Shown: piece by piece, positions 1 through 35,425 of the stretch
How the letters are laid out: each line of letters starts with the position of its first letter
Numbering within the stretch: position 1 is the stretch's first letter
Source of the DNA: a virus
DNA: 35,425 bases
Virus record (IMG/VR): IMGVR_UViG_3300021962_000318
Span: 1-35,425 of that record
Reading direction: 5' to 3' (one strand)
Notes under the pieces: model-generated
Database searches by the model: none
Told to the model about the DNA's origin: nothing
What the model saw: the letters and a program-made list of their open reading frames with translations, nothing else
Translations under genes and position numbers: made by a program

Positions 1-519
1 ATCTGCCCACTGATTTAAATTATTAGTTTCCCAGAACCAACAGGCAGACTGAGCAGCACCTTCAAATGTTCCCATGTATTCTGCCGCTTCTTCAACAGAT
101 ATACCTAATGATCCAGCAAAAAAAGTGTAATTATCTTTTCCTGTCAATTGAATAAGTCCTCTTCCTCTGTATCTATAACCGTCTCCAGAAGATTCGTCTC
201 CGTTGCCCATCCTACTTGCATAAATTCTATTTGCAATAGCTTCTTGTTTATTTGGTTTGGAACAATATTGGTTGGCCAAATCATCTGTTGGAAAATACTT
301 GGAAAATAATTTTCTGAGAGAAGCTGGTCTGTAATTTAAATTTTCTTGCAATACTAAAAATCCACCAGATTCGTGTGAACATTGAGCTATAAATGCAGCA
401 ATACGTTTTTCTGTGTTGATTTCATAATCAGGAAATAATTGTGATAATGCATTGTACCAATGATCTATGTATGGATTTTTTGGTAAAAGTTGTTTTAATT
501 GTTCTTTGGTCAATTCCAT
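1..519 (-). CDS. Endolysin, glycoside hydrolase family 19 (chitinase-like), C-terminus beyond window
   Basis: I translated this from the sequence; it starts MELTKEQLKQLLPKNPYIDH and runs off the left edge, so the C-terminus is missing. The segments AAFIAQCSHESGGF and YRYRGRGLIQLTGKDNY are hallmarks of family 19 glycosyl hydrolases, which phages use as peptidoglycan-cleaving endolysins. The Glu in HESGG is the expected catalytic acid of the family. There is no N-terminal signal peptide, so it probably needs a holin for release. It lies directly downstream of the two spanin genes on the same strand, which gives a complete wall and outer-membrane lysis set apart from the holin. Only about 173 residues are visible, and a second domain may follow outside the window. 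Confidence 0.85.
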   Translation of the reverse strand, partial: MELTKEQLKQLLPKNPYIDHWYNALSQLFPDYEINTEKRIAAFIAQCSHESGGFLVLQENLNYRPASLRKLFSKYFPTDDLANQYCSKPNKQEAIANRIYASRMGNGDESSGDGYRYRGRGLIQLTGKDNYTFFAGSLGISVEEAAEYMGTFEGAAQSACWFWETNNLNQWAD

Positions 520-521
520 TA

Positions 522-794
522 TTATTTTCCTTTATTGAATACTGAATCATGTATTTGACTTTGTTCATTAATCCATTTCACCAACAATTTATGTTTTGCT
601 GCACAATCATAATATAACGAATAATTTTTCGTAACTGTTTTTAAAAATTCTGATATTTTTTCTTCATTCTCAACAAGTTTATAAAGATCCGGACATTCCT
701 CCACAATCACTTCTGGAGGTTTTGGAAAAGAATGTTTAACAGGAGTAACACAACCAGTTAAAAAGAAAATTGTAATTAATAGTACATACTTCAT
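522..794 (-). CDS. Outer-membrane lipoprotein, probable o-spanin (Rz1-like)
   Basis: This 90-residue protein has a short hydrophobic signal (MKYVLLITIFFLTGC) ending in a lipobox with Cys15, so it should be lipidated and anchored in the outer membrane. The Pro-rich stretch after the Cys (FPKPPEVIV) is common in o-spanins. Its start overlaps the stop of the upstream membrane protein by ATGA, the usual coupling of an i-spanin/o-spanin pair, and the endolysin gene follows 2 bases after its stop. Together the pair would fuse inner and outer membranes at lysis of a Gram-negative host. The assignment rests on lipobox, size and position, not on sequence similarity I can confirm. Confidence 0.7.
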   Translation of the reverse strand: MKYVLLITIFFLTGCVTPVKHSFPKPPEVIVEECPDLYKLVENEEKISEFLKTVTKNYSLYYDCAAKHKLLVKWINEQSQIHDSVFNKGK

Positions 795-1225
795 TTTGGT
801 GCCTTTGCTGCTTCATTATGAAGTGTAATTATTTCTTTAGGCAATCTGCAAATTTCATTGTATTTAACAATTTCTCTATCAATATAACGAATTTGTTCTT
901 CACCTTTTTGTCGAATAATTTCTCTCTTTGTAATATATTTTGTTACGATTTCAGTATTTACTTTTTCGGATTTTATTTGTGATTCTGCATATTCTTTCTC
1001 TAATTTTGCAACACGATCTCTCCAAACTTGTTCGTTTGCAATTGCACCAATCATGTAAACACCAAAAGCAATCATACCAATAGACACCAATTGTATTGGT
1101 GTTTTGTATATGTAAATTGCGGGTATTGGAATAAATCTAAGTAAATAGGTAACAGCGTACCCTAATATTCCTATAGAAAATATAGCATAAAACAACCAAT
1201 CAGGTAAAAATTGTAAAATCCACAT
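791..1225 (-). CDS. Inner-membrane protein with periplasmic coiled coil, probable i-spanin (Rz-like)
   Basis: This 144-residue protein has two hydrophobic segments near the N-terminus (roughly residues 8-30 and 42-63). A long charged, helix-forming region follows (WRDRVAKLEKEYAESQIKSE onward) that looks like a coiled coil. It sits just before the lipoprotein gene with an ATGA overlap and two genes before the endolysin, so an i-spanin role is the natural reading. Typical i-spanins have one N-terminal membrane helix; the second one here is unusual and could mean that the protein also has a holin-like role, or that it is a different membrane protein. Confidence 0.6.
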   Translation of the reverse strand: MWILQFLPDWLFYAIFSIGILGYAVTYLLRFIPIPAIYIYKTPIQLVSIGMIAFGVYMIGAIANEQVWRDRVAKLEKEYAESQIKSEKVNTEIVTKYITKREIIRQKGEEQIRYIDREIVKYNEICRLPKEIITLHNEAAKAPK

Positions 1226-1555
1226 TTACATTTTTGGCAACTTTCGTCTAGCCAAACCTTTTAATATTGGGTTTTTCTTTTTGCTGACACCAGGTTCTCT
1301 TTGTGTTGCGGGTAATCTGGAATCTCCGGAACCCGCAATGCCAGCTACACCCATCATGCCATCTTCTTTGATATTTTCTTTAGCCGCTTTGTAGGAATCA
1401 CCCTTTGCTTTTGCGGCTCCACCACCACCTTCTTCAGCAGATTTAACATAGTTTTCTTTCGCCTTATCATCCAAATGCTTTTTTTGGCGAACTATTTCCT
1501 GTTTATCTCTTTTTTTTGTGGCTTCAGAACCTAAAAAATCTTTAAAATTTAACAT
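1226..1555 (-). CDS. Small basic protein with capsid-targeting-like N-terminus
   Basis: I start this at the ATG at 1555, giving MLNFKDFLGSEATKKRD. That ATG overlaps the stop of the upstream gene as TAATG and has AAGGAA at a normal distance, whereas an ATG four codons earlier lies almost on top of that ribosome site. The product is about 109 residues, Lys- and Gly-rich and low in hydrophobic residues, with a glycine run (GGGGAA) mid-protein. It looks disordered. The first ten residues match the pattern M-x-x-F-x-x-[FY]-[LI] found on several neighbours and on T4 internal head proteins (MKTYQEFIAE). A packaged internal protein is inferred from that and from position. I recognise no enzymatic domain. 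Confidence 0.7.
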   Translation of the reverse strand: MLNFKDFLGSEATKKRDKQEIVRQKKHLDDKAKENYVKSAEEGGGGAAKAKGDSYKAAKENIKEDGMMGVAGIAGSGDSRLPATQREPGVSKKKNPILKGLARRKLPKM

Positions 1556-1965
1556 TAACAATTCCATTTCCTTAAAGATTTATTAATACGTGAATCTGGA
1601 TCTTTAGCGGTTTTGGCGGATGTTAAACGTTTTTTCATACCAGACATTCTAGCACAAAACGATTTTCTTCTCTTTGCTGCTTTAGAATCAGGATCTAATT
1701 TTGATGGTTTTGTTGTGACAGCAGTTTTTAATTTTGAACCGGGATGCTCTCTACGATAAGAATCAACACCCTTTTGATTCAAACCACCAGACTCTCTTTT
1801 GCCTTCTTTGCGTTGCCATGCTGCAGTTTCATCCAGTTCAACTTCTTCTTTCACTTTTTCGCAGCTGCCAGGAGAATAAGGTTCTTTTCCTGGAACTGGT
1901 TTATAACCTGTCCAACAACGACCTTTTTTCTTTTCTTCTTCGATATAATTTTTGAACGATTTCAT
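1555..1965 (-). CDS. Conserved phage protein, DUF6321-like, capsid-targeting-like N-terminus
   Basis: The ATG at 1965 is chosen because it overlaps the upstream stop by ATGA and is preceded by GGAGGT; the protein is about 136 residues. It begins MKSFKNYIEEEKK, close to the T4 capsid-targeting sequence, followed by a Cys-containing stretch (RCWTGYKPVPGKEPYSPGSC). The C-terminal half (ELDETAAWQRKEGKRESGG, then a very basic segment with RRKSFCARMSGMKKR and DPDSRINKSLRKWNC) matches my memory of the phage family DUF6321, whose function is unknown. The high positive charge suits DNA contact inside the head, which is inference. The family call is from memory and was not searched. Confidence 0.8.
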   Translation of the reverse strand: MKSFKNYIEEEKKKGRCWTGYKPVPGKEPYSPGSCEKVKEEVELDETAAWQRKEGKRESGGLNQKGVDSYRREHPGSKLKTAVTTKPSKLDPDSKAAKRRKSFCARMSGMKKRLTSAKTAKDPDSRINKSLRKWNC

Positions 1966-2348
1966 ATTTTTAATAATACCTCCGCAACATCTTTGTTTAT
2001 TGTAATATCTGATGAGTGTATATTTTTTCCTCTGATTCCATACACACAACTAGGCATAATATTCAAATATTCCAAAAAAGTTTTAAGAATATCATAATCT
2101 CGTTCATCTATTTTATAGAACAATATTCTGGCCGTAGATTCTGTTCCGAAAACATTGTTCAATAGAATGATGTGGTTTAATATCAAGCGTTCCTTTAGTG
2201 ATTTTGCCACTTTATATCTTCTAAACAACCTTTTGAGATATTTGGTTCGCTTGATATCCCCCTCAAACTCTGACATGATGCATTGCGGTGAATTATAACA
2301 CTTCATCGCATACATTATGAAATTTTCTTCATTCAAATCATCAAACAT
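1962..2348 (-). CDS. Conserved T4-like phage protein of unknown function (DUF7207-like)
   Basis: This 128-residue protein (MFDDLNEENFIMYAMKCYNS at its start) resembles a family common in T4-like marine phages, with a core of the type KRLFRRY...ERLILNHIILLNNVFG...RILFYKID...LKTFLEYLNIMP. It looks all-helical and soluble, with no signal or membrane segment. It overlaps the next gene by ATGA and lies within the late, structural block, so a role in virion assembly is possible. I know of no demonstrated function, and the family name is given from memory. Confidence 0.7.
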   Translation of the reverse strand: MFDDLNEENFIMYAMKCYNSPQCIMSEFEGDIKRTKYLKRLFRRYKVAKSLKERLILNHIILLNNVFGTESTARILFYKIDERDYDILKTFLEYLNIMPSCVYGIRGKNIHSSDITINKDVAEVLLKI

Positions 2349-2378
2349 ATCATGTTAATACAAAATAACTGTTATCGA

Positions 2379-2747
2379 TTATGGATTTGCTGTGTTTGCA
2401 ATAGCTTCTTCATCTCCATCACCAGTTACTGTACTTAATGTGACCAAAGTTTCATATTGGGTGCGGCCGGCGCGGCCGCCTTGGCCAGTTGTTTTTAAAA
2501 CCCAACCTGTATGTGCAACAGATTTATTTTGTTGGTTGTTGGCAGATTCGGCCGAATCAATAGCAAACAAACCAATTGTTGTGCGTGAGGTATAAACATT
2601 AGCTGTTGTATTTGCATACAATAATGCTACGTTTGCTGCTGTAGGTGCGGCTGCAGCGGCTTTTACGTCAGCTGCATTTACTATTGTTGAGTTAACTGCC
2701 CAGTATGGTGCGTTAGCTGCGTTGTCGTTGTTTCCCCAAGATGACAT
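2379..2747 (-). CDS. Probable virion surface/decoration-type protein
   Basis: This 122-residue protein is rich in Ala, Asn and Thr and has no Cys. It begins MSSWGNNDNAANAPYWAVNS and contains a Gly-rich stretch near residues 86-96 (KTTGQGGRAGR) followed by TQYETLVTLSTVTGDG. The composition and beta-type pattern fit a small structural protein, and similar 'WGNNDNAANAP' proteins occur in T4-like phage structural regions. It has its own strong ribosome site (AAGGAG), and a degenerate late-promoter octamer lies about 30 bases upstream. Head or neck decoration is inference. Its codons are noticeably more GC-rich than those of its neighbours, including a GGCGCGGCCGCC run near 2468. Confidence 0.65.
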   Translation of the reverse strand: MSSWGNNDNAANAPYWAVNSTIVNAADVKAAAAAPTAANVALLYANTTANVYTSRTTIGLFAIDSAESANNQQNKSVAHTGWVLKTTGQGGRAGRTQYETLVTLSTVTGDGDEEAIANTANP

Positions 2748-2779
2748 TGTTATTCTCCTTTTAACCGAGGGTTATATTG

Positions 2780-2787
2780 TATTTATT
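2780..2787 (-). promoter_or_regulatory. Degenerate late octamer AATAAATA before the decoration-type gene
   Basis: The minus strand reads AATAAATA, one base off the T4 late consensus, about 33 bases upstream of the start at 2747. A separate late start for an abundant structural protein would make sense, but in AT-rich DNA the match is weak. Confidence 0.3.
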
Positions 2788-3704
2788 TAATTGTTTTTTT
2801 GTGAACCAAAAATTGCTTGCTTTTTCGTTTTCATCATAGGATCAATTTCGATGGTATCTCTAGGAACACCAGTCATAGTTTTTCCACCACTCAAAACTGC
2901 TGCGGCTTGAGGTGATTCCTTAGTTTCCGCATTTACACCTTTCTTTTTATAGATAGATTTAATAATTCTTGCAGATTTCGACATTTCCTTTGTGTTTTTC
3001 TTTTTGGCAGGAATTGTGTCCTCTGGATTATTAGCTCCATCAAAAGGCATTTGTGTTGCTGCGGTCGATCCATGATAGGTGGCTTCTTCAACTTTTTTCG
3101 CATCATTATCAAACTGTTTTCTTGTCGCTTTCATAATTCCAGAAAACCGTTTGTTTGCTTTTTTAACATCACCAGATTTATCTGCGGCAGAAGCTTCTTT
3201 ACCGGCTTTTTCTTTGTATCGATCCAAAATTTTTGTTAACTCGTTCAGTTCCATTCCAGATTTTTCGAGTTCTTCTCTGATTGAGGTTACATATTTGTAA
3301 TCTTTCATTGTCAGAACACCCTTGTTTCGGATCTGAATTAATTTTTCCACAACTTTGTGTAAATCCATGTCGGTCTTTGCATCCTCACGAGCATACTCCA
3401 ACATACGAATCAATAAAGGAATATCAAAAGCCACAACATCTCTTTTATCTACAGATTCTTGCACAGGATCATTAACATGTGCTGTTGCCCAAACCTGAAA
3501 AGCTTTTGTTTTTGAGTGAGCAACTTTCAAATCTTTCGAAGCATATTGTGGATTTATTCCTCTAGATTTTAAGTATCTATTTAACAAGGCAGATTCAGAT
3601 ATGTTGGCTTTAGTGGACCAAGGATCATTTGGATTAGTACCAAATGTTGGTTTTTCTTCACCACATTTCAGAACGTCTTTTATTATTCTGGTTTTCTTGT
3701 TCAT
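2787..3704 (-). CDS. Putative internal-head/scaffold-type protein, charged and helical
   Basis: This 305-residue protein has a compact central helical module around residues 92-145 (IPLLIRMLEYAREDAKTDMD, then VVEKLIQIRNKGVLTMKDY). I recall that pattern from structural-region proteins of T4-like marine phages. The rest is Lys-, Ala- and Glu-rich and probably disordered, with two repeats of an [R/K]IIK motif (TRIIKDVLKCG at the N-terminus, ARIIKSIYKKKG near residue 245). It lacks the capsid-targeting-like N-terminus of several neighbours. It is followed closely by a second protein of the same style. No catalytic motif is visible, so the role is inferred from context. Confidence 0.65.
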   Translation of the reverse strand: MNKKTRIIKDVLKCGEEKPTFGTNPNDPWSTKANISESALLNRYLKSRGINPQYASKDLKVAHSKTKAFQVWATAHVNDPVQESVDKRDVVAFDIPLLIRMLEYAREDAKTDMDLHKVVEKLIQIRNKGVLTMKDYKYVTSIREELEKSGMELNELTKILDRYKEKAGKEASAADKSGDVKKANKRFSGIMKATRKQFDNDAKKVEEATYHGSTAATQMPFDGANNPEDTIPAKKKNTKEMSKSARIIKSIYKKKGVNAETKESPQAAAVLSGGKTMTGVPRDTIEIDPMMKTKKQAIFGSQKNN

Positions 3705-3713
3705 TTTACTGCC

Positions 3714-5036
3714 TTATTTGGAAGTATCGTTTTTTCCAGATACGTCTTTTTTGATCTTTTGCATCGCCTGGTATGCCATATGTTTAACACGGCTCATAGG
3801 CGTATGTTTTGCTCCAGATTTATCTGTTGTCACAGCATTTGAAGATGTGTTGTATGGTGGTGCAAATGGAACATTGTCGGTTTCTGGCCTTTTTGATTCA
3901 TTTACCTTTTTATCAGTATCTTGTTCTGGTTTATCTTTTTGTTTTGAACCGCCGTAACGTGATCCCTGTTTTACACCAGATCCACCCGAAGGTTGTGGTC
4001 CACGTTTTGCTTTAACATCCTTCAACATATCATCCCAACCTTCTTCAACCTGTTCGACTTCTTCTTTAGTTAAGCGATCAACTGCTTTGCTAATACCAGC
4101 ATGCCGTTTGATAGCAGCGTTTTGGAACCTCTTAGAGAGGTGTGCATTAGCAATTTTCATCTTTTCTGACTTTGCTCTTTTTGCAGCAATCTCAAAGTCC
4201 TTTGAAAGACTTCTAGCAGCTGATGCGTCCTTTGTAGCACTTTTAATATAAGATCCATATGTTTTCTTGTCAAGCTCATCAATTTGTTCAACTTCTTCTT
4301 TGGTTGGTTGTGGTTTAGTTGGTTTGCTAGGTTTTCTAGCTGCATATGTTCCCTCTGGAGCAGGTTTACCGCGAAGTTTTCTTGCCCATGCTTGCTGGCT
4401 TCGATTTTCAATACCTTCTTCTAGTTCAGCTTCTTCTTTGACTTTCTTTTGGCCACGAAGAATTGCAAAATCTTGACCGTCAATCTTGTTGTTTTTATTT
4501 TTGTCAATCTTGTGTTGTTTACCTTTGAGTTCTTCACTCACATGATTTCCACCACAAACACAGGGTTCTTCCATACATTCTGGGCAAATATCAGTTTCAA
4601 CTTCTTCTTTAGCATAGTAAGCGGCAAGAGCCATTTGTTTTCGTTTCTCTTTTGATTTTCCTTCAAATCTAGGATCATCAGAATGTACAAAATCGTGTAT
4701 GTAATCACCTGCTGATGCATCTTTGGATAAAATCTCCGAAATCATTTGGTCATAGATTGAATGTGTATTGTTGACTTCTTTGAATTGTCTGAGTGTGGCT
4801 TTTGGTTTGGTGATTTCTGTGGATTCAGATTTTAGTTTTACCTTTGTGCTTTTTCCATCAGAACCAGGTCCAACATCATCTTTTTGTTTTGTTGGTTTTC
4901 TTCCAGAAATAACATCCTTTGTTCTGACTTCAGGATCAATTGCTTCAACAACTTCGGTGTTTTGTTTTTTTACAGAATTTTCCAAAACCGATTTTATGGA
5001 ATCTGCAACAACGTCTTTTTTGTTAAGGTTGATCAT
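3714..5036 (-). CDS. Multi-module internal virion/scaffold-like protein with EF-hand-like loop and Cys cluster
   Basis: This 440-residue hydrophilic protein is built from short modules joined by linkers. Near residues 94-143 is a module of the type IYDQMISEIL...YIHDFVHSDDPRFEGKS...MALAAYYAKE, which I recall from other T4-like phages. Residues 151-161 form a CPEC...CVC cluster that may bind zinc. Residues 178-189 (DKNKNNKIDGQD) match an EF-hand or dockerin calcium loop. Acidic motifs recur at about 201-208 (EEAELEEG), 247-255 (EEVEQIDEL) and 325-333 (EEVEQVEEG). Two of them end in [LV]-E-E-G, close to the [LI]-x-E|[GA] cleavage rule of the T4 prohead protease gp21. The protein could be a processed core polyprotein; that is inference. 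Confidence 0.7.
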   Translation of the reverse strand: MINLNKKDVVADSIKSVLENSVKKQNTEVVEAIDPEVRTKDVISGRKPTKQKDDVGPGSDGKSTKVKLKSESTEITKPKATLRQFKEVNNTHSIYDQMISEILSKDASAGDYIHDFVHSDDPRFEGKSKEKRKQMALAAYYAKEEVETDICPECMEEPCVCGGNHVSEELKGKQHKIDKNKNNKIDGQDFAILRGQKKVKEEAELEEGIENRSQQAWARKLRGKPAPEGTYAARKPSKPTKPQPTKEEVEQIDELDKKTYGSYIKSATKDASAARSLSKDFEIAAKRAKSEKMKIANAHLSKRFQNAAIKRHAGISKAVDRLTKEEVEQVEEGWDDMLKDVKAKRGPQPSGGSGVKQGSRYGGSKQKDKPEQDTDKKVNESKRPETDNVPFAPPYNTSSNAVTTDKSGAKHTPMSRVKHMAYQAMQKIKKDVSGKNDTSK

Positions 5037-6859
5037 TTTTTTACTGCCTTTTTTCTTTTTATTGTGTTATAGGTATAACCTAATTTGTCTTTGGGGTTCT
5101 CTATTGGTTCTTTATTATCCGATCCACTCAATGTACCTCCAAAACCCGATTCTTGGTCATTTTGGAATCCATTATATTCACCAATCAATTTTCTAAAATT
5201 ACTAAAATTCTTTTCTTCTCTGTAAGTGACATCGCCTAATCCAGACATAGGGTATACTGTTCCCTGCTGGCGAGTATCAAATTCAGGACCGACTCCTGCC
5301 ACATTTCTAATTCTTTGATTAACTGTGGGTGAATCGGTGTATCTGTTCTTTTTATTTTTTACTTTTTCTTTGTCTTGCCTGAAGTTGCTTTCTTTTGGTT
5401 CTGGGTAGACTTTGACCGACCCTTTTTCTTCGTTGTATGTTCTAAAGGTGTAACTTCCTCGGCGTTTTGGGGCGTTCCACTTGATGTTGTCACTGTTATT
5501 GTCTCCTGCACGGTTGTCGGCTGGGATGTCTCCAGGACTATCTGCTTTTGGACCACTTCCTCTTTTGAGTTCTGGTTCGTCAGGTTTTCTTCTGCTTTCT
5601 TTGAGCTTCTGAACAAATTTAAAATTTTCTGTAACATAATTTTCTTCCTCAATAAAAGAACGATTGATAATAGTATTTAGCTTACCGTGATTTTCTAACC
5701 AAAAATAAGCTTCTTCATTCAAAATCTTAATGTCAATAAAGTCATTAATTTTAAGGTATATATCTGAAATGTCCTCTTCAATTTCTTCCAATAAACCACT
5801 ATTGTTTAGATTGATAAAATGTTCGAATTTGTTTTGGTATACTTTTTTGCTTTCCTGTGATTGTTTCCACTTTTTCTGTCTTGTAGACTCTGTAACCATT
5901 TTTACCAGTTTTTCGTTGCGTTCTTTACTTGTTTCATTGGAAGTTTCAACAAAAACCATTAGAGTGTCATATCCCAATTCTTCAAGTTCCTCTTTAATCC
6001 AGAAAATTTCTGTTTGTTTATCTGCTGGTCCATTGATAATTAAAGGTTTTCGACTTCTGATAGATTCTTTACGCAAATCATTACTTTTTTCTGATAATTT
6101 TTGTTTATCTGATAGATATTCAAAAGCTTGTACTAGGTTAATTTCTGTCATTTTTTGTTCTGGAATGGCTTCACGTAAAATTACATCTTTACCAGAACCA
6201 GGACCGCCAGTGACAAACACTGCTTTGAACATTCCACGAATAACATTTTCATTTATTCCCATTCCTCGGCGAACATCACGAAACAATTCTTTGGCGTGTG
6301 TGTCTGGAACATGACTCGGAACACCCTGTCTAAAAGAAGTGAAATCATTATTTTTTGCGTGTTCTCTCATTTTTGATGCTGACATACCCTCAGCACCTTC
6401 TGCATCCGGATCACGTTGTCCGGCAGATTTAACTTCTATCTTTTTGAAGTTGAATAGTGATCCTTGAGCGGTTCCATTGTATTGTTTCAGTTTTTGTTCA
6501 TACTCTTTAACTCTGTCGGATCCGGCCACCATAATCAAATGATCATGTCCTTGCTGAAACAATTTGGCTGCATGTTGCAAAAAAGTTGGATGTTCTTTAC
6601 TAGAAGTTTCAATATTTGTTTCTGGAAAGAATCGTTTGGTGTGTTTTAATTTTGCTTTTGGATTTAGTGGATTTTTTTTAGTATCAACCGAATGTGAAAT
6701 TATAACTTTGTGGTCTGCACCATAATCGTTCGCTATTTCATGTACTCTATTTACAAGTTTTTCGTGACCTATCGTAGGCGGATTCATACGGCCAAAAGCC
6801 ATAACCACTGGTCTTTCGGTTTTTGATTCGTCCTCTAATCTCTGTAAAAATGACTTCAT
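5033..6859 (-). CDS. Bifunctional nucleotidylyltransferase (HxGH family) / P-loop kinase-like protein
   Basis: This is a 608-residue protein. After a capsid-targeting-like start (MKSFLQRLEDE), residues 18-165 form a class I nucleotidylyltransferase domain with GRMNPPTIGH at 23-32 and the downstream MSASKMR signature at 159-165. Both are as in NMN and other adenylyl/cytidylyltransferases. Residues 213-340 form a P-loop domain (GGPGSGKD at 218-225). The order NTase then P-loop recalls NadR, the NMN adenylyltransferase/ribosylnicotinamide kinase, but the substrate cannot be read from sequence. The last ~170 residues are polar and disordered-looking, with many Pro, Arg and Asp. The stop overlaps the next start by ATGA. 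It lies in the late block with other capsid-targeted candidates. Confidence 0.8.
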   Translation of the reverse strand: MKSFLQRLEDESKTERPVVMAFGRMNPPTIGHEKLVNRVHEIANDYGADHKVIISHSVDTKKNPLNPKAKLKHTKRFFPETNIETSSKEHPTFLQHAAKLFQQGHDHLIMVAGSDRVKEYEQKLKQYNGTAQGSLFNFKKIEVKSAGQRDPDAEGAEGMSASKMREHAKNNDFTSFRQGVPSHVPDTHAKELFRDVRRGMGINENVIRGMFKAVFVTGGPGSGKDVILREAIPEQKMTEINLVQAFEYLSDKQKLSEKSNDLRKESIRSRKPLIINGPADKQTEIFWIKEELEELGYDTLMVFVETSNETSKERNEKLVKMVTESTRQKKWKQSQESKKVYQNKFEHFINLNNSGLLEEIEEDISDIYLKINDFIDIKILNEEAYFWLENHGKLNTIINRSFIEEENYVTENFKFVQKLKESRRKPDEPELKRGSGPKADSPGDIPADNRAGDNNSDNIKWNAPKRRGSYTFRTYNEEKGSVKVYPEPKESNFRQDKEKVKNKKNRYTDSPTVNQRIRNVAGVGPEFDTRQQGTVYPMSGLGDVTYREEKNFSNFRKLIGEYNGFQNDQESGFGGTLSGSDNKEPIENPKDKLGYTYNTIKRKKAVKK

Positions 6860-7831
6860 TTAATCTTTATGTCCTATTGTTTTTTTGAATGAGAACAGGT
6901 GTTCATCATTATCTAAATCTACAGTGCTTTTATTTAATCCTTTTTTACCGTCTGGATGAAAAGCAACTGTTCTTGCAAATTTGTTTCCTCTTTGTTTTTC
7001 ACGAATTCTCCACATTCCTTTTCCACTAACTCTAGGAAGACCATGGCCAGTTTCGTCTTTTTTACCAACACTGTATGTTCCATATCCACCAACCTGTAAC
7101 ACATGCACATGGTGGTCATTCAAATATGCTTCAGCCGGATTTAAATCTGGATGTTTAATTTCTATGGTTTTTGCTCGGCCCGAACTTGTTGTTTCTGCTT
7201 TTTCTGGATCTGGATAGTTTTCATTCATATGATCCAATATTCCAGATTTTTCAATTTGTTTTGCATATAAAGGACGTTTTTCTCTGGCCTTGTCTCCTAT
7301 GTGCCAACCTTTACCTTTTTTCCAATGTATTGTTAATTGTCCCATAGCAGCTGTCACACCGTCTTTTGTTTCACCGTTCAATAAATTACCATTAACTGTT
7401 CCGGGGTGAAAAACCCCTTTCTTTTTATTTTCTATTGCAAAGTCGGTTCCTGCTGTTGAACCTGCACCAGAAAGGTGTGAAGGCATAATATTATGTTGTT
7501 TCATTCTTTCGACAAACCTGGATTCATAGTCATGTCCTTTATTTTTTGGTGCTTCTCCAGGTTTGAAAAATTTTGAAATTGGAATGATATGTTCATTTCC
7601 ATTTTGATCTTCCGCGTGTGCGTGGAATTTTCCTTTTATATTTTCAACTTTTTTTAACTTAACGTGTGAACCAGCAGGCAAATCTTCATGTTCACTGGAT
7701 AAAGTATGTGTAAAATCATTCGAACCAAGATATGGATTGATATATTTTTCAACATGTCTTGCACCTTCTGTGCCAGAAGATGTTAGTTTACCGCGACCTT
7801 CAATAATTAAGTATCCTTTGAAACCAATCAT
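6860..7831 (-). CDS. Putative PD-(D/E)XK-fold nuclease with capsid-targeting-like N-terminus
   Basis: This 323-residue protein starts MIGFKGYLIIEGRGK, in which I-I-E|G fits the prohead-protease rule. Residues 101-170 carry the spacing of a PD-(D/E)XK nuclease core: a helix with Glu (YESRFVERM), then GTD with Asp130, then GETK with Glu154 and Lys156, and Gln165 in the following helix. The C-terminal part is basic and ends in a KKTIGHKD tail. It overlaps the ligase-like gene upstream by ATGA and abuts the nucleotidylyltransferase gene downstream. A nuclease role is inferred from motif spacing alone; a fold prediction is needed to settle it. Confidence 0.6.
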   Translation of the reverse strand: MIGFKGYLIIEGRGKLTSSGTEGARHVEKYINPYLGSNDFTHTLSSEHEDLPAGSHVKLKKVENIKGKFHAHAEDQNGNEHIIPISKFFKPGEAPKNKGHDYESRFVERMKQHNIMPSHLSGAGSTAGTDFAIENKKKGVFHPGTVNGNLLNGETKDGVTAAMGQLTIHWKKGKGWHIGDKAREKRPLYAKQIEKSGILDHMNENYPDPEKAETTSSGRAKTIEIKHPDLNPAEAYLNDHHVHVLQVGGYGTYSVGKKDETGHGLPRVSGKGMWRIREKQRGNKFARTVAFHPDGKKGLNKSTVDLDNDEHLFSFKKTIGHKD

Positions 7832-9033
7832 TTGAAATTCCTCATTCCAGCAAAATTTCTTGCAGAAAATTTAGCACGATCAACAAGTTTCTCACTATCT
7901 CCATCGTGGTGAAAAACATAACCTTCAGGGTCTGCATCTTCACCAGCATGTTTGTGTTGAAATTCTTGGTGTTGGTTTAAAACATCAATTAAAAGATTTT
8001 TTGCATTTTGCAAATGACCGTGCATTTTAAATAAGTTGTTATAATGCTTTTTGTTTTTTTCTATTTTACTTAATTCGGAAGCAAGTGCATCTTGTTTTGT
8101 CTTTTTGTTTTTTTCTACTTTAAGTTTTTCAATTTTTTTATTTGTTTGATCTTCCAACCAGGTTTTGAAATTTACATGGTTCGGTGTTTCACCTGTTCTT
8201 ACTGTGTGGTTCATATAAGACTCCAATGAACCACCAACACCTTGGTGTGCAGATGTTCCAGCATACATGTCATCGCCGTGAGTATTGTGTATTGCTTCTG
8301 CGGCTGAGATGTGTCTATTGAATTCTTTTTGCTGTTTTGGACTAAAATGAACTTTGCTTGTATCCATTCTAGGATCAACACCATAAACATCAGGATGATT
8401 TTGAAATTTTTCGTGATTTACTTCATGTGAAGCATTTAAATTCGATGCATCATCACCGTGATAAGAAAGGTGTGTAACAACACCTATTTTAGCTTTCTTC
8501 ACTTTGTTTGCTTCATCGCCATGAGCGGTATAAGTTAGTCCGGATGGATTAGGACGGAATGATTGTCCTCCATTTTTTTCTGCAACTTTATCTTCTCTAC
8601 TTGTACCAAACATCATGTCACCTTGATAAACACCTTCTTTTGGTGCAATTTTTGGTAAATGATTCAATGCGTCTTTTAATTTACTGACTAATCCTGGAGC
8701 GTGCCCATGATTTCTTTCAATATCTTGCGGAGTGTAATTTACTTTTGGTGTTTTATTAAAAGCTGATTTTGATGCAACGAAAAATTTACCATTTTTTGGA
8801 TGATAACCATAAACAATTGCAGGAGAACCATCATATTTTGTTGTGAGTTCCGATGTTTTTTTGCCTTTTGTGATATGATCTGCTGCAGCCCTTAAAACTT
8901 TGAATGATCTGGAAGCACCAGATTCACCTTGCTGTAAAGCACGATCTTCTACATGCGTTAGATGTTTTATTTGGCGGCTAGCGCCTTCTTCGGTGTCAAC
9001 TTGTTCTTTTAGGAAACTCTTAAAATTTAACAT
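7828..9033 (-). CDS. ATP-dependent ligase/capping-type nucleotidyltransferase-like protein
   Basis: The ATG at 9033 is chosen because it has AGAGGT 5 bases upstream and gives MLNFKSFLKEQ, matching its neighbours; a start 8 codons earlier lacks this. The 401-residue product has KYDGSP (candidate nucleophile Lys66), VYQGDMMFG as a motif III-like segment, EGYV at 370-373 as motif IV and an AKFS segment with Lys388 as motif V. These are the covalent nucleotidyltransferase motifs of DNA/RNA ligases and capping enzymes. There is no visible OB-fold domain after motif V, so it may be a minimal catalytic domain. It is the first gene after the late promoter at 9075-9082. Confidence 0.75.
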   Translation of the reverse strand: MLNFKSFLKEQVDTEEGASRQIKHLTHVEDRALQQGESGASRSFKVLRAAADHITKGKKTSELTTKYDGSPAIVYGYHPKNGKFFVASKSAFNKTPKVNYTPQDIERNHGHAPGLVSKLKDALNHLPKIAPKEGVYQGDMMFGTSREDKVAEKNGGQSFRPNPSGLTYTAHGDEANKVKKAKIGVVTHLSYHGDDASNLNASHEVNHEKFQNHPDVYGVDPRMDTSKVHFSPKQQKEFNRHISAAEAIHNTHGDDMYAGTSAHQGVGGSLESYMNHTVRTGETPNHVNFKTWLEDQTNKKIEKLKVEKNKKTKQDALASELSKIEKNKKHYNNLFKMHGHLQNAKNLLIDVLNQHQEFQHKHAGEDADPEGYVFHHDGDSEKLVDRAKFSARNFAGMRNFK

Positions 9034-9074
9034 TAGTACCTCTATAATGCAACACACTTTGGTTGCCAGCGGTA

Positions 9075-9082
9075 TATTTATA
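9075..9082 (-). promoter_or_regulatory. T4-type late promoter octamer TATAAATA
   Basis: The minus strand reads TATAAATA here, the exact T4 late consensus recognised by the phage sigma gp55. It lies about 42 bases upstream of the ligase-like gene start at 9033, in the only real gap between the glycosyltransferase block and the capsid/lysis block. It would drive the leftward late genes. Confidence 0.7.
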
Positions 9083-9106
9083 TAACTTTTAAATACTATG
9101 TATTAA

Positions 9107-9125
9107 AATCGACAAATGTTCGATT
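9107..9125 (-). terminator. Weak hairpin after the glycosyltransferase block
   Basis: On the minus strand a 6-bp stem AATCGA/TCGATT with a 7-base loop is followed by TTAATA. It lies just downstream of the last gene of the glycan block and just before the late promoter, so it may be a weak terminator insulating the two units. The U-tract is poor. Confidence 0.35.
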
Positions 9126-9144
9126 AGATATATAGCGGAAAAAA

Positions 9145-9819
9145 TCAATCAATTTTCCAATCGCCGGTTGAAGCCACCTGACCTCTACAATACACCCTAT
9201 CGAATTCTACCACTTTTGATTTATCAAGAACTGCGAAAAATGCATGTTCCAAATCAATTTTATCTAACATTTGAAACACCTTTTCTAAAGTTTCATTATG
9301 ATAATTTAGAAGTGATGTACAGAAAGAATACAGTCTAGTATCAAAAATGTGTGTGGCGTTATAAATAGGACTTTTCATCCAAGTGTCAACTCTTTTCTTA
9401 AAAACATATTTACCTGTTAAGCCATCATATTCATTAATATCAAATCCATCGTCCAGTTGTATTCTTCCTGTTATTTTAAATATTCTATCCACTCCATCCA
9501 ACAACTTGGGATTTGATTGTAAATAATCCATAACAAAATGTGTCATCACACACTCACTTTGACTTTTTAATCCAGCAACACTCAGTTGCATCAGAAAATC
9601 AATTTTTGATAAGTTTATAAACAAATCAACCTTTGACACAATTTCACTGTATGTTTCATCCAATGGTTTTGTCGATATATCAGACAAAATGATAAAAGAA
9701 TTTGGTGATTTGTTTCTAATGGATTGAATTGTTTCAAGTGTTTGTTTTAAACGTTCTTCTGGTGTGAATATACCAATTGTTGGTATTAAAGATGACGTTA
9801 CAACAAAAATTGTTTTCAT
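9145..9819 (-). CDS. Putative glycosyltransferase-like protein of unknown specificity
   Basis: This is a 224-residue soluble protein. The N-terminus (MKTIFVVTSSLIPTIGIF) and the segment around residues 115-130 (RIFKITGRIQLDDGFD) have the alternating strand/helix look and acidic Asp-Asp of a sugar-nucleotide transferase. I cannot place it in a family. It is the last gene of a five-gene minus-strand run whose other members include two glycosyltransferase-like proteins, a YibB-like protein and a methyltransferase. Its start overlaps the methyltransferase stop by ATGA. A role in making or changing a surface glycan is inferred from neighbours. Confidence 0.6.
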   Translation of the reverse strand: MKTIFVVTSSLIPTIGIFTPEERLKQTLETIQSIRNKSPNSFIILSDISTKPLDETYSEIVSKVDLFINLSKIDFLMQLSVAGLKSQSECVMTHFVMDYLQSNPKLLDGVDRIFKITGRIQLDDGFDINEYDGLTGKYVFKKRVDTWMKSPIYNATHIFDTRLYSFCTSLLNYHNETLEKVFQMLDKIDLEHAFFAVLDKSKVVEFDRVYCRGQVASTGDWKID

Positions 9820-10379
9820 TTATACCAATACCACACATCACATTCTGTTGTGAGAATTTTATCTGTTTTTGTTGCTGCGAATTCTTTTACTGCTTTATTT
9901 ACAGCAGGTATTGTTTCATAGTCATGTCCAGAAAATAATCCACCCACTTTTACTTTTGAATAGTAGTTGTGACAATCTTTTGTTAATTGTTCGTATGTGT
10001 GTAAACCATCAATAAAAATAAAGTCCATTTCACCATCGTTAAAATTGGAGAAAACGTTGTCTGAAAAATCTCGGATTAAAATAAATCTATCTCCATATAC
10101 AGACATTTCTTTGGTGACTCTTTGGAAAAATTCTTCTCTGTCGTTTAATACGTTTCCGTTCCAATCAGTATAAGGAACATAAGGATCTATAGAATAAAGT
10201 GTTAAATTTGGATTTGTGTCTAGTAAAAATTTAGAAGTGTGAGCTTCTGAACAACCAATTTCCAAACCAAGTTTCATGTCTTTTGTTAATTCACCCAGAC
10301 CGTAACCAGAACACTTAAATGGTCCTCTTTGCATACCAAACGCCTGTGTTTCTGTATTAAAAATAAGCACATCACTCAT
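9816..10379 (-). CDS. Class I SAM-dependent methyltransferase
   Basis: This is a 187-residue Rossmann-fold protein. Motif I is LGLEIGCSEAHTS (about residues 36-48), followed by an acidic strand end (LYSIDPY) and the post-motif DFIFIDGLHTYEQLTKDCHN, typical of the Methyltransf_24 type found beside glycosyltransferases. Residues near the C-terminus (GGLFSGHDYETIPAVNKAV) also fit that family, in which metal-binding Asp and His recur. It probably methylates a sugar or a glycan precursor, given that it sits between glycosyltransferase-like genes; the substrate is not readable. Confidence 0.8.
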   Translation of the reverse strand: MSDVLIFNTETQAFGMQRGPFKCSGYGLGELTKDMKLGLEIGCSEAHTSKFLLDTNPNLTLYSIDPYVPYTDWNGNVLNDREEFFQRVTKEMSVYGDRFILIRDFSDNVFSNFNDGEMDFIFIDGLHTYEQLTKDCHNYYSKVKVGGLFSGHDYETIPAVNKAVKEFAATKTDKILTTECDVWYWYK

Positions 10380-10380
10380 A

Positions 10381-11187
10381 TTATACCTCTCTATTAAAAT
10401 CTGTAAAAATTACAAAAGGATCATTGCCAAATTGATGATCTGGAATTTTATGTAGTTCAAATAATTCTGGTCTTTTAATTGTTGACATTAACATTAATGT
10501 TTGATCGTCATCAATTAAGTTTTTGTCCATTAATTCAAACAGACTTTGTTCCATGAGTGATCTGAATTCCAACCAAGGCTCTTTACCACCAACAATCTTT
10601 GCTCCTAAAATATAAACATCATTTGATGCAATGATATCTGTAATAGATTTTCCATCATAATCTTTATAATTAAATAGATGCATCTTATTATCATTAAAAT
10701 CGTATGACCATTTTTTGCTTTTTGGTATCTTATCTTCGGTCCTACAATAACCAAAATCCAACCAAGATATCAAATTACTATTCACTAAATTATTTTTTAT
10801 AGTAAATTCAACAAACATCGATTTTAAAAAATTTACAACAACATAGTGTGGATTCCAATATTCAGGATTAGTTCTTTGTGTTGGAAGTATAAGTTTTTTA
10901 AATGAATCTTCTTTTTGTATTTTATGTATTTTTTGTATCAATTCTGAACATTGATTAAAAATGTCGAAAGAAACCCATTTTGTTGGTCTATCTTCCCTGA
11001 GTGGTATTAACTTTTCAATTATATCTGGAGATGAAAATACAATTATTTCATTCTCCAATTTGGCCATATAAGAAAACCGTTCAATATATGTTTCTGTTGT
11101 TCTCTGTAAATAGTGTGGAAGGCCTTTATCTGGAGTCCAATCACCTCGGCCGATGTCAAAAAAAGCAGTAACGATATTGATCATCAT
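10381..11187 (-). CDS. YibB/HtrL-family protein, putative glycosyltransferase
   Basis: This is a 268-residue protein. The opening VTAFFDIGRGDW and the internal LISWLDFGYCR (about residue 145) match the HtrL/YibB family, whose members sit in lipopolysaccharide gene clusters and have a glycosyltransferase A-like fold. The Asp in WLDFGYCR is the likely metal or sugar-nucleotide ligand. The start codon is within ATGATGA, overlapping the stop of the upstream gene. Action on a surface glycan is inferred from family and neighbours. Confidence 0.75.
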   Translation of the reverse strand: MMINIVTAFFDIGRGDWTPDKGLPHYLQRTTETYIERFSYMAKLENEIIVFSSPDIIEKLIPLREDRPTKWVSFDIFNQCSELIQKIHKIQKEDSFKKLILPTQRTNPEYWNPHYVVVNFLKSMFVEFTIKNNLVNSNLISWLDFGYCRTEDKIPKSKKWSYDFNDNKMHLFNYKDYDGKSITDIIASNDVYILGAKIVGGKEPWLEFRSLMEQSLFELMDKNLIDDDQTLMLMSTIKRPELFELHKIPDHQFGNDPFVIFTDFNREV

Positions 11188-12038
11188 GTGGTCCTGTATA
11201 TGAAGTGTTCCTCTTCATTTTCTTGTTTAAATTTTTCCATAACAAATTTTTTCCACTCCGGAACACGATCATACTGATGAACTATTGGGAAAATATGACG
11301 GTCATGTGTCATAACCAGACCATCTTTAAAGACCGGTTCATAACACAAAAGTTTTGGTCTAAAGCTGTCAATTTTTGTGGGATCTGCAACAGTACCCGCT
11401 TCACAGGCCCAACTGACGGTAATATTTAACACATCTTTAAACGGTTGTGTACCAAGTAAAACATTAAACACAGCTTGGTCACAAATAGGAATTGGTCTGT
11501 TGATTGCATTTGTAAAAATATTAAAAACCATATCTTTCACGTATTCGGAAGTTCCACCAAAAGTTCCCACGTTATAGATTACATTATTTTTGAATAGTTC
11601 ATAAACATAAGGACCATAAGATTGTTTCAAGTTATCATTTCCCCAAGGTTCATCTTTATATCTTAATCCTTCTGAGGCAACAACTAATCTATATGCTGAT
11701 CCAGGAATATCCAATTCTAAACGTTCGAATGGATCAGATTGAAAGAAAACATCTTTCACATCCGTTGTTACTACGTATTTGTATTTGGCCCAATTATTTT
11801 TTAAATACTCATATATTGAAAGAAATCTTAATACATGAATAGGGACCCCCTGAATAGAAGCCATAGGAACAACAATAACACCTTGATTGGAAATCCACCG
11901 TAGAGTTTCATCGGATGTGTTGCCTGTTACCAAAACAACATCATTGTCTCCACAAATTTCTTTTGCTGACAACACCCAAGGTTTTAACTGATTAATTTCG
12001 TAATTAGTAAAACCACCAATAATTAAATTTTTCTCCAT
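11184..12038 (-). CDS. Nucleotide-diphospho-sugar transferase-like protein
   Basis: This is a 284-residue protein. The segment YKYVVTTDVKDVFFQSDPFE (about residues 86-105) contains the D-x-x-D-x-x-F arrangement seen in GT-A glycosyltransferases that act on sugar nucleotides. The C-terminal MTHDRHIFPIVHQYDRVPEW region resembles the end of such enzymes, where His helps bind the metal. There is no membrane segment, so it is cytoplasmic. It overlaps genes on both sides by a few bases, which suggests that the block is translated as a unit. Donor and acceptor are unknown. Confidence 0.7.
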   Translation of the reverse strand: MEKNLIIGGFTNYEINQLKPWVLSAKEICGDNDVVLVTGNTSDETLRWISNQGVIVVPMASIQGVPIHVLRFLSIYEYLKNNWAKYKYVVTTDVKDVFFQSDPFERLELDIPGSAYRLVVASEGLRYKDEPWGNDNLKQSYGPYVYELFKNNVIYNVGTFGGTSEYVKDMVFNIFTNAINRPIPICDQAVFNVLLGTQPFKDVLNITVSWACEAGTVADPTKIDSFRPKLLCYEPVFKDGLVMTHDRHIFPIVHQYDRVPEWKKFVMEKFKQENEEEHFIYRTT

Positions 12039-12733
12039 GGGAATTCTCCATTATATTTTTGTTTCATCATTTCATTGCCAACCAAAAAGAATTCGGAGTT
12101 AACTGAACCAGTATTTCCTCCAACCTTGTAGTTTACGGTATATTCTCCCGTACAATCAAACTTTTTAAAATGTTGTGATAATACAGATAAAAACACCCTA
12201 TCTTGACCCCAGCCGCCGTGCCAAACTTGTGCCAATTTTATCGCAACCGATGTTTTAAGGCAATAACAATTAGTATCTATGTGATTTGTTCCTTGGAAAG
12301 TTTGCCATTTACCCAAAGATTCACAATCATCATTGCAGATATATTCACCATCTTTATCACAAACTTTACGGAGAGAATAGGACCAATCCAGGTCGTTTTT
12401 TTCTATTGTTTCTATACAAGACTGTACATGATTGTGATCAAACCAACAATCTTGATCCAAGTAAAGAACATAGTCAGTGTCGATTAGGTGTGTGAAAGCG
12501 GCATACACACGATGGCCATAAAAACCGTTTGCACCAACATTAAGTGGTAGAAAACATCTTTCCATGTTTTTTCTGTTCAAAAAATTATCAGTAATCAATC
12601 TTGTCTTTGAATGTGCTTGAACACCATCAGCAACAACATAACATTTTGTTTCATATGTTTGTTTTAAAACACTATCAATAGCATCATTTAACTCCGGAGA
12701 ACCCGTAGTTGGTATAATCACAGTTGCACTCAT
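12023..12733 (-). CDS. Glycosyltransferase family 2 protein
   Basis: This is a 236-residue protein with a clear GT2 pattern. The N-terminal ATVIIPTTGSPELNDAIDSV is followed by KQTYETKCYVVADG (about 24-37) and by YVLYLDQDCWFDHNHV (about 91-106), with the D-x-D metal motif. A later WQTFQGTNHIDTNCY and a WGQDRVF segment (acid for catalysis) also fit. It is the first gene of the glycan block in the direction of transcription. A glycan or glycosylated-protein product, of phage or host surface, is inferred. Confidence 0.8.
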   Translation of the reverse strand: MSATVIIPTTGSPELNDAIDSVLKQTYETKCYVVADGVQAHSKTRLITDNFLNRKNMERCFLPLNVGANGFYGHRVYAAFTHLIDTDYVLYLDQDCWFDHNHVQSCIETIEKNDLDWSYSLRKVCDKDGEYICNDDCESLGKWQTFQGTNHIDTNCYCLKTSVAIKLAQVWHGGWGQDRVFLSVLSQHFKKFDCTGEYTVNYKVGGNTGSVNSEFFLVGNEMMKQKYNGEFPWRKI

Positions 12734-12734
12734 T

Positions 12735-13010
12735 TCATCCTCTAGTTAATTTCAAAATTCTTTCTATTTGTTTGTTGATTACATCTTTTCGGTTTGGCCA
12801 ATATATGTATTCTTTGTCTCCAGTGTCTCGCAATTTTTGTAACATTGGAAGAATGATTTTTTCCAATTGTTGAATTCTCTCTTGATATTCTTCAATTGGT
12901 GCGGCTGCTGTCTCTGCCGCTTTGGCAATTTTAGCTTCATATTCTGCCGCTGAAATGGCAGAGAAACCAAAATCATTATCATCATCGGGTAAAGGTTTGT
13001 TGTATGTCAT
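12735..13010 (-). CDS. Conserved small T4-like phage protein, coiled-coil
   Basis: This is a 91-residue protein. The N-terminus is acidic (LPDDDNDFGFSAIS) and is followed by an Ala-rich helix. A coiled-coil stretch around residues 41-60 (EYQERIQQLEKIILPMLQKL) then leads into KEYIYWPNRKDVINKQIERI. Proteins with the last motif recur in T4-like phages, usually annotated as hypothetical. It sits 2 bases after the large 13012-14307 gene. No function is known to me. Confidence 0.7.
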   Translation of the reverse strand: MTYNKPLPDDDNDFGFSAISAAEYEAKIAKAAETAAAPIEEYQERIQQLEKIILPMLQKLRDTGDKEYIYWPNRKDVINKQIERILKLTRG

Positions 13011-13011
13011 A

Positions 13012-14307
13012 TTATTTCGCCATTATGAATTTACCAGAATCACTGGATCTGGATGTGATGTATTTAAATAGTTCTTGAATGAATCTGTCTGATGGAGGAA
13101 CAAAGTCTGGACTTTTTGTGTTGTTTTTTTGATTTTTCTCCAACCAATCAATTAGTGTTGGAAAAACTTCATTTGTGACCAACATAGCACTTAGAGCACC
13201 ACGATCCTCATCAAATTGTTCTCTCGCCATTTTTTTGGCTTCTGGTTTCTTCAGACGTTTCTCTTTTGCTTCAAAATCAGCTCGCAAGGATTTAACTTCT
13301 TTTTTGTATTGGTCATTACCTTTAGTATATGCACTCATCAATTTAATTGAAATTGCTGGATCAATATAAGACAACAAATCACAGAAAATTTTCCATGAAC
13401 CGATGGAACCACCTCTGGCCTCCATGTCCTTACTTTCAAATTCCGCTTTCATGGTTGCTGTGGAAGCATCATGTCTTATTTTAATAACTTCACGATTTGA
13501 AGTTGAAAATTTAATTTGCAAATCTCTGGTTTGTGGTTTTTCTGGTGTATATTTTTTCCACTCTTGTCTGAAACCATAAAATTGATATTTTAGAATTTCT
13601 ATTTCTTCTTCAACTTTATCAAAGTTAACCTTTTTAATCGTAACGGTATTTGTTTGTTTCTTTAATGAGATTGGAAGCAAATCTCCACGATCAATCAGTT
13701 CACTAACCATATTGTTGAGAATATCAAAACCATAATCTTTATTCTTTCCGTTAGTATATACCTGAACACTTGCCTTTATTCTATCTCTTGCGTTATCTGT
13801 TGCAAAATAAATGTCAGCGGGTGACCATTTATTAATATCACCAAAAGCCGGTGATTTTTTATTTTTATTGGCTTCTTTAAAAAGTGTTTCTATATTTTTC
13901 ATAACTTCTCTATCACCACGGAAATACCAAACATCACTCGTACTTGGTTTTTTACTGAAACCAGAAGAAATGGATGTAATATCTTCAACTAATTTTTTAC
14001 CAATCAGACAGGAAGATGTATACCATCCCTTATCAATCATTAGGAAACCTTCAATTTCACCATAAGAGATTCTTTGTGATCCTGTCGATGTTTCTGTGAA
14101 TTTATCATAAATTTTTTCCAAAGAATCGGATTTATTTTTAAATTCTTTTTTCCATTTTTTTTCAAAACCGGAAAAAGTATCTAAACCCTTATTTTTATCC
14201 TTTGGATCCAAAAATTCATCCAAATTTTTACTTTTAAGATTTAGATAATCTGCAATCGCACAGAAAAATGCTTGGGATGATTCGGCTAGGGAAGTGGTAT
14301 CAGCCAT
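13012..14307 (-). CDS. Conserved phage protein of unknown function
   Basis: This is a 431-residue soluble, mixed alpha/beta protein without signal or membrane segment. A central region (WSPADIYFATDNARDRIKAS, about 155-174) and a region near residues 265-310 (LQIKFSTSNREVIKIRHD then ARGGSIGSWKIFCD) look like conserved cores. The C-terminal third is a charged helical stretch (ADFEAKEKRLKKPEAKKMAR). Large genes of this type occur near the helicase/recombinase genes in T4-like marine phages, without a known function. A degenerate late octamer (GATAAATA) lies just upstream. Confidence 0.6.
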   Translation of the reverse strand: MADTTSLAESSQAFFCAIADYLNLKSKNLDEFLDPKDKNKGLDTFSGFEKKWKKEFKNKSDSLEKIYDKFTETSTGSQRISYGEIEGFLMIDKGWYTSSCLIGKKLVEDITSISSGFSKKPSTSDVWYFRGDREVMKNIETLFKEANKNKKSPAFGDINKWSPADIYFATDNARDRIKASVQVYTNGKNKDYGFDILNNMVSELIDRGDLLPISLKKQTNTVTIKKVNFDKVEEEIEILKYQFYGFRQEWKKYTPEKPQTRDLQIKFSTSNREVIKIRHDASTATMKAEFESKDMEARGGSIGSWKIFCDLLSYIDPAISIKLMSAYTKGNDQYKKEVKSLRADFEAKEKRLKKPEAKKMAREQFDEDRGALSAMLVTNEVFPTLIDWLEKNQKNNTKSPDFVPPSDRFIQELFKYITSRSSDSGKFIMAK

Positions 14308-14329
14308 TTATTATGTCCACAAATAAAAA

Positions 14330-14337
14330 TATTTATC
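14330..14337 (-). promoter_or_regulatory. Degenerate late-promoter octamer GATAAATA
   Basis: On the minus strand this reads GATAAATA, one base off the T4 late consensus, about 23 bases upstream of the gene starting at 14307. It overlaps the end of the DruA-like gene. It could give the 13012-14307 gene and the glycan block a late start separate from the replication genes, but one mismatch in AT-rich DNA is weak evidence. Confidence 0.3.
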
Positions 14338-15439
14338 TAATAATTTGTATGTCTTTACCTGAAGTCCACACCTCAAGTTCATTCCTTAGTCGACCTTCAG
14401 ATTTCAAAGTCTCATAACGATTTGATGCTTTATTTTTCCACCACTGAATCAAATTTGATAGATGGTGTTTCTCATAATTTTCACCAGGCAATAATTGGTT
14501 TGTTTTACAGTTTACATAATCAACCATATTAGAAAATCCATAATCACTTATATAATATCTTTTCTTTTCTGTCAACCCTTTTGCGTTCTCAATCGTTTCC
14601 ATGAATGCCGCCCCTTCAGTAGTACCTTTAAGTGATGCTTTAGTGAGAGCTATAATCTTCATGGTAATCTTAAGCTTCTTGCTGGATGCATCTTCATCAA
14701 CGATTTCTCCAACTTTACTTTCCACAAAGTTTCTCAAATCCTCATAAGGTTTGCCGTGCATCATAGGCACAAAATCTGAATCTGTCAACCCTTTAAAACG
14801 AATAAAAGGTTTCATACCGTCATACTGTGATACGGTTTTAGAACTACCATAAAGACTGGTGGTTTCAAACAAACACAGATTCATTCCATATTTTTTGTTT
14901 ACAATTTCTCGGACTTCATGTGAAGTACAGATACTTGCAAGTAATTTTCCACCAAGATAATTGAAACCGAAAGGTTGAGATGGTACAATCACAAATCCCA
15001 TCATTGCCGCATCATTGAATCTTGTTCCCCATTCTTTTTGTTGTGTAAAGACTTGACCCAGCATTTCATTGCGAGGTTTCATATTAATCACAGGAGAACC
15101 AAGACGCAAGAAACCAACATACTTGTTTGTGTTCTTTTCTATTACAGCCAAACGCACCTGGCGACCCACAGGTGAAATATTGATATGTGACGATGTGATA
15201 TTAAGTAAAGTTTCCCAGGTGTCTTGTGGAATCTCACAAACATCAAAGTTCATGTCTTGTGGATGCATGGAGAAATCGGAGAATAAATCATCCTCTAAAG
15301 GGAACAAAGGATTAGAAGGTAAGTCGACCAATGAGGCCAACTTCTGGTCTTTCATGTATTCATCAATACGGTGAAAATTACCAAAGTAATCTTGGAACAC
15401 CTTTGCACAATATAGTGCTTCTTCAAACTTTAAATCCAT
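14333..15439 (-). CDS. DruA-like (DUF4338) protein
   Basis: The ATG at 15439 is used; the codon before it is TTG. The 368-residue protein matches the DUF4338/DruA pattern: VGRQVRLAVI with YVGFLRLGSPVINMKPRN (about 90-125), then FNYLGGKLLASICTSHEVRE (about 158-177) and LCLFETTSLYGSS. DruA is named from the bacterial Druantia defence system, but DruA-like genes are also carried by T4-like phages, where the role is unclear. Here it overlaps the gp41 helicase stop and lies in the replication block, which suggests a DNA-linked job rather than a stand-alone defence island. The remaining Druantia genes are absent from the window. Confidence 0.7.
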   Translation of the reverse strand: MDLKFEEALYCAKVFQDYFGNFHRIDEYMKDQKLASLVDLPSNPLFPLEDDLFSDFSMHPQDMNFDVCEIPQDTWETLLNITSSHINISPVGRQVRLAVIEKNTNKYVGFLRLGSPVINMKPRNEMLGQVFTQQKEWGTRFNDAAMMGFVIVPSQPFGFNYLGGKLLASICTSHEVREIVNKKYGMNLCLFETTSLYGSSKTVSQYDGMKPFIRFKGLTDSDFVPMMHGKPYEDLRNFVESKVGEIVDEDASSKKLKITMKIIALTKASLKGTTEGAAFMETIENAKGLTEKKRYYISDYGFSNMVDYVNCKTNQLLPGENYEKHHLSNLIQWWKNKASNRYETLKSEGRLRNELEVWTSGKDIQIIR

Positions 15440-16817
15440 CAAAGCTCTTCTTCATTGTTTTTTCGCGGGTACCAAAAGTGTTGAGTGGTTTATCTGTAAT
15501 GCCAGCATCAGCCAATCCGTCTTGTGCAGATTGTTCAACATCATATAGTTTCATTTTCGATCTATCAACACCAACAGTAAATCTCTTATACATTGTTGGA
15601 TCTGAATAACGGTTCTTCAACTGTTTGACCATAATTTGGCCAAGTTCTTCCAATTCTTCCGAGGAAATCAAAGCAAACATCAAGTCGGCTGTTGCTGGCA
15701 GACCAAAAGATTCACTTGTGTCCTCAAGTCCTGGGTCGGAACTTGTAAAACCAGACCGTGTCGTTTGTGTAGCAGATACAATTGGTACTCCGAATTCAAC
15801 GGCAAGGCCTCGCAATTCTTCAGCAATTGCTTTAACATAGGTGTATGAATTGACGTTTGCACCCGCTTTAATTCTAGAACTACAACAAATGTTGAGATAA
15901 TCAACGAAAATAATATCAGGTACGAAAGACTTTTTAAGGTTAAGTTCATTTAATAAATTTCTAAAATGTGTTACTGAAGCCGCAGCGGTTGGATATTCTT
16001 TGATAATTAATTTTCCAACAGTTTTTGAACGTAACCTTTCAATTTTTTTGTCGTACATTTCTTTTGGTAATTCAACCAAATCATCTACAGCAACATTCAA
16101 TAGATTTGCATCTATTCTCTCCGCAATTTTTTCTTCGGCCATTTCCATAGTAATATAGAGTACATTTTTACCTTGTACCATACAACCAGCAGCAACATGA
16201 CACATAAAAAGAGACTTGCCAACACCGGTTCCAGCAAGAGCAATATTAAGAGTTTTAACAGGAAGACCACCCTTTGTAATCTTATTGAAATAGTCCAAAT
16301 CAAATGGAATTCTCTTTTCTTTTCTATGGTAAAATTCAAATCGTTCATCACTATTTTCCAAATAATCATGACCAACAGAACTATCAAAACTCACAGCAAG
16401 AGCATCCGATAAAAGTTTTGGAATATAACCTTTATCGTTTGATTTATCTTTTCCATCAAGTATTGAAATTGAACTCAGAACCGCATTATATATTGCCTTT
16501 TCTTGACAAAATTTTTCCGTTTTATCAACCAACCATTCAATTTTAGATTGTTCATCTTTAATCTTGACGATTTCTTGTAGGGATTCTTCACATCTATCAA
16601 ATTCATCAGCAGATAGATTTTGCACATCTTTGATAGCCAATTGTAAAGCTTCAATTGTTGGTGGAGAGTTGTAGTTCTCCACAAAACCAGTTATTTGATT
16701 AAATATCGTCCTGTCTGTACGATCAGTGAAGTATTCTGGTTTAATAAAAGGTAAAACTTTTCTTAAATATTCCTCATTATAAATTAGGTTTTTTATAATC
16801 GCCTGTTCAAGTTTCAT
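15423..16817 (-). CDS. 41: Replicative DNA helicase, DnaB-family (T4 gp41)
   Basis: The ATG at 16817 is the better start; the preceding TTG is also in frame, and AGGAAA is well placed. The 464-residue protein has an N-terminal helical domain (EQAIIKNLIYNEEYLRKVLP) followed by a RecA-type motor. Walker A is AGTGVGKS at about 195-202. IIFVDYLNICCSS serves as the Walker B-like strand, and the C-terminal VVKQLKNRYSDP-type segment (read MVKQLKNRYSDP) carries the arginine finger region. It unwinds the lagging strand template as a hexamer. It overlaps the small gene upstream and the DruA-like gene downstream. Confidence 0.92.
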   Translation of the reverse strand: MKLEQAIIKNLIYNEEYLRKVLPFIKPEYFTDRTDRTIFNQITGFVENYNSPPTIEALQLAIKDVQNLSADEFDRCEESLQEIVKIKDEQSKIEWLVDKTEKFCQEKAIYNAVLSSISILDGKDKSNDKGYIPKLLSDALAVSFDSSVGHDYLENSDERFEFYHRKEKRIPFDLDYFNKITKGGLPVKTLNIALAGTGVGKSLFMCHVAAGCMVQGKNVLYITMEMAEEKIAERIDANLLNVAVDDLVELPKEMYDKKIERLRSKTVGKLIIKEYPTAAASVTHFRNLLNELNLKKSFVPDIIFVDYLNICCSSRIKAGANVNSYTYVKAIAEELRGLAVEFGVPIVSATQTTRSGFTSSDPGLEDTSESFGLPATADLMFALISSEELEELGQIMVKQLKNRYSDPTMYKRFTVGVDRSKMKLYDVEQSAQDGLADAGITDKPLNTFGTREKTMKKSFDGFKV

Positions 16818-17097
16818 CAATAATTTCCTGTTCCATGTTATTGGACATAAGTTCCACTAAAAGATCACCAATATAATTTTTAAAGTTCTCGTCTTTTTCT
16901 AATTTTTTGGGTTTCTTAACTGTTGATTCTAACACATCATAGGCAAAAAGTAAATACACCTGGTCATTTTCTTCTTTAAATTTTACTTTACCATATTTGA
17001 AAACGGTATCTTTATAAATTCCATCCAAAAATTTTATGTGTACTGCTGTACCATCATCTTTAGGATAGATGAAACAATAATCTTTACCTTCAATCAT
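16807..17097 (-). CDS. Small conserved protein between uvsX and gene 41, unknown function
   Basis: This is a 96-residue protein. The first 60 residues look like a small beta-rich domain (DYCFIYPKDDGTAVHIKFLD, then VFKYGKVKFKEENDQVYLLF). The last 35 are charged and end in a helical, acidic tail (LVELMSNNMEQEIIDET). The gene abuts the UvsX stop directly and overlaps gp41 by a few bases, so it is probably translated with them and may assist the recombination or helicase complex. I do not recognise a family. Confidence 0.7.
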   Translation of the reverse strand: MIEGKDYCFIYPKDDGTAVHIKFLDGIYKDTVFKYGKVKFKEENDQVYLLFAYDVLESTVKKPKKLEKDENFKNYIGDLLVELMSNNMEQEIIDET

Positions 17098-18171
17098 TTA
17101 AACACCATTGGTCGTTTCAACATCAAAAGTTTCTTCTATATCACAGTCTTGTAAAATATCAGCTGATGATACCCGATATTTGTTTTCAATCCATTCACGG
17201 AATGATTTTTGTTTTAAAATTGGTAACCAAAAATCGGATGTGTTTGTATCCTTTTCTCGGAATTTCTTATCTTCGATTTCGCCAGTTTCCACATTCACCT
17301 TTGAATACCATCCGTTGCTTGGTTTGATAACGTGTCCAGATTCTAAAGCAAGATCAAGTAAAGCAGACCATTTATTGATACCACCATCAAAAGATACTGT
17401 CACAGGAATTTTAGACTTTTCTTTTACATATCTAGATTTTTCAACATTAATAATAAAGTTGTAACCCGTAATTTCTGATCCGTCTTTCTCTTGTTGGCGA
17501 CCCAAGATGAAGATGTTGTCGGCACTGTAATAACTTCCTGTTCCACCACCAACAATATCTTTTGGAAACATTCCAATTTCTTTGTATGTGTGATTGACAA
17601 CAATCATAGGAATGTCCTTCATTGTTAGGTGTGGAGTTACCATTCTAAACAATGATTTTACCTGTTTTGCTCGACTCATATCAGCAACAGATTTTTGATC
17701 TAGTGCATCTTCAACTTCTTTTTTAGATGCCAAATTTCCAATAGAATCAACAACAATAATTAGATGTTCACCTCTTTCGAGGTTGGTGAGTTGATTCATA
17801 ATATCAAACTTCAATTGTTCAATGTCTGTAATAGGAGTATGAAGCACTCTCTCAGAATCAATACCAAAAGTATCAAAATAAGATTGTGGAGTACCAAACT
17901 CAGAATCGTAGAAAAGTAAAGCTGCATCATTATATTTGTCCATATAAGATTTGGCCATCAATAGAGAAAAAGCCGTCTTGAAATGTTTTGAAGGACCCGC
18001 CCACATGGTAAGTCCCGGAGTTAAACCTCCATCCAATTTTCCGGACAAAGCAATATTTACTGCTGGTATAGCAGTGGGAATCATATCTTTTGCCATAAAA
18101 AATTTAGACTTAGCTAAAATGGCCGATTCTTTAATTGAACTGTTCTTTTTGATTTTATCAAGTATACTCAT
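17098..18171 (-). CDS. uvsX: UvsX, RecA-like recombinase
   Basis: This is a 357-residue protein. Walker A is AGPSKHFKT at about 58-66, very close to the T4 UvsX form GPSKSFKS. Walker B-type segments follow (LIIVVDSIGNLASKKE at about 137-152; IPMIVVNHTY). The glycine-rich GGGTGSYYSADNIF matches the DNA-binding L2 region of the family. It forms filaments on single-stranded DNA for strand exchange and recombination-dependent replication. It lies between the membrane protein gene and gp41, as commonly seen in T4-like marine phages. Confidence 0.93.
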   Translation of the reverse strand: MSILDKIKKNSSIKESAILAKSKFFMAKDMIPTAIPAVNIALSGKLDGGLTPGLTMWAGPSKHFKTAFSLLMAKSYMDKYNDAALLFYDSEFGTPQSYFDTFGIDSERVLHTPITDIEQLKFDIMNQLTNLERGEHLIIVVDSIGNLASKKEVEDALDQKSVADMSRAKQVKSLFRMVTPHLTMKDIPMIVVNHTYKEIGMFPKDIVGGGTGSYYSADNIFILGRQQEKDGSEITGYNFIINVEKSRYVKEKSKIPVTVSFDGGINKWSALLDLALESGHVIKPSNGWYSKVNVETGEIEDKKFREKDTNTSDFWLPILKQKSFREWIENKYRVSSADILQDCDIEETFDVETTNGV

Positions 18172-18181
18172 TTTTTATCCT

Positions 18182-19168
18182 TTAAAAATGTCCACCATCC
18201 GTTTTCTTTTTGAAAGAATACGGTTCGTCATAATCATATCTAGTTGAAATTGGAGGTATGGTTTCATTTGTTGCACCATCGATTGTAATTAAATTGTCCT
18301 TTTCTATTTGAACTTTATTGGTTTCTTCTTTCTTGTTAATTTCTGTTTCTTCCGGTTTATTTGCAAAAAAATCATCCCAGGTAGGTTTCACTTCTTCTTT
18401 AGTAATCTCTTCCTTATCAACTAAATTGTTTTTTTGTATAGACATATTGGCTGCTATTAAAAGCAATATCGCCAATGGATCAAACACAACCATTATTAAT
18501 ATAATAACCAATCTAACTGCCTTATCTATGATGCCCGGTTCGTTTGAACCATAAATTAATTCAGCAACATATTTTATTGGACCAAAATCGGATTCCGCTT
18601 TTGATAATTCATTCTGCATTGGTAATTTTGTTTCAATTAATTCTGTGATTGTTTTTTGGTAATTTTCATTCTCAGAAGAAAGTCTGTTTCTTTCTTTCTG
18701 TTGATTCCTACGAATGTTTACGGAGTTAATAACACCTCTTTCGTCATTACTTCTGCCAATTGTTTGGTTGACCTGTTCATCCAATTGTTGTAGTATTTTC
18801 CTATTTGCGTCCAGATTCTCTTTTGTAATACGAATCTTTTCATCAATTAATTGTATTCTGGAAACCAGTGGTGCTGTGTCGGCTGAATGTTCCAAATGTG
18901 CTTTTGATAAGTAACCAAAAATACCCATACTAGTAATTAGCATGAGTATTGTTGTTGAAACCGTTAGGTATGATTTCATGGCTATATTTGAAACCTTCCA
19001 GTTTCGATATAACCAAGAAACGGTTACCAACTTCGCAACCTCAAGAACTGTGCCCATCAGTACGATAGGCCAAAAAGAACCTGGAAATATTGCAGCTAAA
19101 CCTATAATAGAATAATAGGCGGCAACACCAGATAGTGCAAGAGCTGTTAAAAAAGTTAATGCTGTCAT
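18182..19168 (-). CDS. Phage membrane protein with long periplasmic or cytoplasmic coiled coil
   Basis: The ATG at 19168 overlaps the polymerase stop as ATGA and has AGAGGA upstream. A TTG 14 codons earlier would add a charged N-terminus and is also possible. The 328-residue product (ATG start) has about four hydrophobic segments: three in the first 110 residues, and one near residues 220-240 (LVIILIMVVFDPLAILLLIA). Between them lies a long coiled coil (IDEKIRITKENLDANRKILQ onward). A polar tail follows. Such proteins recur near polymerase genes in T4-like marine phages without a known role. Membrane attachment of replication or superinfection effects are only guesses. Confidence 0.7.
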   Translation of the reverse strand: MTALTFLTALALSGVAAYYSIIGLAAIFPGSFWPIVLMGTVLEVAKLVTVSWLYRNWKVSNIAMKSYLTVSTTILMLITSMGIFGYLSKAHLEHSADTAPLVSRIQLIDEKIRITKENLDANRKILQQLDEQVNQTIGRSNDERGVINSVNIRRNQQKERNRLSSENENYQKTITELIETKLPMQNELSKAESDFGPIKYVAELIYGSNEPGIIDKAVRLVIILIMVVFDPLAILLLIAANMSIQKNNLVDKEEITKEEVKPTWDDFFANKPEETEINKKEETNKVQIEKDNLITIDGATNETIPPISTRYDYDEPYSFKKKTDGGHF

Positions 19169-21711
19169 CCAAAAAAGTCCTCTAGTGAACTGGTCTTTTC
19201 GGCTTTCCAATCCATGCAGTCAAGAATAATTTTAATTGGTTCCAAAAAAGACTTTTCAAATTGTACATCATAATCGATATATTCGTCAAGCTTAAATTCT
19301 TTTGGAATTCTGGTGGGAAAAGAAATCACATCTTCTTTCATAGGATTTGGCATTTTCAAATAGGTAAATTTGATCTTTTCGCCTTCTTGAATTTTTTGAT
19401 ATTTCTTTTCTAAATTCATTTGTTTTAGTGCATGGTTATAAACCACAGCACCACGCACATGTATTGGCGTGCCTTTTTTGTAGAGTGTTACAGAATCAGA
19501 ATAATTATTTAAACCGTTTAAACCTCGAGGAAAAGAAATTTCTTCTGCCGGCAATTTTCGAAAGTCCTCTCTGAATTGTGCAATATAATTTTGTACTTCA
19601 TTTTCGGTGCCAGTCATCATCAATTTAATTGTTTCTTTCATTTTCTCGCGGATGGCAGAAGGTGTCGAGGATTTAATCATTTCTAAACCCATGACCTTCA
19701 TTTTTGGTTCCGCATACTGCACACCTTCATTATTATACACATTAAGGATGTATCTTTTTTTAGCAGTCCAAACACCTTTGTCGGATAAACCCTCTCGTTT
19801 CATTTGCATCTTTTGATCATATGCATTTACATAACCTGCCAGTTCTTCGTAGGATTTATCAATAAAGGGTTGTATCTTTTCTTCACATATTTTATCCATC
19901 AAAGATATAACTTTATTTTTATCTCCGGTGTCTTTGATGAATTTATTCACCAATTCACCCATTCGCAAATAAATTGAATCTGTATCTGATGCAATAACAT
20001 AATCAACACCGTTTGTTTGCAGTATTCTATTCATCCACTCATTAATCTTATTTTCGATCCAACGAATAGAGAGTTGGCCAGCAAGCGTAACGGCGAGAGC
20101 CATTCTCAAATCATAAAATCTAAAATATTGACTTCCGAGAGCGCCATATGCAGAGTTCAACGAAACTTTCTTGGCGAGTTGAAGGTTATTCAACCTTGCA
20201 ATTTGTTTTTCTATTTCGTATTTTTTATTGTTGTCTTTTTCGTTTTCTTTCTTTTGTTGTTCCTGCAACATCATCTTTTTGAATTTCTTACGATCTTCAT
20301 ACATATCCTCCAACATCTTAGGTAAAAAACCCTGGATGTCAGTACGGAAAAATTGTCCGTTGGGTGTAAGTGTAACATTAACCAGCCCGGAAGTATCTAC
20401 CTGGCGCATTAATAGTTTCTCGACAGAAATACTTTGGTTCAAAACACTTCTCATATGTTCTGTATATTTTTCTGGTTCGATTAGAGTTTCCGGTGAAATG
20501 TTGTACTGCATCATCAAATGTGGATAAAGACTATTCAAGTCAAAACTGGCAACCCAATCGTGTTTTCCAACCTGAGGTTCTTTGACATATGCACCCTCAA
20601 ATGCAGAATCTTTTTCTTGAACTTCTCTTGGGGGAACAATGATGCCTTTTTGATACAGATAGGAATATGTCATAGAATCCCACATACGAGTTTGTGCAAA
20701 TATATCTTCATAATTACACTTCGTATCATATGCAAGAGTTAAACCTAATTCAATCAATTTCAGTTTATCTTCCAATCTTTCAATTAACAAAGCATCTTTG
20801 ATGTTATACTCAATAAACAATTGGTAGTTTCTTTTATATAAATCGTGTAGGTTATCATAATCATCATAAGAAATCTTACCTTCACCAAGTTCAACATTGG
20901 CAATATTGTCCAATCGGTAAGATTCTTGTGATTTACCACCAGGCGCATACCATTTGTACAATTCAATGTAGTCTAATTGTTCCACTCCCAAAAAACCATA
21001 TGCAATCATTTGCCGACCATTGATGATGGTTTTTCTTTCGGAAATGAAATTCCAAGGAGATAATTTTTTGCTTTCATTTTCTCCTAGAATTTTTCTAAGT
21101 CGATTGACAAGATATGGCACATCAAAAAACTTTGTATTCCAACCAGTCAACACATCTGGTGTTTTTGTGGACCATGCAGTTAAAAATGATTTACACAAAG
21201 TATACTCATCTTTACATTTGTAATAAGTTACTTTATCCGTTTCTTTATTGTTGAAATCTCCGCAACCCCAAACATACATGTGTCCACCAAGAGTTTTCCA
21301 TGCAATGGCTGTGATTGGTTCATTTGCCTGATAGGGATCAGGAAAACCATTTTCAGAACCAACCTCAATATCGATAATTGCAACATCAATCTTATCTTGG
21401 TCCCAGTCAACCATATCTGCATGTTGTTCGGCAATAAATGCATATTCATATCTGGTTTGACCATAAATTTTTGGTGCACCAGAAACGCCATCAAAATTTT
21501 TGATATAGTCTCTTGCATCATAAATTGAATCAAATTTCTTTTCTACCAGAGGCAGACCATCAAGAGATTTGTGTGTTGAGACTTTTGTGGCTGGCAAATA
21601 TAATTTTGGTTCATAATCAATTTTAAGTTTTACTTTTTTGTCATCTCTGATGCCACGATAAAGTATTTTGCCGCCTATCGATTGAACGTTTGTGTAGAAG
21701 TTTTTTGACAT
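19165..21711 (-). CDS. 43: DNA polymerase, family B (T4 gp43) with 3'-5' exonuclease
   Basis: This 848-residue protein is slightly shorter than T4 gp43. Exonuclease motifs are present: IDIE with Asp114 and Glu116, GWNTKFFDVPYLVNR at 190-204, and YNIKDALLI with Asp306. Polymerase motifs are DLNSLYPHLM at 391-400 (A), KKVSLNSAYG at 514-523 (B) and DTDS at 576-579 (C). All catalytic acids that I can check are intact. The C-terminus reads KTSSLEDFFG, which resembles the clamp-binding tail of T4 gp43 and should dock on gp45. The stop overlaps the membrane protein start by ATGA, and the Lsm-like gene ends directly before it. Confidence 0.96.
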   Translation of the reverse strand: MSKNFYTNVQSIGGKILYRGIRDDKKVKLKIDYEPKLYLPATKVSTHKSLDGLPLVEKKFDSIYDARDYIKNFDGVSGAPKIYGQTRYEYAFIAEQHADMVDWDQDKIDVAIIDIEVGSENGFPDPYQANEPITAIAWKTLGGHMYVWGCGDFNNKETDKVTYYKCKDEYTLCKSFLTAWSTKTPDVLTGWNTKFFDVPYLVNRLRKILGENESKKLSPWNFISERKTIINGRQMIAYGFLGVEQLDYIELYKWYAPGGKSQESYRLDNIANVELGEGKISYDDYDNLHDLYKRNYQLFIEYNIKDALLIERLEDKLKLIELGLTLAYDTKCNYEDIFAQTRMWDSMTYSYLYQKGIIVPPREVQEKDSAFEGAYVKEPQVGKHDWVASFDLNSLYPHLMMQYNISPETLIEPEKYTEHMRSVLNQSISVEKLLMRQVDTSGLVNVTLTPNGQFFRTDIQGFLPKMLEDMYEDRKKFKKMMLQEQQKKENEKDNNKKYEIEKQIARLNNLQLAKKVSLNSAYGALGSQYFRFYDLRMALAVTLAGQLSIRWIENKINEWMNRILQTNGVDYVIASDTDSIYLRMGELVNKFIKDTGDKNKVISLMDKICEEKIQPFIDKSYEELAGYVNAYDQKMQMKREGLSDKGVWTAKKRYILNVYNNEGVQYAEPKMKVMGLEMIKSSTPSAIREKMKETIKLMMTGTENEVQNYIAQFREDFRKLPAEEISFPRGLNGLNNYSDSVTLYKKGTPIHVRGAVVYNHALKQMNLEKKYQKIQEGEKIKFTYLKMPNPMKEDVISFPTRIPKEFKLDEYIDYDVQFEKSFLEPIKIILDCMDWKAEKTSSLEDFFG

Positions 21712-22023
21712 TTATCCTGTAATGATTTTCTTTTCACCTGGTAATACTAATCCGAGACCGAAAATTTGTTCATAATTTTTAGTGAATTCTTCCGTCGGAG
21801 TGTAACAGTATACTACATGTTGACCACTAAAGTCAATGGTTGTGTTCTTTTTTTCTTCGGAATATGCAGGAAAAGGCACAAATCCAACATTTGGTGTACC
21901 ATCTTTACTTCTGATAACCTGAACCTGCACAGGATTTCTTATGGTATACCGCATCATACCTTCCGACACAATTTCACCTATAATTTCTTCACCGGTAACC
22001 AATTTTAACATTCTAATTTCCAT
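21712..22023 (-). CDS. Small conserved phage protein, Lsm/Sm-like fold suggested
   Basis: This is a 103-residue protein. It begins MEIRMLKLVTGEEIIGEIVS and continues with TIRNPVQVQVIRSKDG and VPFPAYSEE, a strand pattern like the small Sm-fold proteins found before polymerase genes in T4-like marine phages. It abuts the gp43 start directly. In T4 the neighbour at this place is RegA, but here RegA is elsewhere (30600-30995). RNA binding is inferred from the suggested fold only. Confidence 0.65.
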   Translation of the reverse strand: MEIRMLKLVTGEEIIGEIVSEGMMRYTIRNPVQVQVIRSKDGTPNVGFVPFPAYSEEKKNTTIDFSGQHVVYCYTPTEEFTKNYEQIFGLGLVLPGEKKIITG

Positions 22024-22038
22024 AATTTTTTCCTTTGG

Positions 22039-22046
22039 TATAAATA
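22039..22046 (+). promoter_or_regulatory. T4-type late promoter octamer TATAAATA (rightward)
   Basis: A perfect TATAAATA on the plus strand lies 58 bases upstream of the first gene of the rightward block. It is preceded by the divergent leftward gene and followed by a ribosome site (AAGGA) before the ATG at 22105. It suggests that the exported proteins are made late, with virion proteins. Confidence 0.7.
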
Positions 22047-22053
22047 ATAAGAT

Positions 22054-22081
22054 ATCATATACTTATATATGATTGATTCAA
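22054..22081 (-). promoter_or_regulatory. Candidate sigma70-type promoter for the replication block
   Basis: On the minus strand TTGAAT (22076-22081), a 16-base spacer and TATGAT (22054-22059) precede the gene starting at 22023. It would read leftward into gp43, uvsX and gp41. It lies back to back with the rightward late promoter at 22039, so this gap looks like an early/late divergence point. The match is imperfect. Confidence 0.45.
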
Positions 22082-22104
22082 AAAAAATAAAATAAGGATA
22101 AAAA

Positions 22105-22620
22105 ATGTACAAAAAGGCAGCAATCGCTGTGCTTTTTGTTATGTCTACATCAACATGGGCTACAGACCCAATCGTAACTGACTCGACCAGCAGAAGCACA
22201 AGCACTTCCACATCAGAAACCAGAGTAATCTCTCCGCCACCAACAGCAGTGGCTCCAGCAATCACATCTATCAATAATGATGTCTGTGTTACGGCAGCAT
22301 CAGGCGCAGTACAAACACAGATTCTTGGTATCTCTATGGGTGGTACAATTAGAGATATGAATTGCGAAAGAATCAAACTATCTAAAAATCTTTATGATAT
22401 GGGTATGAAAGTAGCAGCAGTTGCTACTCTATGCCAAGATGATCGTGTATTCCAAGCCATGCTAGATGCTGGCACTCCTTGTCCAGTTATGGGTAAAATC
22501 GGCGAGCAAGCAAAAGAAATTTGGGTTGCTCGTGGTCGTGTAGGTGAAAAAGATATTGTAAAACAAACGCCAGAAAAGGCCAAAGAAGAACCTCTTAGAG
22601 ATTCTGGAAAGAAAGAATGA
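22105..22620 (+). CDS. Exported phage protein with four conserved cysteines, unknown function
   Basis: This is a 171-residue protein with a clear Sec signal peptide (MYKKAAIAVLFVMSTSTWA, cleavage after residue 19). A Thr/Ser-rich linker follows, then a compact domain from about residue 55. That domain has Cys residues in NDVCVTAASGAV, IRDMNCERIKLSKNLYDMG, VATLCQDDRVF and AGTPCPV, enough for two disulfides in the periplasm. The tail is very charged. I recall similar proteins in T4-like marine phage genomes but know no function. The stop overlaps the next start by ATGA. Confidence 0.75.
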   Translation: MYKKAAIAVLFVMSTSTWATDPIVTDSTSRSTSTSTSETRVISPPPTAVAPAITSINNDVCVTAASGAVQTQILGISMGGTIRDMNCERIKLSKNLYDMGMKVAAVATLCQDDRVFQAMLDAGTPCPVMGKIGEQAKEIWVARGRVGEKDIVKQTPEKAKEEPLRDSGKKE

Positions 22621-22961
22621 AAAAACTACTGATGACAATAATGATGGCTTTATTGTCATCGACAGCATTTTCAGATGAAATCTTTAGAGAGCCACGAGCA
22701 AAACCAGGACTTGAAAAAGTAAAGTTTGATGCTTTCTGTGGGAATGGTGATAAAATGGCACAGGTAGTGGATCACTATAAAGAACGTGCCATGATTGATT
22801 TTAAATCTCAAAGAATTATCAACGGCGAAGTTATGACATTTACTGCTGTGTTATTTGCTAATCCGAAAGATGGTTCTTGGACATGGATTGAAAAAATAAC
22901 AGACGATTCTTATTGTATTATTTCTACTGGTGATAGAATGACTCCTCATGTGCAAAAATGA
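22617..22961 (+). CDS. Small exported protein, unknown function
   Basis: This is a 114-residue protein with a Sec signal peptide (MKKLLMTIMMALLSSTAFS). The mature part is about 95 residues with two cysteines (DAFCGNGDKM and DDSYCIIS), which could form one disulfide. A mixed strand pattern (EVMTFTAVLFANPKDGSWTW) suggests a small folded domain. ATGA overlaps join it to the genes on both sides, so the three exported proteins are probably made in step. Confidence 0.7.
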   Translation: MKKLLMTIMMALLSSTAFSDEIFREPRAKPGLEKVKFDAFCGNGDKMAQVVDHYKERAMIDFKSQRIINGEVMTFTAVLFANPKDGSWTWIEKITDDSYCIISTGDRMTPHVQK

Positions 22962-25285
22962 TAAAAAGAATTGCGCTAGTGTTATTGTTTCTTGCTGGTT
23001 CAGTATTTGCTGAAACCACAGACAATCTCATTACGTCTCCGCTATCACCAACTGTAAATGCTACTGCTCCTGCTGGGTACTCTGGTGGCAGTACTGCTGG
23101 ATACAACTCATCGACCAATACATACTATTTTGGTTATACACAACAAGTTTTAGCAACAACGATTGCTATCAATAACGCATTACAAGGTAGTGGTGTACAA
23201 GTTGGTGGTGTTCAATATGGTATGCAATATTTGAATGGTGGTGATAGCTACGGTACACTAAGTTTAGGAGTAAATGTCACCAGTGCAGCTGGCGCAACTC
23301 TACACTCATACTCTCATTCATTTAATACACAAAATGCTGCTTGGCAGACATTCGATCAAACACAGACATTCACCAATCCATATACATTGGCTAACCTAGG
23401 TAATGTATCGATGTCGATTACGGGTCAAGACTCTCGCTTTTGGGCAGGTTATTATGGACCACAAGTTAGAAATCCTTATTTAAGATTAACATACACACCA
23501 GAAACACCTGTAGTAACAACACCTACATTTTACGATGATACCTATGCCCCAGTTCCCCTACAGTTTGGATTTCCATTTTATGGTAGAACATTCACTAACT
23601 CTTGGATGCACTCTAATGGTGTTGTTTCATTCTTAGATCCAGCAGTTCCTATTCCTGATGTTGGAAACAATCCAGGTGCATGGGCATATTGTTGTGGTGA
23701 TAGACCAACAACTACTAAACCTCAATTTCAATACATAATTGCTCCATTGTGGACTGATTTATATGCAACATCTGATTCTTCGTTTAGAACAGAAGGAACA
23801 TCCACATATCAAAAGTATTACTGGAATAACCTTGGTGAGATTAGCAACACCAGCAACAAAAATACATTCAGCTTAGAACTTCGTCCGTCTGGTTATCTTG
23901 GTGTTAACTACACACAGATTAACATGAATCAGACTGCATGGATTGGTACTGTTGGAAACCCAGCAGCTGGTGAAATTAATGAAGTGTTCTATGGCCAACC
24001 TGGTATCGGCAACACGGCAGGCATTGTAAATTGGTATATGAACAGCACTCCAGTTGGTGATCTTTGTTTGATTAACCCTCTATCATCTACCAGTTGTGCT
24101 GGTTATGCTGATGCAATGTGCGCTGCCAATCCATTGTATTCAACTACCTGTTCGGGGTATGCTGCTGCTTATTACAGTCAACAATGTACGGCTAATGCCT
24201 TATATGATCCTGGATGTCCTGGTTATGCCTCAGCATATCTTGATTATCAATGTTCACTAAACGCATTGTATTCAACTTCTTGTAAAGATTATCAACAGGC
24301 ATACCACAACCAACAATGTTCGTTAAATCCACTATATGCAACAGATTGCACTGGCTATCAAACGGCAGCAACACAATGCTCTGCCAATCCTCTGCTTTAT
24401 ACCTACTGCCCAAGTTATGAAACAGCAGTTTCTGATTGCACAACAAATGGATTGACACACAGTTATTGTCCATCATACACATTAGAAGTTCAACTCTGCA
24501 CAACCAATCCTCTGAGCAACACACTATGTTCTGGATATGCTACTGCATCTCAGGTTTGTTCAAACAATCAACTAACATATACTTACTGCCCATCGTACAC
24601 AACCACTCTTGCTTCTTGTGCGACCAATCCACAATCGAATACACTATGCCCAGGATACAGCACAGCAAGTACTTCTAATTCCACAACGACTGCATCAACA
24701 TCAATTACACAAGCTGCACCTTCAATTGGTAGTGATGGTACCGTGACAACAACAGTATCTTCTACAGGAAGTTCGACAGTAGATAAAGCAATCACATCAA
24801 CAACTACTACAACCAATACAGCTGCAGCACCTGCGGCTCCAGTTCAGTTAGTTCAAGCTGCTCCTGCTGCAGCTGCTCCTGCTTCACCACAAGCAGTGCA
24901 AGGAGGAGAACAAAAGAAGGAGACCAAGCAAGATGACATGGCTAAACAGGAAACCAAGAAAGAAGAATCCACCCAAACCGCATCTGCGTCCACACAGAAC
25001 AAAACCGATTCAGGGTCCGCCAGTGGAGGAAAATCAGAAACCAAATCAACCAGACAACAAATAGCAGAAAAGCGAGCAGAGGCAAGACAAGTAGCTGCAA
25101 GACAAGCAGGTAAAGAAGCAACAGAAAAGATGGATAAGGCGAACTCTTTAGAAGCACAAATTGCAGTTCAGAATGTTGTTGTTGCTGCAATGGGGTTTGT
25201 TCCAGGGTTTCAAACATATAGTGTCATTATGCCTGATGGTGTAGGTTATAAACCTCATAGTGTTTATAACAACCAAAAAATGTAG
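22958..25285 (+). CDS. Large exported protein with nidogen-like domain and ten Cys-rich repeats
   Basis: This is a 775-residue protein. A signal peptide (MIKRIALVLLFLAGSVFA) is followed by a beta-rich domain (about 20-180). A domain resembling NIDO (about 188-350) comes next, with FGFPFYGRTFTNSWMHSNGV near its start. Residues 370-571 hold ten tandem units of 18-22 residues with the pattern C-x2-N-x-L-x4-C-x2-Y. Then comes a Ser/Thr/Ala/Pro-rich stretch, a charged helix (about 690-730) and a C-terminal GFVPGFQTYSVIMPDGVGYK segment. The frame ends at TAG in an A6 run, but the -1 frame stays open to 25368, see the separate entry. Extracellular adhesion or a surface/virion fibre role is inference; I know no characterised homologue. 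Confidence 0.8.
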   Translation: MIKRIALVLLFLAGSVFAETTDNLITSPLSPTVNATAPAGYSGGSTAGYNSSTNTYYFGYTQQVLATTIAINNALQGSGVQVGGVQYGMQYLNGGDSYGTLSLGVNVTSAAGATLHSYSHSFNTQNAAWQTFDQTQTFTNPYTLANLGNVSMSITGQDSRFWAGYYGPQVRNPYLRLTYTPETPVVTTPTFYDDTYAPVPLQFGFPFYGRTFTNSWMHSNGVVSFLDPAVPIPDVGNNPGAWAYCCGDRPTTTKPQFQYIIAPLWTDLYATSDSSFRTEGTSTYQKYYWNNLGEISNTSNKNTFSLELRPSGYLGVNYTQINMNQTAWIGTVGNPAAGEINEVFYGQPGIGNTAGIVNWYMNSTPVGDLCLINPLSSTSCAGYADAMCAANPLYSTTCSGYAAAYYSQQCTANALYDPGCPGYASAYLDYQCSLNALYSTSCKDYQQAYHNQQCSLNPLYATDCTGYQTAATQCSANPLLYTYCPSYETAVSDCTTNGLTHSYCPSYTLEVQLCTTNPLSNTLCSGYATASQVCSNNQLTYTYCPSYTTTLASCATNPQSNTLCPGYSTASTSNSTTTASTSITQAAPSIGSDGTVTTTVSSTGSSTVDKAITSTTTTTNTAAAPAAPVQLVQAAPAAAAPASPQAVQGGEQKKETKQDDMAKQETKKEESTQTASASTQNKTDSGSASGGKSETKSTRQQIAEKRAEARQVAARQAGKEATEKMDKANSLEAQIAVQNVVVAAMGFVPGFQTYSVIMPDGVGYKPHSVYNNQKM
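24065..24670 (+). repeat. Ten tandem Cys-rich protein repeats, about 60 bases each
   Basis: These bases encode residues 370-571 of the exported protein. Each unit has two Cys spaced by 9 residues, an Asn three after the first Cys and a Tyr three after the second. Units 1-5 resemble each other most (NPLYSTTC type) and units 6-10 form a second subtype (TYCPSY/TLCSGY alternating), as if the array grew by duplication of single units and of pairs. Confidence 0.85.
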
Positions 25286-25368
25286 ACAATGCTAGAATGA
25301 TGAGAGGCTTATCAGGAGCCTCAGATAGATTACATGAGGAGATGGTAGCTTCACAATATAATAGATAA
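25276..25368 (+). pseudogene. -1-frame C-terminal extension of the Cys-repeat protein (frameshift tail)
   Basis: Just where the main frame stops, the -1 frame is open and reads KNVDNARMMRGLSGASDRLH and then EEMVASQYNR before TAA. It fills the otherwise empty gap and ends one base before the next start codon. The change of frame lies in an A6 run (25275-25280) directly before the TAG. Either ribosomes slip -1 there, or one A has been lost. A short hairpin (GAGGCT/AGCCTC) follows about 20 bases downstream. There is also a small ATG-started frame (25297-25368), but without a ribosome site. Confidence 0.55.
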
Positions 25369-25369
25369 A

Positions 25370-25855
25370 ATGATCGATCCTGTCTCAATTGGTCTTGCGT
25401 TTGCTGCAGCACAAAAGACTGTAAGCACAATTAAGCAAGCAGTTGCGATGGGTAAAGATGTAAACTCATTATTTAATCAGTTCGCACATTTTTTTGAAAA
25501 TAGTGATAAGATTCATGCTGAACACAATAAGATTAAGGCTGGCATAACTGAGTTAACTGACGGACAGATTCGTGCAATGAGTTTGCAGATTGCTATGCAA
25601 AGCAAGCAACTCAGGGATGCTGAAGTCGAATTGAAAAATTTGTTAGTGTGGAGTGGCAACAAAGATGTTTGGGACGAAATGCAGCGTGAACGTGTTCGTA
25701 TGTTTAAAGAACGCCACGAAAGAGAAGAAGCAGCTAAGAGAGCAAAAGCAGAAGGGCACATGGCAGTGATTGACAAAATTTTATTATGGATTTGTTTTGC
25801 CGTAATCGTCTTTCCAATTTATGGTTTTATTTTATACGGAATGACTAGTAAATAA
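25370..25855 (+). CDS. Conserved phage protein with C-terminal membrane anchor
   Basis: This is a 161-residue protein. The opening MIDPVSIGLAFAAAQKTVST is weakly hydrophobic and is followed by a long amphipathic helical region (about 50-125) rich in Glu, Lys and Arg. A single strong membrane segment then spans residues 137-158 (LLWICFAVIVFPIYGFILYG). I recall similar 'MIDPISIGLAFAAAQ' proteins from T4-like marine phages, always as hypotheticals. It lies directly after the Cys-repeat protein and before two other small membrane proteins. The C-terminal anchor and position make a cell-envelope role likely; a holin or antiholin role is possible but unsupported. Confidence 0.7.
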   Translation: MIDPVSIGLAFAAAQKTVSTIKQAVAMGKDVNSLFNQFAHFFENSDKIHAEHNKIKAGITELTDGQIRAMSLQIAMQSKQLRDAEVELKNLLVWSGNKDVWDEMQRERVRMFKERHEREEAAKRAKAEGHMAVIDKILLWICFAVIVFPIYGFILYGMTSK

Positions 25856-25856
25856 C

Positions 25857-26012
25857 ATGATAGAAACAGCATTCATATTAGGATTTTTTACTGCGATGGG
25901 GTGGTGGACCGCAGGAAAAGTAACAAAACAAGTAGATAAGTTAATTGATCCACCTGCAATAGTTCAAAAACAAGAAAAACAAAAGGAAGAAGAAAATGGG
26001 AGAAGAAATTAA
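25857..26012 (+). CDS. Small single-span membrane protein (51 residues)
   Basis: I translated this from the sequence: MIETAFILGFFTAMGWWTAG, then KVTKQVDKLIDPPAIVQKQE and a short Lys/Glu-rich end. One membrane helix is followed by a charged tail. The start lies 2 bases after the previous stop and the end overlaps the next gene by 17 bases, so it fits the coding run well. It is shorter than many gene-finding limits. The function is unknown; the size and shape suit a small holin-type or accessory membrane protein, which is only a guess. Confidence 0.6.
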   Translation: MIETAFILGFFTAMGWWTAGKVTKQVDKLIDPPAIVQKQEKQKEEENGRRN

Positions 26013-26616
26013 AGACGTCAATAAAAAGATTGATGACGCAGAAGCTGCTGTTAAAAAGTATGCTAGTAAAGATACTGTTATCAGCATTGGTGGTTATGAA
26101 TTTACACCAGCAAAACTTATGGTTGCTGCAACTTTAGTATCATCCATCCTTGGTGGTTTATATGGTGCATTTGAAGTGTACAAAGATTATGTCGGCATGA
26201 AGAAACGTATTGCCGAATATGTTGCACCAGATTTAACTGAATTTGATAAACGTCTTGAAGTCATTAACAAAGAAATGGCTTCAACCAAAGAAAATGTAAG
26301 TCAGGCAACCGAATATACAAATAATATTAAGAATGATTTGAAATCAGATATTCGTAGATTGGAAACTGTTGTTGATACTATTGAGAGGACAGGTAAGCAA
26401 TCTCAGCGTGATACTGATATCTCTGTCAAAGAGATGCAAGGCGAGTTGCGCCAAACACGTAAAGAAGTTACAACTGAATTAAATCAAACGAAAAGAGAAC
26501 TTTCTACTGATATGCATCAGGCAAGAAAAGAACTTGAACTTGGTTTAAAAGAAGTGAATGCTAATCTTGATAAGAAAATCCAACGTGCGCTGGATAATCC
26601 TTTGAGCAACAAATAA
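25996..26616 (+). CDS. Membrane-anchored coiled-coil protein
   Basis: This is a 206-residue protein. One hydrophobic segment (about residues 39-58, LMVAATLVSSILGGLYGAF) follows a short charged N-terminus. The last 140 residues form a long predicted coiled coil with repeated heptads (for example RQTRKEVTTELNQTKRELST and MHQARKELELGLKEVNANLD). AAGGAAGAAG precedes the ATG. It closes the rightward block. It could be a spacer or tether in the envelope; no catalytic motif is present. Confidence 0.65.
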   Translation: MGEEIKDVNKKIDDAEAAVKKYASKDTVISIGGYEFTPAKLMVAATLVSSILGGLYGAFEVYKDYVGMKKRIAEYVAPDLTEFDKRLEVINKEMASTKENVSQATEYTNNIKNDLKSDIRRLETVVDTIERTGKQSQRDTDISVKEMQGELRQTRKEVTTELNQTKRELSTDMHQARKELELGLKEVNANLDKKIQRALDNPLSNK

Positions 26617-26620
26617 TTGG

Positions 26621-26691
26621 AGCGGGCAGAGAGAATCGAACTCTCGTCATCAGCTTGGAAGGCTGGGGTTCTACCATTAAACTATGCCCGC
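26621..26691 (-). tRNA. tRNA-Gly (anticodon TCC)
   Basis: This is a 71-base cloverleaf on the minus strand. The acceptor stem is GCGGGCA/TGCCCGC, the anticodon loop CTTCCAA reads TCC, and the T-arm has GAGAG-TTCGATT-CTCTC. The discriminator is T, and 3' CCA is not encoded. It is the leftmost member of the array and ends 5 bases from the acyl carrier protein stop. Confidence 0.9.
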
Positions 26692-26696
26692 TAATA

Positions 26697-26933
26697 TTAT
26701 TTTTGCATTTCTGCTGTGATATGGTCTTCCAAATCACCTAGTGTGTTCATTTTATCCAAAGCTTCATCTGGAATAGAGACATCAAATTCTTCTTCCAGAA
26801 AAACCAAATATTCCATAAAACTCATACTATCAAAGCCTAATCCTTCATTTCTAAAGATAGTTTCTCTTGTCATGTCTGAACTGTCAATTTCAAATTTATC
26901 TTTCAGTACATTTTTCATTCTCTCTAAAACCAT
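26697..26933 (-). CDS. Acyl carrier protein
   Basis: This is a 78-residue acidic, all-helical protein of normal ACP length. The phosphopantetheine site is GFDSMSF with Ser36, at the start of helix II, followed by the acidic recognition helix (EYLVFLEEEFDVSIPDEALD). AGGAG lies before the ATG. It sits between two tRNA genes, with no fatty-acid or polyketide enzyme in the window. In a phage it must depend on host holo-ACP synthase to be active. It could supply or divert acyl groups for lipid, lipid A or other acylation; which one cannot be read. The ACP call itself is secure. Confidence 0.88.
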   Translation of the reverse strand: MVLERMKNVLKDKFEIDSSDMTRETIFRNEGLGFDSMSFMEYLVFLEEEFDVSIPDEALDKMNTLGDLEDHITAEMQK

Positions 26934-26961
26934 AATAAACTCCTATCATATTTTACCGTGG

Positions 26962-27041
26962 TGCTGGAGGTGAGACTCGAACTCACGTAGGTTTCCCGAC
27001 GCCTTACAAGAGCGTTGCAATTGCCGCTATGCGACTCCAGC
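26962..27041 (-). tRNA. tRNA-Thr (anticodon TGT), class II-like body
   Basis: This is an 80-base tRNA on the minus strand. The acceptor is GCTGGAG/CTCCAGC and the anticodon stem ACGCT/GGCGT holds loop CTTGTAA, which reads TGT (Thr). The T-arm is GTGAG-TTCGAGT-CTCAC. The D-stem has only 3 pairs (GCA/TGC) and the variable region is 12 bases long with a small hairpin, as in Leu/Ser/Tyr tRNAs rather than Thr. The identity is thus less certain than for the others. Confidence 0.75.
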
Positions 27042-27052
27042 CAATAATTTGG

Positions 27053-27123
27053 AGCGGGATAACAGAATCGAACTGATGTCTAAACCTTGGCAAGGTTTCG
27101 TTCTACCATTAAACTAATCCCGC
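27053..27123 (-). tRNA. tRNA-Gly (anticodon GCC)
   Basis: This is a 71-base cloverleaf on the minus strand. The acceptor is GCGGGAT/ATCCCGC, the anticodon stem AAACC/GGTTT has loop TTGCCAA reading GCC, and the T-arm is TCAG-TTCGATT-CTG(T). The D-arm (AGTTTAATGGTAGAAC) is nearly identical to that of tRNA-Gly(TCC), so the two probably share origin. A consensus promoter lies directly upstream at 27133-27161. Confidence 0.88.
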
Positions 27124-27132
27124 AATAACTAT

Positions 27133-27161
27133 ATTATATATTAATTCTTTTTTTATGTCAA
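27133..27161 (-). promoter_or_regulatory. Consensus sigma70 promoter, TTGACA-N17-TATAAT
   Basis: On the minus strand TTGACA (27156-27161), 17 bases and TATAAT (27133-27138) form a full-consensus host promoter. It starts transcription about 10 bases before tRNA-Gly(GCC) and reads toward tRNA-Thr, the ACP gene and tRNA-Gly(TCC). Confidence 0.75.
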
Positions 27162-27170
27162 CCTAATTGG

Positions 27171-27263
27171 TACCCCCACCAGGATTCGAACCTGGACCAT
27201 CCGCTAATCTGGCGGCATAAGCTGAGGTATAAGCTCAGAGTTCTACCATTAAACTATGGGGGC
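27171..27263 (-). tRNA. tRNA-Ile-like (anticodon TAT) with a 26-base variable region
   Basis: This is a 93-base tRNA-like gene on the minus strand. The acceptor is GCCCCCA/TGGGGGT, the D-arm is like the Gly tRNAs, and the anticodon stem CTGAG/CTCAG has loop CTTATAC, reading TAT (Ile, AUA). A 26-base insert containing a second hairpin (CCGC/GCGG, loop CAGATTA) lies before a normal T-arm (CCAGG-TTCGAAT-CCTGG). Such an arm is not normal for Ile. It may be a functional odd tRNA or a decaying one. Confidence 0.65.
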
Positions 27264-27271
27264 ATATTTGG

Positions 27272-27352
27272 TGCGAGAGGAGGGATTCGAACCCTCAAGC
27301 CTTGCGGCGGCAGATTTTAAGTCTGCTATGTATACCGTTCCATCACTCTCGC
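27272..27352 (-). tRNA. tRNA-Leu (anticodon TAA)
   Basis: This is an 81-base class II tRNA on the minus strand. The acceptor is GCGAGAG/CTCTCGC, the anticodon stem GCAGA/TCTGC has loop CTTAAAA reading TAA, there is a normal long variable arm, and the T-arm is GAGGG-TTCGAAT-CCCTC. A near-consensus promoter lies directly upstream at 27361-27389. Confidence 0.9.
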
Positions 27353-27360
27353 ATAATATT

Positions 27361-27389
27361 ATTATAACATAGAATTCACATATTGTAAA
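27361..27389 (-). promoter_or_regulatory. Near-consensus sigma70 promoter, TTTACA-N17-TATAAT
   Basis: On the minus strand TTTACA (27384-27389), 17 bases and TATAAT (27361-27366) lie between tRNA-Arg and tRNA-Leu. It would start about where tRNA-Leu begins, giving this part of the array its own early start. Confidence 0.65.
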
Positions 27390-27392
27390 TGG

Positions 27393-27464
27393 TCCGGCGT
27401 ACAGGAATCGAACCTGTATTGACGGCTTAGAAGGCCGCTGTATTATCCATTATACTAACGCCAG
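27393..27464 (-). tRNA. tRNA-Arg (anticodon TCT)
   Basis: This is a 72-base cloverleaf on the minus strand. The acceptor is CTGGCGT/ACGCCGG (one T-G pair), the anticodon stem GCGGC/GCCGT has loop CTTCTAA reading TCT (AGA codons), and the T-arm is ACAGG-TTCGATT-CCTGT. AGA is a common Arg codon in this AT-rich phage. Confidence 0.88.
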
Positions 27465-27466
27465 AA

Positions 27467-27474
27467 TATAAATA
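27467..27474 (+). promoter_or_regulatory. Possible late octamer TATAAATA directly before a start codon
   Basis: A perfect TATAAATA on the plus strand ends 5 bases before the ATG at 27480. If used, transcription would begin at or near the start codon and give a leaderless message. It may equally be chance in AT-rich DNA; no good ribosome site is seen for that gene, which would fit the first reading. Confidence 0.35.
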
Positions 27475-27479
27475 AAATT

Positions 27480-27683
27480 ATGAACAAAAAACAAATTTCG
27501 GAATATATTTTAAACCACCTGAAAGATAAAAGCAAGAACTTTAATTCCAGTGGAGAAAGACTTGCATATCAATTGGGTTTTGTGGTTTCAGTTTTAACTG
27601 AAATATGTGAAAAAAATTATGATGCTTTTTCTTTGGTTAAAAAGAAATTAAATAAGGATGAAATTAATCCACCACACTCATAA
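27480..27683 (+). CDS. Small hypothetical protein on the opposite strand
   Basis: This is a 67-residue protein. The sequence (MNKKQISEYILNHLKDKSKN, then RLAYQLGFVVSVLTEICEKN) looks like a real small helical protein, with balanced composition. It is the only plus-strand gene in the tRNA region and converges on the YkuK-like gene, overlapping its end by 20 bases. There is no clear ribosome site; a late octamer lies directly before the ATG. I recognise no family. Confidence 0.5.
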   Translation: MNKKQISEYILNHLKDKSKNFNSSGERLAYQLGFVVSVLTEICEKNYDAFSLVKKKLNKDEINPPHS

Positions 27684-28140
27684 CATGTTTTAACCTATCC
27701 GCAGCATATGAAGCCGCAAAAGCTTTTGGTTTGATCATTGGTGTGATATTACATGTTCCTTTGATGTATCCTATTGCCTGCTGCACAACACAAGATGATC
27801 CATATTTTGTGTCTGGATTAATGTCCAGGTGTACCTCAACATGTCTATTTTCCAATACATCAATAAGGTCTTGAAATAAATTGGCGACTTTATAGACTTC
27901 ATTCATCAACCTCAATGCAGGTTTATTTTTCTTTTGGTCATGGTCCAATTCTCTATGTGATTCTCCAAATATTTTACAACCATGGCGTCCATCAATATGA
28001 ACAACAACAGCCAAAGTGTAATCTGCATACCATTTTCCGTCAATGAAAAGTCTTTCAGAATCAGCACCAAGATAAATTTTTGTTTCTACTGATTGTGAGT
28101 TTATGAAATTTTTGACTTCTTCTAAATCCAATTTAAACAA
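27664..28140 (-). CDS. RNase H-fold protein, YkuK-like (DUF458)
   Basis: This is a 158-residue protein starting at TTG (28140), which has AAAGG at the right distance and a stop codon in frame just before it. The pattern YLGADSERL (Asp27), the long strand TLAVVVHIDGRHGCKI, and VEVHLDINPDTKYGSS match YkuK-type predicted RNase H-fold proteins with acidic metal ligands. The activity of this family is not settled to my knowledge. It is placed between tRNA genes, so RNA handling is plausible, but that is inference. Confidence 0.7.
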   Translation of the reverse strand: MFKLDLEEVKNFINSQSVETKIYLGADSERLFIDGKWYADYTLAVVVHIDGRHGCKIFGESHRELDHDQKKNKPALRLMNEVYKVANLFQDLIDVLENRHVEVHLDINPDTKYGSSCVVQQAIGYIKGTCNITPMIKPKAFAASYAADRLKHVMSVVD

Positions 28141-28143
28141 AAT

Positions 28144-28344
28144 TTATCCTTTATAATAAAATGCTCTGACGCACTGCGGTGGTACTATAGTATCTCCAGC
28201 ATGCATACCTTCAACGATACCTTCCATCCACTTCTCGACCAGTGCCGCTCTCGTGTTGCCAACGCCAGTTTGGTTAGACTAGAACCACCCGTGGTAGTCA
28301 CTCCACTTCTCTTCCTGCGGGTCACAGTAGCCATTGTTCTACAT
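28144..28344 (-). pseudogene. GC-rich reading frame with two in-frame TAG codons, possible gene remnant
   Basis: This stretch between the YkuK-like gene and tRNA-Pro is clearly richer in G+C than its surroundings. One minus-strand frame reads NNGYCDPQEEKWSDYHGWF, then TAG (28279-28281), then SNQTGVGNTRAALVEKWMEG and on to QCVRAFYYKG before TAA at 28144-28146. A TAG also follows an ATG at 28342-28344. The peptide pattern looks coding and ends exactly at the ribosome site of the next gene. TAG is used as a normal stop elsewhere (25283-25285), so decay is likelier than recoding. It could instead be a structured RNA. Confidence 0.35.
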
Positions 28345-28358
28345 GGCAGGGCCGATGG

Positions 28359-28434
28359 TCTCCAGTGTGGGATTCGAACTCACATTATTCCTCGTCCCAA
28401 ACGAGGTGCCATAACCAGGTTAGGCGAACCGGAG
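28359..28434 (-). tRNA. tRNA-Pro (anticodon TGG), CCA encoded
   Basis: This is a 76-base tRNA on the minus strand, with CCA encoded at 28356-28358. The acceptor is CTCCGGT/ACTGGAG (one G-T pair), the anticodon stem CCTCG/CGAGG has loop TTTGGGA reading TGG, and the T-arm is GTGAG-TTCGAAT-CCCAC with one mismatch. Together with tRNA-Asn it is one of two genes in the array with encoded CCA, which suggests a separate, more recent origin. Confidence 0.8.
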
Positions 28435-28503
28435 AGTAAACTGTCTAACATATTCTTCTACCACAGGTAGAATTTCTGCTTTGTATTTGCTGTGCATATT
28501 TGG

Positions 28504-28576
28504 CTCCCCGACCTGGGTTCGAACCAGGGACCTGCGGATTAACAGTCCGTCGCTCTACCGACTGAGCTATCAGGGA
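28504..28576 (-). tRNA. tRNA-Asn (anticodon GTT), CCA encoded
   Basis: This is a 73-base cloverleaf on the minus strand, with CCA at 28501-28503. The acceptor is TCCCTGA/TCGGGGA (one T-G pair), loop CTGTTAA reads GTT, the T-arm is CCTGG-TTCGAAC-CCAGG, and the D-arm AGCTCAGTCGGTAGAGC is standard bacterial. A promoter lies directly upstream at 28588-28615. Confidence 0.93.
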
Positions 28577-28587
28577 ACAATTTAGTT

Positions 28588-28615
28588 ATTATACAATATC
28601 CAAAAATAAAGTCAA
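28588..28615 (-). promoter_or_regulatory. Sigma70-type promoter, TTGACT-N16-TATAAT
   Basis: On the minus strand TTGACT (28610-28615), 16 bases and TATAAT (28588-28593) lie between the terminator at 28648 and tRNA-Asn. It would start the tRNA-Asn/tRNA-Pro transcript. Confidence 0.65.
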
Positions 28616-28642
28616 TATGTTTGTTGTATTTAAACAACAAAT

Positions 28643-28665
28643 AAAAAACCCAACTGATGTTGGGT
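28643..28665 (-). terminator. Intrinsic terminator after the SprT-like gene
   Basis: On the minus strand a stem ACCCAAC/GTTGGGT with a 4-base loop is followed by a run of T (28643-28648). It lies directly after the stop of the SprT-like gene and before the tRNA promoter, so it separates the two transcription units. Confidence 0.75.
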
Positions 28666-28668
28666 CAT

Positions 28669-29190
28669 TTAAGAAATTTTATTTGTTTTTTTCCATTTTA
28701 TTGGTACTGATACTATTGGTAAACTTGGATTTTTAAAATCATCAAAAACATTCCATAACATTTCATGTGTTACGAATTTTGTCAATAATCCAGTTTCTCT
28801 ACCGTGAGCATCAATTTCCCAAGGATGTTCCCAATAATCAATCTTGTTTAAGTTAACACTTTTTCCTTTCCAGGAAGCTAAAGTGTCATCAGTTTCTTTA
28901 TAAATGAATTGTTTTATGTGAACCATTTCGTGAGCTAATGTTTCTAGTATTCTTCTAGCTCCTATTCCTGGGTGAATCTCTATTAAAAATTCTCTTGGTT
29001 CTTTCCTAGTATTATAATCCTCTACACTAGCATATCCATATTCTTCCAAGGTTTTTACAAATTTTATTGTTGTGAAACAGTTGTTTCTTATCCTAGTATT
29101 TTTTATCAATTCTTTAGAGTAAAAGTTAGCTGCCCTCTCAATAAAAGGTTTGAAGTTCGTGTCCGGACAGTTAACTATTTTTATTTTCAT
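28669..29190 (-). CDS. SprT-like zinc metalloprotease domain protein
   Basis: This is a 173-residue protein. HEMVH at 87-91 is the zinc-binding HExxH motif, followed by KQFIYKE and, about 40 residues later, HPWEIDAHGRE, which can supply the third ligand. This layout matches SprT-like/Spartan-type proteases and phage relatives. An AGGAG ribosome site precedes the ATG. DNA-protein crosslink or host-protein cleavage are possible roles by analogy only. An intrinsic terminator follows directly. Confidence 0.75.
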   Translation of the reverse strand: MKIKIVNCPDTNFKPFIERAANFYSKELIKNTRIRNNCFTTIKFVKTLEEYGYASVEDYNTRKEPREFLIEIHPGIGARRILETLAHEMVHIKQFIYKETDDTLASWKGKSVNLNKIDYWEHPWEIDAHGRETGLLTKFVTHEMLWNVFDDFKNPSLPIVSVPIKWKKTNKIS

Positions 29191-29253
29191 TTATCTCCTA
29201 GGCATCCACTACTCCACTTTTATTTAGAATTAACCGGATTTCATATTGTGAAA

Positions 29254-29682
29254 TTATATCTTTTGAATTTTTACCCCCGCCTTTTCCAAGAATTGTATGC
29301 CATCTTCGTTACGATAACTGTTCCGATAAAAAACGGAATTGATACCAGACTGATATACCAATTTTGCACAGTCCAAACAAGGGGCATGAGTGACAAAAAG
29401 AGTAGCGCCGAGGCCAGATTCTGTAGATTTTGCCAACTTAGCGATTGCATTTGTTTCAGCATGTAGTACCTCAGGTTTAGTTTTTAATTGTGTTGTATCG
29501 TCACTATATTGAATTAAATCTTCACAATTATTATCCCAACCAGATGGCATTCCGTTGTATCCAATAGAAATAATACGATCATCTTTTACGATGATTGCAC
29601 CGACATGTAACCTGTTCGCATATGACAATTCCGCAAAAGTTTCTGCGGTTTTCATATATGCATTTATAAATTTTTGTTTCAT
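29254..29682 (-). CDS. cd: Deoxycytidylate (dCMP) deaminase
   Basis: The ATG at 29682 is chosen; a GTG six codons earlier falls inside the tRNA-Met gene. The 142-residue protein has the zinc deaminase motifs HAET (His74, Glu76) and PCLDC (Cys102, Cys105) and resembles T4 Cd. It converts dCMP to dUMP, feeding dTMP synthesis for an AT-rich phage genome. It lies directly after tRNA-Met on the same strand, so both may come from one transcript. Confidence 0.9.
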   Translation of the reverse strand: MKQKFINAYMKTAETFAELSYANRLHVGAIIVKDDRIISIGYNGMPSGWDNNCEDLIQYSDDTTQLKTKPEVLHAETNAIAKLAKSTESGLGATLFVTHAPCLDCAKLVYQSGINSVFYRNSYRNEDGIQFLEKAGVKIQKI

Positions 29683-29691
29683 AAAAAATGG

Positions 29692-29764
<73 letters not shown>

Positions 29765-29965
29765 TTATCTTACATATTCTAGAGAATCTTTACGCATCAA
29801 TTTTGGTGATTCTTTTGTACCAAAATCTTTAATGACGTAAACAAATTCCACGCCTTCCACTTCTTTGGTTTCCCAAGCAGAACCGGTATAATATACATCC
29901 AGAGGATTAAATTTAGAACGAACCTTTTTAAATTGGTTCATTTTTTTAAATTGTTTTTTACTCAT
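29765..29965 (-). CDS. Small basic hypothetical protein
   Basis: This is a 66-residue protein (MSKKQFKKMNQFKKVRSKFN, then LDVYYTGSAWETKEVEGVEF). It has a very basic N-terminus followed by a short strand-rich part. It lies between a consensus promoter and tRNA-Met and seems to be the first message of that unit. There is no strong ribosome site. I recognise no family; the basic N-terminus might bind nucleic acid. Confidence 0.55.
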   Translation of the reverse strand: MSKKQFKKMNQFKKVRSKFNPLDVYYTGSAWETKEVEGVEFVYVIKDFGTKESPKLMRKDSLEYVR

Positions 29966-29974
29966 GATATCACC

Positions 29975-30003
29975 ATTATATCAAAAAGAAAGGGCTCTGT
30001 CAA
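29975..30003 (-). promoter_or_regulatory. Consensus promoter TTGACA-N17-TATAAT whose -35 box is a terminator loop
   Basis: On the minus strand TTGACA (29998-30003), 17 bases and TATAAT (29975-29980) form a full-consensus promoter. The TTGACA is exactly the 6-base loop of the terminator hairpin that ends hsp20 (29992-30009). It starts the unit with the 66-residue gene, tRNA-Met, dCMP deaminase and the SprT-like gene. Confidence 0.75.
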
Positions 30004-30009
30004 GAGCCC
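29981..30009 (-). terminator. Intrinsic terminator of hsp20
   Basis: On the minus strand a 6-bp GC-rich stem GGGCTC/GAGCCC with loop TTGACA is followed by TTTCTTTTT. It lies about 20 bases after the hsp20 stop. It overlaps the promoter of the next unit, so stopping and starting share the same DNA. Confidence 0.8.
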
Positions 30010-30030
30010 CTTATTACAGGATCTTTAAGA

Positions 30031-30474
30031 TTAATCCTTTTTTTCCTTGATTGAAATTTTCTTAATCAGGTCTTGACTTTTCAGAGGATTTTGCAACCAA
30101 ATTTTCAACATACCGTTGGTCAATTCGGCATCCTTAATTTCAATTTTATCCGCCAATTTAAATTCGCGGTTGAAATTTCTATTGGCAATACCTTTGTGTA
30201 AGAAAGTTCCCTCCTCGATGGTTGATTCCTTCACAGAACCTTTAACAATCAGATTATTACCCTCTAAGGTAATATCAATGTCAGATTTTGAAAAGCCAGA
30301 AACGGCCAATTCAATAACATAATTATTTTCATCAATTTGCCGAATGTTGTAGGGAGGATATCCGCCGATGTGTTTGTTTTCAACCATTTCCTGTAAATCT
30401 TTGAAAACGGTATCAAAACCAACAACAAAGGGGTTCAATTTATTTAAATTGAAAGAGTGAGTAAGATAAGTCAT
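30031..30474 (-). CDS. Small heat-shock protein, Hsp20 family
   Basis: This is a 147-residue protein. The alpha-crystallin domain runs from about residue 42 to 135, with YNIRQIDENNYVIELAVSGF and the conserved GILxIxLP-type end here read as GMLKIWLQNPL. It prevents aggregation of unfolded proteins, probably during virion protein overproduction. Hsp20 genes are frequent in T4-like phages of aquatic bacteria. AAGGAG precedes the ATG. The 125-base leader upstream has a strong RNA structure, described separately, and the gene ends in its own terminator, so it is a single-gene unit or the end of the RegA unit. Confidence 0.9.
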   Translation of the reverse strand: MTYLTHSFNLNKLNPFVVGFDTVFKDLQEMVENKHIGGYPPYNIRQIDENNYVIELAVSGFSKSDIDITLEGNNLIVKGSVKESTIEEGTFLHKGIANRNFNREFKLADKIEIKDAELTNGMLKIWLQNPLKSQDLIKKISIKEKKD

Positions 30475-30507
30475 ATTTTCTCCTTAAAAAGCGAGTTATT
30501 AAAAATT

Positions 30508-30582
30508 GCCAACCCATATGGCGTTGGCCCGAGGAATTCATAGCCAGCCTGACCTCGGACTGCTGGTTCCCATCCCGATGGG
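30508..30582 (-). ncRNA. Structured, pseudoknot-capable leader upstream of hsp20
   Basis: This is a GC-rich island in AT-rich DNA. Hairpins: GCCAAC/GTTGGC (30508-30528) and CCCAT/ATGGG (30569-30582). Between them CCGAGG (30529-30534) pairs with CCTCGG (30553-30558), while AGCCAGC (30542-30548) pairs with GCTGGTT (30562-30568). These two helices interleave as in an H-type pseudoknot. On the minus strand the last hairpin is followed by AATTTTT and then the hsp20 ribosome site. It may be a regulatory leader or a separate small RNA. The strand is chosen because it precedes hsp20. Confidence 0.5.
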
Positions 30583-30599
30583 ACTAGGACATTTATTTA

Positions 30600-30995
30600 T
30601 TATTTTTTCCCAATATTATATTTTGGCACCAATTGCCATTCATTTTTTTCTTTATGGGAAATTATTTTTATTTGTGAAAGAAAAATGGGTTCTGGTACTT
30701 TGGTTTGTTCTTTGTTTACCACTTTTAATAGTCCCCAGTCCTCCAATAAATTCACAATAGCGTTTCTTCTGGATAAATCATTTTCAGTAATGTCTGTCGG
30801 TTTTCCATCCAAAGCAAACAATTCTTTAAAATGAACTATGTAATACAAACCACGTTTATGCAATATGTGGCATGATTGGTATAGTGTTTTTTCTTTTTTG
30901 GATGCGACACCAATTCTGGTTAATGTTTCACGAATTTTTAAAAAATCGTCTTGTTCATTTAATGAAATTTCTATTAAGTCTTTAACATCAATCAT
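30600..30995 (-). CDS. regA: RegA, translational repressor of early mRNAs
   Basis: This is a 131-residue protein. Segments TRIGVASKKEKTLYQSCHIL, KRGLYYIVHFKEL and the C-terminal EWQLVPKYNIGKK match T4 RegA closely. RegA binds ribosome sites of many early messages and blocks translation, and it interacts with the replication proteins. The start overlaps the gp62 stop by ATGA, as in the T4 order 45-44-62-regA. Unlike T4, gene 43 does not follow; hsp20 does. Confidence 0.92.
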   Translation of the reverse strand: MIDVKDLIEISLNEQDDFLKIRETLTRIGVASKKEKTLYQSCHILHKRGLYYIVHFKELFALDGKPTDITENDLSRRNAIVNLLEDWGLLKVVNKEQTKVPEPIFLSQIKIISHKEKNEWQLVPKYNIGKK

Positions 30996-31366
30996 TTCAC
31001 CCCGCCTTTATCTGTTTTTATTTTTATTTCAGCGATTTGTTCATCAGAAAGAATATTTAAAGCCTCTTTGGCTTTTTGATTGGAATATCCAAAATATGTT
31101 TTAATGCAATCAATATTCTCTTCCACTCTTGACTTTTGCCACGGAACAAACTTCCGTTTCATTGGTCTGATACTATTTAGAAAAAACTGGTATTGCATAT
31201 CCGAATCTAAAGAAGGCCAAAGATTCATTTCTTGTGCATATAATACACAATCTAGATGACTGGATAAAGACCTGTTAACAATGAAAGGTTTATAATCTGA
31301 AAAATCCAATTCACCATCCTGTTTTTTCTTTTTCAAGATAATGTCAACATAATCGAATGGACTCAT
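30992..31366 (-). CDS. 62: Clamp loader small subunit (T4 gp62)
   Basis: The ATG at 31366 gives MSPFDYVDIILKKKK, close to T4-like gp62; a GTG 3 codons earlier is the alternative. The product has about 124 residues. The segments DYKPFIVNRSLSSHLDCVLY and IRPMKRKFVPWQKSR, followed by a helix near YFGYSNQKAKEALNIL, are family marks. It pairs with gp44 to load the gp45 clamp at primer ends. It is shorter than T4 gp62 (187 residues), as is usual in marine relatives. Confidence 0.88.
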   Translation of the reverse strand: MSPFDYVDIILKKKKQDGELDFSDYKPFIVNRSLSSHLDCVLYAQEMNLWPSLDSDMQYQFFLNSIRPMKRKFVPWQKSRVEENIDCIKTYFGYSNQKAKEALNILSDEQIAEIKIKTDKGGVK

Positions 31367-31367
31367 T

Positions 31368-31550
31368 TTATTCACTATACCAACCTGATCTTCTCAGAAA
31401 GTCGGACCTATCAAAAGTTATATTGCTTTGTTTAAAGTGTGTACACAGTTTATTTACAAATTCATAAAAGGTGTTGTCATCAAATTTTTTTGATACGTTA
31501 TATTCACGAATGATTTGTGATATTGCTTTGAAATCTGTTCTTGTCATCAT
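31368..31550 (-). CDS. Small conserved protein between clamp loader genes
   Basis: This is a 60-residue protein (MMTRTDFKAISQIIREYNVS, ending DRSDFLRRSGWYSE). Its start overlaps the gp44 stop in ATGATGA, and its stop is 1 base from the gp62 start, so it is translated with the clamp loader. Small proteins with a [T/R]FDRxxFxxxxG end like this occur widely in phages without known function. The reading frame has a normal composition and is likely to be real. Confidence 0.7.
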   Translation of the reverse strand: MMTRTDFKAISQIIREYNVSKKFDDNTFYEFVNKLCTHFKQSNITFDRSDFLRRSGWYSE

Positions 31551-32479
31551 TTGAATTCACACTCCACCATAATTTCAGTCAAACAAGCAATCAAGTTAAT
31601 TTCATGGTCAGCCACAAAAGCGGCTTGATATTGGTATTTTGCAAGAATCAGAACCAACTGAGGAACAGAATTTGGTTTTAATTGTTCATAAAGACCATCA
31701 TAGATATTCCTAAAAATTCTAGTCGGATCATTGTCCAAATTGTTTGTTACCCATTTACGACAATCAGCAAATTCTTTTTCTTTTAATGCGGAAATTAATT
31801 CCGCCATTTTAACATCAGAAACTGCCGCAAGAATACCACGATCAATTTTACCACTAACACCATATCGTTGCAATTCATTTAGAATTCTACGATTGTCAGG
31901 AAAATGTTTGGTGATAACGGCTGCAACAACCTCTTTATCATATTCGACATTCTCAGTTTCAAGAATATTTTCAACACGTTTGAAAAATTGACTGGCCATT
32001 TTAGCTTTGGAACCATTTGGTTTAAAGTCGATGACAGTACAACGAGAATGAATTGGATCAATAATCCTGTTTTTGAAATTGCAGGTAAAGATAAACGAAC
32101 AGTTATTAGAAAATTCTTCAATACTAGCACGAAGGATTGCTTGTGCTGGGGGTGTTAGATAATCCGCCTCATCAAGAATGATGACTTTACGACCACCCAT
32201 GAGTGACATGGCCGAAGCATAGTTACGAATCTTAACACGGATAGTATCAACTCCGTTTTCTTCTGATCCGTTAATAATAATATAATCACAACCAACTTCT
32301 TCACAGAGAGCTCTTGCCACGGTCGTTTTACCAACACCGGCAGAACCTGCAAAAAGTAGATTGGGAATTTCTTTGCGATTTACATATTCCTGAAATGTCG
32401 ATTTCAATACATCAGGAAGAATACAATCTTCAATTTTATGTGGACGATACTTCTCCACCCACAAAATATGTTCGCTCAT
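31547..32479 (-). CDS. 44: Clamp loader large subunit, AAA+ ATPase (T4 gp44)
   Basis: This is a 310-residue protein. It opens WVEKYRPHKIEDCILP, the usual clamp loader start. Walker A is AGSAGVGKT at 44-52, Walker B is ILDEAD at 101-106, and the SRC motif lies at about 145-147. All ATPase residues are present. With gp62 it opens gp45 and places it on DNA using ATP. It lies in the T4 order with gp45 upstream and gp62 downstream, separated by small genes. Confidence 0.95.
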   Translation of the reverse strand: MSEHILWVEKYRPHKIEDCILPDVLKSTFQEYVNRKEIPNLLFAGSAGVGKTTVARALCEEVGCDYIIINGSEENGVDTIRVKIRNYASAMSLMGGRKVIILDEADYLTPPAQAILRASIEEFSNNCSFIFTCNFKNRIIDPIHSRCTVIDFKPNGSKAKMASQFFKRVENILETENVEYDKEVVAAVITKHFPDNRRILNELQRYGVSGKIDRGILAAVSDVKMAELISALKEKEFADCRKWVTNNLDNDPTRIFRNIYDGLYEQLKPNSVPQLVLILAKYQYQAAFVADHEINLIACLTEIMVECEFK

Positions 32480-32506
32480 TCAAATACTCCATAATATAAT
32501 TAATTT

Positions 32507-32782
32507 TTATTTGATATCCTGCATGGATTCAAATAAGGCTTCAAATTCTTTTGATTCGGCAACTTCAGACTGAAAAGAATTTTTGAATTGTGTTTTACCC
32601 ATTCTCTTAATAATTTTCTTTGGCAACTTCAATTCATCATTTGCAATATCAATAATATCTTTGATTGCTTCGGTGTGTTCTTTATTTTTGTTTAAATGAA
32701 AAACAATCTCATCAACATAACCTTTTAGTTTTTTTAATTGTTCATCATCGAATGAACCAAATAGTGTGTTTACTTTTGTCAT
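32507..32782 (-). CDS. Putative double-stranded DNA-binding protein, DsbA-like
   Basis: This is a 91-residue helical, charged protein. The core IKDIIDIANDELKLPKKIIKRM followed by FKNSFQSEVAESKEFEALFE resembles T4 DsbA, a small protein that binds DNA near late promoters. I judge this by pattern only, so it is tentative. The N-terminal NTLFGSF might act as a clamp-binding peptide. It overlaps the small gene before gp45 by ATGA-type coupling and precedes gp44 by 27 bases. Confidence 0.55.
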   Translation of the reverse strand: MTKVNTLFGSFDDEQLKKLKGYVDEIVFHLNKNKEHTEAIKDIIDIANDELKLPKKIIKRMGKTQFKNSFQSEVAESKEFEALFESMQDIK

Positions 32783-32973
32783 TTTAATTCTCCATTAATT
32801 CTACCAACAACACTCAAAAAATCTTCAACAACAGCAAGTGTTCCTGAAGGAATATTGATAACTGTTTTTCCTGCAAGATCAGTATCTTCAGGTCCAACAA
32901 ATACAGCAATAATATGATCAGGATTTATGGCAACACTTTTATTGTTAATTGCATCAGTAAAATACAATAACAT
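32779..32973 (-). CDS. Small FlbD-like conserved protein
   Basis: The ATG at 32973, just after the gp45 stop (TAATATG), is the natural start; the longer frame upstream lies inside gp45. The 64-residue product (MLLYFTDAINNKSVAINPDH, then IIAVFVGPEDTDLAGKTVIN) has the strand pattern of short FlbD-like proteins, with a C-terminal helix. Its function is unknown. Position between the clamp and clamp loader suggests co-expression with replication genes. Confidence 0.6.
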   Translation of the reverse strand: MLLYFTDAINNKSVAINPDHIIAVFVGPEDTDLAGKTVINIPSGTLAVVEDFLSVVGRINGELK

Positions 32974-32974
32974 A

Positions 32975-33649
32975 TTAAATTCCGAATTTAGAATCTTTAG
33001 CTTCAATTGCAATAAAATATTGCATTTCACCAGATTCATTTTTGAATGATGATAGACCAGCCGAAGAAATTTCAACATCATATGTGTCAGAAATCATTTT
33101 AAAATTTTCGACCAAGAAAACCGCTTTGAATTTTGTTTCGTTTGGTGAATCGCCAATTTCAATTGTATTTGTGTGTGCAGAATCATCCTTTGCATTGAAC
33201 ACAGTTACAGAAATTTTTGTGCCGTCAGATTCAAAAGCCAAATTTGGTGATTGTAATACAGAAGCATTCTTTAAAGCCTGTGCCAAATCTTCTTGCGTCA
33301 TTCTAAATGAAGCATCGACAGATGGCAATCGTAGTTCTTTCTCGGGAGGAGAAACAATCATATTTTTTGCTGTCATACGATATTTTGTTTTTGAACGACC
33401 AGATTTGAAGATTACATTTTGTGAATCAAAATCCAATTCTGTATCTTTTCCTAGAGAATGTACAGACAAGAATTGATTCAAATCATAAATGCAAAAATCT
33501 TGTGGAAAATCATCCTTGAGTGTGGCTTTTGCCAACACAGTTTTTGTGGATGAAATGGTGGAAATTTTATTTCCTTTTTTAAACTCAATACCGGAATTAA
33601 TTCCAGCAAAGTTCTTTAATACTGATAGGGTTTCATTCGATAGTTTCAT
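32975..33649 (-). CDS. 45: Sliding clamp (T4 gp45)
   Basis: This 224-residue protein is close in length to T4 gp45 (228). The N-terminus MKLSNETLSVLKNFAGINSG, the middle SKTKYRMTAKNMIVSPPEKE and the C-terminal SAGLSSFKNESGEMQYFIAI match the family. As a trimeric ring it tethers gp43 and also activates late transcription with gp55 and gp33. The gp43 tail in this window (KTSSLEDFFG) is a likely docking peptide. It starts 12 bases after the MazG/MazZ-like gene. Confidence 0.92.
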   Translation of the reverse strand: MKLSNETLSVLKNFAGINSGIEFKKGNKISTISSTKTVLAKATLKDDFPQDFCIYDLNQFLSVHSLGKDTELDFDSQNVIFKSGRSKTKYRMTAKNMIVSPPEKELRLPSVDASFRMTQEDLAQALKNASVLQSPNLAFESDGTKISVTVFNAKDDSAHTNTIEIGDSPNETKFKAVFLVENFKMISDTYDVEISSAGLSSFKNESGEMQYFIAIEAKDSKFGI

Positions 33650-33660
33650 TCACTTCTCCA

Positions 33661-34026
33661 TCAATTGGTTGAATATATGTGTATAATTTCATTTTCAGGA
33701 TTAATATCCTCATCATCATTGATAGAATACATTATATCATGTTCATACAAAAACATCAAGCAACACATTGCGTGTGCTAAATGATGTAAACCGGATTCCT
33801 CGTCCATTTGTTCGCCTTTTTTCCAGGCCCAAATGTGTCTTTGTAATGCGTCAAAGTATCTGCGTTTAGAATCCGGTACCTGTTTCCAGTTATCACGTTC
33901 ATACTTTTTAGCACCAAAAGTTAAAACTTTTACCGTTTCTTCTAGTGCTAGAGGAGGCAATAAACCGTATTCCAATTTGTCATCGTCATACTTTCTTCCC
34001 ATATCACCGAGATCACCAAAAAACAT
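33661..34026 (-). CDS. dATP/dGTP diphosphohydrolase-like protein (MazG/MazZ type, DUF5664)
   Basis: This is a 121-residue protein. GRKYDDDKLEYGLLPPLALE, followed by KVLTFGAKKYERDNWKQV and ESGLHHLAHAMCCLMFLYEH, match the DUF5664 family, related to MazZ. Members hydrolyse purine dNTPs. The start at 34026 overlaps the stop of the upstream gene (TAATG) with GGAGAG before it. No PurZ-like gene is in the window, so no base substitution is implied; pool control is the simpler view. Confidence 0.8.
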   Translation of the reverse strand: MFFGDLGDMGRKYDDDKLEYGLLPPLALEETVKVLTFGAKKYERDNWKQVPDSKRRYFDALQRHIWAWKKGEQMDEESGLHHLAHAMCCLMFLYEHDIMYSINDDEDINPENEIIHIYSTN

Positions 34027-34844
34027 TACATCTCTCCAACAAAATTTGCCACGGCTGGCATATCACCTTTGAAATGGTATGTTCCAATATGATCAGTCCT
34101 CATCCATGGACATAACCAAATTGATCCACCAGTCTTTCTCCACAATTGGCAAAACATATAATCTTCAGACAAATATCTATCAGTGCCGCCGCCAGTAGCA
34201 GAATCGGCTGTATCAATAATTGTGTCGAAGAAAGCATGAATATATCTTGATCCATCAAAGTGTGCTTGGCCAACATGATCCGGACGATAACGAAGTTGAG
34301 GATACTTTTCTTGCATGATAGGGAAAACTTCTCGTTTAACCAACATGAATCCAGTGCCAATTTCCAAAACTTCTAATGGATCTGTAACAGAAAATCTTTC
34401 TGTTCCACGAACAGGATTAAAAACATAATCACCGGTAACTTTTTCCAAAACTCCAACATCAATATCTGGATTTTTTTCCATGGCACGTTTTACTGCACGC
34501 CATTTGATAGCTTTCTTTGGATAAGGACCACCGATAACGTCTTTGTCTAAAGCCAAAAGGGCTAGTACATCCTGTGGATTAAAATGAATATCAGAATCAA
34601 TAAACAAAAGGTGTGTGCAGTCTGAACGATTCAAAAATTCATCAACAAGATAGTTTCTTGCTCTTGTAATTAAAGATTCATTGAAAAGAAATGAAAATTT
34701 AACTTGTACTCCATAGTTTAAACAAAGTGCTTGCAAATCTAAACAAGCTTTTGCATATAGTCCATGGTTCATGCCACCATACATTGGTGTGGCTACAAAA
34801 ATACTTTTTTTGGATAATTGTTCTTTTGAAATTTTAATTTCCAT
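34026..34844 (-). CDS. Phage glycosyltransferase, GT-A fold
   Basis: This is a 272-residue protein. KSIFVATPMYGGMNHGLYAK opens the fold, THLLFIDSDIHFNPQDVLAL (about 87-106) holds the D-x-D metal motif, and DVIGGPYPKKAIKW follows. A later LSEDYMFCQLWRKTGGSIWL with acidic residues and His in RTDHIGTYHF complete the active site. This type of protein is common in T4-like phages and may glucosylate DNA or glycans; which one is unknown. It is far from the 9-12 kb glycan block. Confidence 0.78.
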   Translation of the reverse strand: MEIKISKEQLSKKSIFVATPMYGGMNHGLYAKACLDLQALCLNYGVQVKFSFLFNESLITRARNYLVDEFLNRSDCTHLLFIDSDIHFNPQDVLALLALDKDVIGGPYPKKAIKWRAVKRAMEKNPDIDVGVLEKVTGDYVFNPVRGTERFSVTDPLEVLEIGTGFMLVKREVFPIMQEKYPQLRYRPDHVGQAHFDGSRYIHAFFDTIIDTADSATGGGTDRYLSEDYMFCQLWRKTGGSIWLCPWMRTDHIGTYHFKGDMPAVANFVGEM

Positions 34845-34853
34845 ATTCTCTCC

Positions 34854-34891
34854 AAAACGAAAAAAAAGGGAGAGCCAGTGATGGCACTCCC
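34854..34891 (-). terminator. Intrinsic terminator after the winged-helix gene
   Basis: On the minus strand a 10-bp stem GGGAGTGCCA/TGGCTCTCCC with one internal mismatch and a 4-base loop is followed by eight T. It lies directly after the stop of the winged-helix gene and 10 bases before the next start. A second small hairpin (GCCTA/TAGGC) sits over the stop codon. Genes further left would need read-through or another promoter. Confidence 0.8.
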
Positions 34892-34904
34892 AAATAGCCT
34901 ACAA

Positions 34905-35171
34905 TTAGGCAGAAAAGCTATAACCAGCTTTGATAGCAGCACGAACCATAGATTTGGTTGGTGTGCCTAGGCGATATACATTAACCTTGCTACCGTCAGC
35001 ACGGCGCTTGGTGTTTGTGTAGATGCAATGACCGTCTTGACGGAGTTCGTCAATACGAGCAGTAACGTTTTGAATTCCAAAACGAGCACGAGCCTGTGCT
35101 ACGGACAAAGTGTTGTATCCTTGTTTCTTAGCCAAGAAATTAAGGATTCGTTGTTTAGCTGACAATTTCAT
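34905..35171 (-). CDS. Winged-helix DNA-binding protein
   Basis: This is an 88-residue basic protein. Residues 1-70 (KQRILNFLAKKQGYNTLSVA, ARARFGIQNVTARIDELRQD, GHCIYTNTKRRADGSKVNVY) have the helix-turn-helix plus wing layout of a small DNA-binding protein. Similar short proteins are widespread in T4-like phages. It is read from a full-consensus promoter and closed by a strong terminator, so it forms its own early unit. A regulatory or DNA-coating role is inferred. It is more GC-rich in codon choice than its neighbours. Confidence 0.75.
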   Translation of the reverse strand: MKLSAKQRILNFLAKKQGYNTLSVAQARARFGIQNVTARIDELRQDGHCIYTNTKRRADGSKVNVYRLGTPTKSMVRAAIKAGYSFSA

Positions 35172-35204
35172 ATCAAACTCCTAATGATAAGTTAATAAAA
35201 TAAC

Positions 35205-35218
35205 CTTGCTTCTGCAAG
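35205..35218 (-). promoter_or_regulatory. Small hairpin in the leader of the winged-helix gene
   Basis: CTTGC/GCAAG with a TTCT-type 4-base loop lies between the promoter start and the ribosome site (AGGAG). It may protect the 5' end of a strongly expressed message. Confidence 0.35.
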
Positions 35219-35225
35219 AATTCAC

Positions 35226-35254
35226 ATTATACTATTATATAGTATCTTTGTCAA
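35226..35254 (-). promoter_or_regulatory. Full-consensus sigma70 promoter, TTGACA-N17-TATAAT
   Basis: On the minus strand TTGACA (35249-35254), 17 bases and TATAAT (35226-35231) precede the winged-helix gene by about 55 bases. It directly follows the stop of the partial gene at the right edge. This is the strongest promoter type for host RNA polymerase and marks early expression. Confidence 0.85.
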
Positions 35255-35259
35255 GCGTT

Positions 35260-35425
35260 TTATCTACCTACTTGTGGTAAATATAACGCCTTGGTTTCTT
35301 CCCATGATTTGAAAATAAGATCATCATAGAATAGTGATTCATATGATACATTGTTCTTTTTCTTCAACATGGAAATACGGCCTTTGGCATACTTTGTTTT
35401 CCAAATATTTGCCAAAGTTTCTTCA
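35260..35425 (-). CDS. Hypothetical protein, C-terminal part only
   Basis: I translated about 54 residues: ETLANIWKTKYAKGRISMLK, then KKNNVSYESLFYDDLIFKSW and EETKALYLPQVGR before TAA. The N-terminus lies beyond the right edge. The frame is open to the edge and has normal composition, so it is likely to be real. I recognise no family. Confidence 0.6.
   Translation of the reverse strand, partial: EETLANIWKTKYAKGRISMLKKKNNVSYESLFYDDLIFKSWEETKALYLPQVGR

Follow-up and report, generated by a model that had tools for sequence, protein, structure and literature searches.

A probable late operon of head cargo proteins sharing a T4-type N-terminal tag in a T4-like phage

Why do five neighbouring phage genes, several of them apparently coding for enzymes, begin so alike? 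The window (the whole stretch of 35,425 nt that was analysed) contains all five on the minus strand, and their N-termini are those of the original prediction: MLNFKDFLGSE (start 1555), MKSFKNYIEEE (1965), MKSFLQRLEDE (6859), MIGFKGYLIIEG (7831) and MLNFKSFLKEQ (9033). These starts had been likened to the capsid-targeting sequence of T4 internal proteins and taken as the sign of a packaged enzyme set. The features concerned, including the operon members at 5036-3714, 3704-2787, 2747-2379 and 2348-1962 that carry no tag, are as follows.

9075..9082, minus strand: T4-type late promoter TATAAATA, an octamer upstream of the operon
7828..9033, minus strand: tagged DUF6267 protein, 401 aa (PF19782, E = 1.8e-93)
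9004..9033, minus strand: its tag MLNFKSFLKE; 155/162 homologues keep the pattern
6860..7831, minus strand: tagged protein, 323 aa, with a GTDF...NGETK...GQ motif (alignment A2; model)
7799..7831, minus strand: its tag MIGFKGYLIIE; 22/37 homologues fit the tight pattern
5033..6859, minus strand: nucleotidylyltransferase with P-loop domain and long tail, 608 aa (phrog_3041, phrog_395, motifs)
6827..6859, minus strand: its looser tag MKSFLQRLEDE; 2/172 homologues tight in the clade
3714..5036, minus strand: untagged basic protein of no family; 0/106 homologues tight
2787..3704, minus strand: untagged gene, match to the C-terminal part of phrog_26930
2379..2747, minus strand: small untagged gene, by inferred synteny in the place of a cyanophage S-layer/structural virion protein (phrog_26159 match weak)
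1962..2348, minus strand: untagged phrog_407 protein, in the same place in cyanophages (T4-GC198; phrog match, gene order)
1555..1965, minus strand: tagged basic DUF6321 protein, pI 9.9 (PF19846, E = 3.7e-19)
1936..1965, minus strand: its tag MKSFKNYIEE; 63/201 homologues tight
1226..1555, minus strand: tagged small basic protein, 109 aa, pI 9.9
1523..1555, minus strand: its tag MLNFKDFLGSE; 32/39 homologues tight by pattern count

The T4-type capsid-targeting pattern consists of an aromatic residue at positions 4 and 7, L, I or V at 8 and E at 10-11, and was searched for in the tight form ^M.{1,2}[FYLW]..[FYWH][LIVMF].{1,2}E. Four of the five proteins fit it. The fifth, encoded by the gene starting at 6859, is a looser case, with R at 7 and D at 10; its family nevertheless keeps M1, K2 and F4 without exception (alignment A4). 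The [LI]-x-E site at which gp21 protease cuts in T4 is exact in the 1965, 7831 and 9033 products, but reads LGSE in 1555 and LEDE in 6859. Among the 49 genes called in the window only these four match the tight pattern, every one inside 1226-9033; related loci give a chance rate at internal methionines of 29/17,069 (0.17%), and a 174.5-kb relative (G001) gives 2/806. The resemblance between these N-termini is genuine and exceeds chance. Across DUF6267 sequences taken without filtering, variability is lowest at positions 4, 7, 8 and 10, whereas 5, 6 and 9 vary; the key capsid-targeting positions of T4 IPIII were mapped at 4, 7, 8 and 10 (PMC9026906). F4 and E10 of the DUF6267 tag are conserved in at least 90% of sequences. 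At residue 11 Q, E or D predominates, which fits less well with T4, where the site quoted for gp22 has Ala after Glu. A linker that differs in length and has little order in the predicted model comes after the tag. The same N-terminal pattern recurs on unrelated proteins, the observation asked for as a check in the original prediction: the tagged set comprises 145 distinct proteins falling into 17 clusters, of which a few singletons probably match by chance. Relatives that bear the tag include Melnitz, which has an OM43 host, and C48C1. According to the DUF6267 tree the tag was gained or lost more than once (it is present in 0/41 P-HM2-type cyanophage members), and in the DUF6321 homologues outside the 63/201 the domain is preceded by a different N-terminus. 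In these families the tag acts as a detachable module.

A single late promoter had been placed ahead of the set, and TATAAATA was confirmed at 9075-9082 on the minus strand. By count the octamer does not stand out in the window, with 4 occurrences against 3.1 expected; judging the promoter from this non-significant count alone was therefore rejected and its conserved position was examined instead. TATAAATA precedes DUF6267 in 73 of 95 relative loci, against a background of 0.006 expected per locus, with a spacing of ~50 nt (48-53 nt in most of the 73), and is almost never found ahead of the other genes. At the level of sequence this conservation points to late expression of the operon. Searches of the phage collection found no relatives of the 3714-5036 or the 6860-7831 protein. 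A single weak PADLOC match was disregarded.

The three enzyme-like assignments fared unequally. That of the 5033-6859 protein as a nucleotidylyltransferase with a P-loop was borne out by the GxxNPxxxGH and SxSxxR motifs (GRMNPPTIGH at 23, SASKMR at 160), the P-loop GGPGSGKD at 218 and the match to phrog_3041 (E = 6e-68); one homologue (L167) bears Zeta_toxin/AAA_33. A phrog_455-type C-terminal half, considered as a P-loop, was rejected as such, being nucleotidylyltransferase. For the ligase-like DUF6267 protein, KYDG (66), EGYV (370) and KLVDR (382) correspond to ligase-type motifs, and K66, D68, E370, G371, K382 and R386 are invariant; in comparisons of the predicted structure (pLDDT 89), however, the RNA, tRNA and DNA ligases among the top fold matches all had E > 0.05. 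On its motifs, the protein is a candidate member of the covalent nucleotidyltransferase (RNA/DNA ligase) superfamily. PDB sequence searches with the nucleotidylyltransferase returned nothing useful, and those with DUF6267 only coiled-coil-like chance matches. The PD-(D/E)XK-like character claimed for the 6860-7831 protein is the least secure: its D...ExK arrangement (GTDF...NGETK) is conserved, a weak test for so short a motif, but the model (pLDDT 78, poor in the motif region) gave no match to PDB folds at E <= 0.001 and no restriction-endonuclease-like fold among its top matches. Structure comparison thus lends the PD-(D/E)XK fold no support, and the assignment is an unproven one, suggested by motif spacing.

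PF03420, the family of the gp21-type protease, was detected over cut-off in 4/4 relatives tested; the window is a fragment that does not include that region. The bodies of tagged DUF6267 proteins are depleted in [LIVFM]xE (54 seen versus 246 expected), whereas untagged homologues are not (118 versus 118.5), and xD, xK and xQ/N showed no depletion. Tagged DUF6267 has lost protease-type sites, the loss being weak in a second tagged clade (14 versus 22). The idea that every tagged protein avoids such sites was rejected, since the nucleotidylyltransferase shows the opposite: its body is enriched in [LI]xE (509 seen versus 271), as is that of the cyanophage version, so that this protein could be cut further, shielded by folding, or not exposed.

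The evidence from virions comes from published proteomes of relatives. When three cyanophage genomes were pooled, the virion set included 8 of 13 tagged and 122 of 706 untagged proteins (odds ratio 7.7, p = 5e-4); in S-SZBM1 taken alone tag and virion presence were not linked. The tagged nucleotidylyltransferase was detected in all four matchable cyanophage virions, those of S-SM1, S-SZBM1, S-CREM2 and S-SCSM1 (PMC3037559, PMC9146016, PMC10665884, PMC9602691), and the untagged one of S-PM2 was undetected (PMC3037559). The S-CREM2 virion also includes a tagged SAM lyase-family enzyme and a tagged kinase-like protein. The tag reads MKNFSSFLTE in S-CREM2 gp154 and MKSFLQFLKE in S-SCSM1_91. Homologues conserved without the N-terminal motif, named in the original prediction as the case that would speak against it, do occur, but they are the ones unreported in virions, namely the untagged DUF6267 proteins S-SZBM1_141 and S-CREM2 gp87 and the S-PM2 nucleotidylyltransferase. 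Some tagged small proteins (two of S-SZBM1, one of S-SCSM1) are absent from virion sets.

These enzyme families have been met before. Cyanophage T4-GC190 (cytidylyltransferase, alias NMNAT) and T4-GC71 (DUF6267) belong to the same families and are ordered alike between gp41 and gp61/nrdA (PMC3037559). T4-GC190 is present in virions of several cyanophages (PMC3037559), which earlier papers left unexplained. The P-HM2 type of cyanophage DUF6267 lacks the tag, whereas in the operon described here DUF6267 is the best tagged of the proteins. In S-CREM2 the virion SAM hydrolase/lyase, APH/ChoK-like kinase and cytidylyltransferase (PMC10665884) are all three tagged; its enzyme set is a different one, and its virion Cas9 (gp12) is untagged. 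Our literature search found no link drawn between such tags and cyanophage virion enzymes, and the parts of the S-CREM2 paper that were consulted (PMC10665884) contain no remark on the tag. The closest model remains T4 IPI, IPII, IPIII and Alt (Mullaney and Black 1996; PMC9026906), with which the operon shares the short N-terminal peptide fixed at 4, 7, 8 and 10, basic cargo, a gp21-type protease in the genome and late expression. Unlike these, the cargo here is enzyme-like, is encoded in one operon behind a single conserved late promoter, belongs to a distant T4-like lineage and is known from sequence.

Could the tag dock proteins for assembly only, as scaffold or core parts that are digested or kept in the head, with none injected? 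T4 offers a precedent in its core proteins gp22, gp67 and gp68, which undergo targeting and are for the most part digested (PMC9026906); the [LI]xE-rich nucleotidylyltransferase would suit such a fate, and in S-SCSM1 several of the untagged neighbours in the operon are labelled as virion proteins. Scaffolds are nevertheless not where invariant catalytic-type motifs (KYDG, GRxNPPTxGH, the P-loop) would be expected. The loss of protease sites from tagged DUF6267 and the lyase-family and kinase-like enzymes of the S-CREM2 tagged set also speak against this reading, which we consider unlikely.

Still less likely, in our judgement, is that detection in virions reflects contamination by abundant late cytoplasmic proteins, the tag serving another interaction in the cell. 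The source authors themselves caution that CsCl-purified virions may hold contaminants (PMC9602691, PMC10665884), but what detection tracks is the tag, not cytoplasmic phage enzymes in general; the lists lack the untagged homologues, and like results were obtained for four phages in different studies. It is very improbable that the shared N-termini merely reflect common descent or a translation-start preference with no targeting role: K/S/F-rich, A/T-rich starts are often seen in these genomes, and a leader sequence may be common to the genes of one operon, yet the pattern is as infrequent at internal Met as stated above and rare at other gene starts, its residues at 4, 7, 8 and 10 stay fixed against varying ones at 5, 6 and 9, and it sits on unrelated proteins and is linked to virion detection.

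Head targeting by the tag, as originally predicted, is well supported by the positions shared with T4 IPIII, the gp21-type protease, the conserved late promoter and the virion homologues. The explanation as a whole, a late operon of head cargo with a T4-type tag, cutting and delivery with the DNA, we regard as probable. The source is a freshwater T4-like (Kyanoviridae-type) phage, in which a ~10-residue N-terminal tag would dock each protein on the prohead core and a gp21-type protease would cut after the tag Glu at 10 or 11, leaving the mature cargo protein inside the head. The cargo would comprise the nucleotidylyltransferase/P-loop protein and the ligase-like DUF6267 protein, together with small basic proteins and a possible nuclease; it would enter the host with the DNA and act ahead of phage transcription, its most likely targets being the ends of nucleic acids or pools of nucleotides, in protection against first-line defence. 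In this scheme we infer the cleavage after Glu, the ejection, the joint action and the enzyme roles. Tentatively, and at somewhat less than even chances, marine and freshwater T4-like phages may use a general, swappable label that loads the head with varied enzymes, a first-strike kit for delivery, this lineage devoting one late operon to nucleic-acid end or NAD/nucleotide repair; the enzymes concerned would be nucleotidylyltransferases, ligase-like and kinase-like proteins and SAM lyases.

Enzymes have turned up repeatedly in the virion proteomes of cyanophages without being distinguishable from contamination, and a readable N-terminal tag would supply both a reason and a rule: it would explain the presence of such enzymes inside related virus particles and predicts their delivery into the host with the DNA. 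DUF6267 and DUF6321, families with no assigned role, would gain a cellular place. Injected proteins could be listed from sequence for many uncultured T4-like phages, and such lists could lead to early counter-defence or take-over functions.

Five proteins, all encoded in what proves to be a nine-gene operon, had been noted to carry N-termini like the T4 capsid-targeting sequence. The window comes from a T4-like phage (35.4-kb IMG/VR fragment) and the operon genes, closely spaced or overlapping on the minus strand from 9033 to 1226, are:

9033-7828, minus strand, DUF6267 gene, tagged
7831-6860, minus strand, gene for a 323-aa protein, tagged
6859-5033, minus strand, gene for a 608-aa nucleotidylyltransferase/P-loop protein, looser tag
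5036-3714, minus strand, gene for a basic protein, untagged
3704-2787, minus strand, gene for a second basic protein, untagged
2747-2379, minus strand, small gene, untagged
2348-1962, minus strand, small gene, untagged
1965-1555, minus strand, DUF6321 protein gene, tagged
1555-1226, minus strand, gene for a 109-aa protein, tagged

The shared likeness is real: a tight pattern (^M.{1,2}[FYLW]..[FYWH][LIVMF].{1,2}E) was matched by 4 of 49 window genes, all four inside the operon. The fifth member, the nucleotidylyltransferase, fits loosely in the window's clade (MKSFLQRLEDE), though its alignment shows no variation at M1, K2 or F4; its S-SM1-type cyanophage counterparts bear a full tag (MKKFSAFLxEA) in 43/43 cases. 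In a 174.5-kb relative (G001), tight matches having a homologue were, as in the window, the DUF6267, 323-aa and DUF6321 proteins; the remainder mostly had TTG starts and looked spurious. Of the 4045 genes that were called with a ribosome-binding site across ~260 related loci, 193 matched, versus 0.17% of internal methionines. Since matches are redundant by homology, clusters are the more useful count: the 145 distinct tagged proteins form 17 groups without sequence relation to one another, some singletons probably being due to chance. One tagged protein (L171:7460-8086) is HAD-hydrolase-like by a weak family match and is possibly another packaged enzyme. DUF6321 (window 1555-1965; related loci L167-L246) is a C-terminal module on many otherwise unrelated phage proteins, with the capsid tag in front in only about a third of homologues.

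Position by position, 70 DUF6267 proteins not filtered for the pattern conserve F4 (62/70), F/Y7 (62/70), L/I8 (64/70) and E10 (63/70), with positions 5, 6 and 9 variable. In T4 IPIII, targeting depends on positions 4 and 7, and cutting on positions 8 and 10; Asp at 10 stops cutting and leaves targeting unaffected (PMC9026906). After the tag, DUF6267 has a linker marked by insertions and deletions, the conserved domain starts near residue 23, and the structure model has low confidence for residues 1-20 and high confidence for the domain. The tag is not shared by all homologues conserved elsewhere: untagged DUF6267 proteins occur, and a tree of 40 requires at least two tag changes; therefore the tag comes and goes and the domain stays.

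A gp21-type protease is encoded in all four relatives tested. Bodies of tagged DUF6267 proteins contain 54 [LIVFM]xE sites versus 246 expected from shuffles, without depletion of xD, xK or xQ/N, versus 118 observed and 118.5 expected in untagged homologues, a contrast coming mainly from one large clade. Depletion was weaker in a second tagged clade (14 observed, 22 expected), and nucleotidylyltransferase bodies showed none of this type.

All annotated genes of the cyanophages S-CREM2, S-SZBM1 and S-SCSM1 were translated and compared with published virion lists (Table 3 of PMC10665884; PMC9146016; labels in MK867354, 48 genes versus the 45 stated in PMC9602691). That Table 3 places five tagged S-CREM2 proteins in the virion: SAM hydrolase gp6, gp13, kinase gp14, gp136 and cytidylyltransferase gp154. 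In the pooled lists, 8/13 tagged proteins versus 122/706 others are virion proteins (odds ratio 7.7, p=5e-4; mostly an S-CREM2 signal); S-SZBM1 alone shows no association. The tagged nucleotidylyltransferase is found in virions of S-SM1, S-SZBM1, S-CREM2 and S-SCSM1; that of S-PM2, which PMC3037559 reports as undetected in S-PM2 virions, lacks the tag. Untagged DUF6267 proteins of S-SZBM1 (141) and S-CREM2 (gp87) are absent from the virion lists used, single absences being weak evidence. A small family of about 105 aa (S-SZBM1_191 and S-SCSM1_30; MKSFKSFLSESVNISGDFNGNLY) has a near-perfect tag and is absent from both virion lists. In S-CREM2 (OR473000, 7704-13331), the virion-detected Cas9-like gp12 has no tag, the adjoining gp13 and gp14 are tagged and gp15 starts MNFSEFNESLQ; the small gp13 might bring Cas9 into the head.

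In 73 of 95 relatives (0.006 expected per locus) DUF6267 is preceded by the octamer TATAAATA, mostly 48-53 nt ahead of the ATG, versus 0/22, 1/100, 0/23, 0/65 and 0/67 for other tested genes. Because the octamer is conserved in this position and nearly absent ahead of those other genes, the whole operon appears to be transcribed from one late promoter, in agreement with the original prediction. In G001 the octamer also precedes genes adjoining the protease gene. Cyanophages have a similar block (gp43-uvsX-gp41-DUF6267-nucleotidylyltransferase-...-phrog_407-...-gp61-nrdA), portions of which are present in phages of Pelagibacter and Methylophilales. Window 9145-12733, which separates the replication genes from the operon and is a compact region in cyanophages, holds a block of glycosyltransferase- and methyltransferase-like genes; a gene at 26697-26933 resembles acyl carrier protein (GLGFDSMSFMEY). 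The untagged 3714-5036 and 2787-3704 proteins have conserved N-termini of their own (MINLxKxD... and MSKAxxLKSIVKK), and S-SCSM1 gene 92, in a similar place, is labelled a virion protein.

As to the enzymatic activities proposed, the nucleotidylyltransferase has GRxNPPTxGH and SASKMR motifs, and one homologue a Zeta_toxin/AAA_33 kinase-type P-loop domain. DUF6267 does have the motifs that characterize covalent nucleotidyltransferases (ligases), but the RNA, tRNA and DNA ligases among its top fold matches were not significant; likewise, the 323-aa protein, proposed as PD-(D/E)XK-like, has a D...ExK-like motif but a fold search of its model gave no confirmed fold. DUF6267 and the nucleotidylyltransferase are fused in several relatives, once with a tag (L235), which argues for a common pathway.

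In the literature covered, which leaves out most subscription-journal papers, only a T4 review mentioned both 'cyanophage' and 'capsid targeting', and no mention of DUF6267 was found. Our best guess, a tentative one, is that the cargo serves nucleic-acid end repair, or nucleotide/NAD upkeep against early defence; T4 IPI and IPIII are anti-defence precedents (PMC9391042). The operon is one of enzymes with a real, conserved tag, probably a packaging-tag system that shares its principle with the T4 internal proteins and differs from them in cargo and lineage, both of which are new here.

Follow-up and report, generated by a model that had tools for sequence, protein, structure and literature searches.

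Gene organization of the locus

The window, that is, the whole stretch of DNA analysed here, is a virus record of 35,425 bases whose replication genes mark a T4-like phage. Genes for DNA polymerase, UvsX, a DnaB-like helicase, the clamp and the clamp loader are located on its minus strand. Adjoining the polymerase gene, on the plus strand, lies a module that contains three genes, which we call A, B and C. The features of this module are listed in Table 1. A previous sequence-only reading had drawn attention to gene B because of its ten Cys-rich repeats and a NIDO-like domain in front of them. These elements are present, but the description of the gene was incomplete: it missed an FBA/CBM-like domain, the signal peptide, the C-terminal tail and its truncation, and the three-gene module as a whole.

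Table 1. Positions of the features of the A-B-C module in the window
Feature	Position	Strand	Description	Basis
Late-promoter-like motif	22039..22046	+	T4-type, TATAAATA, about 60 nt 5' of the gene A start codon	
Gene A	22105..22620	+	171-aa secreted protein; invariant C61, C87, C110 and C126	phrog_20531
Small gene between A and B	22617..22961	+	114-aa small secreted protein	weak phrog_18760
Gene B	22958..25285	+	secreted, 775 aa; made up of a lectin-like region, a NIDO-like region, Cys repeats, a linker and a C-tail	
Gene B, signal peptide	22958..23011	+	MIKRIALVLLFLAGSVFA	read from sequence
Gene B, N-terminal domain (NTD)	23012..23509	+	FBA/CBM-like beta-sandwich (lectin-like)	AF2 model, profile match, motif
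Gene B, NIDO-like domain	23510..24061	+		hhalign against bacterial PF06119, AF2
Gene B, repeat array	24065..24658	+	ten C-x2-N-x-L-x4-C-x2-Y units	pattern, family comparison, AF2
Gene B, linker	24659..25135	+	Thr/Ala/Ser/Pro-rich, then Lys/Glu-rich	composition
Gene B, C-terminal tail	25136..25285	+	conserved, shortened by frame change	alignment of ten relatives
Gene downstream of B	25370..25855	+	161-aa protein with C-terminal membrane helix	phrog_32327
Gene C	25996..26616	+	206 aa; a single N-terminal membrane helix precedes a long coiled coil	

A signal peptide was called by a heuristic in 111 of the 114 complete proteins of gene B and in 152 of 154 gene A proteins, versus 378 of 1759 control ORFs. 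Of 145 gene C proteins, 141 were found by a hydropathy heuristic to contain a membrane helix. Judged from its composition, the linker of gene B is probably disordered or helical.

The frame of gene B in the window ends with YNNQKM at 25285, a few bases past six consecutive A (25275-25280). The conserved C-terminal ending of the family (NVDNARMMRGLSGASDRLHEEMVASQYNR) is found in the neighbouring frame, the stop codon of which (25366-25368) is located just 5' of the next gene. Some relatives have seven A at this site and keep the frame. From its sequence, the copy of gene B in the window thus looks damaged or misassembled at the tail. The frame change may be due to mutation, assembly error or slippage.

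Structure of the Cys-repeat unit

All ten repeat units were located. The array comprises residues 370-567 of the gene B protein, and the units start at Cys 370, 388, 410, 432, 454, 474, 494, 514, 534 and 554. The spacing from start to start is therefore 18, 22, 22, 22, 20, 20, 20, 20 and 20 residues, which agrees with the two subtypes and the unit length of 18-22 residues that had been described: the 22-residue subtype is found at the front and the 20-residue subtype at the end. The Asn is kept in all ten units and the Leu in nine (unit 10 has Gln). When the array region was shuffled 5000 times, the mean number of pattern matches was 0.4 and the maximum was 4.

The first Cys (C1), the second Cys (C2) and the Tyr are set by the search pattern, so that their conservation carries no evidential weight. 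Other positions are informative. That is, among 652 units of 22 residues in the family, Ala17 was kept in 646, Gly13 in 638 and Gln22 in 636. Furthermore, all Cys residues of the window array fall inside the unit pattern, and none of 120 distinct arrays had an odd number of Cys. The distance from one Cys to the next across the arrays was 10 (882 cases) or 12 (664 cases). The C1-C2 spacing is nearly fixed, and the spacing from C2 to the next C1 is variable and takes most of the deviations. These results fit the earlier proposal that each unit could close one 11-residue disulfide loop.

Structure prediction of the gene B protein, covering the NTD and the array, was also carried out. The AlphaFold2 (AF2) model, made from an alignment of 72 family members, had a mean pLDDT of 87, with values of about 69-93 for the array blocks. 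It predicts one helix of about 8-12 residues per unit, which starts at the Tyr and usually ends at or just past the next C1. Because the helix runs from the Tyr to about the next C1, a C1-C2 bond would close the loop between helices, and the C-x9-C pair of each unit would thus staple the loop between two helices in this model.

The unit had no match in Pfam, PHROGs or the sequences of the PDB. As had been suspected, it appears to be a new unit outside the described families, as far as sequence comparison can indicate. One candidate, the VirG insertion domain (VID), was rejected: it matched a single relative with 20.5 bits against a cut-off of 27, and was absent from the window protein.

Head domains of the gene B protein

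The NTD portion of this AF2 model was compared with solved structures. The best match was the sugar-binding domain of Fbs1/Fbs2 (2e31; VIA Z 13.2, rmsd 2.9, 145 residues), followed by domains of phage tailspikes (Z 10-11) and CBM16 (Z 9.9). A profile made from eleven NTDs and searched against the PDB also found F-box only protein 6 (FBXO6) with an E value of 2.8e-5, via the motif GkD-x-x-F-W-a-G-x-y-G-P-x-V. The corresponding motif in the window NTD is D-S-R-F-W-A-G-Y-Y-G-P-Q-V. In the family, 80 of 86 NTDs have the motif D-x-x-[aromatic]-W-x-G-x-[YF]-G-P, and an aromatic residue stands before the Trp in 74 of those 80. The F-W pair reportedly takes part in sugar binding in Fbs1.

The NTD did not reach the gathering cut-off of the Pfam FBA family (PF04300), its score being 13 bits (E 0.089) against 32.4 bits. 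It should thus be regarded as a relative of FBA and not as a Pfam member. FBA domains are lectin-type, galactose-binding-like domains (PMC3210139). The phage NTD shares with the FBA domains of Fbs1/FBXO2 and Fbs2/FBXO6 the beta-sandwich and the motif D-x-x-[FY]-W-x-G-x-[YF]-G-P. In contrast to FBA proteins, the protein bearing the phage NTD has no F-box, is secreted and is encoded by a phage. The likeness in fold and motif, which is not proof, suggests that the NTD may bind sugar.

The block between the NTD and the array had been read as NIDO-like. This assignment was supported by profile comparison and not at the Pfam threshold. That is, hhalign gave a probability of 92.2% (E 5.8e-7, 118 columns) against six bacterial PF06119 domains, and negative controls gave 0.1% and 0.3%, whereas the Pfam NIDO model (PF06119) had no match at any E value up to 10 in the window protein, in ten aligned relatives or in the isolated block. 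The block shares with the NIDO domain the pattern F-G-x-x-[FY]...SNG-x-[VI]-x-F...D...N-x-F-x-[IVL], but differs from it by an additional conserved Cys pair. In the window, the sole cysteines of the gene B protein outside the array, C245 and C246, are located in this block. The AF2 model of the block had a pLDDT of 90 and a pTM of 0.90. Its best match among solved structures had a VIA Z of 5.8, and the Foldseek E values were 0.5 or more; a sequence search found no NIDO domain in the PDB, and the absence of a structural match for this predicted fold does not show that the fold is new.

Distribution of the family and variation of the unit number

Relatives were sought in IMG/VR with the gene B protein, its alignment, the repeat alone and gene A. 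The search with the repeat alone gave at least 504 confirmed stretches of viral contigs, and that with gene A gave at least 596 confirmed matches; 80 from each were taken forward. Among 398 Pseudomonadota genomes only one matched the repeat, and the other 397 gave no match. The matching contig, CALMJT010000228.1 (L013), belongs to an Alteromonadales metagenome-assembled bin, bears A-B-C together with a GH19-like gene, and is probably derived from a phage.

The 197 loci contained 143 ORFs in which the unit occurs at least three times. The plan of the repeat ORFs is nearly universal: the NTD, the NIDO-like domain or both are followed by the array, the linker and the conserved tail. Each of the six large records tested had one repeat ORF; the sole addition was a very weak match that contained stop codons. 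The comparison of repeat number among relatives, which had been proposed as a check, gave 0 to 14 units in the complete nonredundant members (n=136), of which 14 had one unit and 12 had none. The repeat number is thus freely variable. The single-unit forms sit in contigs of 331 and 352 kb. At the DNA level, adjacent units were slightly more similar to each other (0.61) than distant units (0.56), and individual pairs reached 0.91; this fits a gain of units by local duplication.

The family is spread among aquatic phages, in contigs of up to 352 kb. A tblastn search of cultured phages with gene B of the window and of two relatives (L006 and L129) gave nothing significant, and the Cys-repeat form of B is thus known here from metagenomes only. 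No pertinent paper came up in our literature search, which covered nidogen or NIDO domains of phages, cysteine repeats of marine phages, and pelagiphage spanins. The computation shows a large, undescribed family encoded by phages, which consists of modular proteins with a signal peptide and the Cys-repeat unit, and which belongs to a conserved A-B-C module.

Conservation of the A-B-C module

Gene A was located upstream of B in 95 of the 108 nonredundant loci with room for it, in most cases at a distance of -9 to +4 nt. Gene C was located downstream of B in 108 of 114 loci. The 13 loci counted as lacking an upstream gene A are at least in part an artefact of the filter; at L028, for example, there is a gene A (4234-5280), which shares 65 nt with the called start of B. 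The small protein between A and B is also present in a near-identical contig (L010), and nine loci have a look-alike, as judged by eye. The 161-aa protein of the phrog_32327 type is a recurrent neighbour of the module (26 loci).

Unlike the Cys-repeat form of B, gene A was found in cultured Pelagibacter and Roseobacter phages. In the pelagiphages, directly after A or one small ORF further on, there is a secreted-looking B-like protein with another N-terminal domain and a Glu-rich linker, and its gene is followed by that of a protein with a membrane segment plus a coiled coil. The N-terminal domain is CBM-like in HTVC033P, HTVC202P, Baldr and S28-C10. The CBM4/9-headed proteins (HTVC033P gp45, BAQ94057) resemble B in the signal peptide, the carbohydrate-binding-like head, the long linker and the position between A and C. 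They differ from B in that a Glu-rich linker takes the place of the Cys repeats and that the C-terminal part has only a distant likeness. In view of these Glu-rich linkers, the Cys array seems to be one of several spacers that can replace each other and that separate a carbohydrate-binding-like head from the tail.

Two further groups of small proteins were noted around the module. At some loci (L171, 4872-5375; L174, 6386-6883; L194, 3308-3805) a secreted protein of about 165 aa, with a pilin-like or spore-coat-U-like look, follows A in place of B. Downstream of the module, a family of small membrane or secreted proteins occurs at L148 (7931-8209, motif RYPCQNPDNWDKP) and 41 other loci; the L148 protein had no match in Pfam or PHROGs.

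Timing of expression and genomic setting

The single match to TATAAATA, the core of the T4 late promoter, in the window is within chance when taken alone. Among 156 loci, however, the coding strand had the motif in the 150 nt 5' of gene A in 33, ten times as often as in shuffled sequence (mean 3.3, maximum 8), compared with 6 loci for the opposite strand. The motif is thus present at only about a fifth of the loci. In the window the module runs opposite to the replication genes, as the late genes of T4 do. The motif and this orientation suggest that the module may be expressed late. Gene A was not found in HTVC027P, a phage with a published infection transcriptome.

In S28-C10, HTVC202P and Baldr, the genes A, B and C directly precede terL or are separated from it by no more than a few small ORFs. 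In T7, this place is occupied by the genes for the Rz/Rz1 spanins. A lysozyme, an amidase or an M15 peptidase is encoded no more than a few genes away from the module in HTVC033P, HTVC023P, CRP-207, CRP-810 and ctXG6705, and a GH19-like gene is nearby in 16 metagenomic loci, adjoining A in two of them (L081 and L170). In the window and in Mosig, the neighbours of the module are replication or nucleotide genes, and no lysis gene adjoins it. Taken together, the terL and hydrolase neighbours and the late motif favour a late envelope function and, of such functions, lysis.

Possible functions of the module

The structure of the gene B protein and the A-B-C module are well supported. As to their function, our tentative choice, which we hold with somewhat less than even confidence, is a late glycan-binding complex across the host envelope, most likely an accessory of lysis. 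According to this proposal, A, B and C would be synthesized late in infection and exported to the periplasm, where their disulfide bonds would form. B would be the glycan-binding member of a three-gene envelope module, and the array would be its modular stalk. The head of B may bind a glycan of the envelope; by analogy with Fbs1/Fbs2, our first guess is a glycan of the GlcNAc type, in either peptidoglycan or LPS. The length of the stalk would set the reach of B, and the C-terminal tail may link B with A or with C as the membrane-anchored partner. The complex would then bridge the inner membrane, the wall and the outer membrane, and would help to open the envelope as a lysis accessory.

The known system to be compared is that of Rz/Rz1. 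The predicted membrane helix and coiled coil of C may be comparable to those of this system, and in T7-like phages A-B-C stands at the Rz/Rz1 place before terL. In contrast, the module has no lipoprotein partner and no significant sequence match to spanins, and B is far larger, is secreted and has sugar-binding-like heads. Gene C gave only weak PHROG matches to spanin families (E 0.03-0.12). A lipobox was found in 6 of 114 B proteins, with a loose pattern, and in none of 154 A proteins, and B is thus not a classical o-spanin. A bolder version of our proposal is that A-B-C is a new lysis module, that is, a disulfide-stapled, length-adjustable, glycan-binding bridge across the Gram-negative envelope that does the work of spanins in a large part of the aquatic phages, small podoviruses and jumbo phages included, and whose heads are exchanged to suit the envelope glycans of the host. 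We consider this version rather unlikely in its full extent.

How marine phages open the envelope of SAR11-type hosts is poorly known, and A-B-C is a specific candidate for this step. Cultured pelagiphages with A, B-like and C proteins exist, so that the candidate can be tested. The gene B protein would also represent the use by phages of an F-box-type lectin fold of eukaryotes, together with a NIDO-like domain, on a repeat stalk that is presumably stapled by disulfides.

The foremost alternative is receptor masking or superinfection exclusion, in which B, anchored to the envelope, would cover or occupy surface glycans with its lectin-like and NIDO-like heads, and would thereby block the adsorption of a second phage or spare the released progeny from loss on debris. 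The secreted, lectin-like heads are swapped among phages (NTD only, NIDO only or both) while the tail and the partners are constant, and such swapping would be expected if the heads track the host surface. On the other hand, exclusion proteins are mostly small and early-acting, and the upstream motif suggests late expression of the module. We think that masking is unlikely.

It is also conceivable that the module remodels the envelope or causes aggregation, by keeping the wall of the infected cell intact or by sticking cells or debris to surfaces, with no direct role in lysis. The layout of NIDO, Cys repeats and a Thr-rich region resembles that of adhesion proteins; the sequence-only reading had likened the NIDO-like domain and the repeats to eukaryotic adhesion proteins rather than to phage fibres. 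We saw no sign of a fibre-like virion protein. The likeness to adhesion proteins is confined to the layout. The very wide spread in aquatic phages, up to contigs of 352 kb, would agree with such a role. The long membrane-anchored coiled coil in the operon and the frequent endolysin neighbours suggest disruption of the envelope instead, and we place remodelling just after masking among the unlikely readings.

A role of B in the virion, as a decoration or adhesin of the particle for glycans of the host or the environment, is more doubtful still. Tailspikes, in which CBM and lectin domains are common, are among the fold matches of the head. However, the signal peptides of A and B would remove both proteins from the cytoplasm, where virions are assembled, the disulfide-rich repeats suit the periplasm, and no match to a tail or head family of PHROGs rose above noise. 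Finally, a short unit and a region dominated by few kinds of residue might point to a chance or low-complexity stretch of Cys and Tyr with no fold. This idea is refuted, practically beyond doubt, by the shuffles, the conservation across the 652 units and the even Cys counts; the model, which is confident over most of the array, also speaks against it.

Other genes in the window

Three other genes of the window were noted. The minus-strand ORF at 26697-26933 reads like an acyl carrier protein and may encode one, and an Hsp20 gene (phrog_432) is located at 30031-30474. The minus-strand gene at 5033-6859 encodes a protein of 608 aa with a weakly cytidylyltransferase-like N-terminus (Pfam E 5.7e-4) and a possible AAA or kinase part.

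What the first reader, a model, noticed from the sequence alone, without database searches (positions are those of the whole stretch)
30508..30582. Pseudoknot-capable GC-rich leader before hsp20
Two hairpins flank two interleaved helices (CCGAGG/CCTCGG and AGCCAGC/GCTGGTT). On the minus strand the last hairpin is followed by AATTTTT and then the hsp20 ribosome site, the order expected of an aptamer with an attenuator. For a heat-shock gene a temperature sensor is another option. It does not resemble any riboswitch I can recall.
Basis: partly seen in the sequence, partly recalled or inferred. Interest (0 to 1): 0.55.

Follow-up and report, generated by a model that had tools for sequence, protein, structure and literature searches.

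The report
Phage hsp20 RNA thermometer plus pseudoknot
The start of this phage's heat-shock message folds into a hairpin, a knotted RNA and then what looks like a bacterial-style RNA thermometer able to hide the ribosome site when cold, and versions of that thermometer sit before the same gene in many other phages.

Summary
The structures are real. On the minus (mRNA) strand, 30508-30583 holds a 5' hairpin, an H-type pseudoknot and a bulged-G hairpin (hpI), stacked nearly end to end before hsp20. Relatives keep the pseudoknot with 12 different stem-1 and 16 different stem-2 arm pairs, and a fixed 12-sequence alignment shows double changes in both helices.

hpI plus the next 28 nt (30480-30507) form a two-hairpin ROSE-type RNA thermometer: CUCGCUU pairs with the ribosome site AAGGAG around one bulged G, the ROSE U(U/C)GCU signature. 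A covariance model built without the window finds this core at the hsp20 start in the window, in 8 of 8 isolate genomes searched whole and in 10 of 10 further isolate stretches. Rfam ROSE_3 finds it at hsp20 in 10 of 18 records, always under its cut-off, and not in the window.

Best reading: a heat-opened translational switch of ROSE type, preceded in this lineage by a modular 5' structural cap. The attenuator/riboswitch reading is poorly supported. Phage Hsp20 also keeps the arginine by which IbpA represses its own leader. Function is inferred; nothing was tested at the bench.

The parts
30594..30601 (-). AATAAATA, resembles the T4 late promoter TATAAATA (consensus recalled); ends 10 nt before the 5' hairpin and overlaps the end of regA
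   Evidence: position; in relatives the 5' hairpin lies 5-9 nt after TAAATA in 22 of the 25 distinct upstream stretches that have TAAATA and no -10-like hexamer
30568..30583 (-). 5' hairpin UCCCAU-CGGG-AUGGGA, at or near the likely mRNA 5' end
   Evidence: exact sequence (with one more G in front) in 114 viral stretches
30562..30566 (-). pseudoknot stem 1, 5' arm CCAGC
30553..30558 (-). pseudoknot stem 2, 5' arm CCGAGG
30544..30548 (-). pseudoknot stem 1, 3' arm GCUGG
30529..30534 (-). pseudoknot stem 2, 3' arm CCUCGG, abuts hairpin I with no spacer
30508..30528 (-). ROSE hairpin I: GCCAAC-G-CC-AUAU-GG-GUUGGC with bulged G at 30522
   Evidence: 51-sequence alignment: 96.6% of cells paired, 128 double-change cells, bulged G invariant; R1 55.3 bits over 30472-30531
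30496..30507 (-).
   Evidence: U run not conserved
30480..30495 (-). ROSE hairpin II: CUC-G-CUU / UUU / AAGGAG, hides the Shine-Dalgarno AAGGAG (30480-30485); bulged G at 30492
   Evidence: 143 of 143 regex-selected leaders can pair all five SD positions; window
30031..30474 (-). hsp20 gene, 147 aa, with Arg99 at the place of IbpA Arg93
   Evidence: PF00011 E 7.3e-17, phrog_432; Arg
30600..30995 (-). regA translational repressor, gene upstream
   Evidence: PF01818 E 3.7e-49

Best explanation
[quoted passage not shown] Its 3' part (hpI plus a second hairpin outside the finding's coordinates) is a short ROSE-type RNA thermometer: at low temperature CUCGCUU pairs with the ribosome site AAGGAG around one bulged G; warming, or a factor that opens this weak hairpin, frees the site and Hsp20 is made. 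hpI stays folded. Its 5' part (hairpin plus H-type pseudoknot, abutting hpI) is a structural cap that probably keeps the mRNA 5' end double-stranded, against 5'-end-dependent decay, and insulates the thermometer from misfolding. Shown by sequence comparison: the pseudoknot, hpI, the ability of the ribosome site to pair, and recurrence of the core at hsp20 starts in many phages. Inferred: the temperature response (by homology to Pseudomonas ibpA) and the function of the cap.
For: Core: U(U/C)GCU against the SD plus a stable GC-rich hpI is the two-hairpin architecture of Pseudomonas ibpA thermometers (PMC3669281; abstract and the sections on melting and conservation read). Rfam ROSE_3 matches at the hsp20 start in 10 of 18 records, best 34.1 bits, E 1.6e-6 in phage Melnitz-3. 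R1, built from 51 uncultured-phage leaders without the window, finds the window (55.3 bits) and its best hit in each record lies at hsp20 in 18 of 18 (some of the ten uncultured records share leaders with the training set, the eight isolates do not), then in 10 of 10 further isolate stretches. R1 also gives 19.7 bits (E 0.0053) before an IbpB-like gene in enterobacterial-type DNA (L235). hpI covariation. Core regex: 78 of 80 hsp20 loci, 0 hits in the same sequence reversed (3.03 Mb, both strands); R1 finds the two missed. hpII predicted stability -6.4 kcal/mol at 5 C, -3.8 at 25 C, -1.1 at 45 C; predicted SD openness 0.04 to 0.22 between 5 and 45 C (computed on L001, whose leader is identical), against 0.01 to 0.15 for a Pseudomonas-type ibpA leader, L232. 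Cap: pseudoknot; leader begins within 10 nt of a promoter-like element in 67 of 80 distinct stretches.
Against: No ROSE_3 match reaches the gathering score (0 of 18), the window has none even at E 10, and 14 of 14 control genomes give some match at E 10. R1 did not hit the Pseudomonas-type leader L232 at E 10. Predicted SD openness rises only slowly with temperature; over 143 leaders it averages 0.17 to 0.26 against 0.27 to 0.39 for shuffled upstream sequence; L030 is predicted mostly open and L236 half open at all temperatures. A full-length fold of the window leader pairs the SD differently, with the coding region at 4-37 C. hpII arms hardly vary, so hpII has little covariation of its own. 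In Pseudomonas, constructs without hpI still responded to temperature, so hpI is not essential there. No expression or probing data exist for the phage.
Confidence: 0.72

Rival explanations
1. Self-repression: phage Hsp20 binds its own leader (hpI/hpII, perhaps helped by the pseudoknot) and blocks translation until unfolded proteins titrate it away, as E. coli IbpA does. The ROSE shape would then be mainly a protein-binding site and aggregation sensor rather than a pure thermometer. Could act together with the thermometer.
For: IbpA Arg93, reported as irreplaceable for mRNA binding and absent from IbpB (PMC10474464, abstract and introduction read), is Arg in 12 of 12 aligned phage Hsp20s including the window and, read by eye from the printed stretch, in 10 of 10 further phages; the IbpB-like control has Gln. 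hpI keeps an invariant bulged G followed by C, and CC/GG in 47 of 51, more than a passive stem needs.
Against: The arginine may be kept for the structure of this class of small heat-shock proteins; no unrelated small heat-shock proteins were aligned as a control. No RNA-binding data for phage Hsp20. I did not find in what I read which part of ibpA mRNA IbpA binds.
Confidence: 0.35
2. Riboswitch with attenuator: the pseudoknot is an aptamer, hpI plus AAUUUUU a terminator.
For: hpI is followed by a U run in the window and by a run of 5 or more in 55 of 143 leaders; the alternative 'ACCUUAGG' domain in relatives has strongly conserved letters, as aptamers do.
Against: Pseudoknot loops and stems keep no common sequence; T run shorter than 5 in 88 of 143; hpI present without a recognised upstream domain in 44 of 80; no riboswitch family reached gathering in the window or in 20 of the 80 loci; a below-cut-off preQ1-II match (E 6.2) rests on the SD region.
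Confidence: 0.08
3. hpI plus U run is simply the end of the regA transcript, and hsp20 is expressed from a promoter inside or after it.
For: Position just after regA; GC-rich hairpin then AATTTTT.
Against: Promoter-like sites lie upstream of the hairpins, so the hairpins are probably inside the hsp20 leader; the same hpI precedes hsp20 where regA is not annotated as the neighbour (Melnitz-3, P-SSM4, HTVC008M).
Confidence: 0.06

Closest known systems
Short ROSE-like RNA thermometers of Pseudomonas ibpA (PMC3669281; Rfam ROSE_3, RF02523)
   Same: Upstream of a small heat-shock gene; two hairpins; GC-rich hpI with AUGCC...GGGU core in the Rfam consensus; U(U/C)GCU pairing the SD with an unpaired G
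   Different: Scores below the Rfam cut-off; in a phage; preceded here by a 5' hairpin and a pseudoknot
Self-regulated ibpA leader of E. coli bound by IbpA (PMC10474464)
   Same: Small heat-shock gene, ROSE leader, key arginine in the protein
   Different: No binding shown for the phage protein
Phage lambda cIII thermosensor (PMC4166951, passages read)
   Same: An RNA thermometer encoded by a phage
   Different: cIII switches between two folds and is accessible when cool; this would be an SD hairpin of the ROSE kind, open when warm
manA and wcaG RNA motifs of cyanophages (PMC2864571, passages read)
   Same: Structured leaders in T4-like phages; manA also noted before ibpA chaperones
   Different: Neither family reached gathering in the window or in 20 of the 80 hsp20 loci

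Membership tests
ROSE thermometers (short, ROSE_3 type) | lies in the 5' UTR of a small heat-shock gene | tested here: met
   hsp20 by PF00011 and phrog_432; SD ends 5 nt before the ATG
ROSE thermometers (short, ROSE_3 type) | U(U/C)GCU opposite the SD in the 3' hairpin, with an unpaired G | tested here: met
   CUCGCUU/AAGGAG at 30480-30495; 143 of 143 leaders (the regex itself required YYGCT and AGGAG, but not that the first Y be T, opposite A, nor the pyrimidine before it)
ROSE thermometers (short, ROSE_3 type) | stable hairpin I upstream | tested here: met
   30508-30528; covariation in 51 relatives
ROSE thermometers (short, ROSE_3 type) | Rfam ROSE_3 gathering score | tested here: not met
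   0 of 18 records over the cut-off; window no match at E 10; 24.7 bits against 43 in L030
ROSE thermometers (short, ROSE_3 type) | translation rises with temperature through melting of hairpin II | not testable with these tools
   only predicted energies, which change little
riboswitch | conserved ligand-binding core | tested here: not met
   for the pseudoknot: structure kept, sequence not, 12 S1 and 16 S2 arm pairs after merging length variants; not tested for the larger domain of relatives
riboswitch | terminator with competing antiterminator | tested here: inconclusive
   U run of 5 or more in 55 of 143; no antiterminator was sought systematically
manA / wcaG RNA | covariance model match | tested here: not met
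   no match at gathering in the window or in 20 loci, nor at E 10 in the window leader or the L012 leader
H-type pseudoknot | two crossing helices with compensatory change | tested here: met
   12-sequence alignment, both crossing helices 100% paired; over all three helices 27 double-change cells, all in the two crossing ones; slid controls 37-51%

The most novel reading that the evidence does not exclude
Tailed phages of very different hosts share a ROSE-type leader on hsp20 that reads heat and, through the Arg93-type contact, the amount of free Hsp20; in one uncultured T4-like lineage it is topped by a modular 5' RNA cap (hairpin, pseudoknot and/or a second unknown structured domain) whose sequence is replaced wholesale while its architecture is kept, as expected if the cap shields phage mRNA from host nucleases.
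Probability: 0.27. Interest if true: 0.8.

Novelty: new variant of a known kind. Interest (0 to 1): 0.62.

Why it matters
ROSE thermosensing is described for bacterial small heat-shock genes; here the same kind of switch appears on a phage gene said to be carried by over 90% of T4-like cyanophages (statement in PMC10665884, passage read). If it works, phage chaperone output is tuned by water temperature or by folding stress inside the dying cell, which can be tested in laboratory-grown cyanophages and pelagiphages. The pseudoknot cap adds a modular mRNA 5' element for which I found no match in Rfam. I found no report of a ROSE element in a phage in the paper searches (listings of open-licence PMC papers only); the S-CREM1 genome paper lists wcaG, manA and glnA RNAs but the word ROSE does not occur in its text (PMC9964418).

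Tried and rejected
Rejected or unhelpful: Rfam at gathering on the window gave only tRNAs; low-threshold hits in the leader (KRAS_3UTR, CRISPR-DR37, preQ1-II, nse_sRNA, DUF2800, ZFAT-AS1_2) are far below their cut-offs. A DNA similarity search of the leader in phage isolates gave no record covering 80% of it, so the pseudoknot version is known here from uncultured phages only. manA and wcaG were suspected for the leader or the second domain and not found. I first guessed that the 5' hairpin marked late genes in general; of 84 distinct contexts, 82 show a regA-like end upstream or hsp20 or the 74-aa ORF downstream, judged from the printed residues, and two (L110, L188) do not. I called that 74-aa ORF phasin-like in my notes; Pfam gives it no significant hit (rows L083 and L120), so the name is dropped. 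The plain MFE fold is uninformative.

Rows dropped before counts: A1 took 51 of the 57 chosen cores; L091, L100, L136, L178, L189 and L199 were left out because the regex had caught another register or a longer stretch. For the pseudoknot, 92 modules were reduced by identical starts; 19 gave no pseudoknot, 51 were scored, of which 12 of an AGGU/UAGG class and 3 low-scoring rows were dropped and 36 kept, from 33 loci (L091, L100 and L178 came in twice). One search counted 14 stem-1 and 19 stem-2 arm pairs; merging length variants leaves 12 and 16, some differing by one base. True arms pair fully by construction of that search; in the same call, arms exchanged between modules still paired in 70.9% (stem 1) and 44.7% (stem 2) of positions. 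The weight lies in the shuffles and in the fixed alignment. A2 took 22 of the 25 domain stretches listed (L102, L136, L189 left out). The isolates were picked by me from the 60 listed of 502 hits: eight phages seen before the model was built, ten afterwards; two unverified records with bacterial-type ibpA (L232, L235) served as bacterial comparison, not as phages.

Full report
Setting. The window is a 35 kb fragment of a T4-like phage (clamp, clamp loader, regA, family B polymerase). The family-assigned genes around the finding are on the minus strand in the order clamp, clamp loader, regA, leader, hsp20. The finding lies wholly between regA (ends at 30600) and hsp20 (starts at 30474).

What is there. 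Read as mRNA: a promoter-like AATAAATA (30594-30601), ten bases, a 5' hairpin (30568-30583), one base, stem 1 of a pseudoknot (CCAGC 30562-30566 with GCUGG 30544-30548) crossing stem 2 (CCGAGG 30553-30558 with CCUCGG 30529-30534), then with no spacer hairpin I (30508-30528, bulged G 30522), a 12-nt AU spacer with the U run, and hairpin II (30480-30495) whose 3' arm is the Shine-Dalgarno sequence. Hairpin II was not in the finding. Alone, the window's pseudoknot is unlikely but not impossible by chance: 13 of 3000 shuffles and 2 of 5444 39-nt stretches of the window do as well.

Relatives. Hsp20 brought in 80 uncultured-virus loci. By regex, 78 of 80 carry hairpin I plus the hairpin II motif before hsp20; the two missed are found by the covariance model. 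Upstream of the core, 44 of 80 have no recognised domain, 15 the 5' hairpin plus pseudoknot, 13 these plus a larger domain, 2 the 5' hairpin plus the larger domain, 4 the larger domain without a recognised 5' hairpin, and 2 were not scored. A scan for the exact 5' hairpin gave 114 stretches. In all loci held then it occurs 138 times in 84 distinct contexts; 82 show a regA-like end upstream or hsp20 or a 74-aa ORF downstream. So, as far as this exact hairpin shows, the cap belongs to this locus.

Pseudoknot test. Of the modules between 5' hairpin and hairpin I, 36 rows of pseudoknot class (33 loci) were kept; in 35 of 36 none of 40 shuffles scored as high, in one (L177) one did. After merging length variants they hold 12 stem-1 and 16 stem-2 arm pairs, some differing by one base. 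In a 12-sequence alignment that includes the window, both crossing helices are 100% paired and hold 27 double-change cells; sliding the partners drops pairing over all three helices from 98.6% to 37-51%. The 5' hairpin itself does not covary there. Loop 3 is 64% A (114 of 178 letters), usual for H-type pseudoknots (recalled). I see no loop or stem sequence common to all of them. That speaks for a structural role and against a ligand pocket; this step is inference.

Thermometer core. Hairpin I in 51 aligned relatives (window left out): 96.6% of cells paired, 128 double-change cells, slid controls 30-49%, bulged G and following C invariant. Hairpin II: in 143 of 143 distinct leaders caught by the regex (nine from named records) all five SD positions can pair; the anti-SD is CTCGCT in 118, CTTGCT in 22, TTTGCT in 2, TTCGCT in 1, with 43 different loops. 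This is the ROSE motif U(U/C)GCU. The Rfam ROSE_3 model finds the core at the hsp20 start in 10 of 18 records searched whole, and any other match in those records is weaker; none passes the cut-off, and the window, like seven other records, gives no match at hsp20. My model R1 has its best hit at hsp20 in 18 of 18 records, including 8 isolates not used to build it (weakest HTVC008M, 17.4 bits, E 0.044; Phosso 21.3 bits, E 0.013), and in 10 of 10 further isolate stretches of about 1.2 kb, one of them from HTVC115P, a 54.8 kb Pelagibacter phage not classed in Kyanoviridae in its record. R1 also hits the leader of an IbpB-like gene in L235 (19.7 bits) but not the Pseudomonas-type leader L232.

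How it would work. Krajewski and colleagues (PMC3669281, abstract and two result sections read) showed for Pseudomonas ibpA that hairpin II melts on warming while hairpin I stays closed, and that disrupting four pairs of hairpin I in P. aeruginosa opened the switch; constructs with hairpin II alone still responded to temperature. The phage core has the same parts. Predicted hairpin II energy in the window goes from -6.4 kcal/mol at 5 C to -1.1 at 45 C, and predicted SD openness rises from 0.04 to 0.22, similar to the Pseudomonas-type leader; but the predicted change is shallow, L030 is predicted mostly open and L236 half open throughout, and the full-length fold pairs the SD otherwise. The thermometer is therefore argued from homology and motif, not from folding energies.

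A second input. E. coli IbpA represses its own leader and needs Arg93 (PMC10474464, abstract and introduction). The matching residue is Arg in 12 of 12 phage proteins aligned (Arg99 in the window), Gln in an IbpB-like protein, and Arg, read by eye, in 10 of 10 others. This fits self-repression but could be structural; no unrelated small heat-shock proteins were compared.

The cap. The 5' hairpin starts within 10 nt of a -10-like hexamer (45) or of TAAATA (22) in 67 of 80 distinct upstream stretches; ten had one further away and three had neither. In core-only loci hairpin I itself takes that place, within 5 nt of such an element in 24 of 28 distinct stretches. No transcript start was measured. 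A transcript with hardly any free 5' end is the expected design against 5'-end-dependent decay (general knowledge); this is the least certain part.

Verdict. The attenuator reading is weak. The element is best described as a phage ROSE-type thermometer with a pseudoknotted 5' cap: a new variant of a known kind.

Noticed in passing
L185:3519-3598, L027:2368-2451 and 20 more in A2; most of loci L194-L228: A second, larger structured RNA domain with invariant ACCUUAGG and GUAA letters and two hairpins with double changes stands in place of, or after, the pseudoknot between the 5' hairpin and the ROSE core. No Rfam family reached gathering in the loci scanned. It looks more aptamer-like than the pseudoknot.
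   Followed up: partly
L113, L114 leaders: A third type of module (AGAAGUCCCUUGAAU...) replaces the pseudoknot before the larger domain.
   Followed up: no
L083:7723-7944, L120:7630-7851: A 74-aa ORF without a significant Pfam hit follows this leader directly in some phages, so the ROSE core would control it too.
   Followed up: partly
window 26618-29764: Nine tRNA genes on the minus strand, downstream of hsp20.
   Followed up: no
L244 and L246 (S-PM2, Sf-CH1b) before hsp20: By eye, other hairpins, unlike the one here, stand upstream of the ROSE core, suggesting further cap types in cyanophages.
   Followed up: no
L235, L232: Two unverified phage records (MG065691, OQ572409) carry ibpA genes of bacterial type; probably bacterial DNA in the assemblies.
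   Followed up: partly
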